A stretch of 64,000 nt of DNA, from NCBI GenBank assembly GCA_021107755.1, contig JAIOSF010000022.1:62001-126000 (forward strand), given 5' to 3'. The stretch is from Arcobacteraceae bacterium (GTDB taxonomy: Bacteria > Campylobacterota > Campylobacteria > Campylobacterales > Arcobacteraceae). Position numbers and translations under genes: made by a program. Numbering within the stretch: position 1 is the stretch's first letter; each line of letters opens with the position of its first letter. The notes beneath the pieces were generated by a model, which worked only from the letters and a program-made list of their open reading frames with translations, was not told the DNA's origin and did no database searches. Below, piece by piece: positions 1-64,000 of this stretch.

Positions 1-1015
1 AGAAATAAAATACAATCAATAGAAAAATAAATATACTAACTAAAATATAGTTTTTATCTTTATAAATAGTATCGATTAAACGCACATATTCATAAGAAAC
101 AACCCAAGCAACAACATCTTGTGTAATATTTTGTTTCACTGGATAAAATGCTATGACATTGGATTGGATTGATATTGGAATATGGAGTACAAATTTCTCT
201 TTTAATTTTATTTTTGCAGCAATTTTATCTTTTATATGAAGAAGATTTTTTGTATTATTAACTATACATCTTTCATGAGTATGACTTGATGTAATATGAA
301 ACATCAAATCACTATTTTCAGCACTTTGAAAATATTTCATCACCATATCATCTCTTTCCCACGCTTTTGAATCAAAAATACTTTTATTAATTAAAAAATG
401 GGAGTGTATTCCACTAATATTTTGTAAATATTCCTGTAACAACTCACTAGAAAATGATACCTCCACAGCTCCTAGATATTGTTTTTGTTCATTAAATATT
501 GGATATACATTTCTAAATCCATGTGCTGTTCTTCCATTGGAAAACCCACGAACTATCTTTTTATGTTTATTGACATATTCAAAATCTTGTCGAATTCCAG
601 TTAAATCATCTGCAAATTTAGATGGCTTATGCATCCTTAAAAATACATGATTATTTGGAAATACAAAGTGATATTGTAAAATACCTTTTGCTTTAATTTG
701 TGAATATTTCTTTTCTAATATTTTTTGGAGTTCATCTCGTAGAAGTGTTATTTTGTTTGCATCTTGAGTTTCATTTGCTTGGGTAAGGATTTTAAGTACA
801 CTCTTTATATTCATAGTATCATCAAAAATATTATCAGCTAATACCTTTTGATTATACATGAAAATCTTATAATTTGTTTCTAGTTTTGAAAGCTTATTTG
901 ATAAAACTAAATCAACTCTTTCTTCATAATTCTTTTCATTTAGATATATTACAATACTAAATAATAAAATAAAAAATAAAGAAAGATATACTAAAATAGT
1001 TTTTTTGTTTTTCAA
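1..1015 (-). CDS. Membrane-anchored periplasmic sensor protein, N-terminal part (runs off the window)
   Basis: I translated this by hand because no stop lies inside the window. It starts with TTG at 1013-1015, with a GAGG ribosome site 8 nt upstream. A basic N-terminus and one membrane segment (residues about 7-21) precede about 290 extracytoplasmic residues. A second membrane segment begins at the window edge. The body contains RGFSNGRTAHGFRN and an F-L-G-A-V-E-V-like stretch, typical of double-Cache ligand-binding domains in Campylobacterota sensors. The output domain (kinase, GGDEF/EAL or chemoreceptor) lies outside the window, so the class of receptor is unknown. Confidence 0.75.
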   Translation of the reverse strand, partial: MKNKKTILVYLSLFFILLFSIVIYLNEKNYEERVDLVLSNKLSKLETNYKIFMYNQKVLADNIFDDTMNIKSVLKILTQANETQDANKITLLRDELQKILEKKYSQIKAKGILQYHFVFPNNHVFLRMHKPSKFADDLTGIRQDFEYVNKHKKIVRGFSNGRTAHGFRNVYPIFNEQKQYLGAVEVSFSSELLQEYLQNISGIHSHFLINKSIFDSKAWERDDMVMKYFQSAENSDLMFHITSSHTHERCIVNNTKNLLHIKDKIAAKIKLKEKFVLHIPISIQSNVIAFYPVKQNITQDVVAWVVSYEYVRLIDTIYKDKNYILVSIFIFLLIVFYF

Positions 1016-1076
1016 AAAACAATCCTCAGGTTTAATTTTAAAAGTCTATCTAATTTTCTCTTAATAAGATTTAAAG

Positions 1077-2027
1077 TTATTTATAAGCTTTGAGATCAGA
1101 TCTTAATGCAAACTCTTTTGGATAAGGATTTAAGAACTTTTGTGTTTTTAAGTACTCTTGATTAAATCGTTTTACATAAAGATTTAATAATTTTATCACA
1201 GCAATTAATGGAATAATACCTTCTTTATATTCCTGACAGGCACTTAATATATGTTCTTTCTCCTCTTTTTGAATTAGCTTTTTAAAATATCCAAATATAT
1301 GAAGTAAGACATTGTATGTTTTGTTAATGTTTCCTTTTTCTCCAATTGCAGCTAAAAATGAACTCTTATAGTTTTCCAATACAACACCTAACTCTTCTTT
1401 CTCATGATTTGCTACTATCGCACCTAAATTTTTATAAGATGCCTGGGATTTTGCGTAGATAAGATATTTATAACTAGTATGAAACTCTACAAGATTTTTA
1501 AATGTAGGATTTGAATCTAAAAACTCCCCTAAATCCTTATAGGCAAATACTTGCATTAAAAAATTTTCTTTTAACCAAGGGTCATTCAATCTTCCATCTT
1601 CTTCAATTGGTAGAAATGGCTGTTTCTCTTGTACTGCTTGTGCAAACAAGCCCGTGGCTTTTTTTTCACACATGTTACTATTGTTTTGATATAGTTTAAC
1701 TCTTTCTACTCCACAAGATGGAGACTTTGCTTTAAAAATAAATCCACATAACTTGTCATCAAATGCTTTTTGTGCCAATGTTTTTGATATAGCACTTAAC
1801 TCATTAGTTACATCTTTTTGAATTTTATTTGAGATAACCTTTATCTCTCCATCTATATCTACAAGTCGGATAGATTCCCTAGGTATTCCAAACACCATCT
1901 CTTCTGGACAATAAGGGATTAGTTCAAAATATTTTGAAAGTACATCAACAACAAATTCAAATTTACTACCAGCTCCATCATAACGACATTGATTCCCAAG
2001 TAAACAAGACGATACACCTATTTTCAT
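1077..2027 (-). CDS. DUF523 and DUF1722 domain protein (YbgA-like)
   Basis: The 316-residue protein has two parts. Residues 1-145 form a DUF523 domain, opening with IGVSSCLLG and carrying the conserved Cys motif KAKSPSCG. Residues 165-310 form a DUF1722/YbgA domain (FHTSYKYLIYAKSQ, then LLNLYVKRF and NPYPKEFALR). The conserved cysteines suggest metal or cofactor binding, but the biochemical function of this fusion is not settled. It starts at ATG with an AAGGAG site 6 nt upstream. It appears to be a single gene. Confidence 0.85.
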   Translation of the reverse strand: MKIGVSSCLLGNQCRYDGAGSKFEFVVDVLSKYFELIPYCPEEMVFGIPRESIRLVDIDGEIKVISNKIQKDVTNELSAISKTLAQKAFDDKLCGFIFKAKSPSCGVERVKLYQNNSNMCEKKATGLFAQAVQEKQPFLPIEEDGRLNDPWLKENFLMQVFAYKDLGEFLDSNPTFKNLVEFHTSYKYLIYAKSQASYKNLGAIVANHEKEELGVVLENYKSSFLAAIGEKGNINKTYNVLLHIFGYFKKLIQKEEKEHILSACQEYKEGIIPLIAVIKLLNLYVKRFNQEYLKTQKFLNPYPKEFALRSDLKAYK

Positions 2028-2111
2028 ATACTACTCCTTATTTAATATTCATTATACTGCAATTTTATATTATTTCATATACTTTTCCTATACTCTTTAT
2101 CTTATAAAAAT

Positions 2112-2756
2112 TCATTCTTTATTCTGTGGTACTATAAAAATATCTCCGTATAGTTTATAAGGATTTTTTTCACAATATGCCAAAGTATAAGCACAAACTA
2201 TAGCATCAAGTTTATCCTCATGATTTTTCAGAGCCTTCCCTCTTAGATTCTTTATATCAACTGAAAAGTTACCTTTTAAAGTAGATGTGAGATAGTTTTG
2301 CAGAGTATTTAGTTGCTCTCTTATAAAATTTGTATCTCTGTCTTTTTTTCTTTTGTAAGGTAAAACTTTCCCATGAAAACATTCTAAAATAGTCACATGT
2401 GGATAAACTTCAAAAAGATTTAACCCAAGTTTTTGAGGTATCATATCTACTAGTTTTTCTGAACGAATAATGCCTAAATCATTTTCAAGTAGGTTTCTAT
2501 TTACAGGATAAACACCAAGTTTCTTTGAACTATAGTCTTTTAAAAATAGTTTTTCAATTTCCCTATTGCCTATTTGATTTGGGATAGATAAAGGTGCATC
2601 AACCCCTACTTTTGCATCTGGATATTTTTCTATAAACTGAACAATCTCTTCTAATGAATCCATAGTATCACAAAAAAGCACCTCATCATCTTCCATAAGA
2701 GCAACTCCAGATAAGTGATTGGCACTCCAAGCTAAATCAATCCCAATAAAATACAC
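2112..2756 (-). CDS. DUF429 domain-containing protein
   Basis: A 214-residue protein beginning FIGIDLAWS, with VGVDAPLSIPN and a C-terminal KLDAIVCAYT. These are the hallmarks of DUF429, an RNase H-fold family predicted to act as nuclease or recombinase-like enzymes; no activity can be assigned. The start is GTG at 2754-2756. It overlaps by one base (TAGTG) the stop codon of a small upstream reading frame, which suggests translational coupling to it. Confidence 0.8.
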   Translation of the reverse strand: MYFIGIDLAWSANHLSGVALMEDDEVLFCDTMDSLEEIVQFIEKYPDAKVGVDAPLSIPNQIGNREIEKLFLKDYSSKKLGVYPVNRNLLENDLGIIRSEKLVDMIPQKLGLNLFEVYPHVTILECFHGKVLPYKRKKDRDTNFIREQLNTLQNYLTSTLKGNFSVDIKNLRGKALKNHEDKLDAIVCAYTLAYCEKNPYKLYGDIFIVPQNKE

Positions 2757-2900
2757 TATTTCTTTTCTAATAATAATTTTGTTTGTTTATGACGATAATC
2801 AAACATGTTTTGTATATCTTTTTTTATCAAAGGTGCAATTATTTTTCCAAAAATTCCCAAAAGTGCAGTTTATAAAAATTGATTTTGTGATGGTTTCCAT
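2756..2900 (-). pseudogene. Small hydrophobic protein gene, apparently frameshifted
   Basis: An ATG at 2898-2900, with an AGAG site just upstream, opens a frame reading METITKSIFI. That frame then turns nonsensical. Moving one base forward near 2870 gives a continuous tail TALLGIFGKIIAPLIKKDIQ followed by NMFDYRHKQTKLLLEKK. It stops at TAG 2756-2758, one base into the DUF429 GTG start. The joined product would be about 47 residues, a hydrophobic segment plus a basic helix. The coupling to the next gene and the protein-like tail argue for a real gene; the frame break may be a mutation, a sequencing error or a programmed shift. No family is recognised. Confidence 0.4.
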
Positions 2901-3001
2901 AAGTTCTCTTTTTTATCCCTTCTATGTATTTATTATTCTATTATAATTGAATTAAAACTAGTATATTAAATATAAAGTTTATTGTTTTTCCCATTTTTAC
3001 T

Positions 3002-3643
3002 TTAAGGCTCTAATCTATGAATATCCCAACTTCCATTTTCTTCTAAAGAGTATTCAAATCTATCATGCAGTCTATCTTGTCCACCTTGCCAAAACTCAAA
3101 AAGTGTAGGTTTGATAATATATCCACCCCATTTCTCTGGGAAAGGTATCTCCCCTTTAACAAACTTTTTTCTAATCTGATCAAACTTTTGCTCTAATATA
3201 CTTCTTGAAGTTACAACTTCACTTTGATGTGATACCCAAGCCCCTATTTGACTTCCCCTTGGACGACTTAAAAAATATTTAAGTGATTCAGTTTTACTTA
3301 TCTCCTGAATAGTTCCCTCAATTCGTAGTTGCCTTTCAAGTCCTAACCATGCAAAATGTGCTGCTACAAAACTATTTTGTTCTATTTGCTGTGATTTTTT
3401 ACTCCCATAGTTTGAGAAAAATACAAAACCACTCTCATCATATCTTTTAAGTAATACTGTTCTTTGAGATGGTTTAAGATCAACTCCAACAGTTGCTAGT
3501 GTAAAAGCATTTGGTTCTATTAGTTTTGCTTCAACTGATTGATTAAACCATAGTTCAAATTGCTCATATGGATTTTCAAGCATATCTTTTTTGTGAAGCC
3601 CTTTTGTTGTATATTCTTGTCTCATAGTTGCTAAATCTACCAT
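3002..3643 (-). CDS. pdxH: Pyridoxine/pyridoxamine 5'-phosphate oxidase
   Basis: A 213-residue protein of typical length for PdxH, the FMN enzyme that oxidises pyridoxine or pyridoxamine 5'-phosphate to pyridoxal 5'-phosphate. Family landmarks are PSQRTVLLKRYDESGFVFF (FMN binding), YGSKKSQQIEQN, RQLRIEGTI, SRPRGSQIGAWVS and a C-terminal EFWQGGQDRLHDR that contacts the substrate phosphate. It starts at ATG with an AGGAAG site. It stands alone. Confidence 0.95.
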   Translation of the reverse strand: MVDLATMRQEYTTKGLHKKDMLENPYEQFELWFNQSVEAKLIEPNAFTLATVGVDLKPSQRTVLLKRYDESGFVFFSNYGSKKSQQIEQNSFVAAHFAWLGLERQLRIEGTIQEISKTESLKYFLSRPRGSQIGAWVSHQSEVVTSRSILEQKFDQIRKKFVKGEIPFPEKWGGYIIKPTLFEFWQGGQDRLHDRFEYSLEENGSWDIHRLEP

Positions 3644-3736
3644 AATACTTCCTAAGAGATTTTTTTATTTATTATACTCTTTATATATCATTTTTGTATC
3701 TGTAAAATGTCAGTTAAACTTTTATAAAACATTCAT

Positions 3737-4378
3737 TTATAAGTCTACTAATTCTTGAGGGGATTTAATAATAAAATCAGCACCACTTTTCTCTAACTCT
3801 TTCACAGTTCTAAATCCCCAAGAAACTCCAACTGCTATCATATTTGCATTTTTTGCTGTTTTCATATCTGTTGAAGTATCTCCTACAAAATATATCTCTT
3901 GTGTTTCTATTTGAAATTTTTTTGCTATGTCCAAAGCCGCAGTTGGATCTGGCTTTTTTTCTACACTCTCTTTTTGACCAGCAACCACAACAAAGGGGAT
4001 ATCTGGTAACAGTTTTTCCACATAAAGTTTTGTAAACTTGTCTGGTTTATTTGATAAAACAGCAAGAGGTATTTTTTGTGACACTAATTGATTTAAAAGT
4101 GCTTTTATACCCTCATAAGGTTTTGTATTTGTATGTAAGTTTTGTTCATAAAACTCTATAAACAGATCCAAAGCCTCATCAAGATAATTCTTTGATATAT
4201 ATCTAGGCATTGCATTTTCTATCAATACTCTAGCTCCATCACCTACAAAATGTTTATATTGTTCTAAAGAGTGTGTAGGGCAATTAAGCTGCCTAAGAAC
4301 TTTATTTGCATTGATTGCTATATCTTCAAGAGAATCTATAAGTGTTCCATCTAGATCAAATATTACTGCTTTTTTCAT
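3737..4378 (-). CDS. gph: HAD-family phosphoglycolate phosphatase
   Basis: A 213-residue haloacid dehalogenase-fold hydrolase. It has motif I DLDGTLIDS at residues 8-16 with the nucleophile Asp, motif II VLSNKP near 110, a Lys in the VEKKPDP region, and motif IV FVGDTSTDM near 167. The helical cap and length match Gph/PGP enzymes that remove phosphate from 2-phosphoglycolate; other small phosphate esters are possible. An AAAGGAG site precedes the ATG. It lies just upstream of the tRNA-Leu gene on the same strand. Confidence 0.85.
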   Translation of the reverse strand: MKKAVIFDLDGTLIDSLEDIAINANKVLRQLNCPTHSLEQYKHFVGDGARVLIENAMPRYISKNYLDEALDLFIEFYEQNLHTNTKPYEGIKALLNQLVSQKIPLAVLSNKPDKFTKLYVEKLLPDIPFVVVAGQKESVEKKPDPTAALDIAKKFQIETQEIYFVGDTSTDMKTAKNANMIAVGVSWGFRTVKELEKSGADFIIKSPQELVDL

Positions 4379-4437
4379 AAAAGAACTCCTTTAGAAGTTA
4401 TAAAGAGATTGTAGCTTGATTTTTAGGAATTTGTCAA

Positions 4438-4521
4438 TGGTGCAGATGATGAGATTTGAACTCACACGCCGTTAAGCACGAGCCCCTCAAGCCCGCGTGT
4501 CTACCATTCCACCACATCTGC
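4438..4521 (-). tRNA. tRNA-Leu (anticodon GAG)
   Basis: On the minus strand an 84-nt cloverleaf folds with acceptor stem GCAGATG/CATCTGC. The D arm contains GGTAGACAC. The anticodon stem CGGGC/GCTCG closes the loop TTGAGGG (anticodon GAG). A long variable arm typical of leucine tRNAs follows, then a T arm with loop TTCAAAT. Discriminator A is followed by an encoded CCA (4438-4440). It reads CUC/CUU codons. Confidence 0.95.
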
Positions 4522-4557
4522 ATTTTTAGAAATCGAATTATAGCAGAAAATTGCTGT

Positions 4558-4803
4558 TTAAATCTTAAACTCTAACTCAATCTCTTTTGCTTTTTCTAAT
4601 CCTATCATTGTAAGGCTATCTTCAGTGATAAAATTTTCACTTTTAAGATATTTAAGATACTTTTTTCCAACTTTTTTTGTAAATACTCTACTCTCTTCCA
4701 TCACTCCAACTATATCACTAAAGTTTTCATCCTCTCGCTTTTTATAGAGTGCCAAAAGCAAAACCCTTATCTCTATATTTTCCATATTTAAATCTAAACT
4801 CAT
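4558..4803 (-). CDS. Hypothetical 81-residue protein, last gene of the Bat-like operon
   Basis: The true start is ATG 4801-4803, which overlaps the stop of the MFS gene as ATGA; longer frames upstream only shadow that gene. The product is charged and helical (ALYKKREDENF, then TKKVGKKYLKYLKSENFIT, ending in a Glu-rich helix). This helix-helix-strand pattern is compatible with a small winged-helix domain, but no named family is recognised. The coupling places it in the same transcript as the transporter and Bat genes. Confidence 0.7.
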   Translation of the reverse strand: MSLDLNMENIEIRVLLLALYKKREDENFSDIVGVMEESRVFTKKVGKKYLKYLKSENFITEDSLTMIGLEKAKEIELEFKI

Positions 4804-5975
4804 AAAAATACCCTTTTGTAATAATATGCAACACCTATAAATACTGTACCTAATAATATTGTAATTATATCTAATGTAACTATTGAGGCCATTAATCCTA
4901 TAAAAAATGTAGTTGCAACTGTTGAGAGCATAAATATCATCTCGTTGTATGCTAATACTCTTCCAAGATATTTTCTCTCCACCTCTTCTTGTAGCATAGT
5001 ATAAGTATATGACCAAATAGTTGTAGTAGTTAGTCCCACTAAAAACATCCCAATTAATCCTAAATAAAAATTGTCTTGCAAAAATGCCCATAGTATGATA
5101 GCTCCACCTTGGGCTAAAAACATATAAAACATTCTTTCTTTTGTTATCCAACTACTTAGAAATAATGGTCCAACCATCAAAGCTAATGCTCTCATACCAT
5201 TTGTAAATCCAATAGCAAGAGGTACTGCTATGATATATTTATAAGACTGATCAGCTAGTAGTGTTACAATAGTATCAAATATAGTAAAACCAACAGTTGA
5301 GTGTAAAAACATATAATGGAAAAGATATTTGTTGTTTTTGAGATATTCAAACCCATCTTTGATAGTTTGAAACATACTATTGGTAATTTTTTCTACCTCT
5401 ATACTAAACTCTATTTGTGACAAAATGGCAATCGCTACTAAAAATAAAGCTCCATCAATAATAAATGATGTTTTCACACCAAGTAAACTTACTACAACTC
5501 CACCTAGTGCCATACCTGCTGTAAAAGTTATAGACCATACCATTGAGTGTATCTCATTTGCTTTTATAAGTGCTTCACCACTTAATAGTTTTGGTAAAAC
5601 AGTCATCACTGTTGTAAAGAATATAGAGGCACTTCCCATCCGTATAAAAAGAAATAACATCAAAAGCCATACATCTTCTATACTATTAATCAACAAAAAT
5701 GCTATGGTCATACTCATCTCTGTAATAAGAAGTATCAACATAAGTTTTTTTACCGCTATTCTATCTACAATTGAGCCATTAAACGGAGAAAAAATAACCC
5801 CTGGGAGAAAATGAAAAGCTGTTACTGTTGCAATTATTAAAGCACTTGCATCAAATTGTACAAGCATAGTATATATAGCTACATTTGAAAACCAAGCACC
5901 AAAATATGCTATAAATTGAACATAGGTAAGATGTCGTACAGGCTTATTTAGCCTTAAAAGCTCAAGATGTGTCAA
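4800..5975 (-). CDS. MFS transporter
   Basis: A 391-residue integral membrane protein with about 10-12 hydrophobic segments. The signature after the second segment is GSIVDRIAVKKLM, a variant of the major facilitator loop D-R-x-x-K/R. Overall it resembles the MFS_3 group of exporters (FLPGVIFSPFNG, MLQEEVERKYLGRV). The substrate cannot be read from the sequence. It follows the periplasmic adaptor gene by 6 nt and overlaps the next small gene by 4 nt, so the two may act together across the envelope. Confidence 0.85.
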   Translation of the reverse strand: MTHLELLRLNKPVRHLTYVQFIAYFGAWFSNVAIYTMLVQFDASALIIATVTAFHFLPGVIFSPFNGSIVDRIAVKKLMLILLITEMSMTIAFLLINSIEDVWLLMLFLFIRMGSASIFFTTVMTVLPKLLSGEALIKANEIHSMVWSITFTAGMALGGVVVSLLGVKTSFIIDGALFLVAIAILSQIEFSIEVEKITNSMFQTIKDGFEYLKNNKYLFHYMFLHSTVGFTIFDTIVTLLADQSYKYIIAVPLAIGFTNGMRALALMVGPLFLSSWITKERMFYMFLAQGGAIILWAFLQDNFYLGLIGMFLVGLTTTTIWSYTYTMLQEEVERKYLGRVLAYNEMIFMLSTVATTFFIGLMASIVTLDIITILLGTVFIGVAYYYKRVFL

Positions 5976-5981
5976 GTTAGA

Positions 5982-6692
5982 TTATTTAAATTCTATTTTT
6001 ACAAGTTTTGAAAATTTTTCTGGACTTGGAATAATTATCTCACATTTATATGATGAGATATGTTTACTATCAGCTACATCATAAAGTTTTGCAATTTTTA
6101 AATCTGACTTTTTATCATCAAGATATATCTCTTTATCCTGTATTGTTGCAGCATCATCTATAGGGATAAATATCTCAACTTTTCCTTTTGATAAATCCAT
6201 AGCCGTATACAAAAGTGTTCCTGGAGTTACATAATCCCCAACCTCTACTGATACATCATAAATATAGCTATTTTTTTCACTTAAATTTTTGTTTTTAATT
6301 GTATCTTTTAGTGTTGCAATTTTTGTTTTTAGGTCATTTATTGTTGAAGCAGTATTTAGTATCACTATTTTTTGATTATCTCTATCAAACTGTGATTTTG
6401 AAGATACCCTTTTAAAACTTTCCAAAGTATTATCTTGAAGTTTTAATACCTGTTGCATATTCCCTAATTTCTCTTGTGATTGTTCTAATTCAATCAAATC
6501 AACACTATCATCAAGTTTTACAACCATTGCATTTTGTGCTATTTTTGACTCTAATGCACTATTAGCATATATCACTTTTCCACTTACACTTGATTTTACA
6601 GTATAGCTATTAATCGGCTCTACTTTTGCAAAATAAGTTGTAGCAAAACTAATTGAACTTAACAACAATAAACCACTTACAATTTTTTTCAT
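5982..6692 (-). CDS. HlyD-like periplasmic adaptor (membrane fusion) protein
   Basis: A 236-residue protein with an N-terminal signal peptide (KKIVSGLLLLSSISFA). A lipoyl-like half-motif follows (SSVSGKVIYANSALESKI). A coiled-coil hairpin spans about residues 65-140. The second lipoyl half is VEVGDYVTPGTLLYTAM, and a short beta domain ends the protein. This is the minimal layout of RND/MFS adaptor subunits, though it is shorter than most. It sits between an unknown exported protein and an MFS transporter in one operon. No outer-membrane channel gene is nearby. Confidence 0.75.
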   Translation of the reverse strand: MKKIVSGLLLLSSISFATTYFAKVEPINSYTVKSSVSGKVIYANSALESKIAQNAMVVKLDDSVDLIELEQSQEKLGNMQQVLKLQDNTLESFKRVSSKSQFDRDNQKIVILNTASTINDLKTKIATLKDTIKNKNLSEKNSYIYDVSVEVGDYVTPGTLLYTAMDLSKGKVEIFIPIDDAATIQDKEIYLDDKKSDLKIAKLYDVADSKHISSYKCEIIIPSPEKFSKLVKIEFK

Positions 6693-6709
6693 CTTTTCTA
6701 TCCTAAATA

Positions 6710-7459
6710 TTATTCTATTTTTTCTAAACGAAATATATCATCATTAATCTTTATATTTAGTTTAATTTTACTATTATTTTCATCTGTGAATATACCTTTA
6801 TAGGTTGCTTCATTGTATTTGAATATTATACTGTTATAGTTTAACAAATTATTACTATAATCAAATATAACATTAATCTGTGATTCATAATAATAATTAA
6901 AAAAGCTATCTAAATCACTTTTTGAAATCCTAAAGTAAACCTCTTTAGATACAAAAGTATCAATATGATAAATATCTTCAACCCCTAATTTTGCTAAAAA
7001 TGAATCACTATTTTCATCATATTTTATACTTTGAAATTTTGGTTTTCCATAAATTACTTTAAAAGCTTTATTAATACTTCTTTGTATAATAGGCTCTAGA
7101 TTTTTTGAATCTTCATAAAATTTTTTAAGATTTTTAAGCTTACCATTATAAAAAGCCACCTGACCTTGGTATTTTTCATCTATCTTTTTTTGCTCATCTA
7201 CCCTACTTTCTTTTACAGCTTTTAATCTTTGAATATAGTTAAAATACTGCTCATATTTTATAGGCTCTAAATTTGCATCATCATCTTGTAACTTTTCTTT
7301 TTGAGGTAAAATTGGTTTTAGATTTTCTAACTCTTCATTTACAAAATAATTCACCATAACATTGATTTTTTCATCCACTGGTAAACTCTTATAAGGATTC
7401 ACAACAGCTAAGGAATAAGAACTCAATAGTAAGATGAAAAAAATAAATTTTGCTATCAT
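6710..7459 (-). CDS. Exported protein of unknown function
   Basis: I place the start at ATG 7457-7459, which forms an ATGA overlap with the preceding DUF1566 gene; an upstream in-frame codon would overlap that gene more. The 249-residue product has a signal peptide (MIAKFIFFILLLSSYSLA). A region rich in Glu and Lys, likely helical or coiled-coil, covers residues 45-130. The C-terminal half is rich in Asn, Tyr and Phe and looks beta-structured. I recognise no family. Its place inside the Bat-like operon suggests an envelope role. Confidence 0.7.
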   Translation of the reverse strand: MIAKFIFFILLLSSYSLAVVNPYKSLPVDEKINVMVNYFVNEELENLKPILPQKEKLQDDDANLEPIKYEQYFNYIQRLKAVKESRVDEQKKIDEKYQGQVAFYNGKLKNLKKFYEDSKNLEPIIQRSINKAFKVIYGKPKFQSIKYDENSDSFLAKLGVEDIYHIDTFVSKEVYFRISKSDLDSFFNYYYESQINVIFDYSNNLLNYNSIIFKYNEATYKGIFTDENNSKIKLNIKINDDIFRLEKIE

Positions 7460-7878
7460 TTTAAATATCTTACACATCGTACAGTATATTTATTATCTCT
7501 TGTACTAAAATTTACAATACCAGTTTTAAAATCCACATACCAAAATTGATTAGCATTAAGATGATAAGGACTCTTTGACCAATATTTTGAACTAGTAGTA
7601 TATTGAAACTCTTTTTTAATAGTTACATTTTTATTTGTTATATCCATAATAGTTTGAAGTTCTTTAATTGTTGCCATTTTCCAATCTATATAACCATTTA
7701 ATATTAGATTTTCACAATATGTTTTAGCCATAGTTATATCTTCAAGATATTGTGTTGATTCAAGATTATCTTGCCACATTATATTTGCTGTTTTATCTAT
7801 AACTATATTTAAGCTTTTTTCAAAGTCATTTGCAAATATTGAGATACTAACCATAAAAAATACAATAAAAGTTTTCAT
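7456..7878 (-). CDS. DUF1566 domain exported protein (second copy)
   Basis: A 140-residue protein with a signal peptide (MKTFIVFFMVSISIFA) and one DUF1566 (Lcl C-terminal) domain. Markers are NIMWQDN, YCENLILNGYIDWKMAT, QFWYVDF and a final VRCVR. The chosen start is ATG 7876-7878, overlapping the upstream stop by one base; a TTG one codon earlier is possible. DUF1566 domains occur in surface and lectin-like proteins of unclear ligand. It is a diverged paralogue of the gene just upstream. Confidence 0.8.
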   Translation of the reverse strand: MKTFIVFFMVSISIFANDFEKSLNIVIDKTANIMWQDNLESTQYLEDITMAKTYCENLILNGYIDWKMATIKELQTIMDITNKNVTIKKEFQYTTSSKYWSKSPYHLNANQFWYVDFKTGIVNFSTRDNKYTVRCVRYLK

Positions 7879-8432
7879 CAATACTCACCAGCTTTTTTTG
7901 ATATCTCTCGTACACATCGTATATTGTACCTTTGCATATCTGATGTAAAGTTTGTAATTCCATCTTTGAAATCCACATACCAATTATTATCTTCAGCCAT
8001 CAAACTTTTTGAACCACTCCAATATTTATTTGGGATAACATATTTTATCTTTTGACTTGTTGCTGGATTATGTTTTTGGTAATCAATCAAATTTAAAAGT
8101 TCATCATAAGAGGGAACTCTCCAATCTTTTCTATTGGCTAAAATCAAATCTCTACAATATATTTTGTACTCTAATATATTAAATTGTTTTGATATATTAG
8201 TAAGATTATCTTGCCACATAAGTGTACCATCTACAAAAGTACTATCTGAATATTTTTCTATTTTTGTTTGTTTAATTTTCTCTAAATACTCTTTATATGC
8301 TTCCACTTTTTGAGGATACTTTTCATCTACATATTTTTTAATAACTATTGCAACTTCATCTTTTGTAATATTAGTTTGAACAGCACTTCCCCACTCAAAC
8401 TCTTGTGCAAAACTATTTGTTATAAACAACAA
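7878..8432 (-). CDS. DUF1566 domain exported protein (first copy)
   Basis: A 184-residue product as drawn from TTG 8430-8432. Markers are GTLMWQDN, YCRDLILANRKDWRVPSYDELL, YWSGSKS, NWYVDF and NIRCVRE, a full DUF1566 domain. From that TTG the signal peptide lacks its basic start. Extending back to an ATT at 8457-8459 gives IRYKILVILLLFITNSFA, a proper signal peptide, with an AAGGG site 6 nt upstream inside the end of batD. The real start may therefore be the rare AUU codon. Its stop overlaps the next gene's start. Confidence 0.78.
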   Translation of the reverse strand: MLFITNSFAQEFEWGSAVQTNITKDEVAIVIKKYVDEKYPQKVEAYKEYLEKIKQTKIEKYSDSTFVDGTLMWQDNLTNISKQFNILEYKIYCRDLILANRKDWRVPSYDELLNLIDYQKHNPATSQKIKYVIPNKYWSGSKSLMAEDNNWYVDFKDGITNFTSDMQRYNIRCVREISKKAGEY

Positions 8433-8440
8433 TAAAATTA

Positions 8441-9940
8441 CTAAAATTTTGTATCTAATCGTATACCCTTTTTAACTAAACTATTTAAAATATCTATTAT
8501 CTGTTTTTTTACACTCTTAAATTGTTCATTATCTAGCTTTGTTTCAAGAGTAAATATCATTTTATCTAAATCTTCATCAATTTTTATAAAAACCACCATA
8601 GTTTTTAATAACTCATTTTGTGTTTTAGCTTTTTTTACTATTTTTATAAGTGGAATATCCTCTTGTTTTTTTGTTTGTTTTTTTAACATAACAATAACTA
8701 CAACACCTATAACACCAACCATCAGTCCTAAAAGAAAATAGAGGACTTTTTCATTGTTGGATAATTGTACATTTTGGATTTGAGGTGTTGTTTTAGTAGT
8801 TTGAATATCATCATTAGCCACTTCAAGTTGTGTTACTTTTTTCTCTACTGCTTCCACTTTTATATCAAAACTTTTTGTTTTGATTGTTTTAATTAATTTT
8901 GTCTCTTTATCAAAATACTTTAAACTAATTTCAGGAATTGTGAAAGCTTTTGTAGGAACTATTGAGAAAGCTTTTGTATATACTCCCCCGTAAATATTAT
9001 TTTGAATATCATATTTTTTTTCAGAAGGATTTTCATACACAGTTGCATTTGGAATATTTAATTTTACCTCATCGATATCATCAACATTTCCACGACCATT
9101 TATAGTTATTTTATAAGATACAGCTTCCCCCTCTTTTACACTATTTTTATCAATTGTAGCATCTATAGAAAAATCACCTATTAGTTTTACATTTTGTGGT
9201 ATTGGTTTCACATCTAGTTCAATTTTATTTGAATACACTTTTGTTCTTTTAGTTGGTGCTGTTACAAAAAAACCGGTGTTGTATCTATTTTGAGTAGTAA
9301 CTGCTTCAATTTTTAAAGGTCCTATTTCTAGCTTTCCACTTTTTTGTGGGAAGAGGATATATTCTAACTTTTGAAAGGTATATTGATTATCTATTGGTAG
9401 ATTTTCATTTGATTTTAACTCTTTAACCCAAAAACTTTCAAACTTGGGCTTTTCAAACTCTAATCCAATAATATTAAGATCTTTTTTATATTTAAACAAA
9501 AGAGTTAAATGGATACTCTCCCCCACATAAACCTCTTTTTTATCTACTTGTATAGTTAAGTCATAATCAGCTGAGACTGTTTTTTCCACTTTTTGCATAC
9601 TTATTTTTTGTGGTTGTGTTTTTTCTATTTTTCCATTCACAGTTATTTCAAAAGAAGGTATTGTTATATCTTTTGTTGGTCTAAAAGTATAATTTTTGAT
9701 TAGTTTATCACTTCGTACACCATTAATTATATTGGTTTGAGTTGAAGTTCCTAAACTTTGAACTATAAAACCATCAATATCTTTTATATCTGGCATCTTG
9801 ATATCTTTTCCACTAACACTTAGTGAAAACTCTACACTATCCCCTTGAAAAAAACTCTGTGGTGCACTTAAAGTTACTTGTGCAAATGCAATTATGGGAA
9901 AAATTAATAATAAAAATATCTTACCAAGGTTTTGTTTCAT
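8441..9940 (-). CDS. batD: BatD family protein
   Basis: A 499-residue protein with a signal peptide (LLLIFPIIAFA). Several beta-sandwich repeats of the BatD type follow (FFQGDSVEFSLSVSG, EVYVGESIHLTLLFKY, VKEGEAVSYKITINGRGN). One membrane segment near residue 410 and a helical cytoplasmic tail end the protein. BatD proteins belong to Bat (Bacteroides aerotolerance-type) operons and are thought to assemble with VWA proteins at the inner membrane and periplasm. Its start overlaps the end of the VWA-TPR gene by 20 nt, so the two are translated together. Confidence 0.88.
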   Translation of the reverse strand: MKQNLGKIFLLLIFPIIAFAQVTLSAPQSFFQGDSVEFSLSVSGKDIKMPDIKDIDGFIVQSLGTSTQTNIINGVRSDKLIKNYTFRPTKDITIPSFEITVNGKIEKTQPQKISMQKVEKTVSADYDLTIQVDKKEVYVGESIHLTLLFKYKKDLNIIGLEFEKPKFESFWVKELKSNENLPIDNQYTFQKLEYILFPQKSGKLEIGPLKIEAVTTQNRYNTGFFVTAPTKRTKVYSNKIELDVKPIPQNVKLIGDFSIDATIDKNSVKEGEAVSYKITINGRGNVDDIDEVKLNIPNATVYENPSEKKYDIQNNIYGGVYTKAFSIVPTKAFTIPEISLKYFDKETKLIKTIKTKSFDIKVEAVEKKVTQLEVANDDIQTTKTTPQIQNVQLSNNEKVLYFLLGLMVGVIGVVVIVMLKKQTKKQEDIPLIKIVKKAKTQNELLKTMVVFIKIDEDLDKMIFTLETKLDNEQFKSVKKQIIDILNSLVKKGIRLDTKF

Positions 9941-11699
9941 CTGTTTGACTCTCTTTTTGTGTATTTGCTTTTCTTAATAATATTGGTGTTGTTTGTTTCT
10001 CTAACTGTTCCATCCATTTTCTCTCTTCCATTTGAGATATCTCTTCTTTTTTTACATTATCTTGGCTCTGTTTTGATTGAGATTTTTCATCTTTACTATT
10101 TTTATTTTCTTCTAATTTTTCTTCTTGCTTTTGTTGCTCTTTTTTATTCTCTTTTTTTTCTTTATCTTGCTGTTGCTTATCTTCTTGTTTATTTTTCTCT
10201 TTATCTTTTTTATCTTTATCTTGTTTATTTTGATTCTCTTGATTTTTTTGATTCTCTTTTTGCTCTTCATTATTTTTATTATCTTTATTTTCTTGATTTT
10301 CTTGATTCTTGTTTTGTTGTTTCTCTAACTCTTTATTTACGATATCGAGATTTTCCCTTGTTTCCTTATCCTCTTTTATTTTTAAAGATTTTTCATAAAA
10401 CTCTTTTGCTTTTTGTAGCTCATTAAGCTTTACATAGCTATTTCCAATATTGTGTAACTTCTTTCTCTCCAACTCAGCATCTTCTGTAACAACTTTTTTA
10501 TAAGTATCTATACTCTCTTGATATTTTTTATCTTTATAAAGAGCATCTCCTAAGTTATACAAGCTTTGAGCAGTTGCGGGTAATTTTCTATATTCAGTGA
10601 TAGCTTCATTGTATTTTTTCTCACTATAGAGTTGATTTGCTTTTTGTATAGTTTGAAAATTGAAAATATCTGCATCTACTTTTGATGGTACACAATACAA
10701 CCCTACTAAAAAAAACACTGCTATATTTTTTTTGAAGATTCTTGTTGGGAGTGAACTCAATGCTAATAAAAAGAAAAATAATCCTAAAGCCAATGGATAA
10801 TAAAAAAGCTCAGTATATGTTTTAAACTTTTGAACCGAAAGCTCCTCTTTTTGTGACTGTGTATTGATTCTATTGAGTATCGCTTTTACATCACTATTAT
10901 CTAAACTAAAATCTACATACCCACCATTTGTTTGAAGGCTTAACTTTTTTATTGATTCATTGAGTGTTACAGTTACTATATTTCCATCTTTATTGGTTAA
11001 ATATCCACCTTGTTTATTTGGTATTACTGCACCGTTTTTTGTAGCAACTCCTATAGTATATACAGCGATATTTTTATCTTGGGCATATGCTATCTCCTCT
11101 TTATAATCATCACTATTTCCACCGTCACTTAAAATTATAAGATTTTTTACATTGAAATCTTCAAGCATATAATTAGTAGCATCAAGTGTAGCAAAGATAT
11201 TAGAACCATTTGGAAAGTTAAGATCTGTCTCAAGGTTTTTTACTATATAATTTAATGAAATAAAATCCTCAGTGACTGGACTTAAAACAAAAGAGTCTTT
11301 TGCAAAAAGTAGAACTCCTATTGTTGTATTTTGACTTAATTCTATGATTTGTTTAAGTTTCTCTTTGGCTAGGGAGATACGATTTGGATAAATATCTGTT
11401 GCCATCATAGAGGTTGATACATCTAGTGCTATAACTATTGGGATAAGTTTTTGTTTTATATCTTGCTCTTTTTGATTGATAACTGGGCGACCAAGTGCTA
11501 CTATAAAAAGTATTAGAGTAAAAAACAACAACCCATTTCGTGTATTTTTATCCAATGCTTTTCCACCAACACTTAACTTATCTAAGAGATCTTTAGAAAA
11601 ATATTTTTCCATACTGTTTTTTGATGTAAGGAGTAATACAATTAAAAGCACTAAGGGTATTAACATCATATAAAATACTTTAGGATATAAAAAACTCAT
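9921..11699 (-). CDS. VWA-TPR fusion membrane protein (BatA/BatB plus BatC-like)
   Basis: The start is ATG 11697-11699 (MSFLYPKVFYMML); an in-frame TTG 45 nt upstream overlaps the promoter and is less likely. The 592-residue protein has two N-terminal membrane segments (about 8-24 and 57-69). A von Willebrand A domain carries the metal site D-V-S-T-S at 93-97, and further membrane segments lie near 300-340. Three TPR-like repeats span about 355-460. A long Lys/Glu/Gln/Asn-rich tail follows. BatA/B and BatC are usually separate proteins. It leads the operon. Confidence 0.88.
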   Translation of the reverse strand: MSFLYPKVFYMMLIPLVLLIVLLLTSKNSMEKYFSKDLLDKLSVGGKALDKNTRNGLLFFTLILFIVALGRPVINQKEQDIKQKLIPIVIALDVSTSMMATDIYPNRISLAKEKLKQIIELSQNTTIGVLLFAKDSFVLSPVTEDFISLNYIVKNLETDLNFPNGSNIFATLDATNYMLEDFNVKNLIILSDGGNSDDYKEEIAYAQDKNIAVYTIGVATKNGAVIPNKQGGYLTNKDGNIVTVTLNESIKKLSLQTNGGYVDFSLDNSDVKAILNRINTQSQKEELSVQKFKTYTELFYYPLALGLFFFLLALSSLPTRIFKKNIAVFFLVGLYCVPSKVDADIFNFQTIQKANQLYSEKKYNEAITEYRKLPATAQSLYNLGDALYKDKKYQESIDTYKKVVTEDAELERKKLHNIGNSYVKLNELQKAKEFYEKSLKIKEDKETRENLDIVNKELEKQQNKNQENQENKDNKNNEEQKENQKNQENQNKQDKDKKDKEKNKQEDKQQQDKEKKENKKEQQKQEEKLEENKNSKDEKSQSKQSQDNVKKEEISQMEERKWMEQLEKQTTPILLRKANTQKESQTDETKPW

Positions 11700-11718
11700 G
11701 TGCAATTGTATAGTATAG

Positions 11719-11744
11719 ATTATAAAATATCCCTTTTTTTTCAA
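11719..11744 (-). promoter_or_regulatory. Probable sigma-70 promoter of the Bat-like operon
   Basis: On the minus strand a perfect TATAAT (11719-11724) lies 19 nt before the chosen ATG, with TTGAAA (11739-11744) 14 nt upstream of it. The spacer is short, but Campylobacterota promoters depend mainly on the -10 box. The 5' leader would be about 10-12 nt with no obvious ribosome site. Confidence 0.5.
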
Positions 11745-11760
11745 ACTACAAATATAAAAA

Positions 11761-11787
11761 CTAGCACTCTATTGAGTTATTTGCTAA
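11761..11787. promoter_or_regulatory. Degenerate CIRCE-like dyad between the divergent operons
   Basis: CTAGCACTC, then 9 nt, then ATTTGCTAA. Compared with the HrcA operator TTAGCACTC-N9-GAGTGCTAA, the left arm matches 8 of 9 and the right arm 6 of 9 with exact spacing. It lies between the Bat promoter and the hrcA promoter, so weak HrcA binding or a decayed site are both possible. Confidence 0.4.
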
Positions 11788-11812
11788 ATTTTTATTTTTT
11801 TTATTATATTAC

Positions 11813-11841
11813 TTGACATTTGAACGCTCATTTGATATAAT
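11813..11841 (+). promoter_or_regulatory. Sigma-70 promoter of hrcA-grpE-dnaK
   Basis: TTGACA at 11813-11818, a 17-nt spacer, and TATAAT at 11836-11841: a full consensus housekeeping promoter, unusual for this group where -35 boxes are rarely conserved. The CIRCE operator begins 5 nt downstream and would cover the transcription start. Confidence 0.85.
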
Positions 11842-11845
11842 TTTA

Positions 11846-11872
11846 TTAGCACTCAGAGTTTTGAAGTGCCAA
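11846..11872. promoter_or_regulatory. CIRCE heat-shock operator
   Basis: TTAGCACTC, 9 nt, AAGTGCCAA. The left arm is perfect and the right arm differs from GAGTGCTAA at two positions. It lies immediately after the -10 box of the hrcA promoter, the usual place for HrcA to repress the hrcA-grpE-dnaK operon at normal temperature. Confidence 0.9.
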
Positions 11873-11897
11873 ATTAATGAAAAATGGTTATAAGTAA

Positions 11898-12701
11898 ATG
11901 ATTGATAAAAAAGAGTTTTTATTGGATTCTATTATACGAGCATATATAGAACACCTTGAACCTATTGGTTCTGGGCAGTTAAAATCTATGTATGATATAG
12001 CCTACTCTCCTGCTACTATTAGAGGATACTTTAAAAAGTTAGGAGAAGAAGGTTATCTTGCTCAAGAGCATTCAAGTAGTGGAAGAACTCCAACTACTGA
12101 AGCTTTAAAAGAGTATTGGTCAAATAGATTGAATATAAACATTGGACTAATAGACTTTGAGAGACTAAATATTTTATCAAAGCAAATAGGACTAACTGTA
12201 TTTTTAAAAGAGCAACAAACTCAAGTTTTAAATAGAGTTTTAAATATTGAAAATCTTTATTTATTATTAGAGTTTAGTTCATTTTCTATAACTATTAAGT
12301 ACAACAATCCACTCCATAAGTTTTTAAATGATATGTGTGGGTTAGAGGCTTTGAATATTTTGGAAGTATCAAAACAAGTTGGTGCTACAGATTTATATAC
12401 GGAGCTTAATAAATATCTTTTTAATAAAGATTTTGAGGTTATCAATATCAAAGAGTTTTTAAGACTTTGTGTTGATTATGATCTTGAAGAGATCTATATT
12501 AATAGATTTTTAACAGGTAATGTGATGAATAGACTAGAAAATGGTATATATTATCATGGTGAAGTTGGATTAAATCAAATTTTACCAGAAAACTATATGG
12601 GTATTGCACATGATGCCATTGTAGGAAATAAAAAATACAAGATGTTAGTTATAGGTGAATTATCAAAAGACTATGAATATTTTTATAAAGGAATTATGTA
12701 A
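11898..12701 (+). CDS. hrcA: Heat-inducible transcription repressor HrcA
   Basis: A 267-residue protein with an N-terminal winged helix (EPIGSGQLKSMYDIAYSPAT, then IRGYFKKLGEEGYL and HSSSGRTPT). A GAF-like dimerisation core and a C-terminal helix follow. HrcA binds CIRCE operators with help from GroEL. It is shorter than the roughly 340 residues of Firmicutes HrcA, as usual in Campylobacterota. The CIRCE site upstream makes it self-regulated. grpE starts on the base after its stop codon. Confidence 0.93.
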   Translation: MIDKKEFLLDSIIRAYIEHLEPIGSGQLKSMYDIAYSPATIRGYFKKLGEEGYLAQEHSSSGRTPTTEALKEYWSNRLNINIGLIDFERLNILSKQIGLTVFLKEQQTQVLNRVLNIENLYLLLEFSSFSITIKYNNPLHKFLNDMCGLEALNILEVSKQVGATDLYTELNKYLFNKDFEVINIKEFLRLCVDYDLEEIYINRFLTGNVMNRLENGIYYHGEVGLNQILPENYMGIAHDAIVGNKKYKMLVIGELSKDYEYFYKGIM

Positions 12702-13307
12702 ATGAGTAAAGATACACAAAACGAAGAAGAGATTCTAGAAACTCAAGAAGAGGTTCTCGAAGAAACTCCAACAGATACACAAGTTGAAGAAGTAGAAATT
12801 GATGATAGTGAAAAGTTTGCATCTTTAGATGAAGAGTTTAAAGCAAAAATGGAAGCAAAAGTAGCTGAAGCTGAAGATAAAGCTAAAGAGGCAGAAGATA
12901 AGTTTTTAAGAACGCATGCCGATTTTGATAATATTAAAAAAAGATTAGAAAAAGAGAAATATCAAGCTATAGATTATGCAAGTGAAAAATTCGCTAAAGA
13001 TTTACTTTCAACTATGGATACTTTAGAGATGGCTTTACAAAGTGCAACGAGTGAGGGAAGTAGCGATGAATTAATTGAAAAGTTAAAAGAGGGAATAGAA
13101 CTTACTATTAAGAGTATGTTAACTACATTTGAAAAACATGATATTAGTGTAGTTGATACAGATGAATTTGATCCTCAAGTACACAATGCAGTGATGCAAG
13201 TTGAAAGTGAAAACCATGAAAGTGGGCAAATAGTTCAAGTGATGCAAAAAGGGTACATGTATAAAGAGAGATTGCTAAGACCAGCGATGGTATCTATAGC
13301 AAATTAA
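12702..13307 (+). CDS. grpE: Nucleotide exchange factor GrpE
   Basis: A 201-residue protein. An acidic, disordered N-terminus (Glu/Thr-rich, residues 1-55) leads into a long helix. The GrpE core contains FLRTHADFDNIKKRLEKEK and, near the end, FDPQVHNAVMQVES and GYMYKERLLRPAMV. It releases ADP from DnaK. It abuts hrcA with no gap and precedes dnaK, so it belongs to the CIRCE-controlled heat-shock operon. Confidence 0.95.
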   Translation: MSKDTQNEEEILETQEEVLEETPTDTQVEEVEIDDSEKFASLDEEFKAKMEAKVAEAEDKAKEAEDKFLRTHADFDNIKKRLEKEKYQAIDYASEKFAKDLLSTMDTLEMALQSATSEGSSDELIEKLKEGIELTIKSMLTTFEKHDISVVDTDEFDPQVHNAVMQVESENHESGQIVQVMQKGYMYKERLLRPAMVSIAN

Positions 13308-13512
13308 GAAATTCTTTTGGAAAATTTCTTCGTTGAGTTTCAAAATTTAAAATAGTCACTTACTTTAGTAAGCTCCTACTTTAAATTTATCACTCGCCTT
13401 GAAATTTCCTCAAAATAATTCCTTAGAGGTGGAAAATGTGACCGTAAAGTCAGTAAACTATCACAAATAAAAATAAAATTTAATAAACAAAATAATAAAA
13501 AAGGATGACAAT
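13308..13512 (+). other. Structured grpE-dnaK spacer
   Basis: This 205-nt gap is long for an operon of this density. It contains short stem-loops (GAAATTcttttggaAAATTTC; CTTACtttaGTAAG) and near-repeats around TTTAAA-AxAGTCAC and TTTAAATTTATCAC. It ends in an AT-rich stretch with the dnaK ribosome site AAAAGGATG. No T-run terminator and no convincing reading frame are present. It could hold an mRNA processing or translation-control element. Confidence 0.35.
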
Positions 13513-15408
13513 ATGGGAGCAACAATAGGAATTGACTTAGGGACAACAAATAGTTGTGTGGCAGTTTACGAAGGTGGAGCAGCAAAAATTATAGCGAACA
13601 AAGAGGGGAAAAATACAACTCCTTCAGTAGTAGCATTTACAGATAAAGGTGAAGTTTTAGTTGGTGATCCAGCAAAAAGACAAGCTATCACAAATCCAGA
13701 AAAAACAATCTATTCTATTAAAAGAATTATGGGTCTAATGATGGATGAAGAGCATGCAAAAGATGCTATGGATAAAGTTGGATATAAAATAGTAAATAGA
13801 AATGGTGCAGCAGCTGTTGAGATTGCTGGAAAAGTTTACACACCACAAGAGATCTCTGCAAAGATTCTTGGAAAACTAAAATCAGATGCAGAAACTTACT
13901 TAGGACAAACAGTAACTGATGCAGTTATTACAGTACCTGCATACTTTAATGATGCACAAAGAAAAGCAACACAAGAAGCTGGAACAATCGCAGGTCTTAA
14001 TGTACTAAGAATTATCAATGAACCAACAGCGGCTTCATTAGCTTATGGTTTAGATAAAAAAGGTGAAGAGAAAGTTGTAGTTTACGATTTAGGTGGGGGA
14101 ACATTTGATGTTACTGTACTTGAAATTGGTGATGGTACATTTGAAGTTCTTTCAACAGATGGTAATGCATTCTTAGGTGGAGATGACTTCGATAATAGAA
14201 TCATCAAATGGCTTGCAGATGAGTTCAAAGCTGAAAATGGTATAGATTTAACTCAAGATAAAATGGCACACCAAAGACTTAAAGATGAAGCTGAAAAAGC
14301 AAAAAAAGAGTTAAGTGCTACAAATGAAACAGAGATAAACTTACCATTTATCACAGCTGATGCAACAGGACCAAAACACTTAGTAAAAACATTAAGTAGA
14401 GCAAAATTTGATTCTATGACAGAAGATTTAATTGCTGAAACACTCTCTCACATCAAAACAGCTATGAAAGATGCTGGACTAGATATTAGTGAGATTAATG
14501 AAATTATCATGGTTGGTGGATCAACAAGAATCCCTAAAGCACAACAAGTAGTTAAAGAGTACTTCAAAAAAGAGTTAAACAACTCTGTAAATCCAGATGA
14601 AGTGGTTGCAGCAGGTGCAGCAATTCAAGGTGGGGTTTTAACAGGTGATGTTAAAGATGTACTTTTACTTGATGTTACACCACTATCTTTAGGTATTGAA
14701 ACTTTAGGTGGAGTTATGACTAAACTTATAGAAAAAGGGACAACAATCCCAGTGAAAAAATCTCAAGTTTTCTCAACAGCTCAAGATAATCAACCAGCTG
14801 TTTCAATTATGGTTGGACAAGGGGAGCGAGAGTTTGCAAAAGATAATAAAGTTCTTGGAACATTCGAACTATCTGATATCCCAGCAGCTCCAAGAGGGGT
14901 ACCACAAATTGAAGTAACATTTGATATCGATGCAAATGGTGTTTTAAATGTAAGTGCTAAAGATAAAGGTACTGGAAAAGAGAACAAAATTACAATCTCT
15001 GGTTCGTCTGGATTAAGTGATGATGAGATCGAAAAAATGGTACAAGAAGCAGAAGCAAACAAAGATGCAGATGCGAAGAAAAAAGAGTTAATCGAAACTA
15101 AAAACCAAGCAGAAGCTATGCTTCACTCAACTAAAAAATCTTTAGAAGAAAATAAAGGTGTAGTGAGTGAAGAAGAAGAGCAAGCTATCGTTGATGCAGC
15201 TGCTGCTTTAGAAGAGATTTTAAAAGATGAAAATACAACAAAAGAGCAAATTGAAGAGAAATTAAAAACTCTTACAGAAGTGAGTCATAAACTTGCTGAA
15301 GCTATGTACAAAAAAGAAGGTGGTGACGCTGGTGCTGCTGGTGCAGGTCAAGCTGATGCTAAGAAGAAAAAGGATGATGACGATATCATCGATGCAGAAG
15401 TTGAGTAA
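13513..15408 (+). CDS. dnaK: Chaperone DnaK (Hsp70)
   Basis: A 631-residue Hsp70. The ATPase domain opens with [18 protein letters not shown] and contains [25 protein letters not shown] and the [14 protein letters not shown] loop. The substrate-binding domain contains [13 protein letters not shown] and a helical lid. A Gly/Ala-rich stretch precedes the C-terminal [10 protein letters not shown], a typical DnaK end. It folds and protects proteins with DnaJ and GrpE; no dnaJ gene lies in this window. A strong terminator follows. Confidence 0.98.
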
Positions 15409-15430
15409 TATTTAACTTCTCAAATATAGA

Positions 15431-15466
15431 AAAAGGGAGAGTAGCTTTACTCTCCCTTTTTTATTT
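15431..15466 (+). terminator. Rho-independent terminator after dnaK
   Basis: GGGAGAGTA (15435-15443), loop GCTT, TACTCTCCC (15448-15456), followed by a run of T with an A-run on the other side. It ends the hrcA-grpE-dnaK transcript and could act in both directions. Confidence 0.92.
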
Positions 15467-15476
15467 TCAAATAATT

Positions 15477-15497
15477 GTGGTCGGATTTTGCGACCAC
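15477..15497. other. Stem-loop at the edge of the accessory patch
   Basis: A perfect 7-bp stem, GTGGTCG with loop GATTTTG and CGACCAC, lies just beyond the dnaK terminator. No T-run follows on either strand, so it is not a clear terminator. The remaining sequence up to the RhuM gene stop at 15651 has no gene. Confidence 0.5.
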
Positions 15498-15650
15498 CCA
15501 AAAATTAGCCACTCCCAGACTTTCATATTATCAAAAAGTTTGAATTTAAGTCAATCTTCTTTTTGAGACAATTATAGTGTTTTACTTCACCGACAGTTGA
15601 ACTGTTCTGTGCTATGTTTTGTTGTATGAATAGTATTTACCTATACAGTA

Positions 15651-16673
15651 CTACTCACTTCCCTTTAAAAAAATTTTCATCTCTTTATCAAAATCTGATT
15701 CTATTTTTTGTATTTTATTAAACTCTTCATATTCACCAAATGCTTTTTTTTCTGCTTGACTTCTTGAAATACTTCCTTTATTTTCAAGTATTTTATACTC
15801 ATTAAATTCAAGAAACTTATTGACTGAATTTGCTAAACTCTCCATTGTAAAAGTTGTATGATTTTTTATAATTCTTTCAATATAATCAAAGTATCCACTT
15901 ATTGCACTTTCTAAGTTTTTTATTTCTTCTTCTGTTAAATAATTTTTTGCAATAACCGAGTCAGATTTTAACACTCTTCCATCAGGTGAATTTTTCCAAG
16001 TTTGAAGTCCCATAAATGGTTTTGTTTTATCTGCTTTTTCATGAATTATTTCTGCCGATGTTTGCCCTCTTATGGCAAAATGAAATTTATTTTGAACTGT
16101 TGCATAAAAGTCTTTTGTAACTGACGAGTTTTTATCATAATCGATACTACACTCTGCAAATATATCTGTTATTTGTTGATATATTCTTCGCTCACTTGTT
16201 CGTATTGAACGAATTCTTTCAAGGAGTTCTTTAAAATAGTCTTTACCAAAATAACGACCGTTTTTCATTCTATCATCATCCATGGCAAAGCCTTTGATGA
16301 TAAACTCTTTTAAGATTTTAGTTGCCCATATTCTAAACTGAGTAGCTTGTAAAGAGTTTACACGATAGCCAACTGATAGAATTGCATCAAGATTGTAAAA
16401 GTTTATATTTCTTTTTACTTCTCTATTGCCCTCTTTTTGAACTATTGGGAAATTCCCAATAGTTGATTCTTCTTCTAATTCATTTGTTTTATAAATATTC
16501 TTTAAATGTTCATTTATGGTTGATATATCTACTCCAAAAAGTTCAGCTATCCTTTTTTGAGGAAGCCATAAAGTTTCATTGTGTAGATATGTTTCTACTT
16601 TTATATCACTGTTTGGGGTTGTGTATAGTAGGAAGTCTGTTAGTTCATCTTTAATTGTTAAGTTGGTATTCAT
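15651..16673 (-). CDS. RhuM family protein
   Basis: A 340-residue protein of the RhuM (virulence protein RhuM) family. Markers are ETLWLPQKRIAELFGVDIST (putative helix-turn-helix), NFYNLDAILSVGYRVNS, FRIWATKILKEFIIKGFAMDDDRMKNG, YFKELLERIRSIRTSERR and HFAIRGQTSAEII. RhuM genes are found on pathogenicity and defence islands; the molecular function is unknown. A GGGA site precedes the ATG. It follows the Cys-rich gene by 37 nt and would share its transcript. It lies inside the proposed second cassette. Confidence 0.9.
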   Translation of the reverse strand: MNTNLTIKDELTDFLLYTTPNSDIKVETYLHNETLWLPQKRIAELFGVDISTINEHLKNIYKTNELEEESTIGNFPIVQKEGNREVKRNINFYNLDAILSVGYRVNSLQATQFRIWATKILKEFIIKGFAMDDDRMKNGRYFGKDYFKELLERIRSIRTSERRIYQQITDIFAECSIDYDKNSSVTKDFYATVQNKFHFAIRGQTSAEIIHEKADKTKPFMGLQTWKNSPDGRVLKSDSVIAKNYLTEEEIKNLESAISGYFDYIERIIKNHTTFTMESLANSVNKFLEFNEYKILENKGSISRSQAEKKAFGEYEEFNKIQKIESDFDKEMKIFLKGSE

Positions 16674-16710
16674 TTTATTCCCATTTTTTGAAAATATTAT
16701 TTCAAGTTAT

Positions 16711-17235
16711 CTATAAAAAATCTTCAAATGTAGATTTATTTATAGTTAGTTCATTTTCCATTATGTTAAGTGCTTGGCCTCTAAATAATGCAGATAATTT
16801 TTCATTAATAATTTCTATTAGTTTATATTCAAAATCAAATACTTCCAATTTATTTGGAATTACAAAATTAACTGAACTTAGAGATATAATATTAAGAAGT
16901 TCAAGCCTATATATAGGAATTGTACCATATGATATAGCCCACTCTTGCTTTTCTATACAATTACAACAAGAGCAAGAAGAATCAAGTTTACAAATTTTAG
17001 TTATAAATTTCTCATGCGCTGTTAGATTATCTCTTGTTTTTTCTTTTTCATCAAAAAAATAATCATATGAATATCCCTTATTATATTTAGAAAGTATTGA
17101 TATATTTATGTTTTTATTTTCACAATAAATATAAATTTTCCGCCTATTTTTTTCAGATAGTTCAAAATCCAATATGGCATCATGACTTGTTAAAATATCA
17201 TAGATTTCACTTTTTATATCTTTTATATCTCTCAT
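16711..17235 (-). CDS. Hypothetical protein with a Cys cluster
   Basis: A 174-residue soluble protein of unknown family. It begins with a helix (RDIKDIKSEIYDIL) and then a DxELSEKNRRKIYIYC region. Residues about 87-97 hold C-x5-C-x-C-C-x-C, a candidate metal site. The C-terminal half is hydrophobic and helical. An AAGGAAAG site sits 7 nt before the ATG. It shares strand and spacing with RhuM downstream and lies just inside the attC-like border. The partner relation to RhuM is an inference from position. Confidence 0.65.
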   Translation of the reverse strand: MRDIKDIKSEIYDILTSHDAILDFELSEKNRRKIYIYCENKNINISILSKYNKGYSYDYFFDEKEKTRDNLTAHEKFITKICKLDSSCSCCNCIEKQEWAISYGTIPIYRLELLNIISLSSVNFVIPNKLEVFDFEYKLIEIINEKLSALFRGQALNIMENELTINKSTFEDFL

Positions 17236-17303
17236 TGAGTAACTTTCCTTGAAAATTTAAAATACTATTTTACCTAAAGATTGATTTAGTACTAATTTTA
17301 TTC

Positions 17304-17435
17304 ATACAACGGCTGTCTTGAGGAACAAGTGTATTTAACGGCTTGATTGTTTGAACTTTTAGTTTCTTTATGCGACACATAAAAGCTCTAAATATCGGCA
17401 GTATACACTTGTTTCTCTCCTAGTATTTGTTAGCA
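17304..17435 (-). other. Integron attC-like recombination site (candidate)
   Basis: A 132-nt fold-back sequence lies immediately after the stop of the 310-residue gene. On the minus strand it opens with TGCTAAC and ends with GTTGTAT, close to the attC outer cores RYYYAAC and GTTRRRY. Inside are an 11-bp perfect stem, AACAAGTGTAT (17324-17334) pairing with ATACACTTGTT (17403-17413), and an inner hairpin TTTATG/CATAAA. The size and position behind a gene match integron cassettes. No integrase gene is seen, so this rests on architecture only. Confidence 0.42.
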
Positions 17436-18368
17436 TTAATTGTATATTATATACTTATCTAAATCGTTTAATTTATTATTTTTAATATATTTTCGACCTA
17501 GATATACAAAATCCATTAAAGAATTAAATTCTTTAATTTCTATTGTTTTCTCATCAAGCAAACCTATATGGTTATACACATCTTTTGCACCTTCAAAATC
17601 TGAATATAGTTTTCCATTTTCTTCAATGGTTTTATTTACATCTTTCAGTCTATCTATGCATAGCACATACATATTTTCTGGAGCATTATGTAATGTAGTT
17701 TTAATCCATTCTTCAGCAATGTTTTCACCGTATTCTTCAGTAATTTGTTTTTTTCTTTTGTCTAGCGCATCTCTTGGAACAACACTTAATGTCTGTAATA
17801 TTTCTTTTTGCTCTTCTATCCAATTTAAAGATTTTTCATAATCATAAGCTTTAAGTATGGCTAATGATAATCTATCTATGACATAAATATTGGTATTGTC
17901 TTTTTCATATAAATAATTTAAAGTTATATATCTAATAATTGGCGGTAACAATGAAAATTGATTAGATATATCATCATTAATACCAAAACCATATTTTTCA
18001 AAATACTGAATAAATATATAGGAGTAAAGATTAAATAAACTATCAATACATCTTTCCAAATCATCTTGTGTTATTGATTCAGTTTTTTGGGTGTGAGTAC
18101 AGTCATTCCCATCATTTTTTATTATTTCCAATGATGTTAATAATAGAGAATTATTATTGCTGACTTTTTTTAATCTTCTTAGAATATCTCTATCTCCAAG
18201 TGTCACTTTTTCTTGATTTGAAATATTCAATATTCTTCTTATTATTACTTCTGAATATTGTCTTATTGTAGCAACCTTACCTCTTAACGAACCATCTTTA
18301 CTATAAAATGCATCATTTATTAGATCACTTACTAAATTTTTATAAACTTCATTATTAAATTCTGACAA
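17436..18368 (-). CDS. Hypothetical protein, possibly HEPN/DUF4145-like
   Basis: A 310-residue protein starting at TTG 18366-18368, with an AAAGGA site 6 nt upstream. Residues 20-120 are helical. They carry REYS-like and RR motifs (IRQYSEVIIRRIL) and a later NDGNDCTHTQ, reminiscent of the R-x4-6-H site of HEPN ribonucleases and DUF4145 proteins. The rest is helical and unassigned. The family call is tentative. It is preceded by GTTAGC and followed by GCTAAC, which fits a single-gene integron cassette. Confidence 0.6.
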   Translation of the reverse strand: MSEFNNEVYKNLVSDLINDAFYSKDGSLRGKVATIRQYSEVIIRRILNISNQEKVTLGDRDILRRLKKVSNNNSLLLTSLEIIKNDGNDCTHTQKTESITQDDLERCIDSLFNLYSYIFIQYFEKYGFGINDDISNQFSLLPPIIRYITLNYLYEKDNTNIYVIDRLSLAILKAYDYEKSLNWIEEQKEILQTLSVVPRDALDKRKKQITEEYGENIAEEWIKTTLHNAPENMYVLCIDRLKDVNKTIEENGKLYSDFEGAKDVYNHIGLLDEKTIEIKEFNSLMDFVYLGRKYIKNNKLNDLDKYIIYN

Positions 18369-18396
18369 ATATAATCCTTTGTGGTGATATTATTTA

Positions 18397-18676
18397 AGCT
18401 AACTCTTTATTGAACATACATTATATACAAGATAGCCTGAAAATCGACAAATAACATACACAAAATATGTCGTATATCAAAATGACTACAAACACTTTAA
18501 ATAAGCTATTTTTGAAAATTTACTATACAAAATATTGTAAAACACCATGTTATTTAAATAAATTTTAAGTTTATGATATAGATTTTATGTATGTTTATTG
18601 TCGATATTCAGATGATAATAGTACATTATGTATGTGTATTGTAGCAAAATCGTGATAAAACTGCATTATGTTAGTT
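18397..18676. repeat. Large imperfect inverted repeat in the 427-bp gene-free region
   Basis: Arms of about 54 bp (18413-18466 and 18582-18637) are roughly 78 percent complementary, sharing ATCGACAA, AACATACA and ACATACAT blocks, around a 115-bp AT-rich spacer. The outer edges are GCTAAC (18398-18403) and GTTAGTT (18670-18676), which resemble attC core ends. It could be an oversized attC-like site, a decayed miniature transposable element or a regulatory region. The rest of 18369-18795 contains no gene that I can support. Confidence 0.5.
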
Positions 18677-18780
18677 TTTATATTTGTTTAAGCTTAGAGG
18701 TTATTATGACTATGAAACTATTCTGAATCGCTAGATATGAGATTTAAAAATACTCTATTAAAAATCAAACAAACTATCGT

Positions 18781-18786
18781 TATAAT
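18781..18786 (+). promoter_or_regulatory. -10 box of the 79-residue protein gene
   Basis: TATAAT ends 9 nt before the ATG at 18796, and no Shine-Dalgarno sequence fits between them. Transcription would begin about 3 nt before the start codon, giving an almost leaderless mRNA. Confidence 0.5.
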
Positions 18787-18795
18787 ATATCCACT

Positions 18796-19035
18796 ATGAC
18801 AGATAAAAAATTAATATATATCACTCTTATTATCTTTATTGGTATTGTACTCTATGGTTTTTATGAAAAAGATAGACGAGCACAACTCCTTACAGATTTT
18901 CGCAACAATCAGCCTTTACAATGTGATGATATAATAGTCAGACAAAGTGATGGTTGGAAGATTGGTGGAAATCGTGTTTTTACAAATGGCAAAATTGCTA
19001 AGACTATTATCTTTTGTAAAAGTATTAAAAAATAA
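18796..19035 (+). CDS. Small single-pass membrane protein
   Basis: A 79-residue protein with one N-terminal membrane helix (LIYITLIIFIGIVLYGF). A short polar domain contains two cysteines, QCDDI and IFCKS, possibly a disulfide if the domain is periplasmic. The well-formed C-terminal domain (DGWKIGGNRVFTNGKI) suggests a conserved protein, but I recognise no named family. It has its own promoter, converges on the histidine kinase gene, and ends 4 nt from that gene's stop. Confidence 0.7.
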   Translation: MTDKKLIYITLIIFIGIVLYGFYEKDRRAQLLTDFRNNQPLQCDDIIVRQSDGWKIGGNRVFTNGKIAKTIIFCKSIKK

Positions 19036-19039
19036 ATTT

Positions 19040-21157
19040 CTACTCTAATGGTAAACTAATATGAAATATTGCTCCTTTATATTTTTTACCCTTATATACA
19101 AAGTTACTATTGTCAGCATCAATAGTACCATGCATACCATCTACTATTAAATTATAGGTCATATGAAGTCCTAATCCTGTTCCAATACTTGCATGTTTTG
19201 TTGTAAAATATGGATCAAATATTTTCTCAATAATGGTAGAATCAATTCCCCCTCCACTATCTTTAACAATTATATGCAAAGTTTTATCTATTACTTTTGC
19301 TTCAAGAAAAACCAATCGGTCTGATTCATCTTTCACTTTTACTGCATCTTTCGCATTATTAAATATATTAATTAAACACTGAACAAGTTCATTTAAATAC
19401 CCATTGATTGTAATATTTTCTTCCACATCTACAATAAATTCTATATGATGTGATACTAATGATGGTTTAATTAAATGTAATAACTTTTTCATAATAATAT
19501 CAAAGGTAAACTCTTCTTTTGTTCTATTCCCTTTAATAAAATCTCTAAAATCATCTATTGTTTTTGACAGATACTGTGCATTTGAATCTATCGTATCAAT
19601 TGTTTCATTGAAAGATTCGTCAGTTAAATTACCAAACTGTTTTTGTACTTTCATACCTGTTGCAGCAGTTGATATTATACTCAGTGGTTGTCTCCACTGA
19701 TGAGCAATATTCCCTATCATCTCACCCATTGATGCCATTTTTGATTGTTCGTACAATAACTTGTCTTTTTTCTTTAAATCAGTAATATTTTGAAAAGTCA
19801 GTAAAATATCCCCATTATTTTTTAAATACGCTGCACTTACAATAAAATAATACTCCTCATCTTGAAATTTTAATGATACAAAATGTTCTTTTTTAGAATT
19901 ATTTGCAAGATAAATAGACCATAACTCTCCAAATATCTGATGATTTTCAGGAAAGACAACTTCATCTAAAGTGAGAAAAAAATCACATATACAATTATAG
20001 TGTTCTTTAAATTCATCTAAATTTTTATAATGGAAAAATTCAAAAAATCTATTATTTGCATTTACTATTTGAGAGTTTTGAGTTACAATAATAATACTTG
20101 GATTCGTATCTAATATTGTCTGTATATATCGTTTTTCATTGTATAATTCTTTTGTTCTTTTAATAACCTTGATGTCTAATTCTTTTGTATGCTTTCTTGC
20201 CAGAAAATAATATCCTATTAAAATAACCACTAATATAAATAATACTATATAAAATATCATGTTTGTTTTTATAGATTCAATATCATCCATATTCAAAGAG
20301 TCTAAATCTTTAAAGGCAATAATACTTCCCATAGGATTATTATAAATATCTGGAATATTATAAACTACAATAAATTTATTCTCTTTTTGGTCAATAATAT
20401 ATTTTTTTTCACTATGTATATAGTTTTTTATACCTTTACTTTTTATATAATCAATTATCTCCTCTTTTACATTTTCATTTGCAACATAATAATCATCTAT
20501 AAATTTTTTTGTTAATGCTTTAGATAGCTGAGTTTTATACTTCTTATCTACAACTATAATAGAATCTATATCACTATCAAGAAGTTGGTTTGATATAGAA
20601 TTAAAATGTGTAATAATCTCAAACATACCTATAAAAGTACTTTTATCATAAATTGGAACCATCGATTTAAAAGTCATATCAAACTTACCTGTACTGATTG
20701 TACACATAATTTGGGGTTCTTCTATCATTTTTGCTACATCAAGTCTTGACTTAACGATTGGATCACCTGTTTTTTCAACCCAACTTCTATAAAAGGCAAT
20801 CCCTTTATTGTCGATTATTTGAAACCATGAATTATTAAGTTTTATCGCTTTTTTTAGTAATTTTGAAAATTCTTTTAATTGTACTAGTTCAGTATCATTG
20901 TTTTTTAAAGCTTTGATAATATTTTCATTTTGTGATAAAGATAATGCAATAGCCAGTGTTAAGTTTTTTTTATGTTTCATCAATATACTTATCTCATCAT
21001 ATATATTTTTTGAATAGATATTATATTTTTCTTTTTTTATGATCTCTATTTTATTTTGTGTAATAGTATTTGATACAATAAATACTATTACACCCATAGC
21101 TAATAATAAAATAACTACAATAAAATCAAATAATCTAGTTTTAAAAATATTTAACAC
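19040..21157 (-). CDS. Sensor histidine kinase with periplasmic Cache-like domain and PAS
   Basis: A 705-residue kinase starting at GTG 21155-21157 with an AGGA site 6 nt upstream. Order of parts: membrane helix (about 8-29), periplasmic sensor to about 290 (FQIIDNKGIAFYRSW), second membrane helix near 305, and PAS domain about 340-460. The HisKA-type box is GNIAHQWRQPL with the phosphorylated His. The HATPase core contains NAKDAV, DSGGGI and GTGLGLHM. No response regulator gene is adjacent, so its partner is unknown. Confidence 0.92.
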   Translation of the reverse strand: MLNIFKTRLFDFIVVILLLAMGVIVFIVSNTITQNKIEIIKKEKYNIYSKNIYDEISILMKHKKNLTLAIALSLSQNENIIKALKNNDTELVQLKEFSKLLKKAIKLNNSWFQIIDNKGIAFYRSWVEKTGDPIVKSRLDVAKMIEEPQIMCTISTGKFDMTFKSMVPIYDKSTFIGMFEIITHFNSISNQLLDSDIDSIIVVDKKYKTQLSKALTKKFIDDYYVANENVKEEIIDYIKSKGIKNYIHSEKKYIIDQKENKFIVVYNIPDIYNNPMGSIIAFKDLDSLNMDDIESIKTNMIFYIVLFILVVILIGYYFLARKHTKELDIKVIKRTKELYNEKRYIQTILDTNPSIIIVTQNSQIVNANNRFFEFFHYKNLDEFKEHYNCICDFFLTLDEVVFPENHQIFGELWSIYLANNSKKEHFVSLKFQDEEYYFIVSAAYLKNNGDILLTFQNITDLKKKDKLLYEQSKMASMGEMIGNIAHQWRQPLSIISTAATGMKVQKQFGNLTDESFNETIDTIDSNAQYLSKTIDDFRDFIKGNRTKEEFTFDIIMKKLLHLIKPSLVSHHIEFIVDVEENITINGYLNELVQCLINIFNNAKDAVKVKDESDRLVFLEAKVIDKTLHIIVKDSGGGIDSTIIEKIFDPYFTTKHASIGTGLGLHMTYNLIVDGMHGTIDADNSNFVYKGKKYKGAIFHISLPLE

Positions 21158-21191
21158 AAGAAGTCCTAATTATTAAATCTAACTTCATAAT

Positions 21192-21222
21192 AGTATAATA
21201 TAACTAAAAGTTATATTATACT
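21192..21222. repeat. Perfect 14-bp inverted repeat at the MATE gene 3' end
   Basis: AGTATAATATAACT, loop AAA, AGTTATATTATACT. The hairpin overlaps the last codons of the MATE gene and lies 35 nt before the kinase start. A T-run follows only on the plus strand. On the minus strand it also contains a TATAAT (21193-21198 region) that could drive the kinase gene. Roles as hairpin, promoter or operator are all open. Confidence 0.6.
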
Positions 21223-22565
21223 CTTTTTTCTAATAACTTTAATTTATCTCTTGTATATATAAACATATATATTGCTGCACTGTAAATAATTAATCCTACC
21301 ACAATCCATACATACACAATATCTAATTTAAAAATATCAACAACAAAATAGAGTAATACAATTGGCATCAAGATTTGTCTATAAAAACTTATATAAGGTA
21401 TAATAAAAGGTTGTTTTATCCCTTGAAGTGTTGAGTTTGAGATAAATATTGTGATATAAGCAAAAAATACAAAACTCTCAATCACCACATAGATATATGC
21501 TACAGATATAACCTCTTTATCACTGTCAAATATCATAATAATATATTCACCAGCTATTGCTAAAAACAACACTCCAATCCCACTCATAATATATCCATAT
21601 TTTAAAGATTTACTTATCACCTCATAGATTCTATCAAAATTTTTAGCCCCGTAATTATTAGCAACTATTGAACTTACTGCTATATTTAATCCCAACATTG
21701 GCAGTAGTATAATTTGCTCTACTCTATACCCTATCCCAAAAGCAGCAACACTTTTATAACCATATTGAGATACAAAATACATAACTTCCATAGTCCCTAA
21801 AGACATGATAAACATATTTAAACTTTGAGGCAATGCTTGTATAAGAATTTTTTTGTATACCCTCATATCTGGTAAAAATAATTTGTGATTTTCAAAATTA
21901 AAAAGTGCTGTTTTATACAGCTTCATCATAATATATCCAAAAGTTATAAACTGTATAAATATTGTGGCATAAGCTACACCTTTGAATCCAAATGCTGGTA
22001 TAAAACCATATCCATACATAAACAATGGATCTAAAAGCAAATTCATAAAAAAACCAAAAATTAAAGTATTTCTATAACTTTTTGTATCTCCTCGAGCTAT
22101 AAGAACTGCATTTGCCCCAAGACCTATTAACATTGGTAAGACACCTATGAGTATTATATAAGTATAATCAAGGGCTAAAGACAACGCTTCATCTTTTGCC
22201 CCCATTAAAGAGAAAATATCTTCTAAAAAAATAAAGCCCATACTACAAAGACCTAAAGCTACAAAACTTACAAATGTAATACCATTTGAGATAAATATCT
22301 TTGCTAAGTTGATTTTATATCGCCCAAGTGAGTTTCCCACATGAGCTGTAATTGCGGAAGAGAGTCCAAAACTAATTGAAAGTAACATAAAATAAACTAT
22401 AAAACTATAAGAAAGTGCAGTAATAGCTACAGTAGAGAGTTGCCCCACATAAAAGGTATCTACTACATTATACATTGTATTAAAAAACATACCAATACTT
22501 GATGGAATTGCAATTTGTTTAATCAGGCTATTTATATCATTTGTTAAAAGATGGTTTTTATTCAT
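21216..22565 (-). CDS. MATE family efflux transporter
   Basis: A 449-residue membrane protein with about 12 hydrophobic segments in two similar halves. MatE landmarks are IPSSIGMFFNTMYNVVDTFYVG at the start, LGANAVLIARGDTKSYRNT, and ALPQSLNMFIMSLGTMEVMYF at the start of the second half. It is expected to export cationic compounds or drugs using Na+ or H+ gradients; the substrate is unknown. It lies divergently to fabL. Confidence 0.92.
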   Translation of the reverse strand: MNKNHLLTNDINSLIKQIAIPSSIGMFFNTMYNVVDTFYVGQLSTVAITALSYSFIVYFMLLSISFGLSSAITAHVGNSLGRYKINLAKIFISNGITFVSFVALGLCSMGFIFLEDIFSLMGAKDEALSLALDYTYIILIGVLPMLIGLGANAVLIARGDTKSYRNTLIFGFFMNLLLDPLFMYGYGFIPAFGFKGVAYATIFIQFITFGYIMMKLYKTALFNFENHKLFLPDMRVYKKILIQALPQSLNMFIMSLGTMEVMYFVSQYGYKSVAAFGIGYRVEQIILLPMLGLNIAVSSIVANNYGAKNFDRIYEVISKSLKYGYIMSGIGVLFLAIAGEYIIMIFDSDKEVISVAYIYVVIESFVFFAYITIFISNSTLQGIKQPFIIPYISFYRQILMPIVLLYFVVDIFKLDIVYVWIVVGLIIYSAAIYMFIYTRDKLKLLEKRV

Positions 22566-22602
22566 TAGAAATTATACCATAATATATTAATCACTTTTTA
22601 GC

Positions 22603-22608
22603 TATAAT
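22603..22608 (+). promoter_or_regulatory. -10 box of fabL-like gene
   Basis: TTTTTAGCTATAATCC carries TATAAT 42 nt before the ATG, the T-rich plus -10 arrangement typical of Campylobacterota sigma-70 promoters. A GAAGGAAAG ribosome site follows. Confidence 0.65.
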
Positions 22609-22650
22609 CCAAAAAAATCATAAAATTTATTTTTATAGAAGGAAAGTTAA

Positions 22651-23418
22651 ATGGCAAAAACGCTTGTTATTACAGGAGCAACAAAAGGTATTGGTAAAGC
22701 TTGTGCTTATAGATTCGCTAAAGAGGGTATCAATGTAGCTTTTACATACAATTCAAACGAAGAGGTAGCTAAAGAGATTGCTGCAGATTTAGAAGCAACT
22801 TACGGTATAAAAGCTAGATACTACCCTTACAATATCTTAGAGCCTGAAACAGCAAAAGAGTTATTTACTAAGATTGATGAAGATTTTGAGACTATAGATT
22901 ATTTTATCTCAAATGCTATGATATATGGTAGAGCAGTAGTTGGTGGATATGGGAAATATATGAAACTTAAACCAAGAGGTTTAAACAATATTTATACAGC
23001 AACTGTTGATGCATTTGTTTGTTGTAGCCAACAAGCTGCGAAAAGAATGGAAAAAAATGGTGGTGGAGCTATGGTGAGTTTAAGCTCTACTGGAAACCTA
23101 GTATATATAGAAAACTACGCAGGTCATGGTACAAATAAAGCAGCAGTTGAAGCGATGGTGAGATATGCAGCAACGGAACTTGGACAATATGGTATTAGAG
23201 TAAACGCTGTAAGTGGTGGACCTATTGATACTGATGCACTCAAAGCTTTTACAAACTATGAAGAAGTAGCAGCAAAAACAGCAGAACTATCTCCTCTTGG
23301 AAGAATGGGACAACCAGAAGATTTAGCAAGTGCATGTTACTTTTTATGTAGTGATGAAGCTACTTGGATAACAGGAAGTACTTTACTTGTTGATGGTGGG
23401 ACAACTTTTAAGAAGTGA
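22651..23418 (+). CDS. fabL: Enoyl-[acyl-carrier-protein] reductase, FabL-like
   Basis: A 255-residue short-chain dehydrogenase. The NAD(P) motif is TGATKGIGKA (residues 8-17). The catalytic pair has the spacing Y-x6-K (YAGHGTNK), the mark of enoyl-ACP reductases rather than the Y-x3-K of ordinary family members. Other FabL-like stretches are KRMEKNGGGAMVSLSS, RVNAVSGGPIDTDALKAF and a DGG end. It should reduce trans-2-enoyl-ACP in fatty acid elongation. It precedes the phospholipid gene pgsA, consistent with lipid synthesis. Confidence 0.82.
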   Translation: MAKTLVITGATKGIGKACAYRFAKEGINVAFTYNSNEEVAKEIAADLEATYGIKARYYPYNILEPETAKELFTKIDEDFETIDYFISNAMIYGRAVVGGYGKYMKLKPRGLNNIYTATVDAFVCCSQQAAKRMEKNGGGAMVSLSSTGNLVYIENYAGHGTNKAAVEAMVRYAATELGQYGIRVNAVSGGPIDTDALKAFTNYEEVAAKTAELSPLGRMGQPEDLASACYFLCSDEATWITGSTLLVDGGTTFKK

Positions 23419-23425
23419 GAAACAC

Positions 23426-23452
23426 AAAAAAAATAAACTGCTTTATTTTTTT
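23426..23452 (+). other. AT-rich hairpin between fabL and pgsA
   Basis: AAAAAAATAAA, loop CTGC, TTTATTTTTTT: an 11-bp A/T stem that may weaken transcription between the two genes. The spacer then has a GTTTCGAAAC palindrome and GGTCGGAACGAAGTGAAGCC of unknown role. An ATG at 23497 opens only a six-codon frame that ends inside the pgsA start region. Confidence 0.4.
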
Positions 23453-23506
23453 CGTTTCGAAACCGAAATGGTCGGAACGAAGTGAAGCCATGAAGGATGT
23501 TTCCAA

Positions 23507-24049
23507 TTGAAAAATAAAAATTTAAATTTACCAAATATATTAGCAGGTTTTCGAATACTTCTAGCGCCACTAATGCTTTGGTTTATGATAGATCAAAATA
23601 ATTCTCTTTTTAATGGGTGGCATCCTAGCTGGTTTGATTATTTTGCTGGTTTGATTTTTGTGATAGCTTCTGTTACAGATTTTTTTGATGGATATATTGC
23701 AAGAAGTTGGGATCAGATGACAAAACTTGGTGGGATTTTAGACCCACTTGCAGATAAGATGCTTGTACTTGCTGGATTTATAGGACTTATAGTTCTTGAT
23801 CGAGCTAGTGCATTTGCTGTATTTTTGATACTTTCAAGAGAGTTTTTTATCACTGGACTTCGTGTTGTTGCAATAAGTGAAGGAAAAAATGTCGCTTCAA
23901 CAATGGCTGGAAAAATAAAAACAGTAGTACAGATGATAGCTATTGGGTTTTTGATAATGGATTGGCCATATGGGAGCGAACTATTATTGTTTGCTGTAGC
24001 CTTAACACTATACTCTGGGTATGAATATATAAGGGATTACTTAAAATAA
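23507..24049 (+). CDS. pgsA: CDP-diacylglycerol-glycerol-3-phosphate 3-phosphatidyltransferase
   Basis: A 180-residue integral membrane enzyme that makes phosphatidylglycerophosphate, the first step to phosphatidylglycerol and cardiolipin. It begins LPNILAGFRILLAP and contains the CDP-alcohol phosphotransferase motif D-x2-DG-x2-AR...G...D-x3-D (TDFFDGYIARS, GGILDPLADK). The start is TTG 23507-23509, with AAGGA 8 nt upstream. Its stop overlaps the rseP start by one base. Confidence 0.93.
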   Translation: MKNKNLNLPNILAGFRILLAPLMLWFMIDQNNSLFNGWHPSWFDYFAGLIFVIASVTDFFDGYIARSWDQMTKLGGILDPLADKMLVLAGFIGLIVLDRASAFAVFLILSREFFITGLRVVAISEGKNVASTMAGKIKTVVQMIAIGFLIMDWPYGSELLLFAVALTLYSGYEYIRDYLK

Positions 24050-25101
24050 TGGGATTTATAACATTTATAATTGTTTTATCAGTTTTAGTTTTTGTCCATG
24101 AGCTTGGACATTTTACAGTTGCACGACTTCTTGGTGTAAAAGTATATGTATTTTCAATAGGTTTTGGAAAAAAACTAATTACAAAACACTATAAAGGTAC
24201 TGATTGGACTTTTTCACTTATTCCACTTGGTGGATATGTAAAGATGAAAGGTCAAGAGGATTTAAATCCAGCATTAGCAAATAATGACCCTGATAGCTAC
24301 TTAACAAAAACTCCTTTTCAAAGAATTTTAATACTTCTTGCTGGTCCTTTTGCAAATTTTTTACTTGCATTTGTGGTATATATCATGATTGGACTTCTTG
24401 GAAATAATGCACTTTCACCAACTATAGGAAAAGTCATCGAAAACTCTCCAGCAAGTACAGCTGGACTTAAAGCAAATGATGAGATAGTAAAAATAAATAA
24501 TATGGAAATCAAAACTTGGGATGATTTAAGTGATATTATAAAAAATTCTAATGGAAGTTTAACTTTTTTTATAAAAAGAGAAGGAAGGCTTATATCAAGA
24601 ACACTTTATCCTAAAGTAAGTGATTCTGTTAATATGTTTAAAGAAAAAATTAAAAAGAAGATGATAGGGATTGCACCTGCACCGAAACTTGTAAAAATTC
24701 ACTATTCACCTCTTGAATCAATCTCTTTTGCTTATGACAAAACACTGGAAGCTAGTAAAATGATATTTTTAGGGGTGCAAAAACTTATCCAAGGAATTGT
24801 ACCTCATAGTGAAATAGGAGGAGTTATAAGTATTGGTACAGTAATAAGTGATGCTAGTGCTTCAAGCTTTGTAGCACTTTTAACTATTACTGCACTTATC
24901 TCTGTAAACCTGGGTGTTTTAAATCTCCTCCCCATTCCAGCACTTGATGGTGGACATATTATGTTTAATCTTTATGAGATGATAACAGGACTTAAACCTA
25001 GTGAAAAGATGTTAATAAATCTCACTATTGGTGGCTGGGTTATATTATTGGGACTTATGAGTTTGGGGCTTTATAATGATATCAATAGATTATTAGGGTA
25101 G
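24049..25101 (+). CDS. rseP: RIP metalloprotease RseP (site-2 protease family)
   Basis: A 350-residue membrane zinc protease. The N-terminal helix carries the metal motif HELGH (about residues 18-22). A single PDZ domain spans about 120-190 (SPASTAGLKANDEIVKINN). The third ligand motif NLLPIPALDGGH lies near 300, followed by the last membrane helix. It cleaves transmembrane anti-sigma factors or leftover signal peptides inside the membrane. It is translationally coupled to pgsA. Confidence 0.92.
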   Translation: MGFITFIIVLSVLVFVHELGHFTVARLLGVKVYVFSIGFGKKLITKHYKGTDWTFSLIPLGGYVKMKGQEDLNPALANNDPDSYLTKTPFQRILILLAGPFANFLLAFVVYIMIGLLGNNALSPTIGKVIENSPASTAGLKANDEIVKINNMEIKTWDDLSDIIKNSNGSLTFFIKREGRLISRTLYPKVSDSVNMFKEKIKKKMIGIAPAPKLVKIHYSPLESISFAYDKTLEASKMIFLGVQKLIQGIVPHSEIGGVISIGTVISDASASSFVALLTITALISVNLGVLNLLPIPALDGGHIMFNLYEMITGLKPSEKMLINLTIGGWVILLGLMSLGLYNDINRLLG

Positions 25102-25108
25102 TTTTAGA

Positions 25109-25114
25109 TATAAT
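25109..25114 (+). promoter_or_regulatory. -10 box of the ABC-F gene
   Basis: GTTTTAGATATAATGGG: TATAAT preceded by a T-rich run, just beyond the rseP stop and 45 nt before the ABC-F ATG. Confidence 0.6.
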
Positions 25115-25159
25115 GGGAAAATATAATACAAATAGAAAAGAAAAAAGGATAATTATTTT

Positions 25160-26758
25160 ATGGTAAAAGTTGTAAATTTAAAGAAATCATTTGGTAACAG
25201 AGTTTTATTTCAAGATATAAACTTATCATTAGACACAGGGAAAAGATATGGTCTAATAGGTGCTAATGGTGCTGGTAAAACAACATTTTTAAAAATGCTT
25301 AGTGGAACTGAAGATATCACAGATGGTGAAGTACAAGTACAAAGTGGAAAAAAAGTAGGAGTATTAAGTCAAAATCAATACGCTTATGAAGATTTTACCC
25401 TTGCTGATGCTGTTTTATATGGAAATAAAAGACTATATGATGCAATAAAAGAGAAAGAAAAATTGTATATGGAAGAGTATACTGATGCAATTGGTGAAAG
25501 ATTAGGTGAGTTGGAGATGATAAGTGTAGAGGAAGATCCAACTTATGAGTATGATGTTAAAATTACAAAAATACTTGAATCACTTGGATTTCCAGCAGAA
25601 CAACACACTGATCTTATGAGTACAATAGCTGGTGGAGATAAGTTTAAAGTTTTACTTGCACAAGTATTATTTCCAAAACCTGATGTATTATTTTTAGATG
25701 AGCCTACAAATAACCTTGATATGGCAACTATCTCTTGGCTAGAAAACCAACTACAACACCATGAGGGAACTATGGTAGTTATCTCACATGATAGACACTT
25801 TTTAAATGCTGTTTGTACACACATACTTGATGTTGATTTTAAAAAGATTAGAGAGTTTACAGGAAACTATGATGATTGGTATATAGCTTCAACTGTATTA
25901 TCTAAACAAGCAGATGCACAAAGAGATAAAAAACTTAAAGAGAAAGCAGAACTTGAAGCCTTTGTTGCAAGATTTAGTGCCAATGCTTCAAAAGCAAAAC
26001 AAGCAACTTCTAGACAAAAACAACTTGATAAAATAGATATTGAAGCTATTCAAGTAAGTTCAAGAAGAGACCCATCAATTGTATTTAAACAAGAAAAACC
26101 TATTTCAAAAGAGGTTTTAGAGATAAAAGATATTTGTAAATCTTATGATGGTGAAGTTGTATTAAAAGATATTAACTTTATGTTAGAAAAGAAAGATAAA
26201 GTTGCTTTAATTGGTCCAAATGGAGCAGGTAAAACAACTTTGTGTGAGATATTAATGGAAAATATCAAACCTGATAGTGGAGAGGTAAAATGGGGTGCAA
26301 CTGCGCTTATAAGTTATTTTCCACAAAATACAACAGATTTAATCAAAGGTGATATTACACTTTACGATTGGTTAAGAGATTTTGATAGACAAGCTGATAT
26401 TGGTGAGATTAGAAACTGTTTAGGAAGAATGCTTTTTAATGGTGAAGAGCAAGAAAAATCTGTTATGAATTGTTCTGGTGGAGAAAAACACAGAATGATG
26501 CTTAGTAAAATTATGCTTGAGAAGAGAAATTTTTTACTTCTAGATGAACCTACAAACCACCTTGACCTTGAAGCTATTATTGCACTTGGTGAGGCATTAC
26601 TATCATATGAAGGAACAGTTATTTGTGTCTCTCACGATAGAGAATTACTTGATGCATTTGCAAATAGAATCATGGAGATTCAAGAAGATGGTTCTATTGT
26701 CGATTTTGATGGAACTTATGAAGAGTATTTAGAGTTTAAAGCTCAAAACAAAGGATAA
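25160..26758 (+). CDS. ABC-F family ATP-binding protein (YbiT-like)
   Basis: A 532-residue soluble protein with two ABC ATPase domains and no membrane segment. Walker A motifs are GANGAGKTT (about 35) and GPNGAGKTT (about 354). Signature-like motifs are AGGDKFK and CSGGEKHRM. Walker B motifs are LFLDEPTNNLD and LLLDEPTNHLD. The linker between the domains is rich in Lys and Ala. ABC-F proteins act on the ribosome to relieve stalling; the length and first-domain AGGDKFK fit the YbiT branch. Confidence 0.9.
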   Translation: MVKVVNLKKSFGNRVLFQDINLSLDTGKRYGLIGANGAGKTTFLKMLSGTEDITDGEVQVQSGKKVGVLSQNQYAYEDFTLADAVLYGNKRLYDAIKEKEKLYMEEYTDAIGERLGELEMISVEEDPTYEYDVKITKILESLGFPAEQHTDLMSTIAGGDKFKVLLAQVLFPKPDVLFLDEPTNNLDMATISWLENQLQHHEGTMVVISHDRHFLNAVCTHILDVDFKKIREFTGNYDDWYIASTVLSKQADAQRDKKLKEKAELEAFVARFSANASKAKQATSRQKQLDKIDIEAIQVSSRRDPSIVFKQEKPISKEVLEIKDICKSYDGEVVLKDINFMLEKKDKVALIGPNGAGKTTLCEILMENIKPDSGEVKWGATALISYFPQNTTDLIKGDITLYDWLRDFDRQADIGEIRNCLGRMLFNGEEQEKSVMNCSGGEKHRMMLSKIMLEKRNFLLLDEPTNHLDLEAIIALGEALLSYEGTVICVSHDRELLDAFANRIMEIQEDGSIVDFDGTYEEYLEFKAQNKG

Positions 26759-26761
26759 ACC

Positions 26762-27058
26762 ATGAACTCGCTTGCTTTCTTTATATCTTTAACACTAGTT
26801 ATTGTCGTTTTTTTAATGAGAAAAAAAATTGTAGAATATCTTTTTGAAGAGCATGATATTTATATTGGAAGCGAGATCATAGTTTATATTACCTCTATCA
26901 TTTTTATTGCTTTAATTTTGATTGGGATGCTTTTTGATGGTACAAAAGAGAGATATAGTGATATAAGTCAAAATTATGATAAAATGAGACCAAAAACAGA
27001 TAACAAGCCTCATAGATACTTTGATATTAACTTTGATTCACTCTTTCCTAAGAATTAA
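26762..27058 (+). CDS. Hypothetical small membrane protein
   Basis: A 98-residue protein with two membrane helices (about 2-18 and 38-60) separated by a short charged loop with EEHDIYIGSE. A polar tail contains YFDINFDSLFPKN. No family is recognised. It starts 3 nt after the ABC-F stop and so belongs to that transcript. Confidence 0.65.
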   Translation: MNSLAFFISLTLVIVVFLMRKKIVEYLFEEHDIYIGSEIIVYITSIIFIALILIGMLFDGTKERYSDISQNYDKMRPKTDNKPHRYFDINFDSLFPKN

Positions 27059-27119
27059 AGACTATTTTAAGTAGGAATTAGGTAATATTCCAAATAATTT
27101 TACACTCAAGGAAATAAAA

Positions 27120-27308
27120 ATGGCAAGAAGATGTATGCTTTCTGGTAAAGGTCCAATGTCTGGAAATAACGTAAGTCACGCGAAAAACAGAACAAGAAGA
27201 AAATTTTTACCGAATTTAAGAACAGTTAGAATATCATTAGAAGATGGTACAACAAGAAAAATCAAAATTTCTGCAAAAGAACTTAGAACTCTTAAAAAGA
27301 ATTCATAA
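27120..27308 (+). CDS. rpmB: Large ribosomal subunit protein bL28
   Basis: A 62-residue basic protein beginning [19 protein letters not shown] and continuing [12 protein letters not shown], the bL28 signature, with the usual length for this phylum. It binds 23S rRNA in the large subunit. A CAAGGAAA site precedes the ATG. Confidence 0.97.
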
Positions 27309-27329
27309 GACAAAAATAAAGATGTTTTT

Positions 27330-28463
27330 ATGAAAACCATAAGAAACATCAAAAAAGCTATTGGCTGGGACTATCGAAGTTCCAAGCCAGAGTTTGACCT
27401 CGACAAAGAGATATACTCTCAATTTAAACACTTTAGACTTCCTTTAATATTATTACAAGTCATTATGATGGTTGGTACCATTGGCTATATGATAATCGAT
27501 GATTTTACAATACTCGATGCAATCTATCAAACAGGTATTACATTTACAACAGTTGGATTTGGAGAAGTTTCTCCTATATCACCTGCTGGAAGATTATTTA
27601 CTATAACACTTATAATATTTGGATTTTTAATATTTACTTTATCTATTACTACGCTTATACAAGTATTAGTAAGAGGTAAATTCCTAGACCTATACAAGGA
27701 GAGAAATATGTTGTATAAAATAGCGCGGCTTCGAAATCACTTCGTAATATTCAATCACAATGAATACACAGTACAACTAGCAGAACAATTTAAACAAAAC
27801 AATATACCTTTTGTTATTGTTGACCCTACTGATGAATTAGAAGAGATAGCTGCTAAGAACAACTATCCTTACTATGTTAAAGAGGAAACATATACAGAAC
27901 GAGCTTTCTTAAAATCACACCTTTCAAGTGCAAAAGGGGTAATATCTCTATCAAAAAACATATCAGATAGTATTACAATTATCGCATCTGTTAGACTCTA
28001 TGAAAAAGAGCTAGGGAGAAAAAATCCTTTTCTTATCATTTGTAATGCAGAATCAAAAAAAGATGTTGAAAGATTAAAAAAACTTGGAGCTAATAAAGTT
28101 GTAGCTCCACCTGAGCTTATGGCAAAAAGGGTAAGTGCTATGGCAATAAGACCAGAAATGGAAAATGTTTTAGAAGAGTTTTTATATAAAAAAGATACCC
28201 CTATTGATATGGAAGAAATTTATATCAATGATGATAGTTGGTTCCTTGACCAAGCAATACAAGATGCTCATTTAAGAGATAAAATAAAAGTAAGTATTAT
28301 AGGGATAACAGAGATGAGTGGAAAGTTTATCCAAACACCAAAAGGAAGTACAAAAGTATCTAAAGGGTGTAAGCTTTTAGTTATAGGAGACCAATCTGGT
28401 ATAGCTAAAGCAAAAATATTAATTAATAGAAAAGAAAAACCAAAGGAATTAATAAATGTTTAG
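27330..28463 (+). CDS. Potassium channel protein with degenerate RCK domain
   Basis: A 377-residue protein with two membrane helices flanking a pore loop. The selectivity filter is TTVGFGE (about residues 72-78). A cytoplasmic TrkA-N-like domain and a TrkA-C-like domain follow. The first RCK strand reads FVIFNHNEYTVQ, lacking the G-x-G-x-x-G nucleotide-binding glycines expected there, so ligand gating may be altered. It overlaps argJ by 8 nt. Confidence 0.85.
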   Translation: MKTIRNIKKAIGWDYRSSKPEFDLDKEIYSQFKHFRLPLILLQVIMMVGTIGYMIIDDFTILDAIYQTGITFTTVGFGEVSPISPAGRLFTITLIIFGFLIFTLSITTLIQVLVRGKFLDLYKERNMLYKIARLRNHFVIFNHNEYTVQLAEQFKQNNIPFVIVDPTDELEEIAAKNNYPYYVKEETYTERAFLKSHLSSAKGVISLSKNISDSITIIASVRLYEKELGRKNPFLIICNAESKKDVERLKKLGANKVVAPPELMAKRVSAMAIRPEMENVLEEFLYKKDTPIDMEEIYINDDSWFLDQAIQDAHLRDKIKVSIIGITEMSGKFIQTPKGSTKVSKGCKLLVIGDQSGIAKAKILINRKEKPKELINV

Positions 28464-29646
28464 TATATTTCCTATAAAGGGTACTATAAGTGATATAGAT
28501 GGATTTTATTGTAACGGTATAAGTGCAGGTCTTAAAGCAAATAATAAACTGGATATGGGATTTATCTATAGTGATAGTTTATGTGAAATTGAAGCTGTAT
28601 TTACCCAAAATAACTTTAAAGCAGCACCATTACGACACTATATGCAATATGATAAAAATTTTAAAACAAATTTTGTGCTTATTAATTCTAAAAATGCAAA
28701 TGCTATGACAGGAGATCAAGGTATTGAAGATATTAATGAACTCTTTTCATCAATAAAAGAAAAATTTCCTTCTATTGAAAACCCAATTATGAGTAGTACA
28801 GGTGTTATAGGGGTAAGAATACCTCAAGAAAAAATTCTCAATGGTGCATTAAGTTTTGATTTAATGGAAAAAAATGGAGAAAATCTAAGTCAGGCTATTA
28901 TGACAACAGATGGGTATCCTAAAACTACCTATTATGAAGTAAAACTTGAAGATGGTACAAGCTTTAAAATAGGAGCCATTGCAAAAGGTGCGGGGATGAT
29001 AAATCCAAATCTTGCAACAATGCTTTGTTTTATTTGTACAGATGCAGCTATACCAAAAGCTCATATGAAAGAGCTTCTGCTCCTAAATAGTAAAACTACT
29101 TTTAATGCAATTAGTGTTGATGGTGATACTTCTACAAATGATACTGTATTACTCCTATCAAATGGCAAGTCTAACTCTTATGATAAAGTTGCTTTTAGTG
29201 AAGCTTTACGACTTGTGATGCATGATATGGCTATGTTAATGGTTGCTGATGGTGAAGGTGCTAAAAAAGCAGTTGCATTTGAAGTTAATGGAGCAAAAGA
29301 TGATGAGGAAGCAGAAGTTATCGCAAAAGCATTATCAAATTCACTTTTAGTCAAAACTGCCCTTTTTGGGGAAGATCCAAATTGGGGAAGAATTGCTTCT
29401 ACAATTGGTGCTAGTGGTATGGCTTGTGATGAAACAAAACTTACTATTACATTTGGAGATATTACAGTCTATAATCAAGGTGAAATACTATTTACAACAG
29501 AACTGGAAAAAGAAGCAGCACAAGTTTTAAAAGGAAAAAGTTTTAAAATCACTTGTGATATAGGAATTGCTAATGGTTCTTTTACTGCTTGGGGTTGTGA
29601 CCTTGGGTACGAGTATGTAAAAATTAATGCCGACTATCGAACTTAA
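28456..29646 (+). CDS. argJ: Bifunctional glutamate N-acetyltransferase / amino-acid acetyltransferase
   Basis: A 396-residue ArgJ. It moves the acetyl group from N-acetylornithine to glutamate in the cyclic arginine pathway. The self-cleavage and nucleophile motif is NPNLATML (Thr near residue 190). Other landmarks are INSKNANAMTG, STGVIG, MTTDGYPK and GEDPNWGRI. Its start lies inside the channel gene, so translation is coupled. The short N-acetylglutamate synthase gene at 33529 belongs to the same pathway. Confidence 0.95.
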   Translation: MFSIFPIKGTISDIDGFYCNGISAGLKANNKLDMGFIYSDSLCEIEAVFTQNNFKAAPLRHYMQYDKNFKTNFVLINSKNANAMTGDQGIEDINELFSSIKEKFPSIENPIMSSTGVIGVRIPQEKILNGALSFDLMEKNGENLSQAIMTTDGYPKTTYYEVKLEDGTSFKIGAIAKGAGMINPNLATMLCFICTDAAIPKAHMKELLLLNSKTTFNAISVDGDTSTNDTVLLLSNGKSNSYDKVAFSEALRLVMHDMAMLMVADGEGAKKAVAFEVNGAKDDEEAEVIAKALSNSLLVKTALFGEDPNWGRIASTIGASGMACDETKLTITFGDITVYNQGEILFTTELEKEAAQVLKGKSFKITCDIGIANGSFTAWGCDLGYEYVKINADYRT

Positions 29647-29657
29647 GTTACAACTAA

Positions 29658-30023
29658 ATGCAAAGAGAAATAAATGACAAAACAATACGATTAAGATATA
29701 TTAGAGTTCTAGAAAAATTCAATACTAAAACTATTTCACTTTTAAAGTATGATAATTTTGATCTAGAACTTTTTAAAAAAGCTACTTTAAAAGCATATGA
29801 AGAGCTTAAAAAAGCAAAAACTTGTGAACTATACAGTGAGTATCCAGTTGCTGTTAAAAACCTCGCACAAACAATTCTTAATACTCTTGATGAACATTCA
29901 AAAGATTTTGAAAATGAAAAAGCACTTATACTTAAACAATCAAATCTCTTAGAAAAACTCAAAAACAATAATCGGTATAAAAAAGATAAGCATAAGAAGA
30001 AAAAATTTAATGATGGATACTAA
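29658..30023 (+). CDS. Hypothetical protein upstream of recD2
   Basis: A 121-residue, mostly helical protein with a strongly basic end (YKKDKHKKKKFNDG). No membrane segments and no recognised family. The last 14 nt overlap the recD2 frame, so it is cotranscribed and probably coupled with the helicase; a nucleic-acid-related role would be only a guess. Confidence 0.65.
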   Translation: MQREINDKTIRLRYIRVLEKFNTKTISLLKYDNFDLELFKKATLKAYEELKKAKTCELYSEYPVAVKNLAQTILNTLDEHSKDFENEKALILKQSNLLEKLKNNNRYKKDKHKKKKFNDGY

Positions 30024-32307
30024 CGAATCTTTTAAATTATCGGGAACTCTCAAAAAAATACTTTTCTATAATCAAGAAAACAACTATTATATTGCCGTGT
30101 TAGAAAATGATCAAAAGATTTGTGGACAATACTTTGATACAGATTTAGAAAAACTTGTAGGAAGTGAAGTTATAATCACTGGTCGTTGGAATACTCATAA
30201 AAAATATGGTGTTCAGTTTGTATTTACCTCCCTTGAGCTCAAAGAAGCGGAGATATATTTCTTTTTAACAAAAATAGTTAAAGGTATCTCAAAAAAACTA
30301 GCTCTTGAATTGACACAAAAATATGATGATGAAGAGTTATGTGAAATCTTAGATAATACCCCTGCTAAACTTTTAGAGATAAAAGGGATAAAAGAGAAAA
30401 AACTTACCCAAATAGTCACTTCATGGAATAAATTTAAACACCTCCGTGAACTAGGAAGTTTCTTAGCACAATTTGGTGTAAGTAGTAGTTTTATTAATAA
30501 AATATATCAACACTTTGAAAATGTTGATAATCTAATAGAGAGAATAAAAGAAAACCCATATATGCTTACTTCAATAAAAGGTATTGGATTTAAAAGAGCA
30601 GATGAGATAGGGACAAAACTAGGAATTGATAAAGAGAGCTCTTTTAGAATCACAGCTTGTATGAACTATACATTAAAAGAGTTTTGTGAAGCAAATGGAA
30701 ATAGTTCTATAGGAAAAGAACAGCTTTTTTCTCTTATGAATGATGCATTACATTTTAAAGAGAAAGATACTTTATATGAAAATGCATTGATAAACCTTGT
30801 AGCTAAAGAGGAGATAAATGAAACTATAAAAGATAGGTTTGCACCAAATATCTACTTTCGATGTGAAACAAAAATTTTAGAAATTTTAAAAAATAGAAAA
30901 GAGTACAATAGAGATAAAAAAATAATTAAAGATTTTGATACTTATATTACTAAAAAACAAGAAACCTTAGGATTTACCTTAAGTAGCGAGCAACAAAAAG
31001 CTGTAAGTTTAATCAATGTTGGGGAAAATACTATTTTACTTATAGGATATGCAGGGACTGGTAAATCAACCTCTAGTCGTGCAATACTTGAACTTCTTGA
31101 AGAGATAGTAAGTTATGATGATATCCATTGTATGGCACTTAGTGGTATTGCAGCTCAAAGAATCTCTGATACTACAGGATACAAAAGTAGTACCATACAA
31201 TCATCACTAGTAAAAATAGAAAATAGTGATAAAGATTATTTTGATTACAAAGTAATACTCATAGATGAGTCAAGTATGGTTAATAGTGTTACATTTTATA
31301 AAATATTATCAAGAATTGATCCCGATACTATTTTAATAATAGTTGGAGATGATGGGCAACTTCCAGCTATTGGAGCAGGAGATATTTTAAGAGATGCTAT
31401 TAAGTATGAGTTAGCACCTATTTGTAAACTCACAAAAATATATAGACAAAATGAACATCAAGCAATAGCAGTGATTGCAAATGAGATACGATGTGGAAAA
31501 GTACCTAAGTATAAAGAGGAGTATGAAGATTTTAAATTTATCGATGTTTCGATCCCAAACTATTATGTACAAAAAGCAGTTTTAAGTGACTATGAGATAA
31601 ATAACTTACGAAATGAAAATAATATTAATATTCTACATACTATTTTAAATACAGCTTCAAATTTTATAGAACCTATGTATAAGTTTATTCAAGAGAAACA
31701 AATCGATAAATTTCTTACACTCTTTCAAGTAATCACCCCTATAAAAGGTGGACCTCTTGGTGTTGAAAATCTAAATATAAATCTACAAAAACTTATTAAC
31801 AATACTAAAAATAATGGTATTCAAACAAAAACTTATGAGTATAAACTAGCAGATAAAGTTATCCATATAAAAAATGAAAATATGAAATCGCAAACAATGA
31901 AAACATATAAAAATGGCTCAACTGAATATATTGAAAAACGGGTTTTTAATGGACAACTAGGGATGGTAATAAAAATCGATCATGAGAATAAAAAACTCTT
32001 AGTACTTTATCCAACTGATGATATGGTAGTATTTTATGATTTTGATACACTTGATAGTTTAATCTCTTTAGCTTATTGTTTAACCATTCATAAAACACAA
32101 GGTATGGAGTATGAAAATGCACTTATACCTATGAGCTTTAGCCACTTTATTATGCACAATACAAAACTACTTTATACGGCAATTACCAGAGCTAAAAGTA
32201 TGTGTTATGTAATAGGAGAAGATGAGGCTTTTACAAGTGCTTGTAAGAAGTTAGAGATAACAAACCGCCAAACTGTTATTGATGATTTATTATTTAAAAA
32301 GAGCTAA
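30010..32307 (+). CDS. recD2: RecD2-like ATP-dependent DNA helicase
   Basis: A 765-residue superfamily 1B helicase. The N-terminal OB-like domain contains KYGVQFVFTSLEL. Helix-hairpin-helix segments follow (KGISKKLALEL, IKGIGFKRADEIG). The motor has Walker A GYAGTGKST near 345, Walker B LIDESSM, GDDGQLPAIGAGD, RQNE, and a C-terminal TIHKTQGMEY with ALIP and YTAITRAK. RecD2 proteins unwind DNA 5' to 3' without RecBC. A second ATG one codon later is an equal start. Confidence 0.9.
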   Translation: MMDTNESFKLSGTLKKILFYNQENNYYIAVLENDQKICGQYFDTDLEKLVGSEVIITGRWNTHKKYGVQFVFTSLELKEAEIYFFLTKIVKGISKKLALELTQKYDDEELCEILDNTPAKLLEIKGIKEKKLTQIVTSWNKFKHLRELGSFLAQFGVSSSFINKIYQHFENVDNLIERIKENPYMLTSIKGIGFKRADEIGTKLGIDKESSFRITACMNYTLKEFCEANGNSSIGKEQLFSLMNDALHFKEKDTLYENALINLVAKEEINETIKDRFAPNIYFRCETKILEILKNRKEYNRDKKIIKDFDTYITKKQETLGFTLSSEQQKAVSLINVGENTILLIGYAGTGKSTSSRAILELLEEIVSYDDIHCMALSGIAAQRISDTTGYKSSTIQSSLVKIENSDKDYFDYKVILIDESSMVNSVTFYKILSRIDPDTILIIVGDDGQLPAIGAGDILRDAIKYELAPICKLTKIYRQNEHQAIAVIANEIRCGKVPKYKEEYEDFKFIDVSIPNYYVQKAVLSDYEINNLRNENNINILHTILNTASNFIEPMYKFIQEKQIDKFLTLFQVITPIKGGPLGVENLNINLQKLINNTKNNGIQTKTYEYKLADKVIHIKNENMKSQTMKTYKNGSTEYIEKRVFNGQLGMVIKIDHENKKLLVLYPTDDMVVFYDFDTLDSLISLAYCLTIHKTQGMEYENALIPMSFSHFIMHNTKLLYTAITRAKSMCYVIGEDEAFTSACKKLEITNRQTVIDDLLFKKS

Positions 32308-32308
32308 A

Positions 32309-33478
32309 CTACTCTCTTTCGTGAAGTATTCTATCCAACAATGCAAACACCTCATTACTTGCTTCTTCCATCTCTGTAAAAGAATTTAATAAAGCATCAT
32401 AGTCTAATTGTTCTTTTTTAATCTCATCAAATACATGATGTGTACCATTGTGTACTTTAGAATGAGGAATATCAAGTTTTGAATAACTTGGAGTGTTTGC
32501 AAAATATCTTTTTCCTAAACCTTCATTATACCATTTTCCCAGTCTACAGTTTTTATGATCAACAAATGCAAATGCGGGTTCTTTATTTGCTACAGAAAGA
32601 TATGTATTTACTTTCCATATAACATGATCAAGTTTTGCTAAACTCATAAATATTCTATCAGTGATATGTTCAAGACCTGCAAAAGTATCTTTTGAAGTTA
32701 CCATTACATCATTTATGTTTTTAGAATACGATATGGTTTCATTAGATATTGCATCTATAGCTTTTGTCATAACTGCAAACTTTTTATTCGTTTGCTCAAC
32801 ACTATCTTGTATAGAGTTTACCACATTAGTAATCTGTCGAGCTGCTTCTGCACTTCTTGTTGCTAAGTTTCTAACCTCTTGTGCAACAACAGCAAATCCT
32901 TTCCCAGCTTCACCCGCAGTTGCAGCTTCAACAGCAGCATTTAAACTTAAAATATTTGTTTGAAAAGATATTTGATCAATTGTAACAACAGCATCTGCAA
33001 TATCAGATGCTTTTGTATTTAATTCAGTTACTACACTATTAATATCTGTAGCATTATTATTTAATGAAGCAATATCATTTACTATTATGTTTAATTTATC
33101 TTTTGAATCTTCATAAGTGCCATTTATCTTATATGATTCACTTAAATTTGTTCTAGCTAACTCAGTTGACTCTGAAATATTTGCTTGTATATCTAATAAT
33201 CCTTTTTTAAGGTTATCATTTTGATATTTGAAAAGTTCTTTAACTTTTTCATCATTTGTATCGAAAGAAATTTCTTGTCTATTTTCTTTTAAATATTCAA
33301 TCTCTTCTTTTAATTTCTTCACTTCATCAACTAATAGTTTATTACTTTTTTCACTATTGAGTAGTTTTTGATTTAAAGAGTTTAACTCTTCTGATAATTT
33401 ACTTTTTTCTTCATTTAAATTCACTATTTGGTTTTTAGAAGATTCTAATTCTTGTTTTAATCCATTATTAAAAAACAT
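32309..33478 (-). CDS. Cytoplasmic methyl-accepting chemotaxis protein with zinc-binding CZB domain
   Basis: A 389-residue protein with no membrane helix. A long N-terminal coiled coil (residues 1-80) leads into a chemoreceptor signalling hairpin whose tip reads [19 protein letters not shown] and [18 protein letters not shown]. The C-terminal CZB domain has zinc-ligand residues in [11 protein letters not shown] and in [17 protein letters not shown] receptors sense zinc or oxidants such as hypochlorite. It probably signals to CheA from the cytoplasm. It converges on recD2. Confidence 0.93.
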
Positions 33479-33489
33479 TTTTGATATCC

Positions 33490-33517
33490 TTGATAATTCA
33501 TAATATCAATAATTATA
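33490..33517 (-). promoter_or_regulatory. Promoter and dyad upstream of the CZB chemoreceptor gene
   Basis: On the minus strand TATAAT (33512-33517) sits 34 nt before the start codon. Directly after it is the dyad TTGATA-N8-TATCAA (33490-33509), which could be an operator or a leader hairpin covering the transcription start. Confidence 0.45.
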
Positions 33518-33528
33518 CAACAAATAGT

Positions 33529-33993
33529 TTAAATATCTAATACTAAAGAAACCTCGTCACATACAGGGAAATGCTTACATTTAATACAATCTGCCCATAT
33601 TTTTGTCTCAGGAATACTCTCTTTTGGAATTTCTACAAAATCAAAAAATTCAAAAAGCTGTTTTTTGTAAGTTAAAACTAATAATCTTTTTAACTGTAAA
33701 AACTTTGCCTCATTTATTGCTCTTTGGATAAGTTCTTTGGCAATTCCATGATTACGATAATTTTCTTTTACAACTAAACTTCTAATCTCAGCTAGCTCTA
33801 TTGTATGTATGTGAAGAGCTATAAAACCGACAGTTTCATCGCCATCATTTACTGCTGTATAAGAACGAATTGTTGTTGCCATCTCATTATAATTTCTATC
33901 TAGTATGTTACCATTTTCTACATCTGGGGCAACAAGTTTTTGCATTTTTTCAATATCTAATACATTTGGCTTAAAAAAATTAAATTTATTCAT
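33529..33993 (-). CDS. N-acetylglutamate synthase, short GNAT type
   Basis: A 154-residue acetyltransferase. The GNAT acetyl-CoA motif is VVKENYRNHGIAKELI. The C-terminal tail ETKIWADCIKCKHFPVCDE, with its W-x-D-C-x2-C-x-x-F-P-x-C pattern, marks the short stand-alone N-acetylglutamate synthases used for arginine synthesis where classical ArgA is absent. It follows ysxC by 3 nt. Regulation by arginine cannot be judged. Confidence 0.8.
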   Translation of the reverse strand: MNKFNFFKPNVLDIEKMQKLVAPDVENGNILDRNYNEMATTIRSYTAVNDGDETVGFIALHIHTIELAEIRSLVVKENYRNHGIAKELIQRAINEAKFLQLKRLLVLTYKKQLFEFFDFVEIPKESIPETKIWADCIKCKHFPVCDEVSLVLDI

Positions 33994-33996
33994 ACC

Positions 33997-34614
33997 CTAC
34001 TCTCCAAATAAATAATTAGCAATTCTTTTTTCTAAAGCTTGCATACCTTTATTTTTTAGATTACTTATAAAAATTCCATCTGGATATTCTCTCTGTAATT
34101 TTTGTAACTCTGTTTGTTTAAGCTTATCAATTTTTGTAAAAGCGTTGATAATAATCTGATCACCTCTTTTTATATGATTTAGAAATTCATCAACACTTTT
34201 ATCAATATCTAATGTTGAGTGTCTTGCATCTATAAGATGTACAAAAATTTGTAATGATGCTCGTTGTTCTAAAAAATCTGTTAAATTTTGATGCCAATTC
34301 TTTTTTAAAGATTTTGAAACTTTGGCATAACCAAAACCTGGTAAATCAACAAATCGAGCATAATAATTTTTCACTTCGTTCTCTTCATTATAATCTTTAA
34401 ATGTAATATCAAAATAATTAATAAGTTGTGTTTTACCTGGTGTTGAAGATGATTTAGCAAGCGTCTTTCTTTTTGTTAAAGAGTTCAAAAGTGAACTTTT
34501 CCCAACATTACTTCTTCCTAAAAAAGCTATCTCTGCTTTATCTGGTGGAGGTGAATCATCTAATCTTTGTGCTGAAGTTGCAAAAGTCGCATCAACTATT
34601 CTTAACTCTTTCAC
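33997..34614 (-). CDS. ysxC: Ribosome biogenesis GTP-binding protein YsxC/EngB
   Basis: A 205-residue GTPase with G1 GRSNVGKSS (about 34-42), G2 SSTPGKT, G3 DLPGFG and G4 TKIDK. It helps assemble the large ribosomal subunit and is usually essential. Its start overlaps the lptA stop by 4 nt, placing it at the distal part of the hisB-kdsC-lptC-lptA operon. Confidence 0.95.
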   Translation of the reverse strand: MKELRIVDATFATSAQRLDDSPPPDKAEIAFLGRSNVGKSSLLNSLTKRKTLAKSSSTPGKTQLINYFDITFKDYNEENEVKNYYARFVDLPGFGYAKVSKSLKKNWHQNLTDFLEQRASLQIFVHLIDARHSTLDIDKSVDEFLNHIKRGDQIIINAFTKIDKLKQTELQKLQREYPDGIFISNLKNKGMQALEKRIANYLFGE

Positions 34615-35111
34615 TTTTGTTCCTTCTTTTCTTCAATTTTAAGTCTAAATTTAACAGGTTTATTTGCATCACCATCTATCTTTGTATGTCCTGTTTTTTC
34701 ATCAATATAGATTTTGTTTGCACTTACTTTTTTTCCCTCTTTTGTATCTTCTAAATAACCATTTCCTATTATAATATATTTTAATTCATCTGGGTAATAC
34801 AATACTGTATCACCTTTTCCTTTTAAGATATTTTCGGCAGTATGAATTGTAAAATGAACATTACCCGTTGCTTTATAATCTTTTGGTACTTGTTTTTTTG
34901 GATTATCTTTTGATGGAACTGTGTTAATAACGAGTTTTTTACAAAGCAATATATCTTTGTTCTTCGTCATCTTGACATCCCCTTTAAATATCATAAGTTG
35001 CTTCTCTTCATCTGCTTCAAAAAAAGATGCATCTATATTTAAATATGTTTCCTCTGCATTTAAAAAATTAAAACTTATTATTAAAAATAATATACCGAAT
35101 AATTTATTCAT
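34611..35111 (-). CDS. lptA: Lipopolysaccharide transport periplasmic protein LptA
   Basis: A 166-residue periplasmic protein with a signal peptide (LFGILFLIISFNFLNA). A beta-jellyroll OstA-like domain follows (FKGDVKMTKNKDILLCKKLVI, YKATGNVHF, and GNGYLED). It bridges LptC to the outer-membrane LptDE complex. Its start overlaps lptC and its stop overlaps ysxC, so translation is coupled on both sides. Confidence 0.88.
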   Translation of the reverse strand: MNKLFGILFLIISFNFLNAEETYLNIDASFFEADEEKQLMIFKGDVKMTKNKDILLCKKLVINTVPSKDNPKKQVPKDYKATGNVHFTIHTAENILKGKGDTVLYYPDELKYIIIGNGYLEDTKEGKKVSANKIYIDEKTGHTKIDGDANKPVKFRLKIEEKKEQK

Positions 35112-35625
35112 TTATAACCTCTATTTTCATTTTTGTATTATCTGATTTAATATATTTTTTCATCAAATCTAAATATAAATTTTCACCTTCATATCTATTA
35201 TTATATTGTATCGCTTCAAAAGGTAAATTGTTTTTCGCAATTTTAGTTTGGATATTATACTCTAATTGTTCAGTTGCAATATCAATATCATTTTCAAGTT
35301 GTAAATTTACATTTCCATCTATATAAAGTTGGTTTTCAATTTTTATAAAATGATCTCCACTTACAATATTAGCACTATTGTTTGTATCACCTTTGCTTAT
35401 TATTGTACCATCAACTAATTCTTCTCTTGTTTTATACATATAAGCTTCACTTGAACGAACAACCTGTTTTACACCTGTTGTTGTGATATCATATGCTGTT
35501 GAGTTATAAAAACTTATCTCAGGTTTTTCTTCATTATCTATATGAACAACTTTTGTATCTTTTTCATAAAATAAAACTATTACAGTAGCTACAAGTAACA
35601 GATATATAAATTTATTTATACCCAT
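35104..35625 (-). CDS. lptC: LPS export ABC transporter periplasmic protein LptC
   Basis: A 173-residue bitopic protein with one N-terminal membrane helix (FIYLLLVATVIVLFY) and a periplasmic beta domain (FYNSTAYDITTTGVKQVV, VSGDHFIKIENQLYIDGNVNLQ). Sequence similarity in this family is low; the call rests on topology and on its position between kdsC and lptA. Confidence 0.85.
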   Translation of the reverse strand: MGINKFIYLLLVATVIVLFYEKDTKVVHIDNEEKPEISFYNSTAYDITTTGVKQVVRSSEAYMYKTREELVDGTIISKGDTNNSANIVSGDHFIKIENQLYIDGNVNLQLENDIDIATEQLEYNIQTKIAKNNLPFEAIQYNNRYEGENLYLDLMKKYIKSDNTKMKIEVINE

Positions 35626-36110
35626 AACTCTTTTAAGCCTTCTAATTGATCCTCTTGTATAATATACTCAATCATCTCTCTAACAGCACCATTTCCACCA
35701 TTTTTTGTGCAAACTACATTTACTAAAGATTTTATATCATCAACAGCATCACCAACGCAAAACGATAAAGCTACCTTTTTTAACATTTTGTAATCATTTA
35801 AATCATCACCAATAGCAGCAGTTTGCTCCCATGTTAAGTTTTCCTCTTGCAATATTTTTTCTAATATCTCATCTTTATTATCGAACCCTTGATAAAGATG
35901 TGTAATACCAAGTTCTTTTGCTCTTCTCTCTACTAGTTGTGATTTTCTTCCTGTTATAATTGCAGCTTTTTTTCCCATCTTTTTTGTCCAAGAGGCAACT
36001 GCTAGTCCATCTTTTACATCAAAGTTTTTTAACTCTTCTCCATTATTTGAATAGATAATAGAACCATCTGTTAATGTACCATCAACATCAAGTATAATAA
36101 GTTCTATCAT
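35616..36110 (-). CDS. kdsC: 3-deoxy-D-manno-octulosonate 8-phosphate phosphatase
   Basis: A 164-residue HAD phosphatase without a cap domain. Motif I is LDVDGTLTDG (about 5-14), then ITGRKSQLVERRAKELG and the Asp motif GDDLNDYKML. It releases phosphate from KDO 8-phosphate in LPS inner-core synthesis. The chosen start is ATG 36108-36110, one base after the hisB stop, with AAGGTG 9 nt upstream. A GTG 12 nt earlier is less likely. Confidence 0.92.
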   Translation of the reverse strand: MIELIILDVDGTLTDGSIIYSNNGEELKNFDVKDGLAVASWTKKMGKKAAIITGRKSQLVERRAKELGITHLYQGFDNKDEILEKILQEENLTWEQTAAIGDDLNDYKMLKKVALSFCVGDAVDDIKSLVNVVCTKNGGNGAVREMIEYIIQEDQLEGLKELWV

Positions 36111-36111
36111 C

Positions 36112-36684
36112 TTATAAAACACCTTTTGTACTAGGGATGCCTAACTTTTCATTTGTAACTAAGGCTCTTCTTAATGCTACTGCAAAAGCTTTAAATGCTG
36201 CTTCGATGATATGGTGTTTGTTTCTTCCTCTATCTTGAATAATATGCGCTGTAATTCCACTATTCATAACAACTGCATGAAAAAATTCTTCAGCTAGTTC
36301 TACATCAAAAGAACCAACTTTTCCAAATATATCCATCTCATATACCAAAAATGGTCTATTACTTAAATCCAAGGCACAAGTTACACTTGCTTCATCCATT
36401 ACAACTGTTGCATTTCCATATCTTTCAACATTTTGTATAGGGAATATCTCTTTTTTTAAAAGTTGTCCTATAACAATACCACAATCTTCAACACTGTGGT
36501 GATCATCTACATGTAAATCACCATTACAATTTATCTCAATATCAATACCACTATGTTTGCTCAAAGCTTCTAACATATGGTCAAAAAAACCAATACCTGT
36601 TTCTATTGATGATTTTCCAGTTCCATTTATATCTAAAGTACAACTAATTTTTGTCTCTTTTGTAACTCGTTCTATCTTTTCCAT
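36112..36684 (-). CDS. hisB: Imidazoleglycerol-phosphate dehydratase
   Basis: A 190-residue monofunctional HisB. Metal-binding motifs are FFDHML, LHVDDHHSVED, DRGRNKHHIIEA and EFFHAV. It converts imidazoleglycerol phosphate to imidazoleacetol phosphate in histidine synthesis. It lacks the histidinol phosphatase domain fused to it in enterobacteria. It is followed directly by kdsC, a gene pairing seen in Campylobacterota. Confidence 0.96.
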   Translation of the reverse strand: MEKIERVTKETKISCTLDINGTGKSSIETGIGFFDHMLEALSKHSGIDIEINCNGDLHVDDHHSVEDCGIVIGQLLKKEIFPIQNVERYGNATVVMDEASVTCALDLSNRPFLVYEMDIFGKVGSFDVELAEEFFHAVVMNSGITAHIIQDRGRNKHHIIEAAFKAFAVALRRALVTNEKLGIPSTKGVL

Positions 36685-36693
36685 AATGTATCC

Positions 36694-37509
36694 TTACTGA
36701 GCTATTATCATAGCTGTTTTTAGATTATTTTTTTCTTTGAAATCTCTCGCTTCATCTTCACTTCTAAATCCACTTATCCAGACTCTTTTTATTTTTGTAC
36801 CATTTAAAAGTCCATCTTTTAAAACTACTCTATATTTATTTTCATCTAAAATCATTTCAAATTTTCTTTTTGTAATATTTGCACCCTCAACTCTTGCAAA
36901 TACACCAACTTGAACATAATAATTTCCTACAGTTGCTGTTGCTTGTTTCTCTTCATATGTTGTTGCAATTTTTCCATTAAATCCGAGGACTGTAATTTTA
37001 ACTTTTGCTGTCCCTTTTTTTACCATATCTATATCATGTGCGGCTTTATTGGAAAGATCAATTATCCTACCAGTTACAAAAGGTCCCCTATCATTAATTC
37101 TTACGACTGTACTTTTCCCATTTTCCAAGTTGTCAACTCTTAGCATTGTATTCATAGGTAATGTTTTATGCGCTGCTGTTTGCCCATACATATTATATAT
37201 TTCCCCATTACTTGTTTTTTTAGCATGGAAATCTGGACCATACCAAGATGCTATTCCGCTAAATTTATCATTTACATGTGCAACTGTTGGGTGATAAGTC
37301 TTACCAAATACCTCATATGAACGCATTGTAGCTCTATGCATAGCTTGACTATCATTGATTTTCTGTGTTTTTGTGGCTGTTTTTTGATATTGTTGATTAG
37401 AATATGATGAAGAATAATAACTTTTATCAACATAGCCGTATCGACTACCACACCCTGTAAATATTATTATTAAAAAAAGTGCTACTACTTTATCTAAACT
37501 TAATAACAA
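36694..37509 (-). CDS. rlpA: Septal ring lytic transglycosylase RlpA family lipoprotein
   Basis: A 271-residue lipoprotein with lipobox FTGC (Cys near residue 20). The double-psi beta-barrel domain spans about 80-175 (SGIASWYGPDFHAKKTSNGE, NGKSTVVRINDRGPF, GRIIDLSNKAA). The C-terminal SPOR domain is at about 195-271 (YYVQVGVFAR). RlpA cleaves denuded peptidoglycan at the division septum. Its start lies 20 nt inside the mltD gene, so the two are coupled. Confidence 0.9.
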   Translation of the reverse strand: MLLSLDKVVALFLIIIFTGCGSRYGYVDKSYYSSSYSNQQYQKTATKTQKINDSQAMHRATMRSYEVFGKTYHPTVAHVNDKFSGIASWYGPDFHAKKTSNGEIYNMYGQTAAHKTLPMNTMLRVDNLENGKSTVVRINDRGPFVTGRIIDLSNKAAHDIDMVKKGTAKVKITVLGFNGKIATTYEEKQATATVGNYYVQVGVFARVEGANITKRKFEMILDENKYRVVLKDGLLNGTKIKRVWISGFRSEDEARDFKEKNNLKTAMIIAQ

Positions 37510-38875
37510 TTTTATCTCCAGTTCGTATCATACTTGTTTTAAGATTATTATCTTTCATCAATTGTTTAAAATCTACATTGTGCTTTGTTGCAATCTTACT
37601 TAATGTATCTCCTACACGCACAGTATAATGAATCGGCCTTTTGTAAAGTTCTGGGTCAACTGGTATTACTAGTTCTTGATTTACACTTAAAAAGTTTGAT
37701 TTTAAATGATTATGTTTTTTTATCATTTTATAATTTATTGAATATTGTCTACCAATAGAAGCTAAACTATCCCCTCTTTTTACTTTATATACCTCATACT
37801 GAGTTGCTTTTAAATTATGTTTATTTGCATTGTATCTTGAAAGTTTTGAATAAGGTATGTATAAAGTATAAGTATCATCATCAAGTGGTAAGATATTTCT
37901 TTTGATATGTTGATTTAACTCTTTTAGTTTCTCTTTATCAACACCTATAACCTCTGCAACATTTCGTAAAAGCACTCCACCTTTTACCTCAATATTTGCG
38001 ATTGGATCACTTATACCCCTATTTAAAAGATGAGTATTTTCATCTTTAATTAAGAAGTCACTATTATTCATCATAGCTAACGATATGATTTTTCTTATAT
38101 ACCCTCGGCTCTCTTCAGGTAAGTATTGTCTAGAAACACCTTTTTGAACAACTAACAGTTTATCAATATCTGGTTTATAATCCCACTTTTTAACTGCTTT
38201 ATATACTTTATTGAGTTCTCGAAATTTTACTCTTCTTGTTTGATAAAGTCTTATTGTTTTTCTATATTCATTAATCTTTGCTTCTTTTCTACAAACTTTG
38301 TACCCAACATCTTCACAATACATATCAATAGTAGCTCGAGTTAATCCCTCTATAACTCTCCCCTCTCCACAGTTATATGCAACAGCTGCTAAATACCATT
38401 TATCAAACATCTCATGAAGTCTTTTTAAATATTCTACCGCAGCTTGTGTTGATTTTACAATATCCATTCTCTCATCAATAAACTCATTTGTTTTCAATCC
38501 ATAGTGATTTGCAGTACCTTCCATAAACTGCCACATCCCTTTTGCACTTTTATGACTAGAGGCATCTAAAACAAAATTTGATTCAGCCATTACAAGGTAT
38601 AAAAAAGCTGATGGGATATTGTTTTCTCTTAAAACTTTTTTAATTTTAGGGACAAATAAATATGCATTATTGAGTTTTTGTGTATACCGCTCTTGAGTAT
38701 ATTTTAAATTCTTTTGGAACTCTTGTTGTAATTGATAATCAGTAATATACTCACTGCTAATATCTAACTCTTCTAAAACTTTTAAATCACTATTTACAAA
38801 TGCGGTGCTTACTAATGTAGCATTTAAAAATGATGCTACGAGGGACAATAATATTACTTTTAAAAATAACTTCAA
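37490..38875 (-). CDS. mltD: Membrane-bound lytic murein transglycosylase D-like with LysM repeats
   Basis: A 461-residue exported protein with a signal peptide. The SLT transglycosylase domain spans about 75-200 (catalytic Glu in VMAESNF, then SAKGMWQFMEGTA and AYNCGEGRV). A middle region follows, then at least two LysM repeats at the end (VKRGDSLASIGRQYS, VRVGDTLSKIATKH). It cuts peptidoglycan between MurNAc and GlcNAc. Coupling to rlpA suggests joint work on the cell wall. Confidence 0.9.
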   Translation of the reverse strand: MKLFLKVILLSLVASFLNATLVSTAFVNSDLKVLEELDISSEYITDYQLQQEFQKNLKYTQERYTQKLNNAYLFVPKIKKVLRENNIPSAFLYLVMAESNFVLDASSHKSAKGMWQFMEGTANHYGLKTNEFIDERMDIVKSTQAAVEYLKRLHEMFDKWYLAAVAYNCGEGRVIEGLTRATIDMYCEDVGYKVCRKEAKINEYRKTIRLYQTRRVKFRELNKVYKAVKKWDYKPDIDKLLVVQKGVSRQYLPEESRGYIRKIISLAMMNNSDFLIKDENTHLLNRGISDPIANIEVKGGVLLRNVAEVIGVDKEKLKELNQHIKRNILPLDDDTYTLYIPYSKLSRYNANKHNLKATQYEVYKVKRGDSLASIGRQYSINYKMIKKHNHLKSNFLSVNQELVIPVDPELYKRPIHYTVRVGDTLSKIATKHNVDFKQLMKDNNLKTSMIRTGDKIVIKFR

Positions 38876-38924
38876 CTAAATACCTTTTATTTAAATTTAA
38901 TAATTGTATATATTTTAGCTAATT

Positions 38925-39710
38925 TTATCTATCAAACTCTTTAAATAAGGCTTTTGCATTACTTGTAGTAAGATTTTCTATCTCTTTTTTTGATTTTTTT
39001 AAGATTTCAGAGACTTTTTCTGCTATGTTATTTGTATACATAGGTGTATTTCGTGTTCCTCTGAAAGGGTGAGGTGTTAAGTAAGGTGAATCTGTTTCAA
39101 TAAGCAGTTTTTCGAGTGGAATTTTTGGCAACACCTCTACTAGTTTTTTTGCATTTTTAAAAGTTACTACTCCACCTATTCCAAAATAAAAGTTATGCTC
39201 ACTCAAAACAAGTAAGTGTTCGCTTGCATTATAGCAATGTAGAACACCTCCAACTTCGCAAGCTTCTGATTCTATTAAAATAGTTCTACTATCATCTGAA
39301 GCATCCCGTATATGAACTATAAGAGGTTTTTTCACCTTTTTTGCAAACTCTATTTGTGCTTTGAAGATATCTTTTTGAAGTTGTATATTTTGTTGTTTTT
39401 CATCTTCATCAAGAGGGAGTCTAAAATAATCTAAACCACACTCTCCTACAGCTATACACTTAGGATGGGTTACATACTTTTCTAAAATTGCTAAATCAAA
39501 TTTTTCACAATCATAAGGGTGAACACCAACAGCAAAAAACACTTCATCATATTTTTCACTTAAAGCTACAGATTTTTCTAGGTCATGAGGATCTGCACCT
39601 GGTATTAAAAAAGCTTCAACACCATTTTGTAATGCAGTTTGTATAACATCATCTATGTCATCTTGGTATTGTATATTATCAAGATGACAATGTGTATCTA
39701 TTATTGACAT
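38925..39710 (-). CDS. tatD: TatD family hydrolase
   Basis: A 261-residue metal-dependent hydrolase. Ligand motifs are DTHCHLDN (5-12), VGECGLDYFR, IVHIRDAS, LHCYNAS and IETDSPYLTPHPFRG. Family members are 3'-5' DNases involved in DNA repair or fragmentation. It follows the 97-residue gene by 16 nt on the same strand. Confidence 0.93.
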   Translation of the reverse strand: MSIIDTHCHLDNIQYQDDIDDVIQTALQNGVEAFLIPGADPHDLEKSVALSEKYDEVFFAVGVHPYDCEKFDLAILEKYVTHPKCIAVGECGLDYFRLPLDEDEKQQNIQLQKDIFKAQIEFAKKVKKPLIVHIRDASDDSRTILIESEACEVGGVLHCYNASEHLLVLSEHNFYFGIGGVVTFKNAKKLVEVLPKIPLEKLLIETDSPYLTPHPFRGTRNTPMYTNNIAEKVSEILKKSKKEIENLTTSNAKALFKEFDR

Positions 39711-39726
39711 TAACTAAACAAAAAGC

Positions 39727-40020
39727 CTAAGCAGCCATTCTTGTTTCAACTTCTTTTAAAAGTTCTGGTAGTTTTGACACATCTTCTCTTTTAATCCAAG
39801 CAGTTATACCAAAGTTTTTGAACGCATCATAATCACTAGGATCATCAATAATTGCTATTGAAGTAAACTTATCCTTACAAAGATCATGTTTTTTCTCTTC
39901 ATAGTCAAATATACTATTGATATCTATTATAACCACATCTGCATCTCCATCACAACCACTATGTACAAAACAAATTTCGTAACCTTCTGCTTCTACATCT
40001 TCAAAACTTGAAATTTTCAT
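39727..40020 (-). CDS. Small protein resembling a degenerate response-regulator receiver
   Basis: A 97-residue protein starting at ATG 40018-40020 with GGAG 6 nt upstream; an earlier in-frame TTG is unlikely. DADVVIIDINSI resembles the strand that holds the phosphorylated Asp in receiver domains. FGITAWIKREDVSKLPELL resembles the final Lys-containing strand and helix. The acidic pair near the N-terminus is missing. This is a fold-level guess with low certainty. It lies between hslU and tatD. Confidence 0.55.
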   Translation of the reverse strand: MKISSFEDVEAEGYEICFVHSGCDGDADVVIIDINSIFDYEEKKHDLCKDKFTSIAIIDDPSDYDAFKNFGITAWIKREDVSKLPELLKEVETRMAA

Positions 40021-40073
40021 AACTTTCTCCAAAATGAATTATTAACTATTTTAACCAAACCTATCTTATGGCA

Positions 40074-41402
40074 TTATAAAATATATCGAGCGGTATCTTC
40101 GTTTTGAGCAATATTTTCTAATTTTTCAAGAACTAATTCTTTTTTAACTACTATTGTCTCTCCACTATGTTCATCTGCATCAAAACTAATATCTTCTAAA
40201 ACTTTTTCTATCACAGTATGTAATCGTCTTGCCCCTATATCTTCAGCTTTTTCATTTGCACTCACACTGAGCTTCGCAAAAGAACGAATCGCATCATCTT
40301 CAAACTCTAAATTAACACCCTCTACTTTTAGTAAAGCTTCATATTGTCGTAAAAGTGAATTTTTTGTATTTGTAAGAATCTTATATAATGATTCTTCATC
40401 AAGAGGATTTAACTCCACTCTTAAAGGAAATCTTCCTTGAAGTTCTGGAAGTAGATCACTTGGTTTGCTTACATGAAATGCCCCAGCAGCTATAAAAAGG
40501 ATATGATCCGTTTTAATCTGTCCATATTTTGTATGAACACTACTTCCCTCAACAATTGGTAATAAATCTCGCTGCACCCCCTCTTTACTCGGGTCTTGGT
40601 TTTTACTTGAGTTTCCCGTTGCTATTTTATCTATCTCATCAAGAAAAATGATACCACCATTCTCACATCTGTTTACTGCCTCTTGTTTTAAAGCATCTTT
40701 ATCAAGAAGGTTATCACTAGCAAGAACTCTTAATTGTTGTTTTGCTTCTTTTATAGTAACCTCTTTTTTTATCTTCTCTTTCCCCATTTTTCCCATCATA
40801 TTATTGATACTTTCACTAATAGCACTCATATCCATAGGCATATTACTATCAACTATCTCAACATGTGTTGTTTTAGGAATCTCTATAGTGATTTTTTTAT
40901 CATCCATAGAACCATCTTTTACTTTAGCTTCCATCATATTGTATGTTTTTATAAATGATTCTTTTGCATTTTCACTAGCACTTTCTGGTAAAGGTGGTAC
41001 AAGTATCTCTACAATTTGTTTGATAACTTCATCATCAATAGAGCCTTTTATTTGTTCTTCATATTCTTTTGTTACCAGATTATAAGATTCATGTGCTAAA
41101 TCTTTTATCATAGATTCAACTTCTCGTCCCACATATCCAACTTCTGTATATTTACTCGCTTCAACCTTAATAAATGGAAGATTCATCATCTTTGCCATTC
41201 TTCTTGCAATCTCTGTTTTACCTACACCAGTACTTCCTATCATAAGGATATTTTTTGGCATAATCTCCTCTTGCATAGAAGTATCAAGTTGCATTCTTCT
41301 ATATCTGTTTCGTAAAGCAATCGCAATAGTTTTCTTAGCATCTTTTTGACCAATGATATAATCATCAAGATAAGCTACTATCTGTTTTGGAGTCATATCC
41401 AT
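40074..41402 (-). CDS. hslU: ATP-dependent protease ATPase subunit HslU
   Basis: A 442-residue AAA+ unfoldase. Walker A is GSTGVGKTEIARR (about 57-69). A family-specific I domain spans about 110-240. Walker B is IIFLDEIDKIA, and the sensor region contains LQGRFPLRVEL. The C-terminus ARYIL docks into HslV. It feeds unfolded substrates to HslV. Its start overlaps the hslV stop by one base. Confidence 0.97.
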   Translation of the reverse strand: MDMTPKQIVAYLDDYIIGQKDAKKTIAIALRNRYRRMQLDTSMQEEIMPKNILMIGSTGVGKTEIARRMAKMMNLPFIKVEASKYTEVGYVGREVESMIKDLAHESYNLVTKEYEEQIKGSIDDEVIKQIVEILVPPLPESASENAKESFIKTYNMMEAKVKDGSMDDKKITIEIPKTTHVEIVDSNMPMDMSAISESINNMMGKMGKEKIKKEVTIKEAKQQLRVLASDNLLDKDALKQEAVNRCENGGIIFLDEIDKIATGNSSKNQDPSKEGVQRDLLPIVEGSSVHTKYGQIKTDHILFIAAGAFHVSKPSDLLPELQGRFPLRVELNPLDEESLYKILTNTKNSLLRQYEALLKVEGVNLEFEDDAIRSFAKLSVSANEKAEDIGARRLHTVIEKVLEDISFDADEHSGETIVVKKELVLEKLENIAQNEDTARYIL

Positions 41403-41950
41403 TATTTCTCTTCCTTATTCAGTGTTAATGTTTTTATATTTTGATTTGTATATATACAAAGTTCACCTGCTGTCATTAATGACTCTTTCACAAGTTCCAA
41501 TGGTTCTAAATTTGAATGTTTTTTTAAAGCCCGTGCTGCTGCTATTGCAAAGTTTCCACCACTTCCTATACTTGCTAAACACCCATCTTCAGGCTCCACA
41601 ACATCCCCAGTACCACTTAAAATAAAGATATGGTTTTCATTTAAAACTAACATCATCGCTTCAAGGCGTCTTAGTGTTTTATCTTTTCTCCACTCTTTTG
41701 AAAAGTTTATAACTGACTTTAGTAAATCACCTTTTGTATTTTCCAAATGTACTTCAAACATATCAAAAAGGTTAAAAGCATCTGCAGTACTACCCGCAAA
41801 TCCTGCTAACACTTTTCCATTGTAAAGTGTTCGTATTTTTGTAGCATTATTTTTTAAAACTGTATCACCAAATGTAACCTGTCCATCACCACCAATTACA
41901 GCAGTTCCATCTTCACTTTTATATGCAAGTATCGTTGTAGCATCAAACAT
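41402..41950 (-). CDS. hslV: ATP-dependent protease peptidase subunit HslV
   Basis: A 182-residue proteasome-like peptidase. The mature N-terminus is expected at the Thr of [20 protein letters not shown] after a four-residue propeptide (MFDA). [11 protein letters not shown] and a final [16 protein letters not shown] complete the fold. It forms the double hexamer that degrades proteins delivered by HslU. It lies 11 nt after rplI in the same transcript. Confidence 0.96.
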
Positions 41951-41961
41951 AAATTAAACTC

Positions 41962-42411
41962 CTAAACTTCAGCTATAACATCAATTTTAGCAATAGCATG
42001 AATACCATTACCAAGTTTACAATCAGCTTCAAAGATACCTACACCTTTTATCTTATCTTTGAGTGTTATTTGTTTTTTATCAATACCGATGTTTGCTTGT
42101 TCATACATCACTTGTTGAACCTCTTTATTTGTTACACTTCCTATTAAGTGTCCATTTGCTCCAACTTTATGTTTAATTGTAAACTGAAAACTATCTATTT
42201 TTTCTTTAATCTCATTTGCTTCTGCAATCTCATCTTCTAAAGCTTGTTTAATATTAGCTTGCTCAATTTTCCACTCTTCTAAAACTTCTGGTGTTGCGTG
42301 TTTAGCAAAACCTTTTCCTACTAAAAAGTTTTTCCCATAACCATCTTTTACCTCTTTTACTTCTCCAGCTTTCCCTAATGACTTCACATCTTTAATTAAT
42401 AATACTTTCAT
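41962..42411 (-). CDS. rplI: Large ribosomal subunit protein bL9
   Basis: A 149-residue protein with N-terminal MKVLLIKDVKSLGKAGEVKEV and GYGKNFLVGKGFA, the bL9 signature. A long connecting helix and a C-terminal rRNA-binding domain (FGSVTNKEVQ-like region, residues 85-149) follow. It leads the rplI-hslV-hslU transcript. Confidence 0.97.
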   Translation of the reverse strand: MKVLLIKDVKSLGKAGEVKEVKDGYGKNFLVGKGFAKHATPEVLEEWKIEQANIKQALEDEIAEANEIKEKIDSFQFTIKHKVGANGHLIGSVTNKEVQQVMYEQANIGIDKKQITLKDKIKGVGIFEADCKLGNGIHAIAKIDVIAEV

Positions 42412-42456
42412 TTTAAATCCTATTTGTTAGTTACTCTATAGTAATAATTTTTGTGA

Positions 42457-42462
42457 ATTATA
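42457..42462 (-). promoter_or_regulatory. -10 box of rplI-hslV-hslU
   Basis: On the minus strand GTATGGTATAATTC contains a perfect TATAAT with an upstream TGG, an extended -10 form, 46 nt before the rplI ATG. Confidence 0.65.
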
Positions 42463-42499
42463 CCATACAACTTCTTTGATGAGATTTGTAGTCTATTTA

Positions 42500-43279
42500 C
42501 TAAAGTATTTTATTTAGCATCATTAAAAGTTTCTCACTTTTAATTGGTTTAGTAAGCCAAGCTTTTGCCCCAATATGTTTCCCATAATTAATTAAATCTT
42601 GATTCATATAATCAATAAGCATAATAATTGGTATTTGGTCATATTGTATATTTTGTTTAATTTTTAAAAGCATCTCTCTAGAACCAATATTTTTTGTACT
42701 TAAATCACATATTATAAGATCTATATCATGATTTAATACTTTTTGATACCCATCATCTCCATTATCTGCCATATAAACATTGTATCCATTTTCCACTACA
42801 ATTTTTTTTATCATATATCTTATAATCGTTGCGTCTTCAACTACTAGAATAGTTTTTTTATCTTCTTCCTCTATAAGACCATTTTGGGCTATTTGAAGAT
42901 AATGTTCAAATTCTTTTTCAAAATATATTGTCAAGCTTTCAACTACTTCATCATCAAATATACCCATTGATACATTTTTTATAGCTAGTGCAATATAATC
43001 TTTAAATTCAATAAATAGCCCACAAATATTTTCATCCATAGAGAGTTTTTTATTTCTAATATCATCTAGTAAATCTTCTGCTTTATGTGTTACTCCAACT
43101 AAAGAGAACATCCCTAGTAAATCAGAAGTGCTCTTAATAGTGTGAATAGCACGAAACATCTCATTGATAACTTCAGTGCTATAATCACCATTTTTAAGGT
43201 CTATAAGTGCATTCTCTAAGCTTATAACTTTATTATTAAACTCATCGAAAAATATATTTTGATCAAATTCCATTTTCAT
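42500..43279 (-). CDS. Hpt domain plus response regulator receiver protein
   Basis: A 259-residue signalling protein. An N-terminal histidine phosphotransfer domain spans residues 1-110 (FRAIHTIKSTSDLLG with the phosphorylatable His near 47). A receiver domain spans about 143-259 (ILVVEDATIIRYMI, acceptor Asp in LIICDLSTKN, Lys in AWLTKPIKSEKL). There is no output domain. Such proteins relay phosphate in chemotaxis or other phosphorelays; the partner kinase is not in this neighbourhood. Confidence 0.9.
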   Translation of the reverse strand: MKMEFDQNIFFDEFNNKVISLENALIDLKNGDYSTEVINEMFRAIHTIKSTSDLLGMFSLVGVTHKAEDLLDDIRNKKLSMDENICGLFIEFKDYIALAIKNVSMGIFDDEVVESLTIYFEKEFEHYLQIAQNGLIEEEDKKTILVVEDATIIRYMIKKIVVENGYNVYMADNGDDGYQKVLNHDIDLIICDLSTKNIGSREMLLKIKQNIQYDQIPIIMLIDYMNQDLINYGKHIGAKAWLTKPIKSEKLLMMLNKIL

Positions 43280-43302
43280 CCAAATTTTAATTTATTATAG
43301 TT

Positions 43303-43308
43303 ATTATA
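43303..43308 (-). promoter_or_regulatory. -10 box of the Hpt-receiver gene
   Basis: On the minus strand TTTGGTATAATAAC gives TATAAT with an upstream TGG, 24 nt before the ATG, in the short divergent gap shared with the 68-residue gene. Confidence 0.55.
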
Positions 43309-43326
43309 CCAAAGAAGGATTAAAAT

Positions 43327-43533
43327 ATGAAAATGATAACTATTATAAACAATAGAATTGATGAAATAACAAATGAAGTTTTAGCATTAGTGGATAATCA
43401 AAAAATAAATTTAACTGATAAAAACGCCTTAATGCAGCCATTAGTTGAAGAAAAAAAAGTTCTAGAACATACCCTTGTGTATCTTGAAAAAATAAAAAAT
43501 ACTAATTATAAAGGGTTATGTGGAGGGGGATAA
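43327..43533 (+). CDS. Hypothetical 68-residue helical protein
   Basis: A small protein, mainly one or two helices likely to pair as a coiled coil (NRIDEITNEVLALV, VEEKKVLEHTLVYLEKIKN), ending GLCGGG. A GAAGGAT site precedes the ATG. It is divergent from the Hpt-receiver gene. No family is recognised; the Cys near the Gly-rich end may be functional. Confidence 0.65.
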   Translation: MKMITIINNRIDEITNEVLALVDNQKINLTDKNALMQPLVEEKKVLEHTLVYLEKIKNTNYKGLCGGG

Positions 43534-43647
43534 TTAAAATTTATACTAAAGTTTAAGTTGAAATATAAGTTAATTTTAGTATTATTCGCTTTCCATTTGT
43601 AGTATTGATTACATTTGAGATTAAATATACCAATCAGGAGGTCCATT

Positions 43648-43920
43648 ATGGCTTTAGATCAGGACGTAAAAAACGAGATTATCTCTAAACACCAAAGAGA
43701 TGCAAAAGATACAGGTTCAGCAGAAGTACAAATAGCAGTATTAAGCGCACAAATTAGTAGATTAACAGATCACTTAAAAGAAAATCACAAAGATCATCAT
43801 TCAAGATTAGGTCTATTAAAAATGGTTGGTAAAAGAAAAAGACTTCTTAAATACTTAAGAAGAACAGATTTCGCTAAATTTACACAACTTGTTGCTGATT
43901 TAGGTATCAGAGCAAAATAG
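43648..43920 (+). CDS. rpsO: Small ribosomal subunit protein uS15
   Basis: A 90-residue protein ([50 protein letters not shown]) with all uS15 landmarks. The start is ATG 43648, with a perfect AGGAGGT upstream; a longer frame from 43615 is rejected. It binds the 16S rRNA central domain. A strong terminator follows. Confidence 0.98.
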
Positions 43921-43942
43921 TTTTAACAAACTATAATTTTAT

Positions 43943-43983
43943 AAAAAAGGGAGGTAACTTAATGTTACCTCCCTTTTTTTTTC
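43943..43983 (+). terminator. Rho-independent terminator after rpsO
   Basis: AAAGGGAGGTAAC, loop TTAAT, GTTACCTCCC followed by nine or more T. It is one of two strong terminators in the window. Confidence 0.95.
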
Positions 43984-44080
43984 TTAAATTAACTTTAATT
44001 CAAATCAAACAAAAATTGTCTTAATTAAAACATTACAAGATTTTTAGTACAATTGCTTATATTAAAACAGTAGGAACAAT

Positions 44081-44479
44081 ATGTTATTAACAAAAAAAAG
44101 TGAATATGCTTTATTATCACTTGTAAGTATTGCAAAAAGTGACCAACCTAAAAATGTAGATATATTAGCAACTGAATTGGGTATATCAAAATCTTTTTTA
44201 GCAAAAATTTTACAAAACTTAGCAAAAAATGGGATACTGAACTCTTACAAAGGAAACAATGGTGGATTTACTTTAAAAAAACCTTGTGAAGAACTTACTA
44301 TTTTAGAGATCACATCAATTGCAGAGGAAAAAATCCCTTCTGTATTTGAATGTACTAGTATTAATAGTACTTGTAGTGCGAGTGTTAATGGTGGCTGTAC
44401 TGTTTTTCCACTCCTTGCTAATTTACAAAATAAAATCAATGGATTTTTAGATAATCTAACATTAAAAGATATTTTATAA
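44081..44479 (+). CDS. Rrf2 family transcriptional regulator
   Basis: A 132-residue protein with the Rrf2 winged helix (LTKKSEYALLSLVSIAK, LGISKSFLAKILQNLAKNGIL, GNNGGFTLKKP). A three-Cys loop, C-x6-C-x7-C (about residues 90-106), probably holds an iron-sulfur cluster, as in IscR/NsrR/RsrR-type sensors. It may sense Fe-S status, nitric oxide or redox state. It stands before the DHH gene with a 71-nt gap. Confidence 0.88.
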   Translation: MLLTKKSEYALLSLVSIAKSDQPKNVDILATELGISKSFLAKILQNLAKNGILNSYKGNNGGFTLKKPCEELTILEITSIAEEKIPSVFECTSINSTCSASVNGGCTVFPLLANLQNKINGFLDNLTLKDIL

Positions 44480-44550
44480 TCACAAACAAGTGAGTTGTAA
44501 TCACTTTTAATGTATAATAACTATACAAAATAATAGAAGGTTTTTTCATA

Positions 44551-45600
44551 ATGAAATTTTTTCACATCTCTCACACAGATATGGATGGCTATGGCTGTCA
44601 ACTTATATCAAAAAAAATTTTTCCTAATGGTACTTTTTTAAATGCTAATTATGGTTTAGAAGTAAAGCTATTTATCAAAGAGGTATTGGATAAAATTCAA
44701 GAATGCTCAACTGAAGAGGAAATTCTTTTTTTAATAACAGATTTAAACCTTACAGTAGATGAGTCAAAAAATTTACATAAAAAAATATCACAATTAATAG
44801 AAAATAATTATAAAATAACTCTACAACTTTTAGACCACCATGGAACTGGGAAAAAAAGTAGTGAAAAATATGATTGGTATTATCTTGATACCTCAAGATC
44901 TGCAACAAAAATAACTTATGACTATTTTTGTGAACATTATGAACAATTTGAAGAAAAGTGTGAACCAAACTTTGTAAAACTAGTTCAAGCAATAAATGCA
45001 GCTGATATTTGGAAAGATAAAGATGAACTTTTTGAGTTTGGAAAAGTTTGTATGAGTATGGTAACAAAATCATTTGAAATCAATCACCTTTTATTTCCTA
45101 CACAACATAGAAACTATAAACATTTTTTACTCACAAAAGCGTTAGATTTTGTTACTAAAGAAGATGGATATATTTTACTTGATGAAAAAATATACTACTT
45201 TAAAAAAGAATTTTTGAACAGTAGTGCAAAAAACAACACTCTAGATAATCTTAGTTCCGCTTATCTTGTAGAATCTTTAGACAGTAAAAAAGAAGAACTT
45301 ACTGTTTACTATAAGGATTTTAAAGGATTATTAACATACTCTTTAGGAAATATATCAATTTCAGCAAACGCATTTTTAAAAGCTAACCCAGATTTTGACT
45401 TTTTTATGGATATAGGGAGACGAGGTCGTGTTGGGTTTAGAGCTGATCATAAAATTGATGTATCAATTTTGGCGCAAAAACTTGCAGGTGGAGGGGGACA
45501 TCCAAATGCTAGTGGTGCTGCATTTGATGACTTTAAAGAAAGTTCTTTATATAGTGATGTGAAAAAATATGTACAAAATAAATTAGATAATTGTGATTAA
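44551..45600 (+). CDS. DHH family phosphoesterase
   Basis: A 349-residue protein with metal motifs DMDG (9-12), ITDLN, and LLDHHGTG near 96. The C-terminal DHHA1-type substrate motif is AGGGGHPNASGAAF. This suits a DHH/DHHA1 phosphodiesterase acting on nanoRNA or cyclic dinucleotides, but the substrate is unproven. Its stop lies inside the start region of the following AAA-like gene, so they are cotranscribed. Confidence 0.85.
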   Translation: MKFFHISHTDMDGYGCQLISKKIFPNGTFLNANYGLEVKLFIKEVLDKIQECSTEEEILFLITDLNLTVDESKNLHKKISQLIENNYKITLQLLDHHGTGKKSSEKYDWYYLDTSRSATKITYDYFCEHYEQFEEKCEPNFVKLVQAINAADIWKDKDELFEFGKVCMSMVTKSFEINHLLFPTQHRNYKHFLLTKALDFVTKEDGYILLDEKIYYFKKEFLNSSAKNNTLDNLSSAYLVESLDSKKEELTVYYKDFKGLLTYSLGNISISANAFLKANPDFDFFMDIGRRGRVGFRADHKIDVSILAQKLAGGGGHPNASGAAFDDFKESSLYSDVKKYVQNKLDNCD

Positions 45601-45604
45601 TAGT

Positions 45605-46351
45605 ATGAATAAATTTATAGCAAAATCAGAATCTTCAAAAAAGTTATTAAATATAGCTCAGATGTCTTCAAGTCTCCCTGTTAATATTTTAATCATAGGT
45701 CCCAAAGGTGTTGGGAAAAAAATATTAGCTCAAAATATTTTACCTGATGCTTCTATATTTGACGCAAAAACATTAGAAGAAACCTTAATAAACAAAACTG
45801 CAAATATAGAAGAGTTTATAGAGATTATCATTACAAATATTGAACAAGTTGTAAATAAAAAAGAGTTTTTAGAAAGACTCTCAAATATTAAAGTTGTAGC
45901 AACTACAACTTACCTACCTCAAGATATTGAAGCTTCATTTGCAGTGAAACTAGATATACCGCCACTTATTGAGAGAAAAGAGGATTTAGAAGAGCTCATT
46001 AAACTCTATTTAAAAGAGGCAAAAGAGATTTACGAAATAGAGATTGATTCAAAAGATATTGATATTGATTTATCCTCAAACGGTGTTTCTCTTAAAAAAT
46101 CTATATTTAAAAACTCTATTTTAAAATCACTAAAAGATGATGATATGGATTATAGTTTAGAACAATTTATCTTGAATAAACTAAAAAAAGAATATAGCTA
46201 TAAAGATTTATTAGAATGTTTTGAAATCCCTCTTTTAAAAGCTGCTAAAAAAGAGTATAAGTCTCAATTACAAATGGCAAATAAACTACAAATAAATAGA
46301 ATTACTTTACGAAAAAAGATAGATCAGTATTCTACTCAGTTAGAAGATTAG
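45605..46351 (+). CDS. NtrC-like AAA protein with Fis-type HTH, lacking GAFTGA
   Basis: A 248-residue protein from ATG 45605; a GTG at 45593 is an alternative. Walker A is IIGPKGVGKKI (about 30-40). The later block IPPLIERKEDLEELIKLYL matches sigma-54 activators, where it is usually L-P-P-L-R-x-R-x-x-D-I. The C-terminus carries a Fis-like helix-turn-helix (ANKLQINRITLRKKIDQY). The GAFTGA loop needed to contact sigma-54 is missing and Walker B is not clear. No receiver domain is present. It precedes a PAS-like protein and amtB-glnK. Confidence 0.7.
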   Translation: MNKFIAKSESSKKLLNIAQMSSSLPVNILIIGPKGVGKKILAQNILPDASIFDAKTLEETLINKTANIEEFIEIIITNIEQVVNKKEFLERLSNIKVVATTTYLPQDIEASFAVKLDIPPLIERKEDLEELIKLYLKEAKEIYEIEIDSKDIDIDLSSNGVSLKKSIFKNSILKSLKDDDMDYSLEQFILNKLKKEYSYKDLLECFEIPLLKAAKKEYKSQLQMANKLQINRITLRKKIDQYSTQLED

Positions 46352-46359
46352 GAGTATTA

Positions 46360-47058
46360 ATGAAAGATTTTTATGAACAACTTATAGAACATGACCTTAA
46401 TCCATATTTACTATTTGACTCGAGCGGAAAGGTTAAAAGCTATAATAAAGAAGCAGAATTTTTACTCAACTTTGTAAGTATTAAAGAGCTATTTCAATTA
46501 GCTGTTTCAAATGCTAGTTTAAATTTTGGTTTTAACCATAAATATATATCGTTAAAATACAACAAGCAATCATATTACGCCATACTTGTAGGGTATGCAA
46601 ATGATGATGAGATAGCACTTCGACTTTATAAAGTAGTATCAAACACCACCCATACTATAAAAGATGATAAACTTAAACTAGTAAATATTTTTAGTTTAAT
46701 AGATTTATCAAAAAATAGTACCCTATTACATTCAAAACTCAATATAAATGAGCTGTATGATATCTCTATACCTGAAATTAAAATAAATATTAATGATTTT
46801 TTATTATGTTTAAATGAATGTTTTTCAACCTTTAAAGAGAAACAAAACATCTCACTACAAGTTTATATTAAAACTGGTGAATATGAGATTATAAATCAAA
46901 AGAAATGTAAAATTGTAGCATTAGAATTTATCTCTGAAGAAAATCTCTCTTTTGATAAAAGTAATGAAAAAAACCTTGAAACGAAAGCACTTAAATCAAA
47001 TGCAAATGTATTTTTTGACCATAACTCTATCAAATTAGAACTTCCAATGATACTCTAA
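46360..47058 (+). CDS. PAS-like sensor protein, possibly a degenerate NtrB-type kinase
   Basis: A 232-residue soluble protein. The N-terminal PAS-like segment reads NPYLLFDSSGKVKSYNKEAEFLLNF. The C-terminal part contains NDFLLCLNECFSTFKE, resembling the N-box region of a histidine kinase ATPase domain, without a usable H-box or glycine motifs. It starts 8 nt after the NtrC-like gene. The pair mirrors an NtrB/NtrC arrangement in eroded form; this reading is an inference from layout and weak similarity. Confidence 0.6.
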   Translation: MKDFYEQLIEHDLNPYLLFDSSGKVKSYNKEAEFLLNFVSIKELFQLAVSNASLNFGFNHKYISLKYNKQSYYAILVGYANDDEIALRLYKVVSNTTHTIKDDKLKLVNIFSLIDLSKNSTLLHSKLNINELYDISIPEIKININDFLLCLNECFSTFKEKQNISLQVYIKTGEYEIINQKKCKIVALEFISEENLSFDKSNEKNLETKALKSNANVFFDHNSIKLELPMIL

Positions 47059-47079
47059 TTGTATATTTTATATACAATT
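47057..47079. repeat. 9-bp inverted repeat before amtB
   Basis: AATTGTATA, loop TTTTA, TATACAATT, beginning at the stop of the PAS-like gene. The motif ATAATTGTATAC recurs at 47109-47120 around the amtB -10 box, so this could be an operator family as well as a weak terminator hairpin. Confidence 0.5.
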
Positions 47080-47107
47080 ATTCCATTTTAGGAAAAAGTA
47101 TTTATGC

Positions 47108-47113
47108 TATAAT
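47108..47113 (+). promoter_or_regulatory. Extended -10 promoter of amtB-glnK
   Basis: TTTATGCTATAATTG carries TGC-TATAAT, an extended -10 element, 27 nt before the amtB ATG, followed by AAGGA. No sigma-54 -24/-12 pair (GG-N10-GC) is seen in the 82-nt gap. Confidence 0.65.
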
Positions 47114-47140
47114 TGTATACTTTTTTCTAAGGATTTTAAA

Positions 47141-48328
47141 ATGACACCCGAAATATCTTATGTTATTGATACATTTTTCGCACTATTTGCGTTTGTATTG
47201 ATAATATTTATGGTTCCTGGCTTTGCTATGCTTGAAGCGGGAATAGTAAGAACTAAAAATGTTACATCTGTTTTGATGATGAATACAATGATTTATGCTG
47301 TAGCTTCTATGGCTTTTTTACTTATTGGTTACTCTATTGCTTTTGGTGATTTTGGAAGTGATAGTATGAGTATGTGGGCAGCTTTTTTGTTTCAAATGGC
47401 TTTTGTTGGTAAAGTTATCAATATTATGAGTGGAGGTGTGAGTGAACGAGCAAAAGTTATCCCTCTTGGAATTTTTGCAATTATTATGTCTTCTGTAATC
47501 TATCCTCTTGTAGTAAACTGGTCATGGGGTTCTGATATGCTTGAGGGAACTGTGTTTGATTTAACTATGTATGATTTAGCTGGTAGTAGTGTTATTCACT
47601 CTACTGGTGGTTGGGCTTTATTGGCTGCGATTATGATTATAGGTGCTAGACATGGTAGATATCCAAAAGATGGAGGAGTTAGAGTAATACCTGCTTCAAA
47701 CATCCCACTTGTTACACTTGGAGCATTTTTACTTTGGATTGGTTGGTTTGGATTTAATGGTGGAAGTGTAGGAAGTATCGCTTCAAAAGAGAGTGCTAAT
47801 GCTGTTGCTCTTACAATTTTAAACACAAATACAGCAGGTTTAAGTGGAGCAATAGTATCTGGACTTATTATGTATTTTATTTATAAAAAACTTGATATTA
47901 CTATGGTACTAAATGGAGCTTTAGGTGGACTTGTAGCAATAACTGCAGGTCCTGATTTATACAATATATATCAACCTATCTTAATAGGTGGAATTGGTGG
48001 TCTTTTAGTTGTAGCAGCTGTTCCATTTTTTGATAAATTAAGACTTGATGATCCAGTTGGTGCTTTATCTGTTCATCTTGTAAATGGTATATGGGGAACT
48101 TTAGCTGTTGGTATATTTGCTAGTAACCCAGCTGAGGGTATTACATTTTTTGGACAATTAAAAGGAGTTATAACTATTGCAATTTTTGCTTTTGTAAGTA
48201 GTTATATTGTATTATTCATTATAAACAAAATCATCCCTCTAAAAGTTGCTCATGATGAGGAACTTGAGGGGTTAGATGTAAATGAGTGTGGTGTTGAAGC
48301 TTACCCAGAATTTAAAAGAGCTTTTTAA
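47141..48328 (+). CDS. amtB: Ammonium transporter
   Basis: A 395-residue protein with 11 predicted membrane helices and no extra regulatory domain. AmtB landmarks are VPGFAMLEAGIVRTKN, AGSSVIHSTGGWALL with the pore His, LLWIGWFGFNGGS and the second pore His in DPVGALSVHLVNGIWG. It carries ammonium across the inner membrane. glnK follows after 27 nt, the conserved pairing in which GlnK plugs the channel when nitrogen is ample. Confidence 0.96.
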   Translation: MTPEISYVIDTFFALFAFVLIIFMVPGFAMLEAGIVRTKNVTSVLMMNTMIYAVASMAFLLIGYSIAFGDFGSDSMSMWAAFLFQMAFVGKVINIMSGGVSERAKVIPLGIFAIIMSSVIYPLVVNWSWGSDMLEGTVFDLTMYDLAGSSVIHSTGGWALLAAIMIIGARHGRYPKDGGVRVIPASNIPLVTLGAFLLWIGWFGFNGGSVGSIASKESANAVALTILNTNTAGLSGAIVSGLIMYFIYKKLDITMVLNGALGGLVAITAGPDLYNIYQPILIGGIGGLLVVAAVPFFDKLRLDDPVGALSVHLVNGIWGTLAVGIFASNPAEGITFFGQLKGVITIAIFAFVSSYIVLFIINKIIPLKVAHDEELEGLDVNECGVEAYPEFKRAF

Positions 48329-48337
48329 TTAAATTAA

Positions 48338-48694
<357 letters not shown>

Positions 48695-48831
48695 TAACCT
48701 CCGCTCTTCTCCTTATTCTACCTCTCCCGTGACTGTGAAATAGCTACATTTCAAGTCTCTTAAAACCTAAATAATTTTAATATTTTTTACTACTATATTA
48801 CCTTATCTATATATCCTTTTGTTTCATAATT

Positions 48832-48869
48832 TTATATGTATTGCATTACATATAATTTTATGATATAAT
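48832..48869 (+). promoter_or_regulatory. Promoter with overlapping dyad for the AAA/DUF4143 gene
   Basis: A perfect dyad, TTATATGTA-TTGCAT-TACATATAA (48832-48855), covers the -35 position of a promoter whose -10 TATAAT is at 48864-48869. The ATG is 29 nt further on with AAAGG upstream. This is a classic place for a repressor operator. Confidence 0.5.
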
Positions 48870-48898
48870 TGGATTATAAAACATTTAAAGGCTCAGTT

Positions 48899-50140
48899 AT
48901 GTTAGAAGAACTTTTCATTAAAAGTAGAGATTTCATTAATATCAATAACCAAGAGTATAAAAGATACTTCGTTACAACAAAACAACTAGAACATAGATTA
49001 TCTATTATCATAGGTTCAAGAGGTATAGGTAAAACAACCACCGTAGCCCAATATATAAGTGAAAACTATAAAGACAATAAAGCTTTATATGTAAATCTTG
49101 ATGATATTGAAAACACTTCAAAATACACAATGACACAAATTGCTGAAGAGTTTGTATTAAATGGAGGAAAGCTTCTGTGTTTTGATGAGATACATAAATA
49201 TGAAAACTGGTCTGCGGAACTTAAAAATATCTACGATAGATTTGATAAATTAAAAATAATTGCTACTGGAAGTTCTGCACTGCAAATAAATAGAGGTAGT
49301 CATGATTTAAGTAGACGAGCTATTGTTTATAATATGGTAGGTATGAGCTTTAGAGAGTTTTTAGAACTTCATCATGGGTATAAATTTGATGTGGTTACAT
49401 TAGAAAATATAGTATTAAAGCATATTGACCTAGCAAGCAATATAAAGAATATAATAGAAAAAAACAACCAAAAGATTATCCCTTTATTCAAAGATTATCT
49501 AAAGCATGGTTATTATCCTTATTTTTTATCTATTCCGAATGAGGTTTTATTCTTTCAGACACTACAACAAAATATAAATGTATCAATTGAAAGTGATCTA
49601 TTAAATATCTATCCTAAACTCAATGGTAATAGTATAAAGAAAATCAAGATGCTTTTATCTGTTATAATAAAAAGTGTCCCTTTTGAGCCAAAAATGAGTG
49701 AACTAAAAAAAGCAGCAGATATAAAAGATGATAGAACATTAAAAGACTATCTATCAAAACTTGATGATGCAGGACTGATTAAACTTTTAATGCAAAACTC
49801 ATTAAAAATGAAAACATTTGATAAACCTGAAAAGATATTTTTAGCTAATCCGAACTTGATGTACACAAAAGAGCCAGATATAGGAAATTTAAGAGAGACA
49901 TTTTTTGTAAATCAATTGGATAACTACTATAAAAATAAGCAATCTTTAGATGATAAAGGGATTTTTAGTAGCAATCAAGGTGATTTTTATTGTGAAGAGA
50001 GATACACTTTTGAAGTGGGTGGTAAAAATAAAGGATTTAATCAAATTAAAGATCTACCAGATTCATATGTAGCTAGTGATGATTTAGAAGTTGGGGTTGG
50101 TAATAAAATTGCACTTTGGTTGTTTGGTTTTTTGTATTGA
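48899..50140 (+). CDS. AAA ATPase with DUF4143-type C-terminus
   Basis: A 413-residue protein starting at ATG 48899-48901; a TTG 30 nt earlier overlaps the promoter. Walker A is GSRGIGKTTT (about 37-46). Walker B is LCFDEIHKYENW with a sensor ATGSSALQINRG and then LSRRAIVYNMVGMSFREFLEL, as in AAA_14. The C-terminal half fits DUF4143. Such genes are widespread, often mobile, and of unknown role. It sits between intact glnK and a decayed PII gene tail. Confidence 0.85.
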   Translation: MLEELFIKSRDFININNQEYKRYFVTTKQLEHRLSIIIGSRGIGKTTTVAQYISENYKDNKALYVNLDDIENTSKYTMTQIAEEFVLNGGKLLCFDEIHKYENWSAELKNIYDRFDKLKIIATGSSALQINRGSHDLSRRAIVYNMVGMSFREFLELHHGYKFDVVTLENIVLKHIDLASNIKNIIEKNNQKIIPLFKDYLKHGYYPYFLSIPNEVLFFQTLQQNINVSIESDLLNIYPKLNGNSIKKIKMLLSVIIKSVPFEPKMSELKKAADIKDDRTLKDYLSKLDDAGLIKLLMQNSLKMKTFDKPEKIFLANPNLMYTKEPDIGNLRETFFVNQLDNYYKNKQSLDDKGIFSSNQGDFYCEERYTFEVGGKNKGFNQIKDLPDSYVASDDLEVGVGNKIALWLFGFLY

Positions 50141-50242
50141 TTGATTCTTGTAAGGTTAACGATATAGTAATATTGTAATATCCTTATTTTTGGTTTTCTT
50201 GATATATTTTACTTTAGTTATTGTTATCACCTCACCCTTATT

Positions 50243-50281
50243 ATTTTCATCAATAGAAAAAATCATCAGAATTAGAATCGA
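50243..50281 (+). pseudogene. Remnant of a PII (glnB/glnK) gene 3' end
   Basis: TTTTCATCAATAGAAAAAAT and the bases after it, to 50279, align with glnK 48632-48668 at 31 of 37 positions. The reading frame FSSIEKIIRIRI mirrors the GlnK stretch [13 protein letters not shown]. Some differences are third-base changes (ATT to ATC). The rest of a PII gene is absent upstream; the AAA ATPase gene lies there instead. Confidence 0.6.
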
Positions 50282-50303
50282 GAAAGCTTCTCTTTTTTTC
50301 TTC

Positions 50304-51239
50304 TTAAAAAATAAACTCAATAACCCTCAAATCAAAATATATCAAAACCAAAAACAACACCGTACTTAAAAATACAATCGCTGTCACATCATAAGGTTTG
50401 CAATCATATAGTGCAGCAATGTTTACATTATTAACTGCAAGTGGAACAAGTAATGAGATTATCAAAATTGCACCAATATCATTTGGTAATGGTGATAAAA
50501 ATACAACTACAATACCCACTATTGGTAAAAATATTAGCTTCACAAAACTTGTACTCAAACTCAATTTATAATTGTGTGAAGCTATTTTTGTTTTTGCTAA
50601 ATAGACACCAAATATAATAAGCTGTATCACAATAGTAGCATATGCTCCCATTTGTAATACTAACTCTAATTGAGGATGAATCTGAAATCCTCTATAGTTA
50701 AAATACAATGCAAAAAGTGCAAACCAAATAATAGGTATCTTTACCATTTGTAAAATTGATTCTTTAAAATTAAAAGAACTTTTTGCAAAAAAATAGATTC
50801 CAACTGTGTATATAAAAAATATATTTGCAATATTGATAATACTAGTATAGGGAACACTACTCTCCCCAAAAAGAGCAATTCCAAGAGGAATACCAAGATT
50901 TCCTGTATTTCCTATAAGAGAAGTTGCTATAAATATCGATCTCTCTTTTTGATCATCAAAAAGATATTTGCCTACGAAAATTAATATGACTAAAACAATG
51001 GTAACAATAATAAAGTATAAAAATGGAGTTACTACAAGATTAAAATCAATTGGTGCTCGTGTAAGTCCCCAAAAAGTCAACATAGGTTGTAAAAAATACA
51101 AAGAGATAAGTATCAATGTCTTTTCATGAATATCATCTTGAAATACTTTTTTAGCCATAAATCCTATGAAGATAAAAAGATAAATTGATGTTATAGCTAA
51201 AAGTGTTGACACTGAATATTCTTTCTTATTTGATTTCAA
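50304..51239 (-). CDS. AEC family transporter (permease)
   Basis: A 311-residue membrane protein with about 10 helices in two inverted halves. It has the AEC features FIGFMAKK in the first helix, NTGNLGIPLGIALFGE in the first half and the membrane-end PLAVNNVNIAALYDC in the second. Family members export auxin, malate or other organic acids; the substrate here is unknown. It is divergent from the FAD oxidoreductase gene. Confidence 0.88.
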   Translation of the reverse strand: MKSNKKEYSVSTLLAITSIYLFIFIGFMAKKVFQDDIHEKTLILISLYFLQPMLTFWGLTRAPIDFNLVVTPFLYFIIVTIVLVILIFVGKYLFDDQKERSIFIATSLIGNTGNLGIPLGIALFGESSVPYTSIINIANIFFIYTVGIYFFAKSSFNFKESILQMVKIPIIWFALFALYFNYRGFQIHPQLELVLQMGAYATIVIQLIIFGVYLAKTKIASHNYKLSLSTSFVKLIFLPIVGIVVVFLSPLPNDIGAILIISLLVPLAVNNVNIAALYDCKPYDVTAIVFLSTVLFLVLIYFDLRVIEFIF

Positions 51240-51241
51240 TG

Positions 51242-51247
51242 ATTATA
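51242..51247 (-). promoter_or_regulatory. -10 box of the AEC transporter gene
   Basis: On the minus strand GATTATTGTATAATC includes TATAAT, and the whole is a GATTAT-N3-ATAATC dyad. However it lies only 3-8 nt before the start codon, so use as a promoter would require a leaderless or internal start; an operator is equally possible. Confidence 0.3.
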
Positions 51248-51298
51248 CAATAATCTAGTTTACTTCAATGTTATTAAAAAAAGTGTACACTTTTATCT

Positions 51299-52627
51299 AT
51301 GAGAATTAATAGAAAAATAACACAAAACTGGGCAAAAACCTATGAATCAAAACCAAGAGATATCTTCTATCTAAAAACAGAAAAAGAGATTATCCACCTA
51401 GTAAAGTATTGTAACAAATATCAAACTCCACTTAAAATTGTAGGTGGGGCAGATAGTTACAATGATATATTTTGCCCTGGGGAGTATGGATTTTTAGTAA
51501 GCTTAGAAAAGTTCAATAAGCTTTTAGATGTGGATAAAGGGAATCATACCGCTACCTTTGAAGCGGGTATGATGATGCCTGATTTAATAAAACAACTCAA
51601 AAGATATAATCTAGCTATCTCAAATTTAGGTACAAATATCTTCGATTGTGTTGCTGGAAGCTGTAGTACCGGTTATCATGGAAGTGGTATTAACTATAAG
51701 ATATTTAGCTCTTTTGTAAAAACTTTTGAACTTATCACTCCAACTGGGGAGAAAAAAGTAGTTCACTCTGATGATGAAGAATTTGACATCTATGCAGTTG
51801 GACTAGGAGTTTTAGGAGTTATTACTAAAATCACTTTACAGTGTGAACCATCTTTTAACCTTGAGGTAGTTGAGAAAAAGATGAGTTTAGAAGAGATTGA
51901 GAAAAATTTTGATCAACTTCTAAACAACAATGAGCATTTTAAATTTATTTGGGTTCCCCATACGGATCATTTTATGGTTTGGCTTGGCAATAGAACAAAC
52001 CAAGAAGAATCAACTAATTTTAAAAAGTTTATGACATATTTTGTATATGGTGTTTTAATAAATAATCTATTTCATGAGTTTTTACTCTTTTTTGCCTCTT
52101 TTAAAAGAAGTTTAGTACTTACGATCAATAAACTTATGTCAAAAATTCTTATTCCAAAAGAGAACAAATCCATATGGAAATCATACTGGGGATTTTTCTT
52201 ACCACACCTACTCAAACAAGATGTAGTAGAATACGCTTTTGATATCAAAGATACTTTTAAAGTTTTTCGTGAAGTTATAGATACTATTAAAGAGAAAAAC
52301 ATCTATGTAGATACCCCTATTGAGGTACGATTTGTGCAAAAAGATAGTTACTGGTTAAGTCCTACAGGAGATACTAACAGTTGTTGGATAGGGACAAAGA
52401 TACATTTTCCTTATGGGAAAAAACCAGAGTATTTAGAATATTTCACTACAATAGATGAGATACTTCTAAAATACAATGGACGACCACATTGGGGAAAACA
52501 GTTTCGAATAACTCAAGAAGATTTTAAAAAAGCTTATCCAAAATGGGATGACTTTTGGGTTTTTGCAGATAAAGAAGATCCAAATAAAATCTTACAAAAT
52601 GATTTTGTTAAAAGATTACGAAAATAG
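51299..52627 (+). CDS. FAD-binding oxidoreductase of the D-arabinono-1,4-lactone oxidase family
   Basis: A 442-residue protein with an N-terminal FAD_binding_4 domain (LKIVGGADSYNDIFCPG, VAGSCSTGYHGSG, VGLGVLGVITKITLQCEP). The C-terminal ALO domain ends with HWGKQFR, the HWGK motif of aldonolactone and alditol oxidases. The usual G-x-G-H-S is G-G-A-D-S, so FAD is probably not held through that His. The substrate is likely a sugar lactone or alditol but is not identified. Confidence 0.82.
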   Translation: MRINRKITQNWAKTYESKPRDIFYLKTEKEIIHLVKYCNKYQTPLKIVGGADSYNDIFCPGEYGFLVSLEKFNKLLDVDKGNHTATFEAGMMMPDLIKQLKRYNLAISNLGTNIFDCVAGSCSTGYHGSGINYKIFSSFVKTFELITPTGEKKVVHSDDEEFDIYAVGLGVLGVITKITLQCEPSFNLEVVEKKMSLEEIEKNFDQLLNNNEHFKFIWVPHTDHFMVWLGNRTNQEESTNFKKFMTYFVYGVLINNLFHEFLLFFASFKRSLVLTINKLMSKILIPKENKSIWKSYWGFFLPHLLKQDVVEYAFDIKDTFKVFREVIDTIKEKNIYVDTPIEVRFVQKDSYWLSPTGDTNSCWIGTKIHFPYGKKPEYLEYFTTIDEILLKYNGRPHWGKQFRITQEDFKKAYPKWDDFWVFADKEDPNKILQNDFVKRLRK

Positions 52628-52662
52628 ATATTAGTTTAATCTAAACTTAAATTATATTTAGA

Positions 52663-52668
52663 TAAAAT
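52663..52668 (+). promoter_or_regulatory. -10 box of rplY
   Basis: ATATTTAGATAAAATTCGCG: TAAAAT preceded by T-rich sequence, 29 nt before the rplY ATG, with AAGGAAA as ribosome site. Confidence 0.5.
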
Positions 52669-52697
52669 TCGCGTTCAATTTAAAACAAGGAAACAAA

Positions 52698-53234
52698 ATG
52701 TTACAAGGTATACTTAGAGATAGTATCGCAAAACAACCAACAAAACAGTTAAGACGAGATGGTTATCTAATTGCCAACATTTACGGAAAAGGTATGGAAA
52801 ACGTAAATGCTGCATTCAAATTAAATGACTATATCAGATTTTTAAAAAATAAAGAAACAGTTGCATTTGATGTAGATGTTGCAGGAACAACTTATAAAGT
52901 TGTTGTACAAGAGTACCAAAAACACCCAGTTACTTCAACACTTTTACATGTTGACTTAATGGTTGCACAACCAGGTGTAAGAGCTACTTATACAGTGCCT
53001 GTAAAAGCAGACGGAACTCCAAAAGGTCTTAAAAATAAAGGTCTTTTAGCATACCACAGAAATAGAGTTGCAGTTAAATGTACAATTGAAAACTTACCAC
53101 AAGAGTTCAGATTTGATGTAACAGATTTAGATACAGGTGACAACTACCTTGTAAGAGATATTAAATTACCAGATGGTGTTGAGTGTTTCTTAGACCCAAG
53201 AGTACCAGTTGTTGGTGTAATTAAAGCTAAATAA
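52698..53234 (+). CDS. rplY: Large ribosomal subunit protein bL25/Ctc
   Basis: A 178-residue bL25 of the longer Ctc type. The N-terminal 5S rRNA-binding domain (residues 1-90) contains [36 protein letters not shown]. The C-terminal beta domain contains [23 protein letters not shown]. It leads the rplY-pth-lptF/G-nudix transcript. Confidence 0.95.
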
Positions 53235-53253
53235 TCTAAAAGTTTAGATTGTT

Positions 53254-53814
53254 ATGTATCTAATCGCTGGACTTGGTAATCCAGGTGATAAATATAAACT
53301 CAACCGACACAATATAGGTTTTTTGGTTATCGATGAGATAACCAAAAATCTACAAACTACAAATATCACAAATCACAACTTCAAAGCAGAAGTGAAAAAA
53401 AACCTTACAAATATCTATGCAAAACCTTTAACATACATGAATGACAGTGGAAGTTCAATTATAAATATCGTAGAGTATTATAATATTGAAAATAGCAATG
53501 TTATAATAGTACACGATGATTTAGATTTGCCATTTGGTACAGTTAAGTTTAAATTAGGTGGTGGACATGGTGGACATAATGGACTTCGTTCAATTGATTC
53601 ACATATAGGGAAAGATTATTTAAGAGTAAGAATTGGTATAGGAAAACCCGTAGAAAAAAATGATGTAGCAAATTATGTATTGTCAAATTTCACAAAAGAG
53701 GAACTAAAAGCATTAGAGGATATAATATCTCATACTATTAAAGCAATAGAGTCTCTAAAGACACTATCACTTGAAGAGGTTAAATCAAAATACACAATAA
53801 AAGCTGATATATGA
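53254..53814 (+). CDS. pth: Peptidyl-tRNA hydrolase
   Basis: A 186-residue enzyme that frees tRNA from stalled peptidyl-tRNA. Landmarks are LIAGLGNPGDKYKLNRHNIGF with the catalytic His, KPLTYMNDSG, VIIVHDDLDLPFG and GGGHGGHNGLRSI with the next conserved residues. It lies 19 nt after rplY, a pairing conserved across bacteria, and overlaps the permease gene by 4 nt. Confidence 0.97.
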   Translation: MYLIAGLGNPGDKYKLNRHNIGFLVIDEITKNLQTTNITNHNFKAEVKKNLTNIYAKPLTYMNDSGSSIINIVEYYNIENSNVIIVHDDLDLPFGTVKFKLGGGHGGHNGLRSIDSHIGKDYLRVRIGIGKPVEKNDVANYVLSNFTKEELKALEDIISHTIKAIESLKTLSLEEVKSKYTIKADI

Positions 53815-54875
53815 AAATAATTACTAAATATCTTTTACTAAAATATTTAAAATACTTTTTTATTATTTTAATCTCTTTAGAGTTTTTCTTTGTGGGGATT
53901 GATCTTTTACAAAATCTCTCTGACTTACCAAACTCTGCAAACTTACAATTATTGTATGTGATGTACAATGCATTTTTTACTTTTACTATTACACTGCCTT
54001 TATCTTTAGTATTTGGATGGATTGTAACTATAACAGTACTTATAAAAAATAATGAACTAGTAAGTTTTTATTCTTTGAGTATATCCAAAGCTGATATATT
54101 ACGACCAATTATTGCTATCTCAATATTTATCACTTTTATTTTAATAGTCTTACAAGCAACCCCCCTTGCATACTCAGTTGAAAACAAAAACAAAATTTTA
54201 GATAATAGTTATTTTGTGAATGAAAAATCAAATATCTTTTTAAAATATAATGACTATTTTATCTACTTTAAAAAGCTCTATCCTTTAGAAAAAAAGGCTG
54301 AAGATATCCATATTTTTAAAACTAAAAATCACGATATAGTTGAGATTGTAGTAGCAAAAAAAGCATACTTTCAAAATAATAGATGGTATGTAATAGATAC
54401 AAAAATTACAAAAAAACCAGAAGTTATTAACTGGAGTCAATCAAAAATAACTACAACTAATGAAAAGTTTTTATACACACTAGAAGGTTTTGAACCAAAA
54501 ATTATAAACAATGTATATAAAGGAGAAACACAATTTTCCATTATAGATGCAGTAAGAACCATACTACTACTTGAGAATCAAGACTTTAATACAAATAAGA
54601 TAAAAACTATACTTTATTCTCAAATCTTTATGCCTTTTTTTGTTATACCTTTGATTGTAATAATATTTTTATTTACAAATCCTAGTAGTAGATTTTTCAA
54701 TACTGCTGCTTTTACCTCTGTAACAATTTTTACTACACTGATAACATGGGGAGTGTTATTTTTACTTCAAAAGCTTGCATATGGAGGAATAGTTTTAGGT
54801 GAACTTGCTATAATAATGCCATTGGTTATCTTATTTCTTATAACCTATTATATTTATAATAAAAAAGTCATATAA
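53811..54875 (+). CDS. LptF/LptG family permease
   Basis: A 354-residue protein with three N-terminal membrane helices (to about residue 110), a large periplasmic beta domain (about 120-255) and three C-terminal helices. It is the YjgP/YjgQ architecture of the LPS exporter LptBFG. Whether it is LptF or LptG is not certain; position after pth fits LptG in Campylobacterota. It works with the LptA and LptC encoded at 34.6-35.6 kb. Confidence 0.85.
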   Translation: MKIITKYLLLKYLKYFFIILISLEFFFVGIDLLQNLSDLPNSANLQLLYVMYNAFFTFTITLPLSLVFGWIVTITVLIKNNELVSFYSLSISKADILRPIIAISIFITFILIVLQATPLAYSVENKNKILDNSYFVNEKSNIFLKYNDYFIYFKKLYPLEKKAEDIHIFKTKNHDIVEIVVAKKAYFQNNRWYVIDTKITKKPEVINWSQSKITTTNEKFLYTLEGFEPKIINNVYKGETQFSIIDAVRTILLLENQDFNTNKIKTILYSQIFMPFFVIPLIVIIFLFTNPSSRFFNTAAFTSVTIFTTLITWGVLFLLQKLAYGGIVLGELAIIMPLVILFLITYYIYNKKVI

Positions 54876-55304
54876 ATGAAAATAAAAGCTTATGGTATCT
54901 GTTTGTATAAAGTTGAAAAAAATAGCATTAAAATCTTGCTTTGTAAATCAATAACCAGTAAAAACCGTTGGGGATTTTTAAAAGGTGTTCAAGAAAAAGG
55001 GGAATCTGATTTCCAAACTGCGATAAGAGAGTTTAGAGAAGAGTCTTCAATAAACATTGAAAAAAGATATCTTGAAAAATATTTTGAACAAAAAAATAGT
55101 GAAAAAGATATAGGTACTTATCTAGTTAATTATAATAATATTCATAGTATTGAAAAATATTTCAATGATGATATATTACACAAAAAATATCTTTCATGGG
55201 AAAATAATGATGTTAAATTTTTTAATATTAATACCTTACCAAATATAAAGAAAAAACAAAATAGTCTAATACAGGATGTTATAAAATATTTACAAAAGGG
55301 GTAA
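54876..55304 (+). CDS. NUDIX hydrolase
   Basis: A 142-residue protein with the Nudix box G-x5-E-x7-R-E-F-x-E-E (residues about 37-57, GVQEKGESDFQTAIREFREE), where the usual Gly after EE-x is Ser. It should cleave nucleoside diphosphate compounds, possibly diadenosine polyphosphates given the KNRWGFLKG start. It begins on the base after the permease stop. Confidence 0.85.
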   Translation: MKIKAYGICLYKVEKNSIKILLCKSITSKNRWGFLKGVQEKGESDFQTAIREFREESSINIEKRYLEKYFEQKNSEKDIGTYLVNYNNIHSIEKYFNDDILHKKYLSWENNDVKFFNINTLPNIKKKQNSLIQDVIKYLQKG

Positions 55305-55307
55305 GAG

Positions 55308-56114
55308 ATGAGTGATTTATCATTTTCCAATGATGAAAATAGATTTATAAAGGTACTTGGTGCTAATGGTGGAAAATCACATAGTACACACTTAACCTCT
55401 TTACAAATTTCAAAAAACATAGTCATTGATGCAGGTAACCTTGTAAATGAAGCACATGAAAGCCCTACAAATATAGATCACATTCTTATAACCCATGCAC
55501 ATCTTGATCATATTGTTGATATAGCATTTCTTATTGATAATACTTTTGAGCTAAGAAAAAAACCAATTAAAGTATATGGAAGAGAAGAAAACTTAAATAT
55601 CATAAAAAAACACCTTTTAAACTGGGAAGTTTGGCCAGATTTTACTAAAATACAACTCATAGGTTCAGATGAATTTGCAATAGAACTTATTCCTATTGAA
55701 CTCAATGCCCCTTTTATTATTGATAATATAGAGATAACTGCTATTCAAAACAATCATACAAACTCAAGTAATGGATACATAATTAAAAATAATAAGCGTT
55801 CTCTCCTATTTACTTCAGATACTTATTGTTGCAGTAAGATTTGGGACTATGTTAATAATGATACAACAATATCAACAGTAATAATAGATGTATCTTTTCC
55901 ATCAAGAATGGGAAAACTCGCACATGATAGTAAACACTTAACTCCAGAGCTTCTACATGAAGAGTTAACACAACTTAAAAGAAAAGATATCGTATTACAC
56001 CTATGCCACATAAAACCATTTTATCAAGAAGAGATAAAAAAAGAGGTAGAACAACTTGACTTTCTCCTTAATGGTGGTACAATTTTAAAAACAAATGATT
56101 GTATTAAGTATTGA
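55308..56114 (+). CDS. Class II 3',5'-cyclic-nucleotide phosphodiesterase (metallo-beta-lactamase fold)
   Basis: A 268-residue protein with the metal motif THAHLDHIVD (H-x-H-x-D-H, about residues 62-67). It also has LLFTSDTYCC with a metal Asp, IIDVSFPS, SKHLTPELLHEEL and VLHLCHIKP. These fit CpdP-type enzymes that hydrolyse cAMP. It directly precedes an adenylate cyclase gene (3 nt gap), so synthesis and breakdown of the same messenger would be encoded together. Confidence 0.85.
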   Translation: MSDLSFSNDENRFIKVLGANGGKSHSTHLTSLQISKNIVIDAGNLVNEAHESPTNIDHILITHAHLDHIVDIAFLIDNTFELRKKPIKVYGREENLNIIKKHLLNWEVWPDFTKIQLIGSDEFAIELIPIELNAPFIIDNIEITAIQNNHTNSSNGYIIKNNKRSLLFTSDTYCCSKIWDYVNNDTTISTVIIDVSFPSRMGKLAHDSKHLTPELLHEELTQLKRKDIVLHLCHIKPFYQEEIKKEVEQLDFLLNGGTILKTNDCIKY

Positions 56115-56117
56115 TTT

Positions 56118-58364
56118 ATGAATAAACATCTTAAAAAGTTTTTTTACTACTTTTTATTAGCAATAACAGTATTTATGGCTATCTTATTTTTTTATTCCTA
56201 TATTCCAAAAACACTTAATTCTTTTGATAATAGACTAAGAGATTATATGTTTATCCTAAGAGGAGAAGTGGAAGATAGTAAAAATATAGTTATTATTGAT
56301 TTAGATAATAGGTCATTAAAAGAAGTTGGTCAGTGGCCTTGGAGTAGAGATACTGTCTCTGAACTCTTAATAAATCTTACCAATGCTGGTGTTGGACTTG
56401 TTGGATTTGATATTGTTTTTGCAGAAGAAGATAGAACTAACCCTACAAAAATAATAAAAAAATATAATATACAAACAACACAAGAAATACCAGACAATGA
56501 TGAATATTTTGCCTCTATAATCTCACAAACACCTACTATTTTAGGATACCAATTTCAGCTATCCAAAGATGATTTTGCAGAACAAAGAACTCCCGATATC
56601 CCAGCTATTTTTATTGAAAAAAATCTTACTGATAACAATAAAGGTTTAGTAATTAATGCTTTTGGAACCATCTTAAATTTACCTATTATTCAACAAAGTT
56701 CTTACTCTAGTGGATTTTTTAACAATGTTCCTGATGAATCTGGTGTTGTAAGAAGTGTCCCTTTAATTATTAAATATAATGAACAAATATATCCATCACT
56801 TGCCTTAGAGATTATTAGAGTAATCTCAGATATTAAAAAAGTTTTTATTAACTATGATGAAAATGGTGTAGAAAATATTCAATTGGGTGATTTTATGATT
56901 CCAACTGATAGATATGGTAGATCAATAGTAAACTTTAGAGGTGGTGCAAAAAGCTTTCAATATATCTCTGCAGTTGATATACTCAATAATAATTTTGACA
57001 AAAAAGATATTGAGGGAAAAATTGCCATAGTTGGTACTAGTGCTGCTGGACTTTTAGATTTACGAGCTACACCTTTTGAATCTGTCTATCCAGGTGTTGA
57101 AGTGCATGCAAATATCATAGATAACATCTTAACAAAAAACTTTATCTCTAAACCCTCATGGGTAGATGGTTTAAATATATTACATATTTTTATTTTAAGT
57201 TTTATCATCATTATGTTAGTTGCTTATTCCCCTTTGTATGTTGCATTAACAATTATTACCCTTGTAGCCGTTTTAGATATTTACTTAATCTTTCTATCAT
57301 TATTTACTTATGGTTTAATTTTAAATATTCTATTTCCAATTTTAACTATTATTATTTCAAGCATAAGTGCTATAACACTAAATTATTTTCTTGAACAAAA
57401 ACAAACTAAAGCAATTAAAAATAAGTTTGCTTCAAAAGTTTCTAAAGAGGTTATGGAATCTCTTCTTGCAAACCCAGATGACACCTCTTTTTCTGCTATG
57501 GAAAAAGAGGTTACAGTGTTTTTTAGTGATGTAAGAGGTTTTACAAATATTTCAGAATCAATGCCAAATGCAAAAGTTTTGATTGAATTTATGAATGAAT
57601 ATATGGATCCTATGACTGATATTATTATCAATCAGCACGGTACAGTTGATAAATTTATTGGTGATGCTATTATGGCGTATTGGAATGCCCCAGGGAATGT
57701 TCCAGATCATGCAGAGCGTGCAGTTATAGCAACGATGGAACAACTTCATATGCTAGATGAATTAAATAAAAAATTTGAAAAAGATGAACGATTTGCAGAT
57801 GTAGTAAAAATGTCAAAAGAAAATGGTGTTCCAGTAGTTGATATTGGGATTGGTTTAAACTCTGGTGTGGTAATAGCGGGGGAGATGGGAAGTTCTCAAA
57901 GAAGTGACTATACCGTTATTGGAGATCCAATTAACTTAGGAGCTAGACTTGAATCTCTTTGTAAATTTTATAATTCTAAATGTAATATTTCAAACTTTAC
58001 AAAAGAAAGAATCAATAATGAAAAGTATATATTTAGATTCTTAGACCTTGTAACTGTAAAAGGGAAAAAAGAACCTATAGAGATATGGCAGATACATGAT
58101 TACAATAGAGATGAGTCTCTACATAAACTTTATAATGTAACTAAAAAAAGACTTTTTGAAGAGTTAGAAAGATACCACAATGCAATTAATTTATACAAAG
58201 AGGCGAATTTTTCTCAAGCATTAACTATATTTAAAGAGTTAGAATCATGGGAAGACAAAACAAATAAAAATATTTATCAAATCTATATCCAAAGATGTAA
58301 ACACTATATAGAAGAGCCTCCTGAAAATTTTAATGGAGTATTTGAACATACCACAAAAGGATAA
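56118..58364 (+). CDS. CHASE2 sensor adenylate/guanylate cyclase
   Basis: A 748-residue membrane protein. An N-terminal helix is followed by a periplasmic CHASE2 domain (about 30-330; GQWPWSRDTVSELL, LVGFDIVFAEEDR, GTSAAGLLDLRATP) and three membrane helices (about 345-430). A class III cyclase domain spans about 465-660. Metal Asp residues lie in FFSDVRGFTN and FIGDAIMAYWN. The Lys of VDKFIGD and the Thr of DYTVIGD favour ATP as substrate. A TPR-like tail ends it. Confidence 0.92.
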   Translation: MNKHLKKFFYYFLLAITVFMAILFFYSYIPKTLNSFDNRLRDYMFILRGEVEDSKNIVIIDLDNRSLKEVGQWPWSRDTVSELLINLTNAGVGLVGFDIVFAEEDRTNPTKIIKKYNIQTTQEIPDNDEYFASIISQTPTILGYQFQLSKDDFAEQRTPDIPAIFIEKNLTDNNKGLVINAFGTILNLPIIQQSSYSSGFFNNVPDESGVVRSVPLIIKYNEQIYPSLALEIIRVISDIKKVFINYDENGVENIQLGDFMIPTDRYGRSIVNFRGGAKSFQYISAVDILNNNFDKKDIEGKIAIVGTSAAGLLDLRATPFESVYPGVEVHANIIDNILTKNFISKPSWVDGLNILHIFILSFIIIMLVAYSPLYVALTIITLVAVLDIYLIFLSLFTYGLILNILFPILTIIISSISAITLNYFLEQKQTKAIKNKFASKVSKEVMESLLANPDDTSFSAMEKEVTVFFSDVRGFTNISESMPNAKVLIEFMNEYMDPMTDIIINQHGTVDKFIGDAIMAYWNAPGNVPDHAERAVIATMEQLHMLDELNKKFEKDERFADVVKMSKENGVPVVDIGIGLNSGVVIAGEMGSSQRSDYTVIGDPINLGARLESLCKFYNSKCNISNFTKERINNEKYIFRFLDLVTVKGKKEPIEIWQIHDYNRDESLHKLYNVTKKRLFEELERYHNAINLYKEANFSQALTIFKELESWEDKTNKNIYQIYIQRCKHYIEEPPENFNGVFEHTTKG

Positions 58365-58393
58365 TATTTTAATTGTTTAGGTATAATAATAAA

Positions 58394-59983
58394 ATGGACA
58401 CTAAAGAAAATAACTACATACACCTTTTAAATGAGATAGGATATCTTCTATCAACAGAGAAGAACTTACATGTAATAATGCAAAAAATACTTACTGCAGC
58501 AAAAAAAATAACAAATGCAGATGCTGGTACTTTTTATCTTGTGTGTGATGATGATAAATCTTTAAAATTTACTGCAGTTCAAACTGATTCATTAGATATT
58601 AGCCTTTCGAGTGCCGAGGGGACAATACCCTGGCCAAATCTTCCTTTATATAAAGATGATGGAACACAAAATGATATAAACATATCTGTAAATTGTGCTT
58701 TAAATGATAAACTTATAAATGTAGAAGATGTATACAAATCAAAAGAGTTTAACTTTGAAGGTCCAAGAGCTTTTGATATAGCAACTGGATACAGAACAAA
58801 ATCAATGCTTGTTGTTCCTATGAAAAACTATGAAAATGATATCATTGGAGTTGTGCAACTTATTAATAAACAAGATAAAAATGAAAAAAGTGTTGCATTT
58901 ACAAAAGATGATGAAGATTTAATTCTTTCTATGTCTTCACAAGCAGCTATGTCAATAACACAACAAAAACTTGTACAAGATTTAGAAAATCTTTTAGACT
59001 CATTTATTCAAGCAATTGCTACAGCAATTGGTGAAAAATCTAAATATACTCAAGGACATATCAATAGAGTGTCAGAAATTTCTTTAGCTATAGCAAATGC
59101 TATAAATGAAGATAAAGATGGTATTTATAAAGATAAGTATTTTGATAAAGACCAATTAAAAGAGATTGATGTAGCTGCATGGATGCATGATGTTGGTAAA
59201 ATCACAACACCAGATCATGTAGTTGATAAAGCAACAAAACTTGAAACCATTTACGATAGAATTGAAACTATAGAGGTAAAGTTTGAGTTACTTAAAAGGG
59301 AAAAAGAGATTGAGCTTTTGCGTAAAATAAACCATGAACCTAATATCGAAAAAATAGACCACCTAAAAAGTGTGTATAAAAATGAGATAACTACTTTAAA
59401 TAATGATTTTAAATTTATTAAAGAGATGAATAAGGGTAGTGAGTTTATGGATGAAGAAAAAATAAAAAGAGTCCATAATATAGCAAAAAAACAGATTATT
59501 ATGCACCATAAAAAACAAAACCTGCTTACTGAAAATGAGGTATATAATCTCACAATTAAAAAAGGTACTCTAACACAAGAGGAACGATTTGTTATTAATA
59601 ATCATGCGAAACTTAGTATTGATATTTTAAACTCTCTCCCCTTTCCAAAAAAGCTTAAAAATGTTCCCACTATTGCAGGTGGTCATCATGAAAAAATAGG
59701 TGGAGGAGGATATCCTTTTGGTTTAAAAGGGGATGAAATAAGTTTTGAAGCAAGAATTATTGCTGTTGCTGATATATTTGAGGCACTCACAGCCTCTGAT
59801 AGACCTTACAAAGAACCAAACACTTTAAATCAATCTATTAGAATACTCTCATTTATGGTAAAAGATGGTGAATTAGATAAAGATTTGGTAAAATTCTTTC
59901 TTGATAATAACTTACATCTAGACTATGCAAAAGACAACCTTTTAGAACATCAAATTGATGAAGTAACAGTAACTATAGACTAG
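58394..59983 (+). CDS. GAF and HD-GYP domain protein
   Basis: A 529-residue soluble protein; a TTG at 58373 is an alternative start. The GAF domain spans about 20-195 (NADAGTFYLVC, GYRTKSMLVVPMKN, GVVQLINKQD). The HD-GYP domain has GHINRVSEIS, MHDVGKITTPDHV, NNHAKLSIDIL, and HHEKIGGGGYPFGLKGDEI. About 100 mostly helical residues separate the HD motif from the next conserved His. It should hydrolyse cyclic di-GMP. It follows the cyclase gene after 29 nt. Confidence 0.9.
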   Translation: MDTKENNYIHLLNEIGYLLSTEKNLHVIMQKILTAAKKITNADAGTFYLVCDDDKSLKFTAVQTDSLDISLSSAEGTIPWPNLPLYKDDGTQNDINISVNCALNDKLINVEDVYKSKEFNFEGPRAFDIATGYRTKSMLVVPMKNYENDIIGVVQLINKQDKNEKSVAFTKDDEDLILSMSSQAAMSITQQKLVQDLENLLDSFIQAIATAIGEKSKYTQGHINRVSEISLAIANAINEDKDGIYKDKYFDKDQLKEIDVAAWMHDVGKITTPDHVVDKATKLETIYDRIETIEVKFELLKREKEIELLRKINHEPNIEKIDHLKSVYKNEITTLNNDFKFIKEMNKGSEFMDEEKIKRVHNIAKKQIIMHHKKQNLLTENEVYNLTIKKGTLTQEERFVINNHAKLSIDILNSLPFPKKLKNVPTIAGGHHEKIGGGGYPFGLKGDEISFEARIIAVADIFEALTASDRPYKEPNTLNQSIRILSFMVKDGELDKDLVKFFLDNNLHLDYAKDNLLEHQIDEVTVTID

Positions 59984-61341
59984 TTTTTTATAAAATAGCT
60001 CTTTACACCCTCAGCAATACCAACTGCTATATTTTTTTGATATTTTGTCGTTTTAATTCTTCTTCCCTCTTTTGGATGAGAGATATATCCAACTTCAATT
60101 AAAATAGATGGCATTTGAGCTCCAACAAGTACCCAAAATGGCCCCTCTCTCACTCCACCATCTTTAATAGCACTCTTCCCATAAATAGCTCTTAGTTTAT
60201 AAAGCATATTTCTTTGTATATCTATTGCAATCTTATTTGAAGCAGTAATTTTAGACTGATTAAGTATTGTTAAAAGTGAATTTTTACTCCCCCAACTCAT
60301 CTTATCCATATCACCTTTATTCTCTAAAGCTGCAACCCTTTTTGCTCTAGCACTTCTTGCTGGACTTAAAAAGTAAGTTTCTACTCCATGTACATATTTA
60401 GCTTTTGACTTCGGTACAGCATTCGCATGTAAGGAGATGAATATATCTGCATTTTTTACATTGGCAAAATGTGTTCTATCATTAAGTTCTACAAATTTAT
60501 CTCTAGACCTTGTAAGATATACTTTAAAGCCCATTTTATTTAGCTCTTTTTTAAGGTATTTTGCAACTGCTAGAACAATATTTTTTTCATAGTTTCTACC
60601 AGGTCCTACAGCTCCTGCATCTTTTCCACCATGTCCTGCATCAATTACTATTGTTTTAGCTGATGGGAAAAACATATCATTAGGCAACATCTGAACACTA
60701 TTTTTTCTTGACTTAGTATTTAAATCTAAAACTTTTATAATAATTCGCTTTTTTGCAATTATATAAATAGTTTTTAGGTTACTTTTATCCCTTAATGATA
60801 TTCTTAAAACATCGTCTTTATATTGATAAATTGTTATTTTATTTACACCTTTAATAAAAAGTTTTGTAGGTCTTGCATCTTTAAAACTCCCTTTTATATT
60901 AAACTCGTCATAAAAATAATTTTTATCTTTTCTTTCATCAAAATCGATAAAAGACTTATCTATATTTTCATAAAAGTCAATTGTAATACTATTTATATCT
61001 TGTGTTACAGATTTAATTGTATATTGAGATTTAACAACTTTTGGTTTTATAACTGGGGGTTTGAGATAGGATGTTGTTTGTACTTTGTTTTTTATTATAG
61101 TACTAGTATCGATTCTATTGAGCTCTTTTTGATATTTTAAAGTATTGAGATTAAGCTTATCAGCATAGCGTATAAGTTTTTTTAAATAATCAACTTCTTT
61201 GGCTCTATCATTAGACATAATAGCACCAAGATACAACCTTTTTGTTGTATCATATTTATCTTTATAGTACTCCTTACTTAAAGCAAAAGAGTACTGAGAA
61301 ATTAATATAACAATTAAAAAGAGTTTAATTAATTGTTTCAA
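59980..61341 (-). CDS. amiC: N-acetylmuramoyl-L-alanine amidase
   Basis: A 453-residue exported enzyme starting at TTG 61339-61341, 2 nt after the preceding stop. It has a signal peptide (LFLIVILISQYSFA), an AMIN-like beta domain (about 100-215) and an Amidase_3 catalytic domain. Zinc ligands and the catalytic Glu lie in VIDAGHGGKDAGAVGPGRNY-E, ISLHANA and ILIEVGYISHPKEG. It cleaves the peptide from MurNAc during cell separation. Gene symbol follows common practice and is not certain. Confidence 0.88.
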   Translation of the reverse strand: MKQLIKLFLIVILISQYSFALSKEYYKDKYDTTKRLYLGAIMSNDRAKEVDYLKKLIRYADKLNLNTLKYQKELNRIDTSTIIKNKVQTTSYLKPPVIKPKVVKSQYTIKSVTQDINSITIDFYENIDKSFIDFDERKDKNYFYDEFNIKGSFKDARPTKLFIKGVNKITIYQYKDDVLRISLRDKSNLKTIYIIAKKRIIIKVLDLNTKSRKNSVQMLPNDMFFPSAKTIVIDAGHGGKDAGAVGPGRNYEKNIVLAVAKYLKKELNKMGFKVYLTRSRDKFVELNDRTHFANVKNADIFISLHANAVPKSKAKYVHGVETYFLSPARSARAKRVAALENKGDMDKMSWGSKNSLLTILNQSKITASNKIAIDIQRNMLYKLRAIYGKSAIKDGGVREGPFWVLVGAQMPSILIEVGYISHPKEGRRIKTTKYQKNIAVGIAEGVKSYFIKN

Positions 61342-61342
61342 A

Positions 61343-62416
61343 TCACTCGCCGTTTGTAAGTTTTTCCATCAATTCTTTTACAGTTATTAATTTTTTTACT
61401 TTATACCCATTTGTACCTGTAAAAAATAATCCTGTTTCAGTATCCCCCATATATGCAGCACTTAATCTATCAGCTATACAATATCCAACAGCTTTTGCCT
61501 CTTCTCCCCTATTACAAGGAGCAACACAGTTACTAATACAGGCTACTTTGGGAGCCGTACCATTTTCTATAGTTTTTTGTAAATTTGTTATAACACCTCT
61601 TGCTGGTAGTCCTACAGGCGACTTTAAAAGTTTAATATCTTTTTCTTCAGCATTTATAAGGACATTTTTCAAAGCATCACTTGCATCACACTCATATGTC
61701 CCTATAAATCGTGTTGCCATCTGAACACCCGCACAGCCCATCTCTAAAAATTTATCAATATCTTTTTTATCCCAAACACCACCAGCAGCAATTATTGGCA
61801 TATTACCCCAGTTTTTAGCTTCTTCTATTACAGGAGGTACAATATTTTCTAACTTTGATTCCTCTTTAAAACAATCATCATATTTAAATCCTTGATGTCC
61901 ACCACTCAATGGTCCTTCAACTATAACAGCATCTGGTAACTTATTATATCTTTTCCATTTTTTACAGATTAATTTTAAAGCTCTGGCTGAACTTACAATA
62001 GGTATAAGAGCAACATCTGGATAATCTTTTGTAAACTCAGGCATATTTGTAGGTATTCCTGCTCCTGTTATAATAATATCTGCACCTGCTTCACAAGCAT
62101 CATGTACCACTCTACCATAATCACTTTGTGCATAAAGGATATTTACTCCAAGTGGTTCATCTCCACAAATTTTTCTAGCATTTTTAAATATCTCTATTAA
62201 TGCCTCTTTTGAATAAAAGTTTTCTTCTGAATAAGGTTTATTTTGTACATTTTTTTTAGAGAACTTTTTATCTTGATAATATCCTGTACCAACAGCACTA
62301 ATAACACCTAGTCCCCCTTCAAGTGATACATTACCTGCTAATCTATCCCAACTTATACCAACTCCCATTCCACCTTGTATAATTGGTTTTTCAATCTCAT
62401 ATTTACCTATTCTCAT
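61343..62416 (-). CDS. Nitronate monooxygenase family flavoprotein
   Basis: A 357-residue TIM-barrel FMN protein. Landmarks are PIIQGGMGVGISWDRLAG, GVNILYAQSDY, GADIIITGAGIPTNMP, VEGPLSGGHQG with the conserved His, IIAAGGVWDKKDI and GVQMATRFIGT. It belongs to the NPD/2-nitropropane dioxygenase family; some members act instead as enoyl-ACP reductases of the FabK type. A Cys-rich stretch near the end (ISNCVAPCNRGE) is typical of the Campylobacterota branch. It precedes amiC by 1 nt. Confidence 0.88.
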   Translation of the reverse strand: MRIGKYEIEKPIIQGGMGVGISWDRLAGNVSLEGGLGVISAVGTGYYQDKKFSKKNVQNKPYSEENFYSKEALIEIFKNARKICGDEPLGVNILYAQSDYGRVVHDACEAGADIIITGAGIPTNMPEFTKDYPDVALIPIVSSARALKLICKKWKRYNKLPDAVIVEGPLSGGHQGFKYDDCFKEESKLENIVPPVIEEAKNWGNMPIIAAGGVWDKKDIDKFLEMGCAGVQMATRFIGTYECDASDALKNVLINAEEKDIKLLKSPVGLPARGVITNLQKTIENGTAPKVACISNCVAPCNRGEEAKAVGYCIADRLSAAYMGDTETGLFFTGTNGYKVKKLITVKELMEKLTNGE

Positions 62417-62453
62417 TCGCTACCCTTATTCTAATTTTGTACTAAACTATTAT

Positions 62454-63662
62454 TTATTTTATCGTAACTTTTGCAAAATTCTTCTTACCCTTTTGCAATA
62501 TATACTCTTTATTTTCTAAAATCATCTTATCATCATCAACTTTTTGCTGATCAAGTTTTACAGCCCCTGCTTTAATATCTCTTCTTGCTTGTGAAGTTGA
62601 TGGAACTAATTCACACTCAACTAATGCTTGTAAAATACCTATTCCACTACCTAGTGTGTACTCTTTCATATCTGTTGGGATATCTTTTTTAGCAAAAATT
62701 TTCGTAAACTCATCTGCTGCAATTTGCCCTGCACCACTTCCATGAAATCTATCTACTATCTCTACTGCTAGCATATCTTTTGCTTTTTTAGGATGAACAA
62801 TTTTAGCTTCTACATCAGCTTTTAATTGTCCTATCTCTTTTAAGCTTTTTGAAGATAAAAGTTCATAATATCTCCACATCAGTTCATCTGATATACTTAA
62901 AACTTTTCCAAACATATCATTAGCCTCATCGGTTACCCCGATATAGTTTCCAAGAGATTTTGACATCTTTTGAACACCATCAAGACCTTCTAATATAGGC
63001 ATCATTAAAACAACTTGTTGTTTTTTGATATTGTATGCTTTTTGAAGTTGTCTCCCCATCAAAAGGTTAAATTTTTGATCAGTACCACCTACCTCAACAT
63101 CAGATTCCAAATGAACACTATCATAACCTTGTAATAAAGGATAAGTAAATTCACTTACTGCTATTGGAGAATTTGAAGCATATCTTTTACTAAAATCATC
63201 TCTTTCTAACATTCTAGCAACTGTTAAATTTGAAGCTAAATGTATTATACCAGCAGCACCTAAATCATTAAGCCAAGTACTATTAAAAACAACTTGAGTT
63301 TTAGACTCATCAAGAATTTTAAACACTTGTTCTTTGTAGCTTTGTGCATTTTTTAAAACATCATCTTTACTTAATATTTTTCTTGTTACACTTTTTCCTG
63401 TTGGATCTCCAATGCTTGCTGTAAAATCACCAATTAAAAACTGTACAATAGCACCATATTTTTGAAATGTTGCTAGTTTTTGTAATAATACAGTATGCCC
63501 TAAATGTAAATCAGGTGCTGTTGGATCAAATCCAGCTTTTACATAAAAATTTTCATTTTTTTCAAAATAATTTTTTAAAAGAATCTCTAATCTTTCATTA
63601 TCTATAATCTCTTCAGCACCTCTTGAAATCTCTTCTAGTGCTTCTTTAATCTTTAATTCCAT
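62454..63662 (-). CDS. tyrS: Tyrosine-tRNA ligase
   Basis: A 402-residue class I synthetase. The HIGH motif appears as HLGH (about residues 52-55 in [11 protein letters not shown]), the KMSKS motif is intact ([11 protein letters not shown]), and tyrosine recognition motifs are in LLQGYDS and [12 protein letters not shown]-terminal S4-like RNA-binding domain follows ([17 protein letters not shown]). The spoT gene precedes it by 10 nt. Confidence 0.96.
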
Positions 63663-63672
63663 TCACTTTTCC

Positions 63673-64000
63673 CTATTTATAAGCATCTAAACTTAAATAA
63701 AATTCAATAATTTTTGCTTTTTGTTCACACAAAGTTCGTACCTGTTCTTTGTTATCATTTTTAATCTCAAAATCTATTGTACAGTATTGATTAGAAGCAT
63801 ATTTATCTTTGCCATATTCTACAAGTAATATTGTAGCTTCATGCTCAACTGACAGATAAGTTAACAATCGTGCTAACTCACCTCTAATATTTGGTAAACT
63901 TACAACCATTTTATATTTATAAAATTTGTCTTTTACCCAATCACAATATAACATTTGATTATTTTTTTTCATTTTTTTGTATGCTTTTTCACATAATTTA
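63673..64000 (-). CDS. spoT: (p)ppGpp synthetase/hydrolase SpoT/RelA, C-terminal part (runs off the window)
   Basis: The frame stays open to the window edge, so this is the last 108 residues of a longer protein. It begins KLCEKAYKKMKK, like the region before the last domain of RelA/SpoT proteins. A C-terminal ACT-type domain follows (MVVSLPNIRGELARLLTYLS, then YCTIDFEI and KAKIIEFYLSLDAYK). Position just before tyrS matches the Campylobacterota order. The catalytic domains are outside the window. Confidence 0.8.
   Translation of the reverse strand, partial: KLCEKAYKKMKKNNQMLYCDWVKDKFYKYKMVVSLPNIRGELARLLTYLSVEHEATILLVEYGKDKYASNQYCTIDFEIKNDNKEQVRTLCEQKAKIIEFYLSLDAYK

Follow-up and report, generated by a model that had tools for sequence, protein, structure and literature searches.

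Ordinary Bat operons, as found in Bacteroides and Leptospira, encode a MoxR ATPase, a DUF58 protein, VWA and TPR proteins and BatD, and the biochemical role of these proteins is unsettled. According to the excerpts of the respective reports that were available, the bat operon of Riemerella is induced by heat (PMC11834572), and the bat cluster of Leptospira contains htpG, with the HtpG protein being lower in a batABD mutant (PMC3557215). A literature search yielded no paper linking Bat proteins with Arcobacter, Campylobacterota, flagella or a membrane fusion protein among the matches listed, as judged by titles and abstract starts. The locus described here lies in a window of 64,000 nucleotides (C25:62001-126000) of a genome consisting of 33 contigs that is 99.95% complete. 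With slightly better than even confidence, we read it as part of a dispersed Bat (MoxR-VWA) system of distinct lineage, namely its BatB/C-BatD arm, which is joined to a block of periplasmic adaptor, MFS transporter and the small protein P81 and works as a stress-linked envelope machine.

Eight open reading frames, all on the minus strand, run from 11699 to 4558. This confirms the overlapping or nearly touching genes, together with their domains, that had been reported from a sequence-only reading of this DNA. Neighbouring genes overlap or are separated by at most 17 bases, with spacings from the VWA-TPR gene to the P81 gene of -20, about -19, -1, -4, +17, +6 and -4 bases, the second of which, between BatD and the first DUF1566 protein, presumes a non-standard start codon at 8459 and becomes +8 if the TTG at 8432 is used. 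The first gene (9921..11699) encodes a BatB+BatC-like VWA-TPR protein of 592 aa (PF13519, 43 bits; TPR, 47 bits) with the MIDAS motif DVSTS at residue 93, for which the nearest NCBIfam models are BatB and BatC of Leptospira, at scores below the cut-off. BatD (8441..9940, 499 aa) carries a signal peptide and a single C-terminal membrane span and matches PF13584 in three stretches with 105.5 bits against a cut-off of 24.1. It is followed by two exported DUF1566/Lcl_C proteins, encoded at 7878..8432 (PF07603, 70.8 bits) and 7456..7878 (140 aa; PF07603, 85.4 bits, scanned from 7881). The first of them has no ATG, GTG or TTG start leaving a signal peptide, the ATT at 8459 would give one, and a TAA at 8474-8472 marks the opening of the frame (window 8432-8474). 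Its true start probably lies further upstream, at this ATT, and the anomaly reflects either the use of a non-standard start codon or an error in the sequence. The row continues with an exported protein of 249 aa (6710..7459), which has relatives in only two other genomes among the loci read (G011 and G039), a short, soluble HlyD/AcrA-like periplasmic adaptor of 236 aa (5982..6692; HlyD_3, 24.9 bits), an MFS transporter of 391 aa with a TTG start (4800..5975; PF07690, 93 bits, with MFS_1 and MFS_3 over the cut-off) and P81, a predicted winged-helix protein of 81 aa (4558..4803). In the Pfam scan, neither the 249-aa exported protein nor P81 reached the cut-off of any family. With BatD, VWA and TPR families over their cut-offs and adaptor, MFS and DUF1566 genes added, the locus is indeed Bat-like and of unusual make-up, as had been proposed. 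A tRNA-Leu gene (4438-4521) sits past the 3′-end of the row, and the divergent neighbour at the other end is, judging from the translations, presumably hrcA-grpE-dnaK. A scan of 4300-12000 returned no terminator-like site, a weak result since chance alone would give only 1.5, and a sigma-70 scan over the row returned 60 sites versus 50 expected.

The same reading had called the locus a Bat locus without MoxR and DUF58. This holds for the window, as all matches of the genome lie on other contigs, but not for the organism, and absence of the two proteins was therefore rejected. MoxR (AAA_3, 222.6 bits) was found at C8:104676, beside a gene that we take to be rpoC, and the sole DUF58 match of the genome (110.9 bits) at C6:93359, near a presumable gyrA. 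The sole other VWA_2 match is a BatA-like protein of 303 aa with an intact MIDAS at C1:1948, accompanied by a membrane protein of 142 aa that is labelled DUF4381-like by position and topology, Pfam assigning it no family; the gene beside this pair is presumably hemA. The Bat set of this genome is thus spread over four loci on four contigs and not lost. The genome encodes the same protein set as the ordinary Bat operon, namely a BatD domain protein, a VWA protein with MIDAS and TPR repeats, MoxR and DUF58, and the overlap of the VWA-TPR and BatD genes is a further likeness. However, there is no contiguous operon with MoxR at its front, and since the parts lie on four contigs, the set is classed as a dispersed variant and not as an ordinary bat operon. 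Further differences are the fusion of VWA and TPR in one protein, a BatD that belongs to a separate clade and is tied to an adaptor, and the addition of two DUF1566 proteins, an MFS protein and a winged-helix protein. As a side observation, the DUF58 gene comes after a 458-aa response-regulator-like gene (L013 3871-6085), and a 442-aa gene occupies the same place before DUF58 in G011 (L123), the likeness of the two being one of position.

Within the genus, for which four genomes were sampled, all eight genes occur in the same order in the window genome and in one other species (G011, L056), where the row adjoins what we take to be hrcA-grpE. The possibility that the order is unique to this strain was therefore rejected, although its conservation is limited to the window genome and this one congener. 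In G039, one DUF1566 gene, the exported protein, the adaptor and P81 are found at a separate locus (L234), and this genome also has an ordinary bat gene row elsewhere (L047). G028 shows DUF4381-BatA-VWA-BatD up to the end of the contig, and the adaptor was not found in this genome, which is 61% complete. In another genome of the family survey, G020 (L084), a contiguous bat operon of the ordinary type is located about 2.6 kb behind grpE-dnaK, placing bat genes near the dnaK locus for a second time.

A search of 61 genomes of the family revealed BatD in 49 of them. The BatD tree (50 rows, with the second copy of G046 entered twice) splits into two deep clades with support of 100/100; open reading frames shorter than 390 aa (L057, L069, L077, L086) were omitted from it and assigned by best BLAST hit. 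Clade A comprises 15 genomes and 18 loci (one assigned by best hit) and stems mostly from contiguous moxR-DUF58-DUF4381-BatA-VWA-TPR-BatD operons; L048, which its first-hit label had grouped with the window BatD, falls into clade A in the tree. Clade B comprises 35 genomes (three assigned by best hit only) and contains the window BatD. An adaptor gene follows BatD at all 31 readable clade-B loci, four others that end at contig or stretch ends being excluded, whereas this is the case at none of the 18 clade-A loci. It follows directly at 29 of the 31, and behind the DUF1566-DUF1566-exported genes in the window genome and G011. The proposal that a Bat part adjoining an adaptor and an MFS gene would be conserved is supported by this linkage and by the MFS genes in the relatives' blocks, and the adaptor, as the one specific neighbour that clade-B BatD retains, names a testable partner for a protein of this system. 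A VWA gene directly before BatD is found in only three of the 35 clade-B genomes (window genome, G011 and G028).

DUF58 is present in 47 of the 61 genomes. In quick trees built from 48 DUF58 rows and 46 BatA rows, clade-B and clade-A genomes separate almost as they do for BatD, the exceptions being the second DUF58 locus of G020 (L108) and G001, both long-branched. G046 contains both BatD types as well as one DUF58 and one BatA of each type. The clade-B-type DUF58 occurs in 32 of 35 clade-B genomes versus 1 of 26 others (Fisher p ~9e-13, uncorrected for kinship), the latter count omitting G001 with its 35% identical, long-branched DUF58. The three clade-B genomes without it are G028 (61% complete) and the fragmented G032 and G043. 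Consistently, 11 of the 12 genomes without BatD also have no DUF58. Since DUF58 and BatA, although encoded at other loci, share the split of BatD, clade B stands, going by these trees and counts with the kinship of the 61 genomes uncorrected, for a distinct Bat lineage whose parts are scattered yet co-inherited. The idea that the window BatD had strayed from a bat operon of the ordinary type was also considered and rejected, as BatD, DUF58 and BatA of this genome all group with the clade-B set.

The predicted structure of the adaptor (AF2, pLDDT 91.3) shows a signal helix and strands, plus a helical hairpin in which both helices have 33 residues. Its closest solved folds are AcrA and MacA, with a best TM score of 0.73 (AcrA 2f1m) at 12-16% identity, and EmrA of 8zar is also among the matches. 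The adaptor hence shares the fold of the EmrAB, AcrAB and MacAB adaptors and is encoded alongside an MFS pump. In contrast to these systems, it is a soluble protein of 236 aa, its only hydrophobic span (residues 4-22) ending at a signal-peptide-like site with no span after it and thus no EmrA-like membrane anchor, its hairpin has helices of 33 residues, and no gene for an outer-membrane channel was found within the eight-gene operon. For the MFS protein, the nearest NCBIfam model is TIGR00900 (129 bits), followed by Mef and EntS models, all below the cut-off; sequence searches of the PDB with the MFS protein and with BatD yielded no match at the thresholds used. For P81, AF2 (pLDDT 93.9) predicts a winged-helix domain of four helices, the third being conserved and lysine-rich. 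The MarR, HxlR, MntR and AF1382 folds were tied in VIA-align (Z ~9-10 over ~70 residues), so that the fold is shown but not the function; Foldseek E-values were above 0.05 and sequence matches in the PDB weak only.

Two putative operators lie between the row and its divergent neighbour. The hrcA side has a perfect sigma-70-type TTGACA-17-TATAAT promoter with TG extension (11813-11841) upstream of a CIRCE element (11846..11872, plus strand). Before the VWA gene, a CIRCE-like element on the minus strand (11761..11787) is a candidate HrcA operator; it is off at 3 of 18 defined positions, with one arm near-perfect and the other degenerate, and a counterpart with equally many mismatches stands at the corresponding position in G011. 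When the VWA-side stretch was shuffled, so good a match arose in 0/2000 and 1/2000 cases, figures that are flattering because the first site was already known when the pattern was selected. Genome-wide, the pattern gave 22 strand hits versus 4 for the reversed control, and the best matches precede genes that we take to be htpG, hrcA, clpB, groES-groEL and a divergent hsp20-like pair. An inverted-repeat listing of the promoter region included neither element. As the operon faces hrcA-grpE-dnaK and a CIRCE-like site precedes VWA in two species, heat-shock control of the eight-gene operon by HrcA appears likely. Between the divergent hsp20-like genes, two adjacent CIRCE elements (L232/L233, G000:C25:40133-40191) provide one operator per promoter, which is the same layout as proposed here for hrcA and VWA.

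An alternative explanation is that a Bat remnant shares its transcript with an unrelated unit, an efflux-type adaptor-MFS pair with a small regulator of its own, their link being co-expression only. We regard this as rather unlikely, although much of the wider distribution speaks for it. The MFS protein is found in 54 of 61 genomes of the family (E <= 1e-60), in two cases behind flhA without the adaptor (L147, L148), and the adaptor and P81 occur without MFS in two others (L234, L236). G008 (L149) has kept flhA-adaptor-MFS-P81 while BatD and DUF58 are both missing, and adaptor and MFS are likewise kept without BatD at L164, L166, L167 and L171, from which it follows that the adaptor can work without Bat. 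Moreover, the adaptor profile, which also picks up paralogues, matches 137 of the 397 genomes of the phylum, and in a survey of its neighbourhood (67 loci in named GTDB genomes) the adaptor is followed by a molybdopterin oxidoreductase-like gene, and not by Bat, at 30 of the 32 loci L184-L215, the contig ending there in the remaining two. The unrelated spread of the downstream genes, which the sequence-only reading had named as evidence against a single system, was hence partly observed. The secretion or efflux module that it had seen downstream has an adaptor fold beside an MFS protein and no channel gene in the operon; a strict efflux cassette was rejected, as adaptor, MFS and P81 separate from one another in relatives. 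The adaptor-MFS unit can thus do without Bat. On the other hand, clade-B BatD is never without the adaptor where loci are readable, and the pair is found at three different genomic places, namely behind flhA, a recN-like gene or VWA, which argues against mere co-expression. Comparison of the loci indicates that the adaptor-MFS-P81 block is joined to the Bat arm in the window genus and that the same BatD lineage keeps the block in most of the family.

The most frequent of these places raises the further possibility that the BatD-adaptor-MFS block is primarily an accessory of the flagellum, serving envelope passage, motor stability or control, with Bat being secondary. In 30 of 35 cases, the start of the clade-B BatD gene and the end of flhA (identified by PF00771) are -4 to +14 bases apart, in a run often ending in P81. 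Where the contig reaches that far, the genes before BatD are fliR-flhB-664aa-fliI-flgL-flhA, with fliR, flhB, fliI and flgL presumed from reading the sequences. No VWA gene adjoins BatD in these relatives. Malaciobacter, Halarcobacter, Poseidonibacter and others show the order flhA-BatD-adaptor-oxidoreductase-MFS-(P81). Such blocks (L154, L159 and L162 for the three genera, respectively) share with the window an orthologous clade-B BatD or its neighbours, an adaptor of 49-56% identity, MFS and, in L162 and L159, P81, but differ in lying behind flhA, in having no VWA, DUF1566 and exported protein genes and in their oxidoreductase. A flagellar role would also fit with Arcobacter flagellar loci being described, in the part of the source available, as reshuffled and their regulators as unknown (PMC9321776), and the linkage touches the open question, raised there, of what organises these loci. 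Nevertheless, we consider such a role improbable, since the window genome and G041 keep the block though flhA lies elsewhere, and since BatD and DUF58 are jointly missing in six g11 genomes of the survey that retain flhA. A reading that embraces both settings, in which clade-B BatD and its dedicated adaptor form one envelope machine, encoded behind flhA in most genera, whereby Bat and export are coupled, depending on the genus, to flagellar assembly (flhA) or to heat shock (HrcA, in the window genus), can be offered as a tentative and somewhat doubtful generalization.

Under the preferred reading of a dispersed Bat arm joined to the adaptor-MFS-P81 block, the complex, its transport activity and its regulation may be pictured as follows. 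The MoxR ATPase and DUF58, encoded elsewhere, would work together with BatA and VWA-TPR, the VWA proteins of the membrane, and these would form with BatD a scaffold at the inner membrane and in the periplasm for the maintenance of envelope proteins during stress. In the VWA protein, the first two spans are connected by a lysine-rich loop, and by the positive-inside rule the VWA and TPR domains would be located in the periplasm together with BatD and the adaptor. The soluble adaptor may dock on either BatD or the MFS protein, helping to move a periplasmic substrate or to shield it, P81 is a possible local regulator, and in the window genus release from HrcA repression would switch on the operon together with the heat-shock genes. 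The locus is therefore probably a Bat variant for stress-induced envelope maintenance, to which an export role might be added. Of the undescribed envelope system envisaged earlier, the unusual combination of BatD and adaptor stands, whereas its core is best read as the known Bat system in variant form.

Beyond the family, the short adaptor is paired across the phylum with the oxidoreductase-like gene (~570 aa; L184-L214), a pairing with no obvious joint function; the window genome contains no close relative of this oxidoreductase, its best match being 23%. Distant relatives of the adaptor (L241, L242, L247) lie between what we take to be an RND-like pump (~1026 aa) and a channel-like gene (~385 aa). 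P81, in turn, closes many of the flhA-linked flagellar operons (e.g., L070, L075 and L082).
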